From positions 1 through 40,417 of the forward strand of contig JAIEMP010000002.1 in assembly GCA_019752045.1 (NCBI GenBank): 40,417 bases of DNA, in the 5' to 3' direction. This document shows, piece after piece, positions 1 to 40,417 of the stretch (the stretch's first letter is position 1; each line of letters starts with the position of its first letter). This stretch comes from Chitinophagaceae bacterium (lineage in GTDB: Bacteria; Bacteroidota; Bacteroidia; Chitinophagales; Chitinophagaceae). Under the pieces are notes generated by a model, which was given only the letters and a program-made list of their open reading frames with translations, searched no databases and was not told the DNA's origin. Position numbers and translations under genes: made by a program.

Positions 1-164
1 TTGAATAACGATGCCGCTTACACGAAACTTTACCGCCTGATTTTTTGAAGGAAGGAGAGTTTTTTCACAGTCTGACGGGCAGGTATTGCCGATGGTGGGG
101 AATTTTATATTCGTCCGCCCGGAACTGCTGCCTGGCTTTTTGATAAAGTTAAATATTAAGAACT

Positions 165-350
165 AAAGCTGGGCTTTATTCGTCCAGCCCCGAACCACAG
201 AACAGCAGAATTACCGCTGCTGATTGCTCCAATGTCCAGCCCCACTATTGGCAAGCCCCTATGCAATATAAAAAGGCGTTTAGAGAAGGAAGTAGTCCAA
301 ATTAACTTTGGCTACAGAAACAAGATTATTCACACTTCAATCTAAACGCC
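165..350 (+). ncRNA. candidate IS110 bridge RNA / structured leader
   Basis: IS110-group transposases (IS621 is the best known) use a noncoding bridge RNA encoded between the left end and the transposase start. Here that interval folds by eye into consecutive stems: GCTGGGC 168-174 with GTCCAGC 182-188 (one G-U pair); CAGCAG 203-208 with CTGCTG 217-222; GTAG-T-CCAAA 292-301 with TTTGGCTAC 307-315 (one bulge); and an outer 10-bp perfect stem GGCGTTTAGA 275-284 with TCTAAACGCC 341-350 that ends at the base before the transposase ATG. GTCCAGCCCC occurs at 182-191 and again at 234-243. The structure is seen directly; the bridge RNA role is inferred from the family. Confidence 0.4.
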
Positions 351-1421
351 ATGACTAAAGTTACAGCAAGTTTTGAACATCAGAAAGTGTATGTTGGGTT
401 GGATGTACACAAACGCAGCTGGAATGCAGCGCTGTATTTAAATGATCAGTTTATCCGCAACATTCATCAGCCTCCGCATCCTGAAGCATTGCATCATTAT
501 CTAACACATACTTATCCCGGAGCGGAATATGCTTGTGCTTATGAGTGCGGTAAGTTCGGTTATTGGATGCAGCGAACGTTTACACAATTAGGAATAGAAT
601 GTATGGTAGTAAACCCTGCCGACATACCCAGCACACACAAAGACGAAGTGTATAAAACCGATAGCCGTGATGCAAGAGGCATTGGTGATGCATTAAGTAA
701 AGGACAGTTAAAAGCGGTGTATGTTCCGCATGAAGAGCAGGAAGCCGATCGTCACCTGGTACGTCAACGAAAAAAAATCTGGCGGGATCTGGTGCGTTGT
801 AAAAACCGCATCAAAGGATTTTTAGATTACACCGGAACCGAAGTGCCCCCACAATACGACAATGCCAACTGGAGTAAAAATTTCATCACCTGGTTAAGCA
901 AGTTAGCATTCACCCATAGCAGTAACCGCATTACACTTGACTTTATGATTCGTGAAATGGAGTTACTCCGCAAAGAACTCTTAAACATCAGTAACGCTAT
1001 CCGTAAACTGATGCGCAGCAAAAAATACAATAAGCTGTATTACTTATTAAGAAGCGTAACCGGCATTGGTCCGTTAACTGCGGCTTCGTTACTAACAGAG
1101 ATTGGAGATATCAAACGATTCAAAAACTTTTATCACCTCAATAGTTTTATCGGGTTGATGCCGATGGAGCACAGCAGCGGTGAACGGGAATTAAAAGGAA
1201 GAATCACCGTAAGAAAACACCGGCAGCTCCGAAGTGATCTGGTTGAATGTGCCTGGACAGCAAAACGAACTGATCCTGCACTGGCCTTATATTACAGCGA
1301 GCAAATAAAACGAGGGAAGAACGGAAAAGCAGCCATTGTGAAAGTAGCCAGGAAATTATTGAGCCGTATACGATATGTCTGGCTGAGCGGCGAGCCGTAT
1401 CAACCAGCCGTTGTAAAATAG
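351..1421 (+). CDS. IS110-family transposase (DEDD recombinase)
   Basis: This 356-residue protein has the two domains of IS110 recombinases. The N-terminal RuvC-like DEDD domain begins YVGLDVHK (Asp18), continues with Glu65 in YECGKFGYW, and closes with KTDSRDARG (Asp104, Asp107). The C-terminal Transposase_20 domain starts at about residue 230 (LLRSVTGIGPLTAASLL) and carries the Ser pair at 275-276 in EHSSGERELKG, where the family's nucleophilic serine is expected. The length is normal and the frame is intact, so the protein could be active. The ATG directly follows the right arm of a 10-bp inverted repeat (341-350), so transcript folding could affect initiation. The enzyme would catalyse RNA-guided, site-specific insertion and excision. 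Confidence 0.93.
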   Translation: MTKVTASFEHQKVYVGLDVHKRSWNAALYLNDQFIRNIHQPPHPEALHHYLTHTYPGAEYACAYECGKFGYWMQRTFTQLGIECMVVNPADIPSTHKDEVYKTDSRDARGIGDALSKGQLKAVYVPHEEQEADRHLVRQRKKIWRDLVRCKNRIKGFLDYTGTEVPPQYDNANWSKNFITWLSKLAFTHSSNRITLDFMIREMELLRKELLNISNAIRKLMRSKKYNKLYYLLRSVTGIGPLTAASLLTEIGDIKRFKNFYHLNSFIGLMPMEHSSGERELKGRITVRKHRQLRSDLVECAWTAKRTDPALALYYSEQIKRGKNGKAAIVKVARKLLSRIRYVWLSGEPYQPAVVK

Positions 1422-1829
1422 AGAAGCAAACAAACTATAAAATATCATTCATTACCTGAATGAATTAGATACAGCAACCGGACTACAAAACATGGGTTGT
1501 CATCGTGATATAATCAAACAACGAAGCATTGACTTCGGCAAGACTGTAGCGGGTTGTTCTTAATTATTTATTTAATCACAGGAGCTTGTAGTGCCGCTGT
1601 TGGCGGCATCTACTCATAGGATGCTGGTAATGGATAATAAAAGTCTGCAATAGCAGGAGAAAAACTCTTGTGTAATTGCGGAAGGTAAAATAATTTTGAT
1701 ATGGGAAAAAATCTGGCGAAGGCGGGAGGTAAGTGAAACTTAAAACCCTCATTTATCTCTTGCTTTCAAAAGAAAAATAATAACTTTAAATATTATCTCT
1801 CTCTAAAGCCTATATACATAGGATACCAA
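1422..1829. other. noncoding flank with hairpins, right of the IS110 gene
   Basis: No credible ORF is seen in these 400 bases. Visible structure: ATTCATT 1447-1453 with AATGAAT 1459-1465; CGAAG and CTTCG around a 6-nt loop near 1524-1540; and a strong hairpin GTAG-TGCCGC 1588-1597 with GCGGCA-T-CTAC 1603-1613 (one bulged T). Part of this is probably the right end of the IS110 element. The stretch from about 1620 to 1829 shows nothing recognisable except CCTAT/ATAGG arms near 1809-1822, next to the inverted repeat at 1830. Confidence 0.5.
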
Positions 1830-2507
1830 TGTTAAGTGCCGTTATTTGTCAAAATCTAAAACCAATTTTCAATCCAGCTAACGTATTTATTTCTGCTTGG
1901 TTATTGTTTGAAAAGTCAAGCCTGAAGCCTGCCTGCAACTTCTTAGTTATGTCAAACTCAACTCCAGTAGAGATACGGTAACCAACTATAAATCCATTGT
2001 CAAATGAAAGTATGGATTGTCGAACAGAATTGCCTAAAGCATCAACTACTCTTCTTGCTTGCGATTCGGTCGAACGATAAGAATATCCAAAAGTTGGTCC
2101 AACTTGAATATTGAATCCTTTTACAATTTTTTTAAATGGGTAATAAGATGCTTTTGTCCAGACTATTGCGTTTGATGTATGTCTAAATGTTTTACTAATA
2201 AACTCATCAAAAGTTGGGTTTTGAATAACCGGATTTTTTACTCCATTCTCAAATATGAATTCGCCACCAATTAGTAATTTGTCTAGTCCCCAGTTTGATT
2301 TTTTTACAACATTCTTTGAGACGTCAAATGCAAAAGAGTAACCTAAAAAGTCACCAGTCCCAAAAGAGACTCGGCCACCTGAAAATTTTAGGTATGTGTT
2401 TTTTGAATTTGGTGTTTGGCTAAAAGACTGTAAGGAAATTAAAGCTAAAAGGATTGTCAAAAGTTTTTGTTTCATAATAGAGTGTCGGTTTATAATGGCA
2501 CTTAACA
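1830..2507 (-). repeat. 16-bp inverted repeats bracketing one gene (cassette-like unit)
   Basis: TGTTAAGTGCCGTTAT at 1830-1845 and ATAATGGCACTTAACA at 2492-2507 are inverted copies that match at 15 of 16 bases, with a single ORF between them. Read along the gene, the unit starts GTTAAGT (fits the integron core GTTRRRY), has a leader of about 30 nt, then the ATG. Right after the stop comes ACTTAAC (fits RYYYAAC). This is the layout of an integron gene cassette. No complete attC fold and no integron integrase are visible, so a small inverted-repeat mobile unit is the alternative. The flanks show no clear target duplication. Confidence 0.45.
1849..2475 (-). CDS. secreted beta-barrel (PorT-like) outer membrane protein
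   Basis: The chosen ATG at 2475 gives 208 residues that open with a clear signal peptide (MKQKLLTILLALISLQSFSQ, cleavage after about residue 20). The longer frame upstream would run through the inverted repeat at 2492-2507 and has no signal peptide at its start, so it was not used. The mature part alternates polar and hydrophobic residues with aromatic-Gly strand ends (FSGGRVSFGTG, GFIVGYRISTGVEF, LKIGFRF) and ends in Phe, as in small Bacteroidota outer-membrane barrels. No enzyme motif is seen. The gene is AT-rich and stands alone between inverted repeats, which suggests acquisition as a unit. The specific role is unknown. Confidence 0.7.
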   Translation of the reverse strand: MKQKLLTILLALISLQSFSQTPNSKNTYLKFSGGRVSFGTGDFLGYSFAFDVSKNVVKKSNWGLDKLLIGGEFIFENGVKNPVIQNPTFDEFISKTFRHTSNAIVWTKASYYPFKKIVKGFNIQVGPTFGYSYRSTESQARRVVDALGNSVRQSILSFDNGFIVGYRISTGVEFDITKKLQAGFRLDFSNNNQAEINTLAGLKIGFRF

Positions 2508-2570
2508 CTAAATTATACGCCACTCCCCACAATTCCAAATTCCCTAAGTTATTGATTTGCAAACGTAGCC

Positions 2571-2630
2571 ATGTCGCCTTTTTAGATTGTGGATTTTCAC
2601 AAGGCGACAAACAATTTCAAAAGGCGACAT
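2571..2630. repeat. AAGGCGACA repeat cluster with a 12-bp inverted repeat
   Basis: ATGTCGCCTTTT at 2571-2582 is the exact reverse complement of AAAAGGCGACAT at 2619-2630. A third copy, AAGGCGACA, lies at 2601-2609 and pairs equally well with 2572-2580. The cluster sits between the cassette-like unit and the 3' end of mqnE. It may form alternative hairpins, but no T-run follows on the minus strand, so it is not a typical terminator. Confidence 0.6.
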
Positions 2631-2654
2631 CCGTTATTGATTGAAGTATTTCAC

Positions 2655-3851
2655 TTAATTACTCGAAAACCCTGCTTCCTCCGCCACCGTTACTTCACTG
2701 TAATCTTTCACCACATTGTACAAGGTATCCCGTTCAACCGGTTTGCGTTTTACCTGTTTAATGAGGGCCACTAATTGTTCGGTTGTCATGCTGGGTATTT
2801 GTTCTTCGCTGCCGGCCATGCTGTAAATTTTGGTAGTATCATCAATGGTGCCGTCAATATCATTTACACCAAAACTCAAAGTCATTTGAGCATTGTGTCG
2901 CCCCAGCATGGGCCAGTACGCTTTCAGGTGCGGAAAATTATCAAGGAACAAACGGGCAACGGCATACATCTTCATGTCTTCTGCAACCGTGCTTTCACTG
3001 ATATTGCTCATATCATTATCCTTGTTGCGGAACTTAAGCGGAATAAACGTTTGAAAGCCCCGTCCGAACGGGTCATCCGGGCGGGCTTTTGTTTCATCCT
3101 GTAACAACCGTAAGCGATTCATATGATCAATACGATGAGCGTAGCTCTCAATATGTCCGTACAACATGGTTGCATTACTATGCAGTCCTAACTTGTGTGC
3201 TGTTTCATGAATCTTTAACCATCCATCTGCATTTACTTTATCTGCACAAATTTTTTCACGTATCTCCGGACTGAAAATTTCTGCACCACCACCGGGTATG
3301 GAATCCAATCCATGACTGATCAATATCTTCAATCCTTCTTCTACACTCACTTTTGCTTTGCGGAACATATAATCGTATTCAACAGCAGTAAATGCTTTGA
3401 TGTGTAAACCGGGGCGATGTGTTTTAATGGCTTTTAACAGATCAGCAAAAAACTGCAGATCCATTTTAGGATGTACACCACCAACAATATGTACTTCGGT
3501 AACAGGAACGCCATCATACTTTTGCACCATGTGCAACATCTGCTCAATACTCAGTTCCCATCCTTCTTCCCGCTTTGCATACAATTTGGAGTACGCACAA
3601 AAATTACAACTGAACACACATACATTGGTAGGCTCAATATGAAAGTTGCGGTTGAAATAAGTGGTATCACCATGCAGTCGTTCACGTACATGATTGGCGA
3701 GTGCACCTAAAAAGGGGAGACTTGCTTTTTCAAATAACAACAACCCATCGGCTTCGGTAATACGTTGTTGATTGTAGATTTTATCAGCAATGATTTTTAA
3801 ATCTGCTTCAATTCTGTTGCTCTGTAACAATGCTTCAATTCCTGTTTGCAT
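2655..3851 (-). CDS. mqnE: aminofutalosine synthase, radical SAM (MqnE)
   Basis: MqnE joins SAM and 3-[(1-carboxyvinyl)oxy]benzoate to give 6-amino-6-deoxyfutalosine in the futalosine route to menaquinone. The 398-residue protein carries the radical-SAM cluster motif CVFSCNFC (Cys78, 82, 85) after HIEPTNV, as in MqnE, then VTEVHIVGGVHP and the C-terminal MLGRHNAQMTLSFGVNDIDGT. The HIEPTNVCVFSCNFCAYSK context favours MqnE over its relative MqnC. The ATG at 3851 was chosen; an in-frame TTG at 3857 would add two residues. No other menaquinone gene is in the window. The region upstream is a tandem duplication that includes this start codon. Confidence 0.92.
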   Translation of the reverse strand: MQTGIEALLQSNRIEADLKIIADKIYNQQRITEADGLLLFEKASLPFLGALANHVRERLHGDTTYFNRNFHIEPTNVCVFSCNFCAYSKLYAKREEGWELSIEQMLHMVQKYDGVPVTEVHIVGGVHPKMDLQFFADLLKAIKTHRPGLHIKAFTAVEYDYMFRKAKVSVEEGLKILISHGLDSIPGGGAEIFSPEIREKICADKVNADGWLKIHETAHKLGLHSNATMLYGHIESYAHRIDHMNRLRLLQDETKARPDDPFGRGFQTFIPLKFRNKDNDMSNISESTVAEDMKMYAVARLFLDNFPHLKAYWPMLGRHNAQMTLSFGVNDIDGTIDDTTKIYSMAGSEEQIPSMTTEQLVALIKQVKRKPVERDTLYNVVKDYSEVTVAEEAGFSSN

Positions 3852-3951
3852 ATTCAATCATTTTTATTTTTCCGGTTGGTGAGGACAGCAACCTGGGCTA
3901 GTAGCATATTAGATCATTTTATATTTCCGGTTGTTGTGAACAGCAACCGGG
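3848..3951 (-). repeat. tandem duplication of the mqnE start and leader
   Basis: Two copies about 56 bp apart, 3848-3897 and 3904-3951, differ by a few substitutions and one indel. Both contain GCATATT..ATCATTTT followed by CCGGTTG and CAACC(T/G)GG arms, so each folds as a hairpin; the distal copy has perfect 7-bp arms (CCGGTTG 3927-3933, CAACCGG 3943-3949). The proximal copy contains the mqnE ATG and the distal copy contains a matching ATG at 3907. The duplication is read directly; its role in translation or transcription is unknown. Confidence 0.75.
3854..3907 (-). CDS. possible 17-residue upstream ORF in the mqnE leader
   Basis: The ATG in the distal copy of the duplicated leader opens a frame reading MLLAQVAVLTNRKNKND whose TGA ends 2 nt before the mqnE ATG. 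It exists only because the start region was duplicated. Termination so close to the next start would allow translational coupling or attenuation. There is no homology support and it may not be translated. Confidence 0.3.
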   Translation of the reverse strand: MLLAQVAVLTNRKNKND

Positions 3952-4000
3952 ACCGTTGTATCATCAATCTGTACATTGAATGCGGTCTGTTATGTTGTAA

Positions 4001-4034
4001 AAATAAAACAGCGTAACTGTTACAAAGTTACGCT
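4001..4034 (-). terminator. rho-independent terminator after the M43 protease gene
   Basis: Perfect 9-bp arms AGCGTAACT 4010-4018 and AGTTACGCT 4026-4034 enclose a 7-nt loop. On the minus strand the hairpin is followed by TGTTTTATTTTT. It lies 27 nt past the stop of the gene ending at 4061 and separates it from mqnE. Confidence 0.8.
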
Positions 4035-4060
4035 GGGATCAGGCAGGAAAATGATTTCCG

Positions 4061-6322
4061 TTAATTTACTTTTACTACACGGAAGGTCTCAGTGTCTTTA
4101 GCCCGGTACACTACCTGTACGGTATACACACCGCTGTTGAGCGTGCTTAAATCAACCTCCATATATGTAGCGCCAATATTGGTTCCTGATTGACCGAGTG
4201 CAATCCGTTTCTGCCAAACCAATTGCCCCATGTGGTTGTATACATTGATGTATTCGATATTGATGGGTTGACGGTAGAACTGCAATGCAAACCGGTCTCT
4301 AAACGGATTGGGTGTAATCATCACTCCTTTCCGTTTCAGATTGGGGTTGGCATCTTTTACCGTGATGTTAATATCATCGAGATAAATATTGTTTTCAAAA
4401 TTGGTGGTGTTGCGGATCACCGCCTGAATATATTCTGTACTGCCTGTTGAAAAATCGCCCAGAAAAACAGAATCTTTTCTCCACTGTGCAGCATTGGGAA
4501 TAAAAAAATCATTGGTGGCTACATTGCCCGTTGTTACTAATTCTCTTCCCCACTTTTTGTATACACTTTTATAAGTCAGCCCGCAATCGGCTGTTACCAA
4601 TACTTCCAGTGTATCGGTCGGGTTATTGGCGAGATCGGGCACATTAAATGTAGCAGCTGCAACCTGGAAGGTCATAAATGCAGAGTCTCTTCCTTTTACC
4701 GGAATAAGTGGCGAAAACATCCAGTCAATTAATCCGTTTGCATCATAATCGTAATTATTAATAAACATAGATGCAGTTCCTGTTTTTGATGCAGCAGTGG
4801 TGCGTCGCCAGGTTGTATCAGCATTGGCATTAAACCGTTGCCAGTTGGCGGGAGGAAATGAAACTGTTTCAAAACCTTCTGTATAAGGAACAGTGATTAA
4901 TGGAAAAACAATACCTGCTACTTTGCCGGTATCATTCGCCACTTTCTGATCTGCACTTCCATTTGGGTTGGATGTGTACACAATAAAGTTTGCATTGGTT
5001 CCCGGGCTTAACGGAATTTGATTGAGTGTAATGGTTGCTGTTGCCTGTGGTGCAATGCTGCCGGTAAAATTGGTAACAACAGGTGTGCCTGTTCCAAACC
5101 TTGCAGTAATGGTTAAGCTGGTGATGATATCGGTGCCTGTATTTTTTATTGTTATAACCGGTGAATAAGTATTGCTGCAGGAATAGATGAAAGATGCGTT
5201 GTTGCCACACACTTCATAAAAAGGATCATTTATTTTTTCAAACCGAACATCTCTGTTCAGTGTTGGTACAGGAGTACAACCATCGGATGTAATGAGCGAC
5301 TGCATCCAGGGATTGGCCAGCAGTATTGCTTCCATGCGGTTGCATTGTTGCGGCGTATACATCACCATGGCACGGTCATCTACATAATCCATATAATTCA
5401 TCCACATAATACCGGGTGCTGCAGGTGAACAGGCATCTCTTATTACACTATCGGCAGCAGGTGCACCAAACGTACAGCCCGATTGCGGTGGCGTATCATT
5501 CAATCCATCATCATCGCCACAACCCTGTGTACCATTACAATTGTTGGGTCCCCAGATATGATTGAGATCAAAGAAGTGACCGATTTCATGTGTAGCTGTG
5601 CGGCCCTGATTAAATGGCGCCTGTGCTGAGCCGCCTCGCCCAAATGAACGCTGACTGTTTACAAAACCACGTTCGTTTAACGGTACAGCCGAAAGCGGAT
5701 CGGATGCAAAGAAAGAATAACCCAAAAATCCTGATGGCATCTGGCATACCCAGATGTTGAGGTATTTAGTGGCATCCCATGCATCACTTCCGCCGGCGCA
5801 GGTAAACTTTACGGGATCCTTTAATCCGGGTGATGAAATGACGGATGATGTAACTCTTACTATTCCATTGCTTGCATCGCCTTTATTATCCCGCCGGGCT
5901 AAACAAAAACGCAGATTGCTTTTTCCAAAGAGCGGTTTAAAAGCGGCAGGTATTCTTGTTGAATCGGCATTAAGGCCTGCATAATCTTCGTTTAATACAT
6001 CTATCTGCGATTGTACCTGTGCATTGGTAACAGAACCGGGGTTGGGTAATACAATATGCACCACTACCGGTATGGTATAAATTACATCGGGCCGAAGTGT
6101 TTGTTTCAGTTGATTATAAGCCTGCAACGTACGTTGCCTGTTTAATTCCGTTTCTTTTTGAAGGGATGGATATTTTTTCAACAGCTCATTCATTACCGCC
6201 TGTGTGCCGCAACGTTGAAAACCGACAGGTACTGCAGCTGCAGTTTGCTTTTGTTTTTGAGCTAATACAGAAAGTGTAAAAAAGGAGAGCAGAAAGCACA
6301 ACAGAAAACGATTCAATATCAT
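4061..6322 (-). CDS. secreted M43 (pappalysin-like) metalloprotease with T9SS sorting domain
   Basis: The 753-residue protein starts at the ATG at 6322 with a signal peptide (ILNRFLLCFLLSFFTLSVLAQ). The zinc motif THEIGHFFDLNHIWG lies near residue 245, with a Met-turn candidate MNYMDY about 70 residues on; M43 enzymes usually have Gly where this one has Asp in HEXXHxxDxxH. A CARDB-like segment (VITIKNTGTDIITSLTI) and a jelly-roll segment starting YTEGFETVSFPPANWQR follow. The last 80 residues, from ITPNPFRDRFALQF to TFRVVKVN, are a type A T9SS C-terminal sorting domain, so export across the outer membrane is expected. A longer frame upstream of 6322 lacks a leader peptide. It is divergent from the NupG-type gene. 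The substrate is unknown. Confidence 0.88.
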   Translation of the reverse strand: MILNRFLLCFLLSFFTLSVLAQKQKQTAAAVPVGFQRCGTQAVMNELLKKYPSLQKETELNRQRTLQAYNQLKQTLRPDVIYTIPVVVHIVLPNPGSVTNAQVQSQIDVLNEDYAGLNADSTRIPAAFKPLFGKSNLRFCLARRDNKGDASNGIVRVTSSVISSPGLKDPVKFTCAGGSDAWDATKYLNIWVCQMPSGFLGYSFFASDPLSAVPLNERGFVNSQRSFGRGGSAQAPFNQGRTATHEIGHFFDLNHIWGPNNCNGTQGCGDDDGLNDTPPQSGCTFGAPAADSVIRDACSPAAPGIMWMNYMDYVDDRAMVMYTPQQCNRMEAILLANPWMQSLITSDGCTPVPTLNRDVRFEKINDPFYEVCGNNASFIYSCSNTYSPVITIKNTGTDIITSLTITARFGTGTPVVTNFTGSIAPQATATITLNQIPLSPGTNANFIVYTSNPNGSADQKVANDTGKVAGIVFPLITVPYTEGFETVSFPPANWQRFNANADTTWRRTTAASKTGTASMFINNYDYDANGLIDWMFSPLIPVKGRDSAFMTFQVAAATFNVPDLANNPTDTLEVLVTADCGLTYKSVYKKWGRELVTTGNVATNDFFIPNAAQWRKDSVFLGDFSTGSTEYIQAVIRNTTNFENNIYLDDINITVKDANPNLKRKGVMITPNPFRDRFALQFYRQPINIEYINVYNHMGQLVWQKRIALGQSGTNIGATYMEVDLSTLNSGVYTVQVVYRAKDTETFRVVKVN

Positions 6323-6443
6323 TATATAAAATATTAAGTATGTGAATGTACGAACAAGACCTAAAATACAGATCTTATGAGTAAGACAGCCATCCACCGT
6401 ATAAAAGCTGCCTAAACAAAAGGTAAACAGCCAACGGTTCTGA

Positions 6444-6472
6444 TTGTTGTTCTGTAAAAACTATTATCTTTC
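6444..6472 (+). promoter_or_regulatory. candidate promoter for the nucleoside transporter gene
   Basis: A TTG at 6444-6446 and TATCTTTC at 6465-6472 (7 of 8 to TAnnTTTG) are 18 nt apart, close to the Bacteroidota -33/-7 arrangement. They lie 26 nt before the ATG at 6498. No experimental support. Confidence 0.4.
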
Positions 6473-6497
6473 CCCTTCATACCAAATGTATAGTCTG

Positions 6498-7757
6498 ATG
6501 AGTATTAAGCTGCGTCTTACAGTTATGAGTTTTTTACAGTTTTTTGTTTGGGGTGCGTGGTTAATTACCATTGGCACCTATTGTATTAATGCAAAAGGGT
6601 GGACTTTTCCTGAGTTTGGTGCCATCTTTTCTACACTTGCACTCTCTTCTTTATTTATGCCTGCATTAACAGGTATTATTGCCGATAAATGGTTGAATGC
6701 GGAAAAGCTGTATGGTATTCTGCATATTCTTTATGGCGTAGTGCTCTTTTTTGTACCGCAGGTAAACGATCCTGATTTATTTTACTACGTCATCTTTGCT
6801 GCGATGATCTGTTACATGCCTACCATCTCTTTATCTAACTCTATTGCGTATACCATATTAAAAGGTAACAACTACAATGTTGTAAAAGTGTTTCCGCCTA
6901 TTCGTGTATGGGGAACCATTGGATTTATTGCAGCTATGTGGGTGACCAATCTTACAGGAAGCAAGGCCAACGCCAATCAGTTTGTGATTGCTGCCATCTT
7001 TGCCATCCTGCTGGGTATCTATTCTTTTACATTGCCTAAATGTCCGCCGCAAAAAACCATTTCAAAAGATGCATCATTCATTGAGCAATTAGGTTTGAAT
7101 GCATTTAAGTTGTTTGCTAATTATAAGATGGCGTTGTTTTTTATCTTCTCCATGTTTTTGGGTGCGGCTTTGCAGTTGACGAATATGTATGGTGATTCTT
7201 TCATAACTGGATTTGAAGCAAATCCTGCTTATAAAGATTCATTTGTTGTAAAATATTCAACTATCATTTTATCCATTTCGCAGATATCAGAAACACTGTT
7301 TATTCTTGCTATTCCGTTTTTCCTGAAACGTTTTGGTATTAAAAAGGTGATGTTGATTTCGATGTTTGCATGGGTTCTGCGGTTTGGTTTGTTTGCTTAC
7401 GGCGATCCTTCTCTTGCAGGTACTGCATTAATTATTCTTTCCTGTATAGTGTATGGGATGGCGTTCGACTTTTTTAATATCTCTGGTTCATTGTTTGTTG
7501 AAACACAAACCGATGCTGCCATACGGTCAAGTGCACAGGGAATGTTTATGATGATGACCAATGGAGTAGGGGCCTGGCTGGGCAGTAAGGTGAGTGGATA
7601 CGTTATCAATAAATATTACATCAACCCCGATAACAGCAGTAACTGGCACGGCATCTGGATTGCGTTTGCTGTTTATTCGTTGGTAGTAGCCATTGCATTT
7701 GGTTTATTCTTTCGGCATAAGCATGATCCGAAGGCATTGGAAACGGTGCATCATTAA
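6498..7757 (+). CDS. NupG-type nucleoside:H+ symporter (MFS)
   Basis: The 419-residue polytopic protein has about twelve hydrophobic segments and the N-terminal pattern of bacterial nucleoside permeases (SIKLRLTVMSFLQFFVWGAWLITIG). ADKWLNAEKLYGILHI follows the second helix as in the Nuc_H_symport family, and VWGTIGFIAAMW marks mid-protein. It should sit in the inner membrane and import nucleosides with protons. The ATG at 6498 was chosen because family members begin about 10 residues before FLQFFVWGAW; a second ATG lies at 6486 and a longer TTG-started frame adds unlikely residues. The gene is single and divergent from the secreted protease. A strong bidirectional terminator lies at 8017-8047. 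Confidence 0.88.
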   Translation: MSIKLRLTVMSFLQFFVWGAWLITIGTYCINAKGWTFPEFGAIFSTLALSSLFMPALTGIIADKWLNAEKLYGILHILYGVVLFFVPQVNDPDLFYYVIFAAMICYMPTISLSNSIAYTILKGNNYNVVKVFPPIRVWGTIGFIAAMWVTNLTGSKANANQFVIAAIFAILLGIYSFTLPKCPPQKTISKDASFIEQLGLNAFKLFANYKMALFFIFSMFLGAALQLTNMYGDSFITGFEANPAYKDSFVVKYSTIILSISQISETLFILAIPFFLKRFGIKKVMLISMFAWVLRFGLFAYGDPSLAGTALIILSCIVYGMAFDFFNISGSLFVETQTDAAIRSSAQGMFMMMTNGVGAWLGSKVSGYVINKYYINPDNSSNWHGIWIAFAVYSLVVAIAFGLFFRHKHDPKALETVHH

Positions 7758-7763
7758 CAACTA

Positions 7764-7790
7764 CCCCGTCTGACGGCACGTCGGCCGGGG
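7764..7790. repeat. GC-rich hairpin, CGTCTGACG family
   Basis: CCCCGTCTGACG 7764-7775 and CGTCGGCCGGGG 7779-7790 pair along 12 positions as RNA (two G-U pairs) around a GCA loop, 6 nt after the transporter stop. No T-run follows, so it is a weak terminator at best. It shares CGTCTGACG with the palindrome inside tilS (19844-19913), which suggests one dispersed family. Confidence 0.5.
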
Positions 7791-7827
7791 ATTTAGATGA
7801 CTACTCATCATTCAGGTAATTATTTTC

Positions 7828-7988
7828 GGCGCAGAGAAAAGAGAAGAAGAGTTTAACGCAGAGGGATTAAAAATAATCAGCGCATCTGTGGCCAATTTTC
7901 TTTTCTTCAAATGTATTTTTTGGCGCAGAGAAAGGAGAAAAAGAGTTGAACGCAGAGATAGAAAAAAAATCTGCGCATCTGCGGCAAA
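7828..7988. repeat. two tandem copies of a GGCGCAGAG...CTGCGGC dispersed repeat
   Basis: Copy 1 at 7828-7895 and copy 2 at 7922-7988, 94 bp apart, share GGCGCAGAGAAA(A/G)GAGAA(G/A)AAGAG, AACGCAGAG and GCGCATCTG(T/C)GGC. Each has GCGCAGA near its start and TCTGCGC or a relative near its end, so each can fold back. Repeats built on GCAGAG/CTCTGC are common in spacers of Bacteroidota and other phyla. No ORF is seen between 7758 and 8099. Confidence 0.75.
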
Positions 7989-8016
7989 TATTATTCAACT
8001 TGAAAAGCTATAAAAC

Positions 8017-8047
8017 AAAGAGCGGATCATTGATCCGCTCTTTTTAT
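8017..8047. terminator. bidirectional rho-independent terminator
   Basis: AAAGAGCGGATCA 8017-8029 and TGATCCGCTCTTT 8031-8043 form a nearly uninterrupted stem followed by T-runs on both strands. It lies between the convergent transporter gene (ends 7757) and glnS (ends 8100) and can serve both. Confidence 0.88.
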
Positions 8048-8099
8048 CTGTTCATGTTGTACAGTCATCCGCCAGTAGCGGATGAGCAGACAACAGTAT

Positions 8100-9776
8100 T
8101 TATCCTTTCTTCACTTCCTTCGCCCAGGCATCTTTCAATGTAACAGTGCGGTTGAAGATGAGTTTTTCTGCGGTGGTATCTTTATCTAAACAATAATAAC
8201 CTTTACGCATAAACTGAAAACGGTCTGTTTGTGTGGCCTCTTTAATAGCCGGTTCTGCATAACCTGTTACAACTTTTAAGGAATCAGGATTAATATAATC
8301 TTTAAAATCGCCTTCTTCACTGGCAGGGTTCTCCACTTTAAACAAACGGTCATATTCTCTTACTTCCACTTCTACAGCATCCGCAGCATTTACCCAATGC
8401 AATGTGCCCTGCACTTTTAAACCGGATGTATCGCTTCCGCTTTTACTTTCGGGAATATAACTGCAATGAATGGCTGTTACGTTTAAGTTCACATCTTTCA
8501 CCACTTCATCGCATTGAATGATGTAGGCACTTTTTAAACGCACTTTTTGTCCCGGCGCCAGACGAAAGAATTTCTTTGGCGGATTTTCCATGAAGTCATC
8601 TGCTTCAATAAATATTTCACGACTGAATGGAATGCTTCTTACACCGCCATCTGCATCTTCGGGATTGTTTTCAGAACTCAATTGTTCTGTTTGTCCTTCA
8701 GGATAATTAGTGATGATGAGTTTGATAGGGTTGAATACCACCATTCTTCTCAATGCAATCCTGTTGAGATGTTCACGGATGCAAAACTCAAGCAATCCGA
8801 ATTCAATGAGGTTATCTCTTTTTGCTACACCAATCTTATCACAAAACTCACGGATGCTTTCTGCTGTATATCCACGGCGACGTAAGCCGCTGATGGTTGG
8901 CATACGGGGATCGTCCCAGCTTGTTACATGATTCTCATTCACCAGTTGAAGCAATTTGCGTTTGCTCATGATGGTATAATTGAGATTCAACCGTGCAAAC
9001 TCGTATTGTTTCGATGGGAAGATCTCTAAGTTTTCAATGCACCAATCATACAACGGACGATGCGGAATAAATTCCAATGTGCAAATAGAGTGGGTGATGT
9101 TTTCAATAGAATCACTTTGTCCGTGTGCAAAATCATACATCGGATAAATGCACCATGCATCTCCCGTGCGGTGATGATGTGCATGCTTGATGCGATACAT
9201 CAATGGGTCACGCAGGTGCATGTTGGGACTTGCCATATCAATTTTTGCACGCAACACTTTTTCTCCATCCTTGTATTTGCCTGCACGCATATCTGCAAAC
9301 AGTTGCAGATTTTCGTCAATGCTTCGTTCGCTGTATTGATTACGGATGCCCGGTAGAGTGGGTGTGCCTTTTTCTTTGGCAATCTGTTCGCTGCTGCTGT
9401 CATCTACATAAGCCAATCCTTTTTCTATAAGCTTCTCTGCAAAAGCGTAGAGTTGTTCAAAATAATCGGAAGCATAAAATTCATTGGCCCAGTTGAAGCC
9501 CAGCCAACGCACATCTTCTTTTATACTCTCCACATATTCGGTTTCTTCCGTTACAGGGTTGGTATCATCAAAACGAAGATTGGTTTTACCTCCATATTTT
9601 AGTCCCAAACCGAAATTGAGGCAAATACTCTTAGCATGTCCTATATGTAAATAGCCATTTGGTTCGGGGGGAAAACGAGTCAGCACCGACTGATATTTGC
9701 CGGTACGAAGATCTTCTTCAATGATTTCTTCAATAAAATTGAGGCTTTTTTCTTCTTCTTTTTTCAATTCACTCAT
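8100..9776 (-). CDS. glnS: glutamine--tRNA ligase
   Basis: This class I aminoacyl-tRNA synthetase charges tRNA-Gln. The 558-residue protein has the HIGH element in RFPPEPNGYLHIGHAKS near residue 45, DDTNPVTEETEYVESI after it, the KMSKS-equivalent IMSKRKL near residue 270, and the GlnRS C-terminal beta-barrel anticodon-binding region (KVRLKSAYIIQCDEVVKD). The GlnRS-specific RFDDTNP context and direct glutamine synthetase type separate it from GltX. The ATG at 9776 gives the usual N terminus. It stands alone in its transcription unit, with the terminator at 8017-8047 downstream and divergent from the GAF-domain gene. Confidence 0.95.
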   Translation of the reverse strand: MSELKKEEEKSLNFIEEIIEEDLRTGKYQSVLTRFPPEPNGYLHIGHAKSICLNFGLGLKYGGKTNLRFDDTNPVTEETEYVESIKEDVRWLGFNWANEFYASDYFEQLYAFAEKLIEKGLAYVDDSSSEQIAKEKGTPTLPGIRNQYSERSIDENLQLFADMRAGKYKDGEKVLRAKIDMASPNMHLRDPLMYRIKHAHHHRTGDAWCIYPMYDFAHGQSDSIENITHSICTLEFIPHRPLYDWCIENLEIFPSKQYEFARLNLNYTIMSKRKLLQLVNENHVTSWDDPRMPTISGLRRRGYTAESIREFCDKIGVAKRDNLIEFGLLEFCIREHLNRIALRRMVVFNPIKLIITNYPEGQTEQLSSENNPEDADGGVRSIPFSREIFIEADDFMENPPKKFFRLAPGQKVRLKSAYIIQCDEVVKDVNLNVTAIHCSYIPESKSGSDTSGLKVQGTLHWVNAADAVEVEVREYDRLFKVENPASEEGDFKDYINPDSLKVVTGYAEPAIKEATQTDRFQFMRKGYYCLDKDTTAEKLIFNRTVTLKDAWAKEVKKG

Positions 9777-9915
9777 AGCTGGGTTCTTGTTGGCTGCGAA
9801 TTTACGGCCAATTCATTAGCCTGCAAAGATCTCGGTTCAGGCCTAAATACATATTAAGTTATAAAAATAAGTGTTTCCCTAGTGGTTAATGAAAACCAAG
9901 CCCACTGCCCTTTCG

Positions 9916-9923
9916 TAATTTTG
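9916..9923 (+). promoter_or_regulatory. candidate -7 box for the GAF-domain gene
   Basis: TAATTTTG matches TAnnTTTG exactly and would place the transcript start near 9930, about 78 nt before the ATG at 10008. No good TTG is seen at the -33 spacing. It lies inside the longer possible frame starting at 9882, which argues for the later start. Confidence 0.4.
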
Positions 9924-10007
9924 TCTTTCTTTATAGAAAACCGCATTGTACAAGATCAACCGGCTGAAGTTTATATTGAAAAAATTCATCCAAATCCAAT
10001 AACAAAC

Positions 10008-11162
10008 ATGCAAATTGCCCAATTACCCAGTGATGAGGAACTAAGATTAGAAGACCTGTTTTCTTATAATATTCTGGATACTGATTCTGAGAAGGAATTT
10101 GATGAACTGGTTGAACTGGCTGCCAGCATCTGTAACTGCCCGGTTTCTATGGTTACGTTCATTGATGAAAAAAGGCAATGGTTTAAAGCAAAAATCGGAG
10201 TGGAATATGCTGAAACTTCCCGTGATCTTTCATTTTGTGCGCATACAATACTTGATGACGATGTAATGGTAGTGGAAGACTCTCTGCTCGATGACCGGTT
10301 TAAAGATAATCCCTTTACACAACTGGAAAAACCGGTAAGGTTTTATGCAGGTGCACCAATCGTATCACCAGAGGGTTATAAACTGGGCACGCTGTGTGTC
10401 ATCAACCATACTCCCAAAAAATTATCTCATGTACAGGAAAGGGCCCTGGTTATTTTATCACATCAAATTACCCGTTTGCTGGAGCTGCGTAAAAAAAGTG
10501 CCAGCTTAAGAAAAAGAGCTGAACAAATTATTGAGTTAAAAGAACAAAGTGTAAATCAGGTGCTGCAGGATCATGAGTTGCAGAAACAACAGATAGCCGA
10601 AGAAATTCAGGAACAAATTGCACAACAGGTTGCAGCCTGTCGTTTATATATTGGTATTGCCGGGGAAAGTGAAGCAATGCGGAATGAATATCTTAAAAAA
10701 GTAAATGAGAAACTGGCGACAGTAATTACTGATATGCGAAAGCTTTCCCGTTTATTAACACCGGCTGTACTTCCAAATGTACCCTTGGAGGATATTGTGA
10801 GCGATTACATTAAAAACATTCAGGAGGATATGCCGTTTAAACTTCGGGTGAGTTCTAAAGGAAATTCACTTTTTACGTCCATGGATATTAACCTCACACT
10901 GTTTCGGGTAATTGAAATCTGGATCAATAATCTCAAAAACCGCACTGATGTAACAAATGTTCAGGTTTTATTTACTTACAACGGTTCGGTACAATTGAAT
11001 ATTGAAAATGACAGTACATCCTATGGAATGGAAGAAGTTGAAATGGATGTCATGCGATCTGCAATTGATGCACGGATTAATCATCTGCAGGGCAGTATCA
11101 GCATCCTGCCTAATCCAACAGGTGGTACAGCATTGCATATCCATTTACCTTATGAAGCTTAA
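10008..11162 (+). CDS. GAF-domain protein with a degenerate histidine-kinase end
   Basis: From the ATG at 10008 the product has 384 residues. Residues about 20-165 form a GAF domain (FDELVELAASICNCPVSMVTFIDEKRQWFKAKIG, FYAGAPIVSPEGYKLGTLCVI). A coiled-coil then leads to a HisKA_3-like helix, IAEEIQEQIAQQVAACRLYI, where the usual phosphoacceptor His of LHD is replaced by Gln. The last 110 residues look like an HATPase fold (LFRVIEIWINNLKNR), but the G-boxes are lost (ENDSTSYG instead of DNGxG). It probably senses a ligand or redox state without kinase activity. A longer frame from 9882 includes the -7-like box and was not used. It is convergent with rocD, 8 nt apart. Confidence 0.75.
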   Translation: MQIAQLPSDEELRLEDLFSYNILDTDSEKEFDELVELAASICNCPVSMVTFIDEKRQWFKAKIGVEYAETSRDLSFCAHTILDDDVMVVEDSLLDDRFKDNPFTQLEKPVRFYAGAPIVSPEGYKLGTLCVINHTPKKLSHVQERALVILSHQITRLLELRKKSASLRKRAEQIIELKEQSVNQVLQDHELQKQQIAEEIQEQIAQQVAACRLYIGIAGESEAMRNEYLKKVNEKLATVITDMRKLSRLLTPAVLPNVPLEDIVSDYIKNIQEDMPFKLRVSSKGNSLFTSMDINLTLFRVIEIWINNLKNRTDVTNVQVLFTYNGSVQLNIENDSTSYGMEEVEMDVMRSAIDARINHLQGSISILPNPTGGTALHIHLPYEA

Positions 11163-11170
11163 ATTCTAAT

Positions 11171-12406
11171 TCATGAAAGTACTTCAAGGCTTTTTCTGAT
11201 GATTTCAACACATGCATGAATCTGTTCTTCCGTTATGATTAATGGCGGTGCTAAACGGATCTTATCGCCATGTGTTGGTTTTGCCAGCAAGCCCTGTTCT
11301 TTCATTTCCATACAAAGATCCCATGCAGCTTCAGGATGATGATGTTTGATGATGATGGCATTTAATAAGCCCTTACCTCTTACCAAACTGATGAAAGGAG
11401 AATTGAGTGCATTCAATTCATTTCTCAATTGTTGTCCACGTTTTTCTGAACGCTCTGCAAGTTGTTCATCTTTCAAAACCTGTAACGACGTCATTGCAAC
11501 TGCACATGCTAACGGATTACCACCGTAAGTGCTTCCATGCTCACCGGGATTAATTGTCATCATGATTTCATTATCTGCTAACACTGCACTCACAGGCAAT
11601 ACACCACCACTCAATGCTTTACCAAGAATTAAAATATCCGGACGAACATGTTCATGATCGCAGGCCAGCATTTTTCCTGTGCGGCATAAGCCCGTTTGTA
11701 TTTCATCGCCAATGAATAACACATTGGCTGCTTCGCAATATTGTTTGGCTTTAGATAAGTAACCTTCATCGGGCACAACCACACCAGCTTCACCTTGTAT
11801 TGGTTCTACTAAAAATCCACATACATTTTTATCCTGCAATGCTTCGTGCAAAGCTTCCAGATCGTTATACGGAATTACATGAAAGCCCGGCATAAACGGA
11901 CCAAATTTTGTATAAGAAGAAGGATCGGTGCTAAACGAAATAACCGTGCTTGTTCTTCCGTGAAAGTTATGTGCACACACAATAATCTTTGCTTTGTTCT
12001 CTTCAATGCCTTTTCGTTCATAACCCCAACGACGTGCTAATTTAATAGCTGTTTCAACCGCTTCAACACCGGTATTCATGGGCAGCACTTTATCGTAACC
12101 GAAAAAGTTGGTGATGAATTGTTCATACTCTCCCAGTAAATTGCTGTGAAAGGCACGGGAAGTAAGTGTTAATTTTTGAGCCTGCTCTATTAATGCAGCA
12201 ATAATTTTCGGATGACAATGTCCTTGGTTTACTGCAGAGTAACCACTCAGAAAATCAAAGTAACGTTTACCATCGGTATCATATAAAAAAACACCTTCGC
12301 CTTTTTCTAAAACAACGGGCAGCGGATGATAATTGTGAGCTCCGTATTTTTCTTCCAGATCAATAGCGTATTGGGCAGTTGCCGAAACGGAAATAGTTGT
12401 ATGCAT
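11171..12406 (-). CDS. rocD: ornithine aminotransferase
   Basis: This PLP enzyme transfers the delta-amino group of ornithine to 2-oxoglutarate, giving glutamate semialdehyde (arginine/ornithine catabolism, proline link). The 411-residue protein shows [21 protein letters not shown] at the start, typical of ornithine aminotransferase, [19 protein letters not shown] for phosphate binding, [16 protein letters not shown] with the cofactor Asp, and [16 protein letters not shown] with the Schiff-base Lys near residue 260. Length and motifs separate it from acetylornithine and GABA aminotransferases. It is a single gene, convergent with the GAF gene. Confidence 0.92.
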
Positions 12407-12455
12407 AACTGAAGTTGAAAATGAATAAAGTAAAAAATAAAAAAACGGATTGGTT

Positions 12456-12485
12456 CCTCCCCTTTGGGGAGGTCAGGAGGGGCTT
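12456..12485. repeat. CCTCCCC/GGGGAGG hairpin repeat
   Basis: CCTCCCC 12456-12462, a TTT loop and GGGGAGG 12466-12472 are followed by TCAGGAGGGGCTT. Hairpins of this form are scattered in spacers of many Chitinophagaceae genomes. There is no T-run, so it is not a classic terminator. It lies in the spacer between rocD and the VOC gene, where a 60-codon frame (12415-12597) appears spurious. Confidence 0.55.
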
Positions 12486-12535
12486 ATCCTCGATGATTGA
12501 GGAGATCAAGATTCAACTGAAGAAAGGGTGTAACC

Positions 12536-12571
12536 TTTTGCATGAGAGCTCAAAAATACTTCCTTACTTTG
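12536..12571 (+). promoter_or_regulatory. candidate promoter for the VOC gene
   Basis: TTTTG at 12536-12540 and TTACTTTG at 12564-12571 (one base shorter than TAnnTTTG) are 23 nt apart. The box is 22 nt before the ATG at 12594. Confidence 0.35.
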
Positions 12572-12593
12572 AAATAATAAAATTGTTGTTCAA

Positions 12594-13079
12594 ATGAGTT
12601 ACATAGTTCCCGCCCAAACCCGCATTGGGCATGTGCATTTAAAAGTATCGGACCTGGAGCGATCCTTATCGTTTTACCGTGATTTGTTAGGGTTTGAAGT
12701 AATGCAGCAGTATGGTTCGCAGGCTGTGTTTATTTCTGCCGGCGGTTACCATCATCATATCGGGTTAAACACCTGGCACAGCAAAGGGGCTGGTCCGGCG
12801 CCAATTAATACTGCAGGGTTGTATCATACAGCAATTCTTTATCCCACAAGAAAAGATTTAGCTACCATCTTAAAACGGTTGATGGGTGCAAATTATCCAT
12901 TAACGGGTGCATCGGATCATGGAGTAAGTGAAGCCATTTATCTAAACGACCCCGATGGAAACGGTGTTGAATTGTATTGGGATAAACCAAAAGAAGAATG
13001 GCCGGTTGATGAAGTAGGGAACTTGCAAATGGTTAGTGAGCGATTGGATTTGGAAGGGTTGTTGAAAGAGGTGGAGTAA
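12594..13079 (+). CDS. VOC-family (glyoxalase/dioxygenase fold) metalloprotein
   Basis: The 161-residue protein is a two-module vicinal-oxygen-chelate fold. Metal ligands are visible as His in IGHVHLKVSDLERSLSFYRDLLGF, His in INTAGLYHTAILYP and Glu in DPDGNGVELYWDKP. The sequence is close to catechol-2,3-dioxygenase-like CatE halves and to glyoxalase relatives; the substrate cannot be told from the sequence. It is probably cytoplasmic, as no signal peptide is present. The ATG at 12594 is favoured by the conserved start IGHVHLKV soon after. Its neighbours are unrelated. Confidence 0.8.
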   Translation: MSYIVPAQTRIGHVHLKVSDLERSLSFYRDLLGFEVMQQYGSQAVFISAGGYHHHIGLNTWHSKGAGPAPINTAGLYHTAILYPTRKDLATILKRLMGANYPLTGASDHGVSEAIYLNDPDGNGVELYWDKPKEEWPVDEVGNLQMVSERLDLEGLLKEVE

Positions 13080-13123
13080 AATCTTGTTAAGGGTTATGGG
13101 TTGAATGTTACGGGTGTGATACC

Positions 13124-13149
13124 CCGACAGCGGTTGAAAACCCTGTCGG
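13124..13149. repeat. CCGACAG/CTGTCGG palindromic repeat
   Basis: CCGACAG 13124-13130 and CTGTCGG 13143-13149 are inverted copies around a 12-nt loop; GCGGTTGA follows each arm. It lies in the 149-nt spacer after the VOC gene. No T-run follows directly. Confidence 0.55.
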
Positions 13150-13228
13150 CGGTTGATTGATATATCGACTATTTTTTTTGAATAAGATGTGAAATGTGAT
13201 CGGATTGGCATCTATTTAAAAACTACTT

Positions 13229-14359
13229 ATGAAAAATTTACTTACTTGTTTTTTGATTTTGTCGGCATCGGTTATCACACATGCGCAGGATAGCAGTTTT
13301 CTGTTACAAGGGAAGATTGCTGGGTTTGATCGGGGAATAATTTATCTCAACTATCGAAATATTGAAAATGTAAATGTGTTGGATAGTGTTGTTGTAACCA
13401 ACGGCTTATTCAGTATCAGAGGGAAAGTGAGCGAACCAACGAGAGCTTATTTGTACAGTAGTTCCAAAAAGCAAACTGATCGGGAAAATGCGAATGAAAT
13501 AATGATTTTCATAGAACCCTCAGATATGAAGTTGAGGCTTGAAAAGGGTAAGTTTTTTCAACTGCAAGTGTCAGGTTCTAAAACACAAGACGAATGGATG
13601 AGTTATCAAAAAAGCGAAACAGCTTTTGAAAACAAATGGCAGCCAATTCTCGCAAAAATCAAGAAAGCAGAATCGGAAAAGAATTGGCAGTTGTACGATT
13701 CTTTAACTGAAAAGTTTATGATCCCTTATGTAGACGGGAAGAAGCAGCTTTACATCAACTTTGTTCGCACGAACCCCGGTTCATATATCAGTCTGGATTT
13801 ACTTTCATTTAACAGGCACAAGTTGGAGTTTGACTCACTGTATTTGTTTTATCACAATCTTGCTTCCATCGTAAAACAAACAAAAAACGGAATTGAATTG
13901 GGGCAATTTATTTTGAAAGAAGATAGTTTGCAGATTGGAAAACCTGCGCCTATAATTTCATTCACAGATAAGGATTCTGTCAGTCATAAACTCTCTGATT
14001 TCAAAGGAAAGTTTGTGCTGCTTGATTTTTGGGCAAGTTGGTGTGTGCCTTGCAGACAAGAAAACCCTTATCTGGTTGAGGTTTATAAAAAATATCAGGT
14101 AAAGGGATTCGAGATAATTTCTTTTTCTTTAGACAGAGAAAAAGAAAAACAAGCCTGGTTAGAAGCAATTGTACAAGACAGTATGATTTGGATACAGGTT
14201 TGTGATTTTAAATATTGGAACAGCGACATAACCAAAGCATTCAATTTATTTGGGAGAGGAATACCCGTTAATTTTTTACTGGATGCAGATGGAAAAATAA
14301 TTGGACGAGATATCAGAGCATGGAAACTAGAGGAATATCTTTTGCGTTACATGCGTTAA
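13229..14359 (+). CDS. exported TlpA-type thioredoxin with N-terminal DUF4369-like domain
   Basis: The 376-residue protein has a signal peptide (KNLLTCFLILSASVITHAQ), then a beta-rich DUF4369-like domain (LLQGKIAGFDRGIIYLNYRN) to about residue 110, a helical linker, and a redoxin domain starting near residue 240 (IGKPAPIISFTDKDSVSHKLSDFKGKFVLLDFWASWCVPCRQENPYL). The CVPC active site is intact. Such periplasmic proteins reduce or shuffle disulfides, often in cytochrome or stress contexts. Near its end, GRGIPVNFLLDADGKIIGRDIRA contains the cis-Pro loop. It is convergent with ispE, only 4 nt apart. Confidence 0.85.
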   Translation: MKNLLTCFLILSASVITHAQDSSFLLQGKIAGFDRGIIYLNYRNIENVNVLDSVVVTNGLFSIRGKVSEPTRAYLYSSSKKQTDRENANEIMIFIEPSDMKLRLEKGKFFQLQVSGSKTQDEWMSYQKSETAFENKWQPILAKIKKAESEKNWQLYDSLTEKFMIPYVDGKKQLYINFVRTNPGSYISLDLLSFNRHKLEFDSLYLFYHNLASIVKQTKNGIELGQFILKEDSLQIGKPAPIISFTDKDSVSHKLSDFKGKFVLLDFWASWCVPCRQENPYLVEVYKKYQVKGFEIISFSLDREKEKQAWLEAIVQDSMIWIQVCDFKYWNSDITKAFNLFGRGIPVNFLLDADGKIIGRDIRAWKLEEYLLRYMR

Positions 14360-14363
14360 TCAG

Positions 14364-15260
14364 TTACACTATTTTGCACAAATACGTTTCCGGAAACTTC
14401 AACTCCGGCTGCTTTTCAAATATCCCAAACACCGTACTGCCGCTTCCTGTCATACTTGCGTAAACTGCACCTGCATTATACAACTGCTGTTTGATGGTTG
14501 CAATCTCCGGATGTGCTTTGCTTACCGGTTCTCCAAAATCATTGATGAGTTGATCTTTCCAGGTTTCAATGGGCTGTTGAATGATTGTTCTCAGGTCGGC
14601 CCAGGTCTCGTGGTCTGATCGGATATTCAACTGTGCAAACGCCCAACCCGTATTTACATGAATACCCGGATTGACAATTGCAAAATGATAAGCAGATAAA
14701 TCAAGTTCAACTGTTTCTAGGATTTCACCTCGGCCCGTTGCAAAACATGGTTTGTTTATAATAAAGAACGGACAATCACTTCCCAACTGCAATGCATAAT
14801 CAATCAACTGCTGCGTTGATAATTTTAATTGAAACTGATCATTCAATAATTTCAATGCAAACGCAGCATTGGCACTTCCGCCACCCAAACCAGCCCCCAT
14901 GGGAATGGCCTTGTGTAAATGCATTTGAACGGGTGGGAGGGAAGGGAAATCTTTTTTTAGTAAGTGATAGGCTTTGATGCAGAGATTATTTGTTTCGTCG
15001 CCGGGAATGGGTAAGCCGGTGGATGAAAAAGAAATGTGAGTAGTGAGTGGTGAGTCGTGCCTGCTCTCCGTAGGTTTAGCGGAGGAGAGAGTGGTCTTAC
15101 TGTCGTCCATCGTCCGTCGTCCGTCGTCTATTCTAACCACTTCCAACGCATCTCTCCACTTCACCGGATAAAAAACTGTTTCCAGATTATGATAGCCATC
15201 TTCCCTTTTGTTGAGAATATGTAAGCCGAGATTGATCTTGCAATTGGGGAAGGAAATCAT
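14364..15260 (-). CDS. ispE: 4-diphosphocytidyl-2-C-methyl-D-erythritol kinase, with an in-frame repeat insertion
   Basis: IspE phosphorylates CDP-methylerythritol in the methylerythritol-phosphate route to isoprenoids. Family signs: CKINLGLHILNKREDGYHNLETVFYPV at the N terminus, the GHMP motif IPMGAGLGGGSANAAFALK near residue 120, LGSDCPFF, and the C-terminal ASMTGSGSTVFGIF. The length is 298, about 25-30 over usual. The extra residues lie at about 43-75 (DDGRRTMDDSKTTL...SRHDSPLTTH), between ALEVVRI and ISFSSTG, and are coded by DNA made of GTCGTC and GTGAGT repeats. Catalytic regions are untouched and the frame is open, so it probably works. The tolerated loop is on the periphery (inference). 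Confidence 0.92.
   Translation of the reverse strand: MISFPNCKINLGLHILNKREDGYHNLETVFYPVKWRDALEVVRIDDGRRTMDDSKTTLSSAKPTESRHDSPLTTHISFSSTGLPIPGDETNNLCIKAYHLLKKDFPSLPPVQMHLHKAIPMGAGLGGGSANAAFALKLLNDQFQLKLSTQQLIDYALQLGSDCPFFIINKPCFATGRGEILETVELDLSAYHFAIVNPGIHVNTGWAFAQLNIRSDHETWADLRTIIQQPIETWKDQLINDFGEPVSKAHPEIATIKQQLYNAGAVYASMTGSGSTVFGIFEKQPELKFPETYLCKIV
15036..15132. repeat. repeat-derived insertion inside ispE
   Basis: Within ispE, 15036-15060 reads as GTGAGTAGTGAGTGGTGAGT-type heptad repeats, 15064-15085 has CTCCG/CGGAG arms, and 15100-15128 is a run of CGTCC/GTCGTC units. The first part resembles the spacer repeat at 21634-21679. The whole block reads in frame on the minus strand. Confidence 0.65.
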
Positions 15261-15350
15261 GAATTGATAATTATGTAATTGATAATGGATAATAACCGTG
15301 GACCTTTTGGCATAAAAATTATCAATTATGAATTATTCAATTATCCATTT
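15261..15350. repeat. AT-rich AATTGATAAT repeats facing each other
   Basis: Spacer between ispE and the bifunctional-nuclease gene. GAATTGATAATTATG and AATTGATAATGGATAAT on the left are roughly mirrored by ATTATCAATTATGAATTATTC and AATTATCCAT on the right. It may fold as an imperfect hairpin. No ORF. Confidence 0.5.
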
Positions 15351-15357
15351 GAAGCAA

Positions 15358-15945
15358 TTATTTTTTTCTGTTCGAGAGTTCATCACGAATAGCAATGGCC
15401 CGCATATAATCTTCCTGCTCCAGCACTTCGTTGAGCAGCGCCTGCAGTTCCTCAATGCTTAAAGTCTTCAGATCGGCATTGCCTTCATTGCCGCCTGTTA
15501 CTGTTACCTCTTCTTTTGTTTTTTTCTCGTCATCATCTTCCATGAGAATACCGGCACTTTCCAGAATATGCTCGTAGGTATAAATGGGGCAGCCAAAACG
15601 AACAGCTAATGCCAGCGCATCACTTGTGCGACTGTCAATTTCAACCGTATCGTTATCAGAAGAACATAATAATTTGGAGTAGAAGATGCCTTCCTGCAGA
15701 TCGTTGATCACTATTTCATGCAGATCAACATTAAAAGCCAGCATGAAATTTTTCATCAGATCATGGGTCAACGGTCGGCTTGGTTGCATCCGTTCCAGCG
15801 CAACGGCAATTGCCTGGGCTTCAAAACCACCAATAACAATGGGTAAACGGCGGAGGCCATTTATTTCACCCAACACAACTGCATAACTATGTGTTTGCGT
15901 GATGCTGTGAGAGAGTGCTACTATTTCCAGTTCTATCTTTTTCAT
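15358..15945 (-). CDS. bifunctional nuclease family protein (DUF151) with UVR motif
   Basis: The 195-residue protein has an N-terminal DUF151/BFN domain (residues 1-135: ALSHSITQTHSYAVVLGE, RRLPIVIGGFEAQAIAVALE, RPLTHDLMKNF, IDSRTSDALALAVRFGCPIY). An acidic linker (EDDDEKKTKEE) is followed by a UVR-like helix pair (LQALLNEVLEQEDYMRAIAIRDEL), as found in UvrB/UvrC and in many Bacteroidota BFN proteins. Some family members have RNase and DNase activity; no catalytic role is proven here. Cytoplasmic, probably single. The start ATG at 15945 fits the conserved KKIELEIVAL opening. Confidence 0.85.
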   Translation of the reverse strand: MKKIELEIVALSHSITQTHSYAVVLGEINGLRRLPIVIGGFEAQAIAVALERMQPSRPLTHDLMKNFMLAFNVDLHEIVINDLQEGIFYSKLLCSSDNDTVEIDSRTSDALALAVRFGCPIYTYEHILESAGILMEDDDEKKTKEEVTVTGGNEGNADLKTLSIEELQALLNEVLEQEDYMRAIAIRDELSNRKK

Positions 15946-15990
15946 AACCCGTCGGCAAATTTAAGGGCTTTGATTTGAATAAATACTAAA

Positions 15991-16079
15991 AGCCGATAGC
16001 CTTTAGCCGATAGTCGTCAGTAAGATTCTAACAACTTTCAACCAAAGGCTATCAACTAAAGATTTCTCTACTATCGGCT
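15991..16079. repeat. AGCCGATAG repeat, three copies
   Basis: AGCCGATAG at 15991-15999 and 16005-16013, and its inverse CTATCGGCT at 16071-16079, bracket the spacer between etfA and the bifunctional-nuclease gene. The outer copies could pair across about 60 nt. No ORF. Confidence 0.6.
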
Positions 16080-16082
16080 GAC

Positions 16083-17048
16083 TTAAGCCACTCCTTTGAG
16101 CTTCTTTACTTCTGCAATCATCTTAGGTACAACATCAAATGCATCACCCACAATACCGTAATCTGCTGCTTTAAAAAATGGCGCTTCGGGGTCTTTATTA
16201 ATCACCACAATCACTTTGCTGCGGTTTACACCTGCTAAATGCTGAATGGCACCACTGATACCGATTGCTAAATATAAGTTGGGTGCAATAGAGCCACCTG
16301 TTTGTCCAACATGTTCGTGATGCGGGCGCCAATGTGCATCTGCAACTGCACGGCTACAGGCTGTAGCTGCACCAAGTAAACCTGCTAATTCTTCAATCAT
16401 ACCCCAGTTTTCAGGGCCCTTCAGTCCACGGCCGCCGCTCACTACTAATTCAGCTTCGCTTAACGGAACTTGTCCGGTTACCTTATTGGTTGCCGTTACT
16501 TTTACTTTAGCTGCATCCACATTGATGTTTGCTGCAACTACTTCAGCTGTTCCTTCACCTGCAATTGTTTGAAAAGAGTTGGGACTGATGGAGATGATCT
16601 TCATTGCTGTGTTTACGTTTATGTAAGCAAACGCTTTGCTGCTGAAGACTCCCTTCTTCACAACAAATCCTCCGGCTGTATTTGGCAAACCTACAGCACC
16701 TGCTACCAAACCGGCTTTCAATCTTGCACTCAATCTTGGAGCAACGGCTTTGCCTGTTAAGTTGTGCGATAATACAATCACTGTTGCGCCGCTTGCAGTG
16801 GCAACATCAGCAATAGCTTTTGTGTAGAGTTGTGCATCTACATGATTCAATGTGTCATTGGCAACATGATGTATTTTACTTACACCATATTTACCAAGGG
16901 CAGCAATATCATCTGCAACAGTTCCTAACAAAAGAGCTTCGGCTGCAGTGCCCAATTGTTTCGCTAACTGTGCACCATATGTTAGTGCTTCAAACGAAGA
17001 TTTTTTTACGTGGCCATCAGCAGAGTCTATAAAGATTAGAACAGACAT
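16083..17048 (-). CDS. etfA: electron transfer flavoprotein, alpha subunit
   Basis: EtfA binds FAD and, with EtfB, carries electrons from acyl-CoA and other dehydrogenases to the quinone pool. The 321-residue protein has the N-terminal ETF fold (SVLIFIDSADGHVKKSSFEAL) and the C-terminal FAD domain: VVSGGRGLKGPENWGMIEELAGLLGAATACSRAVAD, then VGQTGGSIAPNLYLAIGISGAIQHLAGV, then VVINKDPEAPFFKAADYGIVGD. All conserved stretches are present. It follows etfB on the minus strand after an 85-nt spacer holding repeats; the two are probably co-transcribed from the promoter at 17926-17959. Confidence 0.95.
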   Translation of the reverse strand: MSVLIFIDSADGHVKKSSFEALTYGAQLAKQLGTAAEALLLGTVADDIAALGKYGVSKIHHVANDTLNHVDAQLYTKAIADVATASGATVIVLSHNLTGKAVAPRLSARLKAGLVAGAVGLPNTAGGFVVKKGVFSSKAFAYINVNTAMKIISISPNSFQTIAGEGTAEVVAANINVDAAKVKVTATNKVTGQVPLSEAELVVSGGRGLKGPENWGMIEELAGLLGAATACSRAVADAHWRPHHEHVGQTGGSIAPNLYLAIGISGAIQHLAGVNRSKVIVVINKDPEAPFFKAADYGIVGDAFDVVPKMIAEVKKLKGVA

Positions 17049-17052
17049 ATAA

Positions 17053-17121
17053 TTTGAAAATTTGAAGATTTGAAAATTTGAAGATGAGAGTTTGACAGGT
17101 GGCTAATTTTGAAATTAGCCA
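17053..17121. repeat. 16-bp tandem repeat and 10-bp-arm palindrome in the etfB-etfA spacer
   Basis: TTTGAAAATTTGAAGA occurs twice in exact tandem (17053-17068, 17069-17084). Next to it TGGCTAATTT 17100-17109 and AAATTAGCCA 17112-17121 form a perfect palindrome with a 2-nt centre. The palindrome could be a hairpin in the etfBA mRNA and affect the ratio of the two subunits (inference). Confidence 0.7.
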
Positions 17122-17133
17122 ATTTTCAAATTC

Positions 17134-17877
17134 TCAAATTACTTTAGCTTCTTCATGAAGCCATCTCACCAGCTCTCCCACATTCTCTGCATCTACCAGT
17201 TTAACACCGGCTTTTGCAGGTGGTAGTTCAAATGATGAAACAGAAGTGAGTGCATCAACAGCTATCGGTTCGGCAACTTTCAAAGGTTTGGTGCGTGCAC
17301 CCATGATGCCTTTCATATTCGGAATGCGTTGCTCCGCCATCCCTTTCTGGCAGCTAACTACAACGGGCACACTAACCTCACAGGTTTCTTCACCACCTTC
17401 AATTTCACGGTTGATGGTAGCGGTAGTTCCGTTCAGTTCAAATTTTGTTGCAAGTGAAACATATGGTTGATCAAGCAATTCTGCAACCATGCCACCAATC
17501 GATGATCCATTGTAATCAATGGTTTCTTTACCGGTGAAGATTAAATCATAACCGCCTTGTTTAGCAACCTCAGCAATTTGCGAAGCAATATAAAAACTGT
17601 CGTGACTGTCGGCATTTACACGAATGGCTTCATCACCGCCCAGCGCAAGTGCTTTGCGGATGATGGGCTCTGTATCTGCAGCACCCACCGTAATTAAATG
17701 AATAATTGTTGAAGGATCTTTTTCTTTCAGTTCTATGGCACGAACCAGGGCATACCATTCGTCGTACGGATTGATGATCCATTGCACACCTTCCTGTACA
17801 AACTTTGTGTTGTTATCGGCGAAGGCTATTTTTGCCGTTGTGTCGGGTGTTTTGCTGATGCAAACTAAAATCTTCAT
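17134..17877 (-). CDS. etfB: electron transfer flavoprotein, beta subunit
   Basis: EtfB binds AMP and partners EtfA. The 247-residue protein shows MKILVCISKTPDTTAKIAF, VQWIINPYDEWYALVRAIELKE, the ADP/AMP-binding stretch DLIFTGKETIDYNGSSIGGMVAELLDQPYVS, and CQKGMAEQRIPNMKGIMGARTKPL near the recognition loop. The ATG at 17877 is 49 nt downstream of a very good -7 box. etfA follows. Confidence 0.95.
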   Translation of the reverse strand: MKILVCISKTPDTTAKIAFADNNTKFVQEGVQWIINPYDEWYALVRAIELKEKDPSTIIHLITVGAADTEPIIRKALALGGDEAIRVNADSHDSFYIASQIAEVAKQGGYDLIFTGKETIDYNGSSIGGMVAELLDQPYVSLATKFELNGTTATINREIEGGEETCEVSVPVVVSCQKGMAEQRIPNMKGIMGARTKPLKVAEPIAVDALTSVSSFELPPAKAGVKLVDAENVGELVRWLHEEAKVI

Positions 17878-17925
17878 GCAAGCGAATTTTGTATGAGGTT
17901 AAAAATGGTTGTTTATGCAACTATA

Positions 17926-17959
17926 CAAAGATAAAGCTTTGTGCTTCACGTCGGCAAAA
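17926..17959 (-). promoter_or_regulatory. promoter for the etfBA unit
   Basis: On the minus strand TTTTG (17955-17959) and TATCTTTG (17926-17933) are 21 nt apart, matching the Bacteroidota TTTG/TAnnTTTG pattern well. The predicted transcript start is near 17920, about 43 nt before the etfB ATG. Confidence 0.65.
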
Positions 17960-17983
17960 TTGTAGTAAAAAATATTCACATCC

Positions 17984-18295
17984 ATGAGCAGAATTGAACA
18001 GATTGTTGAATTTTTAAAAGCCAGTCCCAACGACAGCTTTTTAAAACATGCACTGGCGCTTGAACACATAAAGCTTGGAGATGATGAAACTGCACGAAAC
18101 GTATTTGAAGAAGTGCTGACAAATGACCCGGGTTATGTGGGTTCTTATTATCACCTTGGGAAATTATTTGAGCGACTGGGTGAAAATAATAAAGCAATTG
18201 AATGGTATGAGAAAGGAATGGAGGTGGCAAAGGAAAAAGGAGAGCAGCATGCATTGGGAGAGTTAAGAGGGGCGTTGGAAGAGTTGACGTTTTAA
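17984..18295 (+). CDS. small TPR-repeat protein
   Basis: The 103-residue protein consists of about two and a half tetratricopeptide repeats: LKHALALEHIKLGDDETARNVFEEVLTNDPG, then VGSYYHLGKLFERLGENNKAIEWYEKGMEVAKEKG. No signal peptide, so cytoplasmic; likely a protein-interaction adaptor. It is divergent from etfB across a 106-nt spacer. The partner is unknown. Confidence 0.8.
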   Translation: MSRIEQIVEFLKASPNDSFLKHALALEHIKLGDDETARNVFEEVLTNDPGYVGSYYHLGKLFERLGENNKAIEWYEKGMEVAKEKGEQHALGELRGALEELTF

Positions 18296-18400
18296 TGATT
18301 TTTATTTGAGAGTAATTCTTTTCATTGATATTTAAACTTGTTCAGATAATCTTTTAATGTCCAATAGCTCAATTAAATTAAGTAAGCACAAATCTCAAAA

Positions 18401-19486
18401 ATGAAAAAAGCTAAACATAATGTATTATTTAAATTCTTTTGGGGATTGTTGCTGTTATTAGCAGGTTTTTCTCTTGGCTACTACTATTTTATTTATGTTA
18501 AAGTACAAGGTTTGGGAAAAGATGTATTTTTTGTTTATAAAGTACTGGTAGGGTTAACAACCGGATGGGGGCTTATATTATTTCTTACAAATCTTTTTAT
18601 TTTAATGGTTTATTTGTATGCAAAGTTTTTTAATAAGCAGATGATTGAGCAAAAACCAGATAAGCTAATGTCGAATGCTTTTTTTTGGTGGGATGCTTTT
18701 GATTTGTCTAAAGTTTATAAAAAGCTCTATCCAAAAAGTAAAAATGGATATTTGAAATATGTAAATAAGCATTTTTCATTTCTTGAAAATACCTACAAAT
18801 ATCAGTTTAGTTTTCTGACGATTAAAAGTGAAAAAAGCCATACGGGTGAGTATATTGTTTACAGGTATACTCACTCTAAGTTTAGAAAACAAATTTTCAT
18901 TCTTGCCAGTGGTTACAATGAATCCTTCCAATGCTTTATTACAAAGAATACAAATGATTTAATGAACGCTTTCACTAACAGGCAATCCTGGTTGAGTGTA
19001 GCAGAACTCTTTGATTTTAAGAAAAAGGAAAAGAATGCTTTTTTAGCTCTGCAAGATAGCATTACAGATGATTATCCTTTTAACCAATTACTGGCAATAA
19101 AGGTTTGTTTGAAAAGTTCAATCGATATTTTAGAAACCGATTATTGGCCGGTTACTCCATTAAATGAAATTTATTTTCTAACAGCACCACATCATACAGT
19201 TTCGTTATGGAAACAACATTTTATTTTTCTTGAAAACGAATTTGGCTTTATCCTTTCTAAAGATTCAACCAGGTTATTGCCGTTTGAGGATGATTATGAT
19301 GAAAAGACTCTAACTTATAAATTTAAAGACCAAAAAGTTTGTTTATATGAGAGTGGTGAGAATGAAGAAAATGCTAATTGGTCTTTGTCAATTTATTCTG
19401 ACTTAAACTCTAATTCTTCTTCAGGTAAAGGTTCAATACTGGATAGTAAAGAGAAGATCGAACAGATGATTAGGAAATCGATATAA
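18401..19486 (+). CDS. membrane protein of unknown function, two N-terminal helices
   Basis: The gene is not recognised. The 361-residue product starts with two hydrophobic segments (about 10-33, VLFKFFWGLLLLLAGFSLGY; about 45-72, VLVGLTTGWGLILFLTNLFILMV). A long soluble part follows, rich in Lys, Phe and aromatic residues (FFWWDAFDLSKVYKKLYPKSKNG), ending in a Ser/Asn-rich stretch. No catalytic motif is seen. The coding DNA is markedly AT-rich compared with the neighbouring tilS, which suggests a recent or variable gene. Its stop touches the start region of tilS (ATG at 19508), so the two are likely in one transcript. Confidence 0.7.
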   Translation: MKKAKHNVLFKFFWGLLLLLAGFSLGYYYFIYVKVQGLGKDVFFVYKVLVGLTTGWGLILFLTNLFILMVYLYAKFFNKQMIEQKPDKLMSNAFFWWDAFDLSKVYKKLYPKSKNGYLKYVNKHFSFLENTYKYQFSFLTIKSEKSHTGEYIVYRYTHSKFRKQIFILASGYNESFQCFITKNTNDLMNAFTNRQSWLSVAELFDFKKKEKNAFLALQDSITDDYPFNQLLAIKVCLKSSIDILETDYWPVTPLNEIYFLTAPHHTVSLWKQHFIFLENEFGFILSKDSTRLLPFEDDYDEKTLTYKFKDQKVCLYESGENEENANWSLSIYSDLNSNSSSGKGSILDSKEKIEQMIRKSI

Positions 19487-19507
19487 TTGAGAATGGTTTT
19501 CATGGAC

Positions 19508-20899
19508 ATGCTACAAAAATTTCAACTTTTCATTTCTAAGCAAAATCTTTTTCCAAAAGATGCATACTTGCTAATTGCCGTAAGCGGCGGCGTGGATAGT
19601 ATTGTATTAACGGATCTTTGTTATAAAGCAGGTTACAAATTCACTATTGCCCATTGTAATTTTCAATTAAGAGGCGGGGAGAGTGATGCAGATGAAATAT
19701 TTGTAAGATCATTAGGAGAGAAGTACAAGGTTGAAGTACTGGTAAAGAAATTTGAAACGGAAGAATATGCTGCAGCAAACAAACTGTCGATCCAGGAGGC
19801 AGCAAGAGCATTGAGGTATACATGGTTTGAAGAACTGATGAATCGTCAGACGCCCTCGTCGGACGAACTAAATGAACGAAGATCTTTATCCCGTCCGACG
19901 AGGGCGTCTGACGTGGCGTGCTTGCTCACCGCCCACCATGCCGACGATAACATCGAAACGCTGCTCATGAATTTCTTTCGTGGTACCGGTTTGCATGGAT
20001 TAACAGGTATTCCTGTTGCCAATGGGCACGTGAAACGTCCATTGCTGTCGTTTACAAAACAAGAGTTGCTGGCTTATGCACAGGAACATCAACTGAAGTT
20101 CAGGGAAGATGCATCAAACCGTTCTTCCAAATACACACGCAATTTTTTTCGTAACGAATTGATTCCTGCTATCAGTAAAGTGTATCCGCAGGTGAATGAA
20201 AATCTGCAGGATAATATCAACCGGTTTAAAGAGATTGAACAACTGTATCAATTATCAACACAAAAGCTCATCCAAAAACTATGTAAGCAAAAAGGAGCAG
20301 AGCTGCATATTCCGGTAAAGCAACTGATGGAGTATAAAAACAGAGCGTTGATTTATGAAATCATTCATCCCTTTGGATTTTCTGAAAAACAGATTGATGA
20401 AGTGCAGAAACTGGCTGACAGTGATTCAGGAAAATACATGGATGCAGCTTCAATGAAGTTTCGCCTTATTAAACACCGGCATTGGTTTATTATTGCTCCT
20501 GTTATTTCTACCGTGGCGCAAACTATTGTGATTGAAAAAAGCAATCAGGAAGTTGACTATGAATCAGGTCAGTTGACTATAGAGAAATTATCAATCAACA
20601 ATCATCAGTTATCAACTTCTCAAACTATTGCAACAATGGATGCATCTAAAATTCAATTTCCGTTGTTGTTACGCAAATACAAACAGGGTGATTATTTCTA
20701 TCCGTTAGGGATGAAAAAGAAAAAGAAAGTCGCCCGTTTCCTGATTGATCAGAAATTATCTAAAACGGATAAAGAAAAAATATGGGTGCTTGAAAGTAAT
20801 CAGCGCATTGTCTGGGTTGTAGGGCAACGCATTGATGATCGTTTTAAAATCACCCCATCAACAAAAGCGGTTCTAAAAATCAATCTTATCTCAGGCTGA
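19508..20899 (+). CDS. tilS: tRNA(Ile)-lysidine synthase, with in-frame palindromic insertion
   Basis: TilS makes lysidine at C34 of tRNA-Ile(CAU), so AUA is read as Ile. The 463-residue protein has the PP-loop SGGVDSIVL (residues 26-34), HCNFQLRGGESDADE, LLTAHHADDNIETLLMNFFRGTGLHGLTGI and, at the C terminus, LLRKYKQGDYFYPLGMKKKKKVARFLIDQKL. Residues about 113-136, between RYTWFEELMN and CLLTAHHADDN, come from a 70-bp palindromic insertion. A second variable stretch (QEVDYESGQLTIEKLSINNHQLSTS) is also built on short repeats. Starts at 19493, 19502 and 19508 are possible; 19508 gives the usual MLQKFQLFI opening. Confidence 0.92.
   Translation: MLQKFQLFISKQNLFPKDAYLLIAVSGGVDSIVLTDLCYKAGYKFTIAHCNFQLRGGESDADEIFVRSLGEKYKVEVLVKKFETEEYAAANKLSIQEAARALRYTWFEELMNRQTPSSDELNERRSLSRPTRASDVACLLTAHHADDNIETLLMNFFRGTGLHGLTGIPVANGHVKRPLLSFTKQELLAYAQEHQLKFREDASNRSSKYTRNFFRNELIPAISKVYPQVNENLQDNINRFKEIEQLYQLSTQKLIQKLCKQKGAELHIPVKQLMEYKNRALIYEIIHPFGFSEKQIDEVQKLADSDSGKYMDAASMKFRLIKHRHWFIIAPVISTVAQTIVIEKSNQEVDYESGQLTIEKLSINNHQLSTSQTIATMDASKIQFPLLLRKYKQGDYFYPLGMKKKKKVARFLIDQKLSKTDKEKIWVLESNQRIVWVVGQRIDDRFKITPSTKAVLKINLISG
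19844..19913. repeat. perfect 22-bp-arm palindromic element inside tilS
   Basis: The arm at 19844-19865 (starts CGTCAGACGCCCTCG) is the exact reverse complement of 19892-19913, with a 26-nt loop. It lies wholly inside the tilS reading frame and adds about 24 residues. The CGTCTGACG core also occurs in the spacer hairpin at 7764-7790. Confidence 0.9.
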
Positions 20900-20938
20900 A
20901 ACCCGGATGCATCAACTGAAGTATTTACAGAGATTTTT

Positions 20939-21589
20939 TTAGCTATTAATGATAAACAAAAATCTTGGATGCTTTAATTGTTCTAGGAAAATATTTATTA
21001 CTCTTGGATCAAGGGCTATAGTTGCCAAAACTCCATAGATGGCTCCCCAAAGATGGGCGCTGTGATTAACATTGTCACCGCCACGACGGTCCATGTAAAT
21101 TGTAAATCCAATATACAGTACAGCAAAAACAATTGCTGGCATAGGGATAAAGAAGACACCAATAACATTCCAAGGGTCAAATAAAATTGAGGCAAAAATT
21201 ATTGAAGAAACAGCTCCTGAAGCTCCTAAACTTCTATATTGATAATTATCTCTATGTCTTATATAAGAAGGCACCTCTGAAACTATTATTGCTATTAAAT
21301 AAAATAAAATGAAACCCAGTTTTCCGATCTTAAATACAAAGTAATCTTCTAAACTCATTCCATCAATGATAAGAGCCCTTGAAAAAAAATATAGAGCAAT
21401 CATATTAAAGGCAAGATGCATTATATCAGCATGAATAAAACCAGAAGTAATAAAACGATAAAACTGTTTTTTTTCTTTGATCATCGGCGGCCAGAAAATT
21501 AAATCATTAATGATCTTTTCGCTGTTAAATGCTGTAAAGGAAACAATACAGGTAATAATGATAATGGCCAGAGTAATTGTAAATTCCAT
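20939..21589 (-). CDS. rhomboid-family intramembrane serine protease
   Basis: The 216-residue polytopic protein has the rhomboid signs in order: FYRFITSGFIHADIMHLAFNMIALYFF (loop and second helix), LGASGAVSSIIFA with catalytic Ser124, and NHSAHLWGAIYGV with catalytic His179. The dyad is intact. It cleaves single-pass substrates within the inner membrane; the substrate is unknown. The ATG at 21589 begins directly with a hydrophobic first helix. It is convergent with tilS. Confidence 0.88.
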   Translation of the reverse strand: MEFTITLAIIIITCIVSFTAFNSEKIINDLIFWPPMIKEKKQFYRFITSGFIHADIMHLAFNMIALYFFSRALIIDGMSLEDYFVFKIGKLGFILFYLIAIIVSEVPSYIRHRDNYQYRSLGASGAVSSIIFASILFDPWNVIGVFFIPMPAIVFAVLYIGFTIYMDRRGGDNVNHSAHLWGAIYGVLATIALDPRVINIFLEQLKHPRFLFIINS

Positions 21590-21633
21590 TGAATAAATGT
21601 AGATGCTTAAGTTTAAAAAGAAAAATTAAAAAG

Positions 21634-21679
21634 ATGAGTGATCAGTGATGAGTGATGAGTAATGAGTGATCAGTGATGA
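21634..21679. repeat. TGAGTGATCAG tandem repeats
   Basis: ATGAGTGATCAGTGATGA occurs at 21634-21651 and 21662-21679 with more TGAGTGATGAG between. This heptad-based spacer repeat lies between the rhomboid gene and rlmH. A related GTGAGT repeat is inside ispE. Confidence 0.7.
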
Positions 21680-21713
21680 ATAAGGCGCAACCGCCGTACT
21701 TCAAACCTCTTAC

Positions 21714-22187
21714 TTAACTATGATGATACTTCTCATTCCGGTTTATACTGCAGGCCCTGTACAGCTGTTCAGCAAGGATCAACCGCACCAACTGATGCGG
21801 AAATACCAACTGCGACAAACTCCATTTATAATTCGCCCTCTTCATCACCGCTTCATCAATTCCATAAGCACCGCCAATTAAGAACACCAGATTCTTAGTG
21901 CTTTCATTGCTGCGCTTCATGATAAAATCGGCTAAGCCTTCACTGCTCATCTGTTTGCCCCGTTCGTCTAACGCAACTAAGTAATCATCTTTCTGCAGCC
22001 AATCAAGAATCATTTCTCCCTCTTTCTTTTTCAGATCTGCTTCACTTAACGAGCCTGCGTTTTTGGGAGCGGGAAGTATGCTCCACTCAACAGGGTAGTA
22101 ATTAGAGATGCGTTTAGTGAATTCTTCCACACCGGGTTTTATATATGCTTCATGTGCTTTACCAACACTGCAGAATCTGATTTTCAT
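21714..22187 (-). CDS. rlmH: 23S rRNA (pseudouridine1915-N3)-methyltransferase
   Basis: RlmH is a SPOUT methyltransferase acting on helix 69 of 23S rRNA. The 157-residue protein (ATG 22187) has the usual family length and shows MKIRFCSVGKAHEAYIKPGVEEFTKRI, LVALDERGKQMSSEGLADF, LVFLIGGAYGIDEAVMKRA for the SAM knot, and FPHQLVRLILAEQLYRACSINRNEKYHH at the C terminus. A frame starting 9 codons earlier was rejected because the family begins MKI. It is divergent from the amidohydrolase gene, 67 nt apart. Confidence 0.95.
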   Translation of the reverse strand: MKIRFCSVGKAHEAYIKPGVEEFTKRISNYYPVEWSILPAPKNAGSLSEADLKKKEGEMILDWLQKDDYLVALDERGKQMSSEGLADFIMKRSNESTKNLVFLIGGAYGIDEAVMKRANYKWSLSQLVFPHQLVRLILAEQLYRACSINRNEKYHHS

Positions 22188-22203
22188 AATTGAGTTATAA
22201 AAG

Positions 22204-22237
22204 TTGAATCCCAATCAACCAATTGTTTGTAAATTTC
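22204..22237 (+). promoter_or_regulatory. candidate promoter for the amidohydrolase gene
   Basis: TTG at 22204-22206 and TAAATTTC at 22230-22237 (7 of 8 to TAnnTTTG) are 23 nt apart, ahead of the ATG at 22255 in the divergent spacer with rlmH. Confidence 0.35.
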
Positions 22238-22254
22238 GGAATAACACAACAACT

Positions 22255-23832
22255 ATGAGATTATTTTCTGTTGCAATTGCATGCCTGCTTTACTGTTCTG
22301 TTTCTTTTGCACAGGTTGCAAAAGCTCCCGTTAAAAAGGAAGGCGAGGGGCCTTACACTCAACTGATCCTTCGTGGCGTGATGATGATCAATGGTACCGG
22401 TGCACCGCCTACAGGCCCCATGGATATTGTGATTGAGAACAACCGCATTGTGCAAATTGCAGGAGTGGGCAGTGGTATTCCCGTTAATGATGGCAGCCGT
22501 CCGAAATTAAAAGCAGGCGGCAAAGAGCTTTTGCTCGAAGGTCATTATGTAATGCCGGGCTTTATTGATATGCACGGACATATTGGTGGCACAGGACAAG
22601 GAGCAAATGCAGAATATGTGTTCAAGTTGTGGATGGCGCATGGCATCACTACCATCCGTGACCCATCTTGTGGTAACGGTCTCGATTGGGTGCTGGAAGA
22701 AAAACGGTTAAGTGCAGAAAATAAAATTACTGCTCCACGCATATATGCATACACAGCGTTTGGACAAGGAAGCAATCAACCCATTGTTACCGGTGAACAA
22801 GCCATTGCATGGGTAAGAGAAAATGCACAGAAGGGTGCAGATGGGATTAAATTTTTTGGTGCTTCACCAGTTGTGATGGATGCAGCATTAAGAGAAAATA
22901 AAAAACTGGGATTACGCAGTTGCTGTCATCATGCGCAAATGGATGTGGCACGTTGGAATGTTGTAAACTCAGCACGTGCCGGGTTAACTTCAATGGAGCA
23001 TTGGTATGGTTTGCCCGAAGCATTGTTCACCAATAAAACCGTACAGGATTTTCCGCTCAATTATAATTACAGTAATGAACAGGATCGTTTTGCAGAAGCC
23101 GGTCGTTTATGGAAACAGGCTGCATCGCCTTACAGCGAACATTGGAATAAAGTAATGAATGAATTGCTGAGTCTTGATTTTACATTAGATCCCACATTTA
23201 ATATTTATGATGCCAACCGTGATCTGATGCGTGCAAGAAGAGCTGAGTGGCACGAAACTTATACACTGCCATCACTTTGGAAATTTTATGAACCAAGCAA
23301 AATTTCGCACGGAAGTTACTGGCATAGCTGGGGTACAGAACAGGAAGTAAGCTGGAAAGAAAATTATCGTTTGTGGATGACCTTTGTAAACGAATACAAG
23401 AATCGTGGCGGCCGTGTAACTACAGGAAGTGATAACGGCTTTATTTATCAAACCTATGGCTTTGGTTATATCCGTGAACTGGAGTTGTTGCGTGAAGCTG
23501 GTTTTCATCCATTAGAAGTGATTCGTTCTGCAACATTGTTTGGTGCACAGGCTTTAGGGATGGAAAAAGATTTGGGAAGTATTGAGGTTGGTAAGTTGGC
23601 CGACATTGTGGTGGTTGATGTAAACCCGCTTGAAAACCTGCAACTGCTTTATGGAACAGGTGCTATTCGTTTAACAGCTGATAATAAAGTGATCCGTGCA
23701 GGTGGTGTGAAGTATACGATCAAAGATGGTATTGTGTACGATTCAAAAAAATTATTGAATGATGTAAAGCTGATGGTGGATGAAGAAAAAAAGAAAACCG
23801 GCTGGCAATTAAGGCAGCCGGGTGTTGAATAA
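22255..23832 (+). CDS. exported amidohydrolase (metal-dependent hydrolase superfamily)
   Basis: The 525-residue protein begins with a signal peptide (MRLFSVAIACLLYCSVSFAQ). Metal ligands of the superfamily are visible: GFIDMHGHIG (His107, His109), GADGIKFFGAS with a possible bridging Lys, SCCHHAQMDVARWN and GLTSMEHWYG for the two later His, and TTGSDNGF for the Asp. The end ALGMEKDLGSIEVGKLADIVVVDVNPLEN is the usual flank of the composite sheet. It resembles imidazolonepropionase-like and prolidase-like enzymes of Bacteroidota; the substrate is undetermined. A longer frame from 22204 lacks a leader peptide. It is convergent with the gene ending at 23850. Confidence 0.85.
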   Translation: MRLFSVAIACLLYCSVSFAQVAKAPVKKEGEGPYTQLILRGVMMINGTGAPPTGPMDIVIENNRIVQIAGVGSGIPVNDGSRPKLKAGGKELLLEGHYVMPGFIDMHGHIGGTGQGANAEYVFKLWMAHGITTIRDPSCGNGLDWVLEEKRLSAENKITAPRIYAYTAFGQGSNQPIVTGEQAIAWVRENAQKGADGIKFFGASPVVMDAALRENKKLGLRSCCHHAQMDVARWNVVNSARAGLTSMEHWYGLPEALFTNKTVQDFPLNYNYSNEQDRFAEAGRLWKQAASPYSEHWNKVMNELLSLDFTLDPTFNIYDANRDLMRARRAEWHETYTLPSLWKFYEPSKISHGSYWHSWGTEQEVSWKENYRLWMTFVNEYKNRGGRVTTGSDNGFIYQTYGFGYIRELELLREAGFHPLEVIRSATLFGAQALGMEKDLGSIEVGKLADIVVVDVNPLENLQLLYGTGAIRLTADNKVIRAGGVKYTIKDGIVYDSKKLLNDVKLMVDEEKKKTGWQLRQPGVE

Positions 23833-23849
23833 ATTAATGATCAGGAAAA

Positions 23850-24746
23850 TTACTCGATGTGATAATCTTTCTTAAACGCATCGAGTGTTTTCTGATACAG
23901 CTCCATATCCGGACTTAGTTGCGATGCTTTTTTATAATACTGATAAGCTTCTGAATAAAACCTTGCAGACTCAAGTAAGAAACCAAGTCGGAAGCTTTCC
24001 TCGGCTTCTGTTTCAGGTGAATTCTTTGCTGCAATAAATCTGTTGACTAATTTTTCGTACGACGGCTTATCCCATTTGATCAATATTCTTGTTTCAGTAT
24101 TTTCTTCATCTTTAGCTTTCAGCGTCCAGGTATAAGGTTGGTTGATTTTTAATTTATCTGAAAAATCAGGAATGTTAATGAATGTAGCACCCTTAATGTT
24201 TTTTTGAAAAACCGGTTTTGTATCATCCAAAAGCTGGAAATCAAATTCTGTAACATCACTGTAGCATTTCCATGAAATCGGGAATTCACCATTATAGTAA
24301 TTGATGGTATCCAGTCTTGAATCAACCCAAATACTGATATTGGTGCGGCTTACCGCTCCAAGGTTGTTCATATAAGATTTGCGGTTCTTTTCGGGAGATC
24401 CTTTAGGAGTAGTTAACTGGTTCCAGATAAACTTTAAATAGTTGGAGGTAATGGAACTTTTGTTTACCAAACAGGAGTCTTTAAATTGGGTCATATTATA
24501 AGTGCCCGGTTTTACAACAGAAAACAAACTGTTTTCATTACAGATAATACTCACCAATGAGTTTTGTCCTACAATGATCTTCGATCTGTCATTCAGCAAT
24601 TTGCCAATCTGCGCTTTAGAACTTTTATCGTCTTCACTTACAGTAACGGTTCCTTTTACTGAATAAATTAAGAATGAATTAGGCTTCTGAGCTAAAAGTC
24701 CTGTACTGATGAAAAGGAAAACGAGAAGCGTTTGAATACGTTTCAT
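23850..24746 (-). CDS. exported FecR-like protein with a C-terminal TPR
   Basis: The 298-residue product starts at the ATG at 24746 with a signal peptide (KRIQTLLVFLFISTGLLAQ). Residues about 25-85 resemble a FecR fold (FLIYSVKGTVTVSEDDKSSKAQIGKLLNDRSKIIVGQNSLVSII). A beta-rich middle (FPISWKCYSDVTEFDFQLLDD) and a TPR-like helix pair (FRLGFLLESARFYSEAYQYYKKASQLSPDMELY) follow. It sits one base after the stop of the CHASE2 gene, so the two are coupled. A longer frame reaching into that gene was rejected. Together they look like a membrane sensor plus a periplasmic partner. The exact role is unknown. Confidence 0.7.
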   Translation of the reverse strand: MKRIQTLLVFLFISTGLLAQKPNSFLIYSVKGTVTVSEDDKSSKAQIGKLLNDRSKIIVGQNSLVSIICNENSLFSVVKPGTYNMTQFKDSCLVNKSSITSNYLKFIWNQLTTPKGSPEKNRKSYMNNLGAVSRTNISIWVDSRLDTINYYNGEFPISWKCYSDVTEFDFQLLDDTKPVFQKNIKGATFINIPDFSDKLKINQPYTWTLKAKDEENTETRILIKWDKPSYEKLVNRFIAAKNSPETEAEESFRLGFLLESARFYSEAYQYYKKASQLSPDMELYQKTLDAFKKDYHIE

Positions 24747-24747
24747 G

Positions 24748-26028
24748 TTAGTGTGTTTTTGAGTGAAATGTAGTAATGAAACCAAATTTTGTGTGTAACC
24801 AGACGGCAAGCGCTTCGTAAAAATAAATAACGTCGATGGCCAAGATAATCACTATCAGTGAAATTTTTGTATCTATTTTCAGGTTAAACCATTTAAAGAA
24901 CATGATGCCGATATAAACTGAAAGAACGGCAAAAAAGATCTGCGCCAGTTTGGCTACCAGATGAAACCAGATATGCTCTTCTATATAATAACGCATAAAC
25001 AGTGCTACGTGCAGCCATGCGATCAGGATGGTAATGATCCAGAAAAGCCACACAGGAATGTCGCCAATATATTTTCCATCGAGTATCATCGAAAGGATAT
25101 TGGCATGGATCACTATCCCGTTCATATCGGGAATTGATTTGCCGGCAAAATTCGGATTCATGGGAGTAAAGTGCTTGTCCTCCACATTATTTGGATCTGG
25201 GTTGATGTAGCCCATCAACACAATTTTATCTTTTAAAAAGTCTGGAGCAATATTATCTTCCAGCAAAGCGGCGCCATCAATAATCATGTATTGTTCTTCT
25301 TTGCGGGAGTAGTTGATCACTTCAAATTCTTTCTTTCGCTGTTCCATTTTATCTACCAGTTCCTGATCGGCAATGGAAAGGATAGCTATCGGAAAGCTCA
25401 GGCATTTTTTGCCGTTGATTTGTTCAGATGGAGAAAATGTTCGGATAGTGCCGCCATCTTCACCAATAAAATTGGCATAACCACGGTTCTTGCTCACTGC
25501 ACCAAAGTATCCTGTGTTTTCTTTTTCCTGATCGTTATTGTTTTTGTCTTTCCAGTTAATATATGATGCCATCACCAGATTGGGTGTGGTTTGAATCATG
25601 TTCCTGAGTAAAGAATCCGGAATGGGCTCCTGTGCTGCATGAAACACCACATCCAGTCCAATCACTTTTGGTTTTGCGTTTCTGATCTTTTCAATCATAC
25701 CTGCAAGTCCAATCCGGTCAGCATTTCCAATATTGATGATGATGATTCTGTTGTCGAAAGGTGTTCCGGCATTCTTATTCAGAACAGAGTAAGCGATATC
25801 ATTAAAATCGAGATCTTTTAATGCTGTTTTAAACGGGTTGAGAATACTTGTGTTTAAAGGAATCAGGCTGAGCATCCAGATTACAGCAAAAACAGACAGG
25901 GTAGCCAAAATAGTATCTCTCTTATATAAATACCGCAGATAAAAGTGATGCATCCATTGATAGGCTCTTTTTAAGAAGGAAATGCGGGGTGACTTTTTTT
26001 TTGAATGCAGTTGTTTGGGTGGTTTCAT
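24748..26028 (-). CDS. CHASE2-domain membrane sensor protein
   Basis: The 426-residue protein has one N-terminal helix (about 38-60, TILATLSVFAVIWMLSLIPL), a periplasmic CHASE2 domain (DLDFNDIAYSVLNKNAG, IIIINIGNADRIGLAGMI, KPKVIGLDVVF, ILMGYINPDPNNVEDKHFTPM, DMNGIVIHANILSMIL), then three C-terminal helices (about 325-410). No kinase, cyclase or other output domain follows, which is unusual; CHASE2 is normally fused to one. Output may be supplied by neighbours: the FecR-like protein downstream and the divergent caspase-TPR protein. The ATG at 26028 is 52 nt from the ATG of that gene. Confidence 0.82.
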   Translation of the reverse strand: MKPPKQLHSKKKSPRISFLKRAYQWMHHFYLRYLYKRDTILATLSVFAVIWMLSLIPLNTSILNPFKTALKDLDFNDIAYSVLNKNAGTPFDNRIIIINIGNADRIGLAGMIEKIRNAKPKVIGLDVVFHAAQEPIPDSLLRNMIQTTPNLVMASYINWKDKNNNDQEKENTGYFGAVSKNRGYANFIGEDGGTIRTFSPSEQINGKKCLSFPIAILSIADQELVDKMEQRKKEFEVINYSRKEEQYMIIDGAALLEDNIAPDFLKDKIVLMGYINPDPNNVEDKHFTPMNPNFAGKSIPDMNGIVIHANILSMILDGKYIGDIPVWLFWIITILIAWLHVALFMRYYIEEHIWFHLVAKLAQIFFAVLSVYIGIMFFKWFNLKIDTKISLIVIILAIDVIYFYEALAVWLHTKFGFITTFHSKTH

Positions 26029-26039
26029 TAATTCAATGC

Positions 26040-26070
26040 TTGGCTTATTAAAACTGAAACTGTACTTTAG
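26040..26070 (+). promoter_or_regulatory. candidate promoter for the caspase-TPR gene
   Basis: TTG 26040-26042 and TACTTTAG 26063-26070 (7 of 8 to TAnnTTTG) are 20 nt apart, 10 nt before the ATG at 26081, so the leader would be very short. It lies in the tight divergent spacer with the CHASE2 gene. Confidence 0.45.
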
Positions 26071-26080
26071 CCTCCAATAT

Positions 26081-29000
26081 ATGAGAAATTGTTTTGCTTT
26101 TGCAATACTGCTTACAGCATTTTTTATTTATAGGCCTGTAGAGTTACCTGCACAACAAACCGCATCATCACCAAAACCTGATTCAACCGGCATTGTGAAG
26201 GGGAGCCAGAGTTATGCCATGATCGTTGGTATTTCAACCTACAAACACATCCGTCCGTTATCTTTTGCCGACAGCGATGCAGGGTTATTTAAAGATTTTC
26301 TCAAATCGGCAGGCGCAGGAAATATTGCAGATGACCATATCCTGTTTATGATTAATGAAGATGCAACAGCTGCTAACTTCTGGGTAAAGGGTATGGCCTG
26401 GCTGCGGCAGAAAAACATGAAAGCAGGAGACAGACTATACATTTACCTCGCCGGTCATGGTGATGCAATAAACCAGGATGAGTATTTTTTTTTAACCTAC
26501 GATTGTAATCCCGCCGGCGATAAAAACAATTACATCGTTACAGGAAGTATTCAGTTGTACAATCTGAAGAGCCGTATAGCCGAGTTAAGCAGAAAGCATG
26601 TAGAAATTTTTCTCATCATGGATGCCTGTCGTACCAACGAATTGCCCGGTGGGGAAGATGGACAGCAGATTTTAAACTCTGCCATCTCTGAACGTAAAGC
26701 AGGGGAGATCATCATGCTGGCAACAGGAGCAGGACAGGAGTCAATGGAAGATGCTACTATCGGTAACGGACATGGGTTGTTTACCTATTATCTTGTAGAT
26801 GGTTTGAGTGGCTGGGCTGATGGATATGAAGGCAAGGATGGATTGATTACGTTGGTGGAGCTTCGTTCTTATGTACTTGCAAAAGTGCCCGCATTAGCTG
26901 TACAGAAATACAAAAAGAAACAAGAACCTTTTATTTGTTGTGATGAAGCAGGACAGCGGCCAATTGCAGTGGTTGACAGCGCATTTTTCAGGCAGTGGGA
27001 AATGAGCAAAAATCTTTCTGCTTCAAATGAAGAAGATGTGAACCAGATAGTGCGTAATGCCCGTGGGCGTGGGGCTTTAAAGGTTGACAGTAATGTAGCC
27101 ATACTTTATAACCAGTTTAATCAATCTATTCGCAAACTGAAATTAACAGGAGACAGTTCTGCCGATTACTATTACAATCAACTCAATAAATTATATCCGG
27201 ATAATGTATTAACCATTGATGCACGGCAAACACTTGCAGCAGAGTTCATCAATTTTGCACAACGTAAAATTAATTTATACCTCAGCGGAAAAGATGCACT
27301 GGGCATACAACAGATCCGTACACAGTTAGATGAATCGCAACGTAGCGAAGAAATACAATCAGGAATTGAACGGCTGGAATATATTGCGGGGCTCGATTTC
27401 GGCAATGTGGCTGTTATGATAAAAAAAGCAATTGATCTGGTTGACCCTGCAGACACAGAACTCATTAAAGGATTACTCGGCAAATTATATTTCTTTAAAG
27501 CAAGAAGTTTTTTTGATGCAAAAAACAGGGTAACAGATATGCACGAAGCACGTGCACTCATTTACCAGGCTTATGCCATTGACAGTAATGCTGCTTATAT
27601 TTTGCATACCATAGCTTCTCTACAGTTACAGTTACGAAAGCCAGACAGTGCTGTTTACTTTGGTTTGCGGGCCATAAAGAAAGCTCCAAGATGGCGTTAC
27701 CCTTACAGCACTGTTGCATTTGCGTATGTTCAAATGAAGCGGTTCGATGTGGCACGTATGTATTATGAAAAAGCCATTGAAATTGATCAAAAGAGTGCAG
27801 ATGCCTATGTTGATCTTGGATATTTTGAATTTCAGCAACGCAGGGTTGAAAAAGCACAAACGCATTATCTCAAAGCATTGCAGTTTGATCCAAAGAATGT
27901 GTCGGCTCTGAATAATTTGGGATGGTTGATGAAAGAAAAAGGAAAGTACAGCGAAGCAGCACAGTATTTCAACACCTGTTTACAATACGATTCTTCTTTT
28001 GTATATGCCTATAATGGTTTAGCCAGAGTATATGGTGTAATGAAACGATACGACTCTGCAAGAATGTATTACCTGAAAAGTATGGATCATTACCCCGATC
28101 AGGCCTATGTGTATGGTTTGCTGGGGAATTTTTATAAAGAAATTAACCTGGGCGATTCTGCATTGAATTATTACCACCGCTCCATTAATGCAGATCCCAA
28201 TTATACACAACCTTTTATAGATCTTGCAAAATTGTTTGAACAGGCTAAGCGGATGGATTCTGCAACTTATTATTACAGGAAAGTTATCAGCCTTAATCCG
28301 CAATCGAAAAATTCATATTTAAGTCTGGCAACTTTTTTCCAGAACAGTAAGTTAGCCGATTCGGCCAATGTGTATTTCAACAAAGCCATTGAAGTTGATC
28401 CTGCTGATGCCGGCACTTACAATTCAATTGCGGTGTATTATTTCAGACGCAATCAAACAGACTCTGCAAGGAAATATTTTTCAACCGCTGTGTTGAATGA
28501 CAGCATGAACTCCACCTACGCAACCAATCTTGCAGCAGTGTATGAACGCCTCAAACAAAATGATTCGGCCATGTATTTCCTGCGCAGAGGATTGCAGTTA
28601 AGTCCGGGGAATGCACAGATTTATAACAGTATTGCGTTGTTGTACAAAAAGCAGAATCATTCTGATACGGCTTTGATGTATTATAAAGAAGCTTACCGAT
28701 ACAACAATGAAAATATTGCTGTGCTCAATGATCTGGCAGATCTGTACAGAGATATGAACGAACTGGATTCTGCAAAAAAATATTTACACGAAGCCATTTA
28801 CTTAAAACCCGATGTAGCAGATCTGTATAACAGTTTAGGCATCATCTTTATTAAATCGGGTGCGTACGATTCTGCACAATACTATCTGGTACGTGCAACC
28901 CAGCTGGATAAAACATTAATCCGCCCATTCAATAACCTCGGCAATATGTATTACATGCAGAAGAAGTATGCCGATGCATTGCCTTATTATCTGAAAGCAT

Positions 29001-29323
29001 TAGAACTTGATCCTGCATATGAAAACCCGTTATTATTTACTGGCATCATCTATACAACAATGGGGCAGTTTGAAAAAGGCATTGTATATCTTGAACAGGT
29101 CATCAAACAAAATAAGAAAAATGGAACTGCTTATTATTATCTCGCCATTTGTTACGCCTCTTTAAAGAATGATGCAAAAGCAATCAGTAATCTGGAGAAT
29201 GCATTAAAACAACAATTTGCTGATGCAGATACCATTCTCACACAAAAAGAGTTTCAGGAGCTCCGGTCAAATGCTGCATTTAAAAGCATGATGCAGAAAT
29301 ACTTCCCGGACCGCAAATTTTAG
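26081..29323 (+). CDS. exported caspase-like (C14) protease with a long TPR array
   Basis: From the ATG at 26081 the product has 1080 residues. A signal peptide (CFAFAILLTAFFIYRPVELPAQ) is followed by a caspase-like domain at about 40-290: SYAMIVGISTYKHIRPLSFADSDAG, YIYLAGHGDA with His126, and IFLIMDACRTNE with Cys183, so the dyad is intact. A helical linker leads into some 14 TPRs from about residue 470 to 1060, many with the spacer word D-S-A (RYDSARMYYLKS, GDSALNYYHRS). C14-TPR proteins occur across Bacteroidota, often without known targets. The divergent CHASE2 and FecR-like genes suggest a sensing partner. The in-frame start at 25982 overlaps the CHASE2 gene and was rejected. Confidence 0.85.
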   Translation: MRNCFAFAILLTAFFIYRPVELPAQQTASSPKPDSTGIVKGSQSYAMIVGISTYKHIRPLSFADSDAGLFKDFLKSAGAGNIADDHILFMINEDATAANFWVKGMAWLRQKNMKAGDRLYIYLAGHGDAINQDEYFFLTYDCNPAGDKNNYIVTGSIQLYNLKSRIAELSRKHVEIFLIMDACRTNELPGGEDGQQILNSAISERKAGEIIMLATGAGQESMEDATIGNGHGLFTYYLVDGLSGWADGYEGKDGLITLVELRSYVLAKVPALAVQKYKKKQEPFICCDEAGQRPIAVVDSAFFRQWEMSKNLSASNEEDVNQIVRNARGRGALKVDSNVAILYNQFNQSIRKLKLTGDSSADYYYNQLNKLYPDNVLTIDARQTLAAEFINFAQRKINLYLSGKDALGIQQIRTQLDESQRSEEIQSGIERLEYIAGLDFGNVAVMIKKAIDLVDPADTELIKGLLGKLYFFKARSFFDAKNRVTDMHEARALIYQAYAIDSNAAYILHTIASLQLQLRKPDSAVYFGLRAIKKAPRWRYPYSTVAFAYVQMKRFDVARMYYEKAIEIDQKSADAYVDLGYFEFQQRRVEKAQTHYLKALQFDPKNVSALNNLGWLMKEKGKYSEAAQYFNTCLQYDSSFVYAYNGLARVYGVMKRYDSARMYYLKSMDHYPDQAYVYGLLGNFYKEINLGDSALNYYHRSINADPNYTQPFIDLAKLFEQAKRMDSATYYYRKVISLNPQSKNSYLSLATFFQNSKLADSANVYFNKAIEVDPADAGTYNSIAVYYFRRNQTDSARKYFSTAVLNDSMNSTYATNLAAVYERLKQNDSAMYFLRRGLQLSPGNAQIYNSIALLYKKQNHSDTALMYYKEAYRYNNENIAVLNDLADLYRDMNELDSAKKYLHEAIYLKPDVADLYNSLGIIFIKSGAYDSAQYYLVRATQLDKTLIRPFNNLGNMYYMQKKYADALPYYLKALELDPAYENPLLFTGIIYTTMGQFEKGIVYLEQVIKQNKKNGTAYYYLAICYASLKNDAKAISNLENALKQQFADADTILTQKEFQELRSNAAFKSMMQKYFPDRKF

Positions 29324-29481
29324 TGTGGCTTTCAGGTGTTCAATTTTATCTGAAGCATATGTTTATTATGTATGTACAGAATAACTTTCTGTAGATTTCC
29401 TCATTTTTTCCATTTAAAAATATACAGCTTTTAACGTACTGGCACAATCTTTGGCATGCTGCCTTCATTAAACAAATTTTT

Positions 29482-30162
29482 ATGAGACAAAGCAGACAAG
29501 TACTTTATTATGTAGTTGCAGCAAGCATACTGCTGGCAGCGTGTAAGGGCATGACGAAAACGCAGAAAGGAGCCGTTATCGGTACAACCGGCGGGGCTGC
29601 TATTGGCGGAGTTATTGGAAGGGCATCGGGAAATACAGCTCTGGGCGCCATCATTGGTGCAGCTGTTGGAGGTACAGCCGGTGTATTAATCGGGAAAAAA
29701 ATGGATAAACAGGCCGAAGAAATTAAAAAGCAAATACCCAATGCAACAGTTGAGCGTATAGGGGAGGGAATTGAAGTGGAATTTGAAAGTAAAATACTTT
29801 TCGATTATGATAAAGCGCTGTTGAAATCTGAAGTGAAAAAAAGCTTAAACGATCTGGCTGTTATACTTAAAAAATATCCGGATACGGATATCGAAATTCA
29901 GGGTCATACTGATAATCAGGGATCAGATGCATATAACAATGCACTTGCACAACGCCGTGCAAACGCCGTAATGATGTATTTAATTGACAGAGGTATTCCC
30001 AACTCAAGAATGAATCCGAAAGCATTTGGCGAAAGCTCACCCAAGTACACAAACGAAACTGAAGATGGCAGGTCAAAAAACCGTCGTGTAGAATTTATGA
30101 TTACAGCCAATGAAAAAATGAAATCAGATGCTAAAAAAGAAGCAGAGAATTCAGGCAAATAA
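29482..30162 (+). CDS. OmpA-family lipoprotein with glycine-zipper region
   Basis: The 226-residue protein has a lipobox (ILLAAC, lipidated Cys21), a glycine-zipper segment at about 30-72 (GAVIGTTGGAAIGGVIGRASG, GAIIGAAVGGTAGVLIG), and a C-terminal OmpA domain at about 95-210 (KILFDYDKALLKSEVKKSL, IEIQGHTDNQGSDAYNNALAQRRANAV, PKAFGESSP, SKNRRVEF). It should anchor in the outer membrane and bind peptidoglycan. The PorT-like gene 25 nt downstream is likely in the same operon. Confidence 0.92.
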   Translation: MRQSRQVLYYVVAASILLAACKGMTKTQKGAVIGTTGGAAIGGVIGRASGNTALGAIIGAAVGGTAGVLIGKKMDKQAEEIKKQIPNATVERIGEGIEVEFESKILFDYDKALLKSEVKKSLNDLAVILKKYPDTDIEIQGHTDNQGSDAYNNALAQRRANAVMMYLIDRGIPNSRMNPKAFGESSPKYTNETEDGRSKNRRVEFMITANEKMKSDAKKEAENSGK

Positions 30163-30187
30163 AAAGACAACAAATTTTAAAAATAAA

Positions 30188-30865
30188 ATGATCAATATGA
30201 AATGGATAACTATGATGGCAGCAGCAGTTGTAAGCGTTGCAGCCTTAACAGCAAAAGCACAGGATAAAAAAGAGAACTCTTCAGCTGTTAGTTTTGGAGT
30301 AAGAGCAGGTATCAGTTTTCAGAATATCAATGGCAGAGATGCGGGTGACAATAAACTGGAAAACAAACTTGTTCCACGTTTTCAGGGTGGTGTAAATGTG
30401 GAGCTTCCTTTAGCAGATGATTTTTATTTACAGCCGGGTTTGTTATTTGCAGCAAAAGGAACAGAATTTAAGGGTTCAAACACCAACCTCAACCTTTCTT
30501 ATATTGAGGTGCCGGTAAATTTTTTATTTAAACCAACGCTGGGATCTCAGAAATTAATTATGGGTCTCGGGCCTTACGTAGGGTTTGGTATTGCCGGATC
30601 AACAAAATCTGAAAATGGCAACCGCTCATCCGTTAAATTTAAAAACAGCGTTACCCTTGGAGAAGCTTTAGCAGATCCTTATTACCGCAGTATGGATGCC
30701 GGTGCAAATTTGCTGTTTGGAGTTGAATTTACAAGTCATTTGAGTGTACAGCTAAATGCACAACTCGGTTTAGCTAAAATTAACCCCGATATTGAGGGCT
30801 TTAATGACAACAGGACTATTTACCGCAATACTGGTTTTGGTCTTTCAGTGGGTTACAGATTTTAA
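30188..30865 (+). CDS. outer-membrane beta-barrel protein (PorT-like)
   Basis: The start ATG at 30188 (or 30197, three codons on) gives a 225-residue protein with a signal peptide (KWITMMAAAVVSVAALTAKAQ). The rest alternates as in an eight-stranded barrel: AVSFGVRAGISFQNI, FQGGVNVELPLADDFYLQPGLLFAAKG, YIEVPVNFLFKP, LIMGLGPYVGFGIAG, LLFGVEFTSHLSVQLNAQLGLAKI, and terminal GFGLSVGYRF. This is the OMP_b-brl_2 family common in Bacteroidota; function is structural or unknown. An earlier frame overlaps the OmpA gene and was rejected. Confidence 0.85.
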   Translation: MINMKWITMMAAAVVSVAALTAKAQDKKENSSAVSFGVRAGISFQNINGRDAGDNKLENKLVPRFQGGVNVELPLADDFYLQPGLLFAAKGTEFKGSNTNLNLSYIEVPVNFLFKPTLGSQKLIMGLGPYVGFGIAGSTKSENGNRSSVKFKNSVTLGEALADPYYRSMDAGANLLFGVEFTSHLSVQLNAQLGLAKINPDIEGFNDNRTIYRNTGFGLSVGYRF

Positions 30866-30881
30866 TTACTGAAGATTTTAT

Positions 30882-30910
30882 AAAAACTCCCCTATACCGG
30901 GAGTTTTTTT
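30882..30910 (+). terminator. rho-independent terminator after the OmpA/PorT-like unit
   Basis: AAAAACTCCC 30882-30891 and GGGAGTTTTT 30899-30908 pair over 10 bp with a 7-nt loop, and the T-run continues. It lies 16 nt after the stop at 30865. Confidence 0.88.
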
Positions 30911-30970
30911 ATTTTTTTTATTTTTGTGGACTGATGCAGATAAAGATTTCAGAAATTAGATGAACAGGCA

Positions 30971-30978
30971 TATATTTG
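30971..30978 (+). promoter_or_regulatory. -7 box ahead of the tRNA-Arg genes
   Basis: TATATTTG matches TAnnTTTG exactly, 19 nt before the truncated tRNA-Arg. No clear TTG is seen at -33. The box would now drive the truncated tRNA and the intact copy in one transcript. Confidence 0.5.
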
Positions 30979-30996
30979 CAGCCCGATAATCGGAAT

Positions 30997-31054
30997 GGCT
31001 GCGTAGCTCAACTGAATAGAGCATCTGACTACGGATCAGAAGGTTGGAAAGTTC
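30997..31054 (+). pseudogene. truncated tRNA-Arg(ACG)
   Basis: This 58-nt piece has a 5' acceptor arm (GGCTGCG), D arm, anticodon stem TCTGA/TCAGA around the loop CTACGGA (anticodon ACG), a variable loop, the 5' T-stem GGAAA, and the T-loop start GTTC. It then runs into TTTTTTGATAA; the 3' T-stem and 3' acceptor arm are absent, so it cannot be a working tRNA. Breakage at the T-loop is where many integrases cut tRNA genes. It is nearly identical over 53 nt to the intact tRNA 24 nt downstream. Confidence 0.75.
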
Positions 31055-31077
31055 TTTTTTGATAATTTGTTTTAACT

Positions 31078-31151
31078 GGCTCTGTAGCTCAACTGAATAG
31101 AGCACTTGACTACGGATCAAGAGGTTTTAGGTTTGAATCCTAACAGAGTCA
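31078..31151 (+). tRNA. tRNA-Arg(ACG)
   Basis: This 74-nt sequence folds as a full cloverleaf: acceptor GGCTCTG with CAGAGTC (one G-U), D arm with AGCTCAACTGAATAGAGC, anticodon stem CTTGA/TCAAG with loop CTACGGA (anticodon ACG at 34-36), and T-stem TTAGG/CCTAA with loop TTTGAAT. The discriminator is A and CCA is not encoded. It reads CGN Arg codons after A34 deamination. Acceptor and T arms differ from the truncated copy, while the 5' half is nearly identical. Confidence 0.9.
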
Positions 31152-31170
31152 CTGATTTTCAACTTACTGT

Positions 31171-31211
31171 AAAGAGATTGATTTGGTAAAACAAGTCAAT
31201 CTCTTTTGTTT
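31171..31211 (+). terminator. terminator after tRNA-Arg
   Basis: AAAGAGATTGA 31171-31181 and TCAATCTCTTT 31196-31206 pair perfectly over 11 bp with a 14-nt loop, followed by TGTTTT. It starts 20 nt after the tRNA. Confidence 0.8.
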
Positions 31212-31286
31212 TATAGGATTTATTTTTCCCATTTATCATTTAGATTGATATTTTTCCAAATCAAGTTTAAATACCGGTTTTTCGGA

Positions 31287-31307
31287 TTTGCAAACAATTT
31301 GCAAACA
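31287..31307. repeat. two TTTGCAAACA direct repeats, 11 bp apart
   Basis: TTTGCAAACA at 31287-31296 and 31298-31307 are exact copies one helical turn apart, close to the proposed element end. This spacing suits arm-type integrase or excisionase sites. The 317-nt stretch 31152-31468 has no gene: it holds the tRNA terminator, these repeats, the AAAGGT palindrome and the terminator of the HTH operon. Confidence 0.5.
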
Positions 31308-31386
31308 AACAGAGTTTAAAAAAGATTTGCATTTTCTCTTTTGCTAATATATTGAGTTTATGATGTAAAAGAACTTTTGGTCATGT

Positions 31387-31401
31387 AAAGGTACAACCTT
31401 T
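31387..31401. promoter_or_regulatory. AAAGGT-ACA-ACCTTT inverted repeat
   Basis: Perfect 6-bp arms with a 3-nt centre at 31387-31401, downstream of the excisionase-like gene. This shape fits a dimeric protein site, but no protein can be assigned. Confidence 0.3.
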
Positions 31402-31429
31402 CCTAAAAATTTTGGTAAAGAAACTGAAC

Positions 31430-31453
31430 AAAAAAACCTGAAAGTTATTCAGG
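31430..31453 (-). terminator. terminator of the tra-xis minus-strand operon
   Basis: Read on the minus strand, CCTGAA (31448-31453) and TTCAGG (31437-31442) enclose a 5-nt loop and are followed by a run of seven T. It starts 16 nt after the stop of the excisionase-like gene. Confidence 0.75.
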
Positions 31454-31468
31454 CTCTTGCAATTTATT

Positions 31469-31789
31469 TTAACCAACCTGCTGCTTCAAATGATGCAGCT
31501 TTGAGCCAATTTTAAACTGATTTATCTTTTTTTCTTTAATATAATCAAGGACTTCTTTTTTGTCAAAATATATCCGGCCTCTTTGTTTGTGAGATGGCAA
31601 CCCCCGTTTTATCCAATCGGTTAAAGTAACAAGGGATATCCGTAAGAACCTGGCAACTTCTTTTCTATTCAGCAGGTCATCTGTATTTTGAGGAGCAACC
31701 GGTTGTATTTGCTCTGTTATAAATTCTTTAACTGCTTCTTTTACCCACCGTTTAAAATCATTTTCCGTGGGAATAAATAAAGTCTCCAT
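31469..31789 (-). CDS. excisionase-like helix-turn-helix protein
   Basis: The 106-residue protein carries a HTH_17/MerR-type DNA-binding domain in its middle: LLNRKEVARFLRISLVTLTDWIKRGLPSHKQRGRIYFDKKEVLDYIKEKK. The order of helix, turn, wing (GRIYF) and Lys-rich end is typical of excisionase-like proteins on Bacteroidota mobile elements. It is the last gene of the minus-strand operon and lies nearest the proposed element end, as expected for a recombination directionality factor. No integrase gene is adjacent, which is unusual. Other HTH regulators remain possible. Confidence 0.75.
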   Translation of the reverse strand: METLFIPTENDFKRWVKEAVKEFITEQIQPVAPQNTDDLLNRKEVARFLRISLVTLTDWIKRGLPSHKQRGRIYFDKKEVLDYIKEKKINQFKIGSKLHHLKQQVG

Positions 31790-31815
31790 AATAAAATTTT
31801 ATTAAGAATTAATAA

Positions 31816-32100
31816 TTATTGATTTAGATGGACGACACTTGCTGAATTAATATTGACTGAGGGTTTATAGTTGATGTATCCATACCGATGTAATTCATTC
31901 ATACACTTGTTATAAGTCTGCCTTGCATTTATTTTGGCAGCTTTCATAATTGAAGCCCTCTCGATTTTCACTGGATTACTTCCACCATTAACATTCCATT
32001 GCTGCAGCAACGCCATGTAAATGCTGATATGCGAAGCCCCAATACGGGTATCGGCTGCAATGGCATTATAGAAACCAGTTAATGGCGGAAAGATGCCCAT
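31816..32100 (-). CDS. small winged-helix-like protein of the ICE
   Basis: The 94-residue product has no certain family match. HISIYMALLQQWNVNGGSNPVKIERASIMKAAKINARQTYNKCMNELHRYGYINYKP reads as a winged helix of the replication-initiator or transcription-regulator kind: helix, helix with ASIMKAAKINARQTYNKCMNEL as recognition segment, then a GYINY beta wing. It follows the 251-residue unknown gene by 5 nt and precedes the excisionase-like gene by 26 nt. DNA binding is an inference. Confidence 0.55.
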   Translation of the reverse strand: MGIFPPLTGFYNAIAADTRIGASHISIYMALLQQWNVNGGSNPVKIERASIMKAAKINARQTYNKCMNELHRYGYINYKPSVNINSASVVHLNQ

Positions 32101-32105
32101 ACTAT

Positions 32106-32861
32106 TTAATCGTTGCTAACCCCGTTTCGTTTTCCCTTGCCTGCAATTCGCCTTTTCTTCATTAGTCCGCTACCTGATGTACCATTTGATTCTTCCGGAA
32201 TTGATTCATCACCGCTATCAGATTGCTTTCTTTTAAGTTGCAATTGTTTTTCCATGTATTTGTTTTGCAGAAAGCGATAGGCTTCATCTGTTGTAATTCC
32301 ACCACCATCTTCAGAAATATAAAACCGCTGGTTAACATCTGCTTTGTTTTTAACAAGTGTGATTGAGCCAACTATTTCCTGATGCAACGTACCTGCCCAG
32401 AACTTTTGTTTCAATGCAGATGCAATAACTTTTCCCGTTTCTGATTGTTCAATTGCGGATAGGCTATCCATGATGTTAGAAATTTTCAATTCTGTTTCCC
32501 AGGTTGATTTATCATCAAGGTTCCATTGCTTCTTCTCATCAATGCTGAATGCTTTTTTCCAATCAATAGCTGCCATTTGTTTTTCTAATTCTGCAGGGTT
32601 TACTCCATCAACAGGCAAGGCTAAACTGCCATTTGCTTTTTGCAGCGTTACATCATAGTATTGCAGCCGGTAGTTGTCAGTTTTTTGTAACTGTTCAAAA
32701 TACAAACTGAAAAGCATTACATCTTTTTCTTTAATCACTCTTTGAAGCAGATAAAAATTAGCAGGTTTAAAACAGATTCGTTTTAACAGCAAGCTACCGG
32801 CATCGTGAAAGCCAAGCACCTCTAACTGCTTACTCAACTCTGCTATATTCTGGATATTCAT
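32106..32861 (-). CDS. ICE-linked protein of unknown function, related to the upstream gene
   Basis: Not recognised by name. The 251-residue soluble protein has a helical N-terminal half (IAELSKQLEVLGFHDAGSLLLKRICFKP) and the stretch RFYISEDGGGITTDEAYRFLQNKY near residue 190, which closely resembles TFYLNKGKGVTAKEAYNLLDGRA in the 409-residue protein encoded just upstream. The C terminus is basic (MKKRRIAGKGKRNG), also as in that protein, which suggests nucleic-acid contact. It is in the tra operon; the gap to the 409-residue gene is 41 nt. Confidence 0.6.
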   Translation of the reverse strand: MNIQNIAELSKQLEVLGFHDAGSLLLKRICFKPANFYLLQRVIKEKDVMLFSLYFEQLQKTDNYRLQYYDVTLQKANGSLALPVDGVNPAELEKQMAAIDWKKAFSIDEKKQWNLDDKSTWETELKISNIMDSLSAIEQSETGKVIASALKQKFWAGTLHQEIVGSITLVKNKADVNQRFYISEDGGGITTDEAYRFLQNKYMEKQLQLKRKQSDSGDESIPEESNGTSGSGLMKKRRIAGKGKRNGVSND

Positions 32862-32902
32862 TTCACTACATTTGATAATTACTAAAATGGTTTAGGGATG
32901 TA

Positions 32903-34132
32903 CTATGACACCCCTAACCCTTTCCCTTTGCTTTCTCTTTTTTTAGGCAGCAAACTTTGTCCGTTCTTTTTCTCCAGTTTTTCCTTTTCTGCTTTAGGCT
33001 CCTGTTTCAAGTCTTTTTTTTTATCATTTTCCTGGCCTGCCTTTACTTCTTTGCTGCCTTTATCAATGCCGGATTTGTATTGCTCCAGCGATTCTTTGGC
33101 CACCATCTTCATGTTGGAATCATACATGGTTACCTTTTTGTATTGAGGGTCAGCTTCCATAAACATTTTATGGCTGCTGCCATCTTTTTCAATAGTTACC
33201 GATTGTACATTTCCTTTTTCCAATGATTGCATCAGCGCCTTTGCTTTTTCCAGGTCGTTCAATTCTGCTACTGCAAATTTTTCTACTGCTGCCTTCAAAT
33301 CATAACCATAATTTTCATGAAATTGCTTCACTTCAAAATTGTTGTTCTTGTCTTTGTTTTCAAAGTCAAGCTGTATCCAGGCTTTGTACGGCTGGCCTTC
33401 TTTGGTAGTAAGGTCTTTGTGAACAGCCCGGCCATCCAGCAGGTTGTAAGCTTCCTTTGCAGTTACACCTTTACCTTTATTCAGGTAGAAGGTTTGTTCA
33501 TTCTTTTCACCATTGTTTTTTTCCAATGAAGCATTGTAATTGTTGAAAAAATACATGTCCGTAGAATCAGACTTGCGGAAATTCAGCGTAGCCTCAAAAG
33601 GCTTCTTGTTGATTTCGGCAGCGAAATGCAGTTGAAACTCTGCTTTCCCTTCACCAAGATTTCTTTCCAGTTCCCGGTACATGTTTTCACCAAAGCCCAT
33701 GTATTTGATATTGTCTTTCAAATACTGAAGATTTTCGTTGTTCATAACATCTGTTTTTAATTGTTTATTAAATAATGATAATTGTTGTGATTCAAAATGG
33801 TCAATTAATGCGTCTGTAAAATCATTGCCATCTTTGTTATACAGACCATTTGCATCGGGGTCAAGGTTTAACTGCTGACTAATCTGCTCACCATACGGAA
33901 TTTGACTAAGAACATCTTTTACCGATTTAAAATGAAGTACAGAGAATCTGTCACAGTCACTTAAATTGCTTTCGGCAAAATCTACAGCCTCTTCCTTTGT
34001 GCTGAAAAAATGAACATCAGCCTTATCAATAAAATAAAGGCTGTTGTTATACGCCATATAGTTTTCACCTTTTGACAAAGCAATACTCACCAGGTCGAGC
34101 ACTTCATCTGCTATGGGATGTTCAGTTGTCAT
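32903..34132 (-). CDS. ICE-linked protein of unknown function (DUF3945-like region)
   Basis: The 409-residue soluble protein is strongly charged. Its middle holds LHFAAEINKKPFEATLNFRKSDSTDMYFFNNYNASL and the TFYLNKGKGVTAKEAYNLLDGRAVHK segment shared with the next gene. From about residue 285 comes KAAVEKFAVAELNDLEKAKALMQSLEKGNVQSVTIEKDG, which looks like the domains often called DUF3945 on Bacteroidota mobile elements (moderate confidence). The last 55 residues are a Lys/Glu tail ending GKGLGVS. Its ATG overlaps the traN stop by 4 bp, so it is coupled to the transfer genes. Confidence 0.65.
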   Translation of the reverse strand: MTTEHPIADEVLDLVSIALSKGENYMAYNNSLYFIDKADVHFFSTKEEAVDFAESNLSDCDRFSVLHFKSVKDVLSQIPYGEQISQQLNLDPDANGLYNKDGNDFTDALIDHFESQQLSLFNKQLKTDVMNNENLQYLKDNIKYMGFGENMYRELERNLGEGKAEFQLHFAAEINKKPFEATLNFRKSDSTDMYFFNNYNASLEKNNGEKNEQTFYLNKGKGVTAKEAYNLLDGRAVHKDLTTKEGQPYKAWIQLDFENKDKNNNFEVKQFHENYGYDLKAAVEKFAVAELNDLEKAKALMQSLEKGNVQSVTIEKDGSSHKMFMEADPQYKKVTMYDSNMKMVAKESLEQYKSGIDKGSKEVKAGQENDKKKDLKQEPKAEKEKLEKKNGQSLLPKKRESKGKGLGVS

Positions 34133-34893
34133 TTCAAATCGGGTAATACTTTCGACTTCATTATATCCTTGTTATTTATTTTAAGCAGAAAATGCCTGCC
34201 CCCGTTTTTCTCTGTAATTTTTACAGCCAAATATTTTTTATCAGGTATTGTAAATTTTTCCAGTGCTATTACAAAGACGGTATTGCTGTTGCCTTTTACT
34301 TTACTGAGGTTGCCTGCTGTATAAACAGGCTTCTGTTCCATTTCCTGTACTGCCGTTCTTTTGTTTCGTTTCTTATCTTTAATAAAAAAGCGGAGCAGGT
34401 CAACATCATAATCAACCGTACCATCATTAGTTATGTATAACTGATAGTAGATGATATTGTCTTTAATGTAGATGCCTCTGAGCCCCGCTTGCATATTGTA
34501 CTTCTTATCCTTTATTTTCTTTACTATGCGTTCATTATCCAAAATCATATTGGCATAAGAACTGATAGTAGCCGTTCTGTTAACGGGTAAGTAATGCACC
34601 CAGATAGCTGGTTTATTATCATAGTTAACTATAAACGCATATACGCTACCATCCTCTGTTACAACACTCAGGTTTGTTTCTGTAAAGTCTTTAGTGGCTG
34701 CTTTTACTAATAGAATTTCCGGAGCCTCTTTAATTTGTTGTGCAAGCACAGATGAAGTACCCCTGTCAACATGCTTGATTGCAAACGGAAATACAAGGCT
34801 GGTAGTTTTATCTGTTGTAATGTTCAACTTTGTTTGTGCATGAGCGGCAATTATTGCAAAGCATACACAAATCATACTCAATATTTTTTTCAT
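34129..34893 (-). CDS. traN: conjugative transposon protein TraN
   Basis: TraN (DUF4138) is part of the outer-membrane core of the Bacteroidota mating apparatus. The 254-residue protein has a signal peptide (KKILSMICVCFAIIAAHAQ) and the family block TTSLVFPFAIKHVDRGTSSVLAQQIKEAPEILLVKAATKDFTETNLSVVTEDGSVYAFIVNY. It follows traM by 20 nt and overlaps the next gene by 4 bp. Confidence 0.88.
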   Translation of the reverse strand: MKKILSMICVCFAIIAAHAQTKLNITTDKTTSLVFPFAIKHVDRGTSSVLAQQIKEAPEILLVKAATKDFTETNLSVVTEDGSVYAFIVNYDNKPAIWVHYLPVNRTATISSYANMILDNERIVKKIKDKKYNMQAGLRGIYIKDNIIYYQLYITNDGTVDYDVDLLRFFIKDKKRNKRTAVQEMEQKPVYTAGNLSKVKGNSNTVFVIALEKFTIPDKKYLAVKITEKNGGRHFLLKINNKDIMKSKVLPDLK

Positions 34894-34913
34894 TGCTTTG
34901 ATTTATACATTTA

Positions 34914-36209
34914 TTAATCGGTTTCTTCGGTATTCTTATCTTTCAGTAAAACCTTATATCCTTCTTTAATCATCACTTTTACCTGCTTTACTTTTCGGCT
35001 CATTAAACTTTTTACGGTGTTGATTCCGGCAGCCGCCGCTTGTGCTTTTAAAGAAGGGTCAAGTGTGGTTAGCTCCATTAACTGCAAACTATTATCAGCA
35101 GAGTTCTTTGCTACATCCCGGCTAATAGAACCTGGAATATAAATGCCTGGTAGGCCGTCCAAATCGTACAGTTCTAACTTCACAGGGAAAAGTTGATTTT
35201 TATAGCGGATAGAATTTATTTCTGCTTCCAGCCGTTCATTGTTCAACGACGCTATGCCGTTTACAGGTGTGCCTTTAGGAATTAGAATCCCATTAATAAA
35301 CACATCTGTAAATAAACGTAACTGAATAACAGCACCGTTTACTAATGACTGGTTACTGTGCACCGCCGCTTCAATAGCAAAACCGTCAGCAGCTTCTTCT
35401 GCTTCTTTTGTTGCTCCATAAAATTCATTTGTGCTGTTTGTTTTTTTCTTAATCGTATCTATCAATGATACATTTGCCAACCTGGGTGAAGTTGTGACAG
35501 CAAATACTACCTGCTTTTGTTGTAATGATTTTTCTTTGAGTTTGTCCTTTACCCGTTGCGGATGCTGGATGTCTAATATCCGCTCTAAAGTTCCATTGAG
35601 TTGCTGCATTTCAGGGTCGCCGGTATTGGTCTTATCCATAGTCAGCATCATATTTTGAAGCCTGTCAACTTCATTTGAAAATTCATCACCCTGATTGGGC
35701 AATGAAACTTCATTATTACCTGTTGTTTCTGTTTCAGGCTGTTTGTTAATTTCCTTTTGCAGCAATGCTAATTTTTGCAGTAGTTTTTGTTCAGGATTAT
35801 TTGACGATGTTTCATACGGCGATGAATTGAGACGCTGATTATATTTTGAAGCCGAGTTTTGCGTAAGTAGTTCTAATTCGTTTACAGGACTTAAGCCAGT
35901 ATCTTCTTTCTGTTGGTAATACGGGTCTGTCCGCATCCATTCTTCCAGCTTGGCTGAATCCTTATCAGCCTTATCATAAAAACTCAATTTATCAGTTAAA
36001 TTTTCATCTTTCATCTTAGCATCGGGAAGATTCAGGTTTAACCCCTTTTGCTCTGTTGATGCAACAGGTACTTTGCCTTTGCCGCCACCTAATGCCCAAA
36101 ATGCCATTGTAAGAAATGGTATTACCAATAAAGGTAACACCAGCATCATTTTCCGTTTCCGTCCCGCAATCAGGCGGGACGACCTTTGCACACTGCTCAT
36201 ACACTTCAT
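34914..36209 (-). CDS. traM: conjugative transposon protein TraM, with a small palindrome in its N terminus
   Basis: TraM is an inner-membrane-anchored transfer protein reaching into the periplasm (VirB10-like role). The 431-residue protein has one helix at about 22-42 (MLVLPLLVIPFLTMAFWALGG), a Gln/Asn-rich middle, and the C-terminal DUF3714 block: AAVHSNQSLVNGAVIQLRLFTDVFINGILIPKGTPVNGIASLNNERLEAEINSI. Residues about 10-17 (SSRLIAGR) are coded by a GTCCCGC palindrome. It overlaps the traL-like gene by 4 bp. Confidence 0.88.
   Translation of the reverse strand: MKCMSSVQRSSRLIAGRKRKMMLVLPLLVIPFLTMAFWALGGGKGKVPVASTEQKGLNLNLPDAKMKDENLTDKLSFYDKADKDSAKLEEWMRTDPYYQQKEDTGLSPVNELELLTQNSASKYNQRLNSSPYETSSNNPEQKLLQKLALLQKEINKQPETETTGNNEVSLPNQGDEFSNEVDRLQNMMLTMDKTNTGDPEMQQLNGTLERILDIQHPQRVKDKLKEKSLQQKQVVFAVTTSPRLANVSLIDTIKKKTNSTNEFYGATKEAEEAADGFAIEAAVHSNQSLVNGAVIQLRLFTDVFINGILIPKGTPVNGIASLNNERLEAEINSIRYKNQLFPVKLELYDLDGLPGIYIPGSISRDVAKNSADNSLQLMELTTLDPSLKAQAAAAGINTVKSLMSRKVKQVKVMIKEGYKVLLKDKNTEETD
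36160..36181. repeat. CGTCCCGC/GCGGGACG palindrome inside traM
   Basis: CGTCCCGC 36160-36167 and GCGGGACG 36174-36181 are exact inverted copies around a 6-nt loop, in frame near the traM start. Hairpins of this TCCCGC type are common in Bacteroidota spacers. Confidence 0.7.
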
Positions 36210-36703
36210 TTTTGTTTTTGTGATAAATAAATTTGTTCCAGCACCTGCACACTATCCATCAAACCCGGCCGGGCCTGCAGAATGCTGTCGTATTCATTCG
36301 TTCTGTTCAATTTTAAACTATCCAAGTATTTTCTAAAGTCCTGTATTTGCAAATAAGTTTGTTCATCTACAATTGCGTCCGGCATTACGGTTTCATCTCC
36401 TGTTTTATCAAAGTGCTTTGGAATATCCATTTGCTGTATCTCAAAATTTTTCTGTTCTCTTTCAGGACTAAAAACACTGTTGGCAATAAGATAGATACTA
36501 TAGCCGCCTGCGGAAACGCAGAAAAATATCACTATCAGTTTTAATCTTTTAAAATCTGTTTTCATAAATATTCTATTCATTTTTTCTGCAAATAGCTGTT
36601 GTGCTTTAATGCCGACACCGGCAATTTTACCAGCCACTTTATCAGATACTGTAGTTTTATCATCTGACTGTACTTCTTTTTTCCGCTTTTTGAATAACCA
36701 CAT
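36206..36703 (-). CDS. TraL-like conjugative transposon protein
   Basis: The 165-residue product sits between traK and traM, the place of TraL. It has one helix at about 54-78 (LKLIVIFFCVSAGGYSIYLIANSVF) after RIFMKTDFKRL, similar in layout to DUF3989/TraL, but with a longer polar C-terminal part (LQIQDFRKYLDSLKLNRTNEYDSIL). Its N terminus is basic (WLFKKRKKE). Homology is moderate and rests much on gene order. The gap to traK is 1 nt. Confidence 0.6.
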   Translation of the reverse strand: MWLFKKRKKEVQSDDKTTVSDKVAGKIAGVGIKAQQLFAEKMNRIFMKTDFKRLKLIVIFFCVSAGGYSIYLIANSVFSPEREQKNFEIQQMDIPKHFDKTGDETVMPDAIVDEQTYLQIQDFRKYLDSLKLNRTNEYDSILQARPGLMDSVQVLEQIYLSQKQK

Positions 36704-36704
36704 A

Positions 36705-37322
36705 CTACCTGTTTTGAATGTTGATGTCTGTATTCTCCAACGTCCGCCACTTTTCTATTAAAAAGCCATGTGAATTATTATCACTACGGGAAACATTTCT
36801 CAGGTATCCTTCGGTAATCAGATTCCTGGTTACAATGGTGGTAGGACGAATAATTTTCTGTTCACCCTTATACCTGAAATAAAATGGATACACATCGGTG
36901 TTGATTATGATACTGTCCACTGTGATTTCCTGACTGATGTTGCCCGATATAAGATTTGAATAATAGCCATTCTCTTTCAGGTTGTCATACTGCTGCTTTG
37001 CAGAATTATCTGCCAGGTATAATGCCTTTGTGATATTTGCCTGAATTACTTTATCGTCCGGGTCGAGAGAAAAGAAAAAATGGTGAAACATTTTTACATG
37101 GTCTTTTGCTTCCACAGGAATATTGTCTTTCCTGTCTGCTGCATAGGCTTCTAACGCCTTTCCGTTTGCCAGTATAAAAACTTTGTTCTGAGATTGAGAG
37201 GATAATTGATAACTCTTATAGGCAATAAAAAGAGAAATGATAACACAGGCAGCTAAAAATGCCAGGCTGAAGAATCGGATATACCGAAAAGCTGTATCAA
37301 TATTTTTTGTTTTTTGAAACAT
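36705..37322 (-). CDS. traK: conjugative transposon protein TraK
   Basis: TraK is a VirB8-like inner-membrane component of the transfer apparatus. The 205-residue protein (ATG 37322; a GTG one codon earlier is possible) has FRYIRFFSLAFLAACVIISLFIAYKSYQLS as membrane anchor, then the family stretch NKVFILANGKALEAYAADRKDNIPVEAKDHVKMFHHFFFSLDPDDKVI. It starts the transfer operon in this window. traJ and traG, normally upstream, are replaced by the divergent hydrolase locus. Confidence 0.88.
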   Translation of the reverse strand: MFQKTKNIDTAFRYIRFFSLAFLAACVIISLFIAYKSYQLSSQSQNKVFILANGKALEAYAADRKDNIPVEAKDHVKMFHHFFFSLDPDDKVIQANITKALYLADNSAKQQYDNLKENGYYSNLISGNISQEITVDSIIINTDVYPFYFRYKGEQKIIRPTTIVTRNLITEGYLRNVSRSDNNSHGFLIEKWRTLENTDINIQNR

Positions 37323-37533
37323 CACTCACACATTTTTCCAAACCCACAATTGTATATTCTGCAATTATTTTACCAAGAAAGGGAATTGTGTGGTAAGTGA
37401 GGTAGGGCTAACTGCTATTTATTTGTATATTTATTCCTTGATTATCAATTTAAAATATGCAAGAGAGTACAGCAATCATCAAGTTATAAGCAACCTTAAC
37501 AGACCATCATCAGACAACTTAACATTTTAAAAT

Positions 37534-39293
37534 ATGAAATATTTTTTCTTTTCTATAATTATAAATATTTTTTTAACCCTTCCAGCATCAGCACAGGACA
37601 TAGATATTTTATCAGGTGTCAAAATTAAATTGAGGGACGGGGTTCATGTGAATGCAACAATTTACAAACCCCACGAACAGAAAGAAGCATTACCTATAAT
37701 CCTTGTATTGACCCCTTACATTAGTGACGGTCGTCACCATGTAGGAACTTACTTCGCCAAAAATGGATATGTATTTGCCACTGTAGATTCAAGAGGCAGA
37801 GGCAGCAGTGAAGGGGTTTTTGACCCATTTATGCAAGAGGCGAAAGACGGCTATGACATTGTGGAGTGGCTTGCCATTCAAAAATACTGCAATGGAAAAG
37901 TAACAATGGTGGGTGGCTCATATACTGGTTACGTACAATGGGCAACTGCCAAAGAATTGCCACCACACTTGAAAACAATCGTACCTGTTGCTTCTGTAAA
38001 ACCCGGAATTGATTTTCCAATGCAGAACAATGTAAGCTACCCATATGTGGCTCAATGGCTAACTTATACCAATGGTAAAACACCTAATGAACTTCTATTT
38101 AATGACAAATCATATTGGAACAGTAAATACGGAGAGCTTTTTCAAAAGGGCTTTCGGTTCAAGAATTTGGATACATTGGTCGGAAATCCTAATTCAACAT
38201 TTCAAAAATGGTTAACGCATCCTACCTACGATGATTATTTCAAAAGCATGTCGCCTACTCCTGCACAGTATGCTAATATAGATATTCCAATATTAACTAT
38301 TACGGGTCATTACGATGACGACCAAGTTGGAGCAATGACGTTTTACAAAGAATTTATGCAGTATGCCTCACCTTCTGCCAAAAGCAATCATTTTCTTATT
38401 ATTGGACCTTGGGACCATTCGGGTACGAGATCACCTAAAAAAGATGTAGGTGGTTTAACTTTTGGTGATGCCAGTTTGCTTGATATGAAAACCATACATA
38501 AACAATGGTATGATTATACTTTAAAAGGTAGTTCAAAACCCGATTTTTTGAAAAATAAAGTCGCCTACTTCGTTTCAAACAAAAACATTTGGAAATATGC
38601 TTCTTCACTTGACGAAATTGGCAAGGACAAACAAAGTTTGTATTTGAACACTATAAAAAATAGTCCGTACAATTTGCTACAATCTGCTGTTTTACAGTCA
38701 AGCATTCCCCAAAGTAGTACACCAGCCGAATATACCTATAACCCTCTGGACAAAACATTCAGTAACATTGAATTTGGGATGACAGGGATAGCCGATAATT
38801 ATTTAACTGACCAAAGACTTGCATATATAGCATTGGTGCAGCAGGAGTAGTTTATCATTCGGCTTTATATGAAAATGAAACCGAAGTTTCAGGATTTTTT
38901 GAACTCAAAGCCTTCATAGAAACAGATGTAAAAGATGTGGACATAATGGCAAGTGTTTATGAAATAAAAAATGACGGTACAAGTGTACTTTTGACAACTC
39001 AAACAATAAGAGCAAGATACAAAGATGATTTGGAGAAGGAGAAATTGCTACAACCAGGAGAAATCAGTTTGTTTCATTTCAAAAATTTCCCCTTTATTTC
39101 AAGAGTCATTGAAAAGGGCAGCAGGTTACGTTTAATCATTTCCTCTCCTAACTCAATCTATGCACAGAAAAATTATTGTAGTGGCGGAGTAGTGGCAGAC
39201 GAAACAGCTAAAGATGCTCAAACAGCACACATAAAAATTTACAACGACAGTAAACATCAAAGTGTTTTGCTAATACCTGTTGTTAAAAACTAA
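37534..39293 (+). pseudogene. CocE/NonD-family hydrolase, frameshifted
   Basis: The first frame (37534-38850, 438 residues) has a signal peptide (KYFFFSIIINIFLTLPASAQ) and an alpha/beta hydrolase: VKIKLRDGVHVNATIYKP, DSRGRGSSEGVF, nucleophile in GGSYTGY, Asp in TGHYDDDQ and His in GPWDHSG. It ends at a premature TAG. The C-terminal PepX_C domain continues in another frame from about 38823 to 39293 (IGAAGVVYHSALYENETEVSGFF to LLIPVVKN). A single small indel near 38821-38837 explains both, so the gene is one broken peptidase/esterase or carries a sequencing error. It is cargo of the element, not a transfer gene. Confidence 0.82.
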
Positions 39294-39594
39294 ACAGACG
39301 AAACAAAGGCTGCTTACAACATGAAATCTGTGTAAATTGAGTAGATAGAATAACAGTGAGCATTTGTAATGTCTCGTCACGAAATCGGTTGGCTGCAAAA
39401 ACCAGAAACTTAGGGAAGAGCAACTGATTAGCTGGGCTCCTGATTTTCATCCATTCTCATCAATTAATATCAATACGATAGTAAAGTAAAAACTATATAA
39501 GGTTACAGGCTTATTAATATAGTTGAATATCAATGTATTAATACAATATTTGCATGAATTTTAAATAAAAATTCAGTTATTTTTCAAAAAATTA
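39294..39594. other. spacer upstream of the AbiE operon
   Basis: No gene is seen. It contains two inverted repeats near its right end (39534-39545 and 39555-39575) and is otherwise plain AT-rich sequence. Confidence 0.5.
39534..39575. promoter_or_regulatory. inverted repeats, candidate AbiEi operator
   Basis: TGTATTAATACA (39534-39545) is a perfect palindrome, and TGAATTTT (39555-39562) with AAAATTCA (39568-39575) form 8-bp arms around a 5-nt centre. They lie just before the -7 box of the abiE operon. AbiEi antitoxins are known to repress their promoter by binding inverted repeats; which of these is used is unknown. Confidence 0.35.
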
Positions 39595-39597
39595 TTG

Positions 39598-39605
39598 TAC
39601 TTTTG
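39598..39605 (+). promoter_or_regulatory. -7 box of the abiE operon
   Basis: TACTTTTG matches TAnnTTTG exactly, 20 nt before the ATG at 39625. This also supports that ATG over the earlier in-frame one at 39595. Confidence 0.55.
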
Positions 39606-39624
39606 TTCAGTAAATCGGAAGTAT

Positions 39625-40209
39625 ATGAGCAGGTTACAACAATTAAAAAGGCAACTAACACCAGGTGAGGTTTATCGCCGTACTGAACTGGCCAATTGGT
39701 CTAAATCGGTTGACCGGCACCTGGATGAATTGGTGCAGGAAGGGACTTTGCAAAAATTGTCTCAAGGGCTGTATTATTATCCAAAAGAAAGTGCTTTTGG
39801 TAAAACACCGCCTGATGAAAATATGCTGGTTGAAAGTTTTTTAAAAGACCATCGCTTTTTGCTTACCTCACCTAATGTATATAACAGCCTGGGTGTGGGC
39901 ACCACCCAATTGTATAATGTAAGAACTGTGTATAATCATAAACGCCACGGGGAGTTTAAGCTGGGTAATAAAACATTTCAGTTTAAGATAAAACCTCACT
40001 TTCCTAAAAAGCTAACACCCGAATTTTTGTTGGTTGATTTAGTAAATAATCTTGAATCACTGGCAGAGGATAGCAGCGAAGTATTGAAGAAAGTGGCAGG
40101 TAAAGTTGAAGTGATGGATAAGAAAAAGCTGAAACATTCTGTAGTGGAATATGGCAGTGTAAAGGCAAAGAAATTATTTGCTCCCTTACTACAACCTCAT
40201 ACGCTGTAA
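39625..40209 (+). CDS. AbiEi-family antitoxin / transcriptional regulator
   Basis: The 194-residue protein has an N-terminal winged helix (PGEVYRRTELANWSKSVDRHLDELVQEGTLQKLSQGLYYYPKE) and the AbiEi C-terminal part with LVESFLKDHRFLLTSPNVYNSLGVGTTQLYNVRTVYNHKRHGEFKLG. It is known from type IV systems that AbiEi represses the operon and counters AbiEii. The next gene starts one base after its stop and is a matching nucleotidyltransferase toxin. Confidence 0.85.
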   Translation: MSRLQQLKRQLTPGEVYRRTELANWSKSVDRHLDELVQEGTLQKLSQGLYYYPKESAFGKTPPDENMLVESFLKDHRFLLTSPNVYNSLGVGTTQLYNVRTVYNHKRHGEFKLGNKTFQFKIKPHFPKKLTPEFLLVDLVNNLESLAEDSSEVLKKVAGKVEVMDKKKLKHSVVEYGSVKAKKLFAPLLQPHTL

Positions 40210-40210
40210 T

Positions 40211-40417
40211 ATGGCTGACGGCTACCTGCATAATCATAAAGACTTTACAGACCTGCTGAATATACTGGCAGATAGAAACAATATACTACCCGGTCTTGTT
40301 GAGAAGGATTACTGGATTATGCATGTGCTGTATGGACTACAGAAACAGGGATTGGATTTTGAACTGAAAGGTGGAACATCTTTATCAAAAGGCTATAAAA
40401 TCATAGACCGGTTTTCT
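40211..40417 (+). CDS. AbiEii-family nucleotidyltransferase toxin, cut by the window end
   Basis: The first 69 residues are visible. They include PGLVEKDYWIMHVLYGLQ and FELKGGTSLSKGYKI, the GG(T)S nucleotidyltransferase core of AbiEii/AbiGii toxins. Only the start is present, so intactness cannot be judged. It is one base downstream of the antitoxin, the normal operon order. AbiEii-type toxins block growth and can abort phage infection, and they also stabilise mobile elements. Confidence 0.82.
   Translation, partial: MADGYLHNHKDFTDLLNILADRNNILPGLVEKDYWIMHVLYGLQKQGLDFELKGGTSLSKGYKIIDRFS

Follow-up and report, generated by a model that had tools for sequence, protein, structure and literature searches.

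Introduction

Rickettsia palindromic elements are in-frame, hairpin-coding inserts in essential genes. A palindrome inside the tilS gene of a Chitinophagaceae bacterium (contig JAIEMP010000002.1, positions 1–40,417; this whole 40,417-nt stretch is termed the window) was likened to them in a first-pass annotation made from the sequence, and the two are indeed comparable in effect: repeat units of this kind lie in frame in tilS, rsmE, prmC and a pxpB-pxpC linker. The present family differs from the Rickettsia elements in being mainly extragenic and in being seen in one genus, Lacibacter, of another phylum, with the comparison of sequences limited to the CGTC features given below.

CGTC-tagged REPs (Rickettsia RPE-4/RPE-6 and Neisseria dRS3) are described, in the part of Di Nocera 2013 (PMC3733652) drawn on here, as palindromes with stems of 8–9 bp and loops of 4–5 nt that form mostly head-to-head dimers. 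An unpaired terminal CGTC tag is followed by a stem starting with A-T pairs, and there is a CCA tail. They lie mostly near stop codons; some are in frame in genes, often as dimers coding for 20–30 residues. The same part of the paper gives them as without a linked transposase and as reported for Bacteroidetes too (PMC3733652). As far as that account extends, the Lacibacter unit is alike in its 8–9 bp stem, 4–5 nt loop, head-to-head pairs, intragenic units and lack of a linked transposase. It differs in that CGTC/GACG is the stem itself, with a Watson-Crick outermost pair in 154 of 167 units, and CCA stands directly at the end in 0/167.

REPINs and BIMEs of the GTAG REPs consist of an inverted pair and a spacer that form a long hairpin, and tandem clusters and compensating stem changes are found among them (2011, PMC3116915, in the portion used). 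The Lacibacter elements share all of these features as given there. In contrast to GTAG REPs so described, a GT[AG]G foot is present in 0/167 units within 6 nt on the 5′ side and in 7/167 within 12 nt, no Y1 (RAYT) gene is seen near the units, and singles outnumber pairs.

A third comparison is with TnpA-Y1 subclass 2.6 of Bacteroidetes, for which the excerpt used of a 2018 HuH survey (PMC6006769) gives atypical palindromes without GTAG consensus, copies of these elsewhere in the genome, and the signature NH[LIV]H...YIH[QN]NP. One Y1 protein in the window's genome (G000; locus L058, G000:C13:9556-9933) has NHFH...YIHQNP, which is close to this signature as printed in the excerpt, but the palindromes that flank its gene are GGTATGGCATACC and not the Lacibacter unit.

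In its arrangement and behaviour the Lacibacter family resembles REPs, above all CGTC REPs and REPINs, and works like them. The defining tags of these groups are absent, and membership in either is not claimed. The literature search yielded no paper whose title or abstract describes the Lacibacter unit family.

Results

The palindrome in tilS

The two arms (Table 1) are exact reverse complements of 22 nt each with 26 nt between them. They lie in frame within a 470-aa open reading frame, which is TilS (TIGR02432, 4.7e-49; PF01171 is also matched), and the element codes for residues 120–143, immediately ahead of ACLLTAHHADDN. The perfect 22-bp arms, the 26-nt loop and the in-frame position noted at first pass were all confirmed. 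A 23-nt arm probe at ≤3 mismatches gives 2 matches in the window (0 expected, 100 shuffles). The predicted fold of the 70-nt element is −47.8 kcal/mol as RNA (z −10.6) and −30.7 kcal/mol as DNA (z −9.9).

Each arm is one REP-like repeat unit of 22 nt, CGTCNGACG-NCCN-CGTCNGACG. A single arm folds alone, with two stem halves round a central mismatch and a 4-nt loop (−11.1 kcal/mol for the left arm as RNA), and the head-to-head arrangement of two units produces the long perfect tilS hairpin. The A.G form of the unit, as read from the sequence, is without a stop codon in three forward frames. A known structured RNA was rejected for this element: an Rfam covariance-model scan of the 351 nt around it gave 3 microRNA-hairpin matches, all far under the gathering score.

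Table 1. Positions of the features discussed (window coordinates, except for the two loci named in the last line)
Feature	Position	Strand	Remarks
tilS (tRNA-Ile lysidine synthetase) open reading frame, 470 aa	19487..20899	+	TTG start, true start perhaps a few codons downstream; TIGR02432, PF01171
Left unit CGTCAGACGCCCTCGTCGGACG	19844..19865	+	A.G subtype; translated RQTPSSD
Spacer, 26 nt	19866..19891	+	homologous in four species
Right unit	19892..19913	-	left-unit sequence on minus strand; plus-strand reading RPTRASD
Hairpin CCCCGTCTGACG-GCA-CGTCGGCCGGGG	7764..7790	+	3′ of stop at 7757; possible decayed single unit, candidate member
pxpB-pxpC single open reading frame	L150 972-2720; L166 971-2722		two species; separate genes in L118

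Distribution of the unit

In the window's genome, 4.16 Mb in 29 contigs, a search at ≤1 mismatch finds 51 units, and a reversed control pattern finds none. Units are present in 11 of 14 Lacibacter genomes. A longer exact pattern was found in 6 of 396 genomes of the order, namely in 6 of the 7 Lacibacter members sampled and 0 of 389 others, and a similar exact pattern in 1 of 395 genomes of a phylum sample, this being the window's own and the sole Lacibacter member there; diverged relatives outside Lacibacter would escape both searches, as exact patterns were used. A dimer pattern run over named species genomes gave 6 stretches in three assemblies (Lacibacter cauensis, MAG maxbin.180 and MAG SCNH_8).

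As judged from these patterns, the unit family is Lacibacter-specific. The first-pass annotation had proposed a Bacteroidota family of protein-invading palindromes. A multi-copy palindrome family with a member in frame in an essential gene is upheld; a phylum-wide family is unsupported, since the exact units are confined to Lacibacter among the genomes sampled. The two outcomes that would have spoken against the proposal as it was made, no other copies in the genome and the same non-palindromic segment in every TilS, did not occur.

Stem pairing

Compensating changes are present in the outer stem pairs. The outermost pair of the 167 units in the fetched loci is C-G in 128, T-A in 17 and G-C in 9, which makes 154 Watson-Crick pairs where shuffles give 111.5. 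Covariation extends to the next pair outward (117 against 75.3); the copies are related by descent and the shuffles overstate their independence. Both pairs are outside of the 20-mer used for finding units. The inner stem pairs hardly vary, a conservation that is partly a product of the 20-mer search. The central pair is Watson-Crick in 10/167, with A.G in 82 and T.T in 49, and these mismatches may represent two founder subtypes.

In 36 orthologous pairs the stems match at 12–16 of 16 positions and the ungapped flanks at 12–40 of 40, where the flank counts are lowered by indels and, if one locus holds a pair, different arms may be compared. The intergenic units were found by similarity, and their stem conservation is biased upward.

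Genomic placement and orientation

Unit regions were fetched for all of G000 (≤2 mismatches) and all of G009, G001, G003, G010 and G011 (≤1 mismatch). G002 contributed three regions, which hold 4 of its 7 units, and G006 its tilS locus; G004, G005 and G008 were left out. Sorting with a simple codon-usage open reading frame caller gave 125 clusters in 8 genomes.

Outside of the called open reading frames are 103 clusters: 81 between co-directional genes, 13 convergent, 6 divergent and 3 at edges. The family is therefore mainly extragenic, contrary to the protein-invading character proposed for it. The 81 co-directional clusters lie at a median of 23 nt from the upstream stop and 58 nt from the next start, and 64 are single units. 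These single units follow the direction of the transcript in 56 cases and oppose it in 8 (p 5.6e-10); with one vote per orthologous site the ratio is 33:3, with 2 ties. Most clusters are single, and of the two-unit clusters outside open reading frames 20/21 are head-to-head; neither an excision nor a fresh insertion was observed. Of the co-directional clusters 1/81 is followed within 14 nt by a T5 run, thus the units are not ordinary intrinsic terminators.

By eye, the flanks of four loci (L038, L044, L046 and L062) show units directly 3′ of terminator-like hairpins with T-runs.

The other 22 clusters are inside called open reading frames, 11 of them in the first 33 codons, 1 at the C-terminus and 10 truly internal. 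The 11 early clusters are probably start miscalls; in L131 and L148 the family matches start well downstream. The 10 internal clusters are in tilS of four species, rsmE of three, prmC of one, and the pxpB-pxpC junction of two. Apart from the pxp fusion, the internal hosts (tilS, rsmE at L034, prmC at L057) all encode translation-related modifying enzymes, though the cases are few.

Turnover of copies

Orthologous unit loci in G009, the nearest relative, were found for 19 of 33 G000 loci. Two arrays differ in size between these genomes: L036 (3049-3279) has six alternating units in G000 versus four in G009, and L056 (2998-3181) has five versus one. In rsmE a single in-frame unit is present in G009 and in G003, whereas G000 has a pair with one half degenerate. 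PrmC of G000 has a unit and that of G001 has none. Relatives display empty sites for L049 (in G011 and G003) and L035 (in G009), and the L048 site in G009 holds a decayed relic. The exact target site and insertion boundaries were unreadable from the empty sites because the flanks are too diverged.

In G009 (L118), pxpB and pxpC are separate genes with a dimer between them; in G001 and G003 a single open reading frame passes through the dimer (Table 1). Comparison of these reading frames indicates that the dimer is a repeat turned protein linker.

The TilS loop

In solved TilS chains the element's site corresponds to the short connection from a helix to the strand that precedes the conserved His/Asp motif. 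A structure prediction from three sequences, at a low pLDDT of 43 and used solely for the order of helix, coil and strand, gives a helix at 102–119, a coil, and a strand at 145–148; this order agrees with the alignment to the solved chains.

The loop is 13–48 residues long (42 parsed of 43 TilS). Tandem 7-nt repeats of at least two periods are found in 14 of the 42 loops, a rate 23 times that of the remaining tilS sequence, and one of these 14 belongs to a carrier of the element, G009. No comparable excess is seen for periods of 4, 5, 6, 9, 10 or 11; period 8 is represented by 2 runs in one gene. The variable length and the 7-nt repeats suggest that this loop is an insertion-tolerant landing place.

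Among loci L070-L111 (e.g. in L101, L102, L071 and L105), GGTCAAT, ACTCATC, GCCAATT and other repeats occupy this loop in frame across Chitinophagaceae. The 7-nt repeats translate with a 7-residue period.

Age and conservation of the tilS copy

The tilS dimer is present at one site in four species (G000, G009, G001 and G006). The other readable members of the genus, including G003, G008, G010 and G011, have tilS without it; carriers are defined by having the dimer, and a genome whose copy had decayed would be scored as lacking it. The G011 loop (L100) has CGTCAGT repeats of ambiguous origin, possibly a decayed copy, and G002 TilS (L106) is broken as read and was left out of the count.

Between the G000/G009 and G006/G001 lineages, the rest of tilS has 68%–69% nucleotide identity and 40%–44% identity at fourfold sites. 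Inside the element each of the four comparisons affords 9–11 fourfold sites, and none of these sites differs (9/9 to 11/11; 8/8 to 10/10 in the arms alone). All arm differences fall at hairpin-loop positions and each alters a residue (Ser-Pro, Arg-Gly, Ala-Thr). Alignment of the 26-nt spacer needs no gaps and gives 14–17 of 26 positions identical between lineages; 0–83 of 20000 shuffles are as good. At the protein level, 11–14 of 14 arm-coded residues and 4–5 of 9 spacer residues are identical; whole-element residues are 67%–75% identical, versus 66%–68% for TilS as a whole. Residues alone do not dismiss a constraint on the peptide, given the conservation of those coded by the arms; the fourfold sites point to the nucleotides.

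The carriers fall into two separate pairs on the TilS tree and do not make up one clade (2 changes), so that losses or a second event are needed; one gain followed by losses is a possible history. These alignments are taken to mean a single, old insertion in tilS whose stems are kept at the nucleotide level. The perfect arms had been taken at first pass to imply recent insertion or gene conversion. Recent insertion was rejected, because the site and a homologous spacer are common to four species with nearly saturated fourfold sites; gene conversion is kept as a rival explanation and is weighed below.

Search for a mobilising enzyme

Y1 transposase genes are present in 13 of the 14 Lacibacter genomes, with 50 Y1_Tnp match rows, some of which are pieces of one gene. 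In 23 of the 50 rows the contig is shared with a unit, the nearest being at 6.4 kb and none within 5 kb; in the other 27 there is no unit on the contig, and a contig break could hide linkage. The inverted repeats around the eight Y1 loci of G000 are other palindromes. No REPtron linkage was seen in these genomes, and the REP-type transposase that the first-pass annotation suggested looking for was not found near a unit.

G010 has 7 units and zero Y1 matches. Over 14 genomes the Y1 counts and unit counts have a Spearman correlation of 0.73 (p 0.003), a statistic that ignores kinship and assembly quality. It is possible that a trans-acting Y1 enzyme spreads the copies.

A 37-nt repeat at the Y1 locus L068 has, by eye, the string CCCGTCTGAC in common with the unit.

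Discussion

The tilS element appears to be a REPIN/BIME-like head-to-head pair of a Lacibacter REP-like hairpin, inserted once in a tolerant loop and held at the nucleotide level. A rough probability of two in three is given to this reading. The pair would have reached the tilS loop in a single event that predates the separation of the two carrier lineages, with later losses elsewhere. TilS presumably tolerates it because the pair merely lengthens a helix-strand loop and the A.G unit can be read in each of the three forward frames without a stop. A role of the family as a structured element may be what holds the stems; it would most likely act in the transcript, like REPs behind genes, or else as protein-bound single-stranded DNA. 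An unlinked trans-acting enzyme would have spread the copies, a Y1/HUH transposase being the leading candidate. A further reading, less likely than not, is that this genus-specific hairpin family, with its central mismatch and its orientation bias to the transcript, is selected as a structured nucleic-acid element recognised by a putative Lacibacter factor. Selection would then be strong enough to preserve synonymous positions in stems that lie within an essential gene, with TilS, RsmE and PrmC merely tolerating read-through.

The arms could also be kept alike, without any function, by gene conversion, either from copies elsewhere in the genome or from one arm to the other. There are many near-identical copies, the abundance of subtypes varies between species, and intact units stand at orthologous sites with diverged flanks. 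However, in G009 and in G001 the left and right arms of the tilS copy differ at loop positions. The tilS copy in G001 is of the A.G subtype, yet the units of that genome are T.T in 25 cases and A.G in 10 (two being the tilS arms themselves), and a decayed copy survives at the L048 site in G009. Gene conversion as the cause is thus considered rather unlikely.

Still less probable is selection for the hairpin in its own right, as a structure that regulates tilS mRNA through translation pausing or nuclease control and has no tie to the rest of the family. The stability of the RNA hairpin (−47.8 kcal/mol) and the stems unchanged at fourfold sites speak for such a role, but tilS of G003, G008, G010 and G011, among others of the same genus, does without it, and units outside genes show an orientation bias and a pairing pattern that belong to the family as a whole.

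A selfish protein invader like those of Rickettsia, recently inserted in tilS and with perfect arms as a sign of youth, would account for the units read in frame in tilS, rsmE, prmC and the pxpB-pxpC linker and for the stop-free A.G unit. It is very improbable with 103/125 clusters outside open reading frame calls, and is contradicted for tilS itself by a copy that four species share, with a homologous spacer and with fourfold sites close to saturation in the surrounding gene. Finally, that the 24 residues are a protein feature needed by TilS in the carrier species is hardly credible despite the reading frame kept in 4/4 carriers and the 11–14 of 14 conserved arm residues, as the loop varies between 13 and 48 aa (42 parsed of 43) and the element's residues are 67%–75% identical against 66%–68% for TilS while its fourfold sites are all identical.

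Intragenic REP-like elements are easily taken for recent accidents; the tilS copy is datable by comparison, and it predates most of the synonymous signal around it with its stems still intact. The long-standing issue of whether REPs are parasites or functional becomes testable within a coding region, because effects on the amino acids, on the synonymous sites and on hairpin pairing are separable there. The TilS case also presents the loop of an essential enzyme as a landing place for several kinds of repeat.

Other repeats in the window

It was stated at first pass that the core of the tilS palindrome recurs in a second hairpin (Table 1). The CGTCTGACG core is present again, at 7767–7775, in a hairpin just past a stop codon, and this part of the statement stands. 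Kinship of the hairpin with the unit is doubtful: its loop is 3 nt, and a genus-wide search for its form at ≤2 mismatches gave 4 matches versus 15 for a reversed control. A second subfamily is therefore unsupported, and the hairpin is at best one decayed relative of the unit.

Intergenic repeats of the AATTTGA type, with overlapping inverted repeats, are found at positions 17051–17140 of the window.
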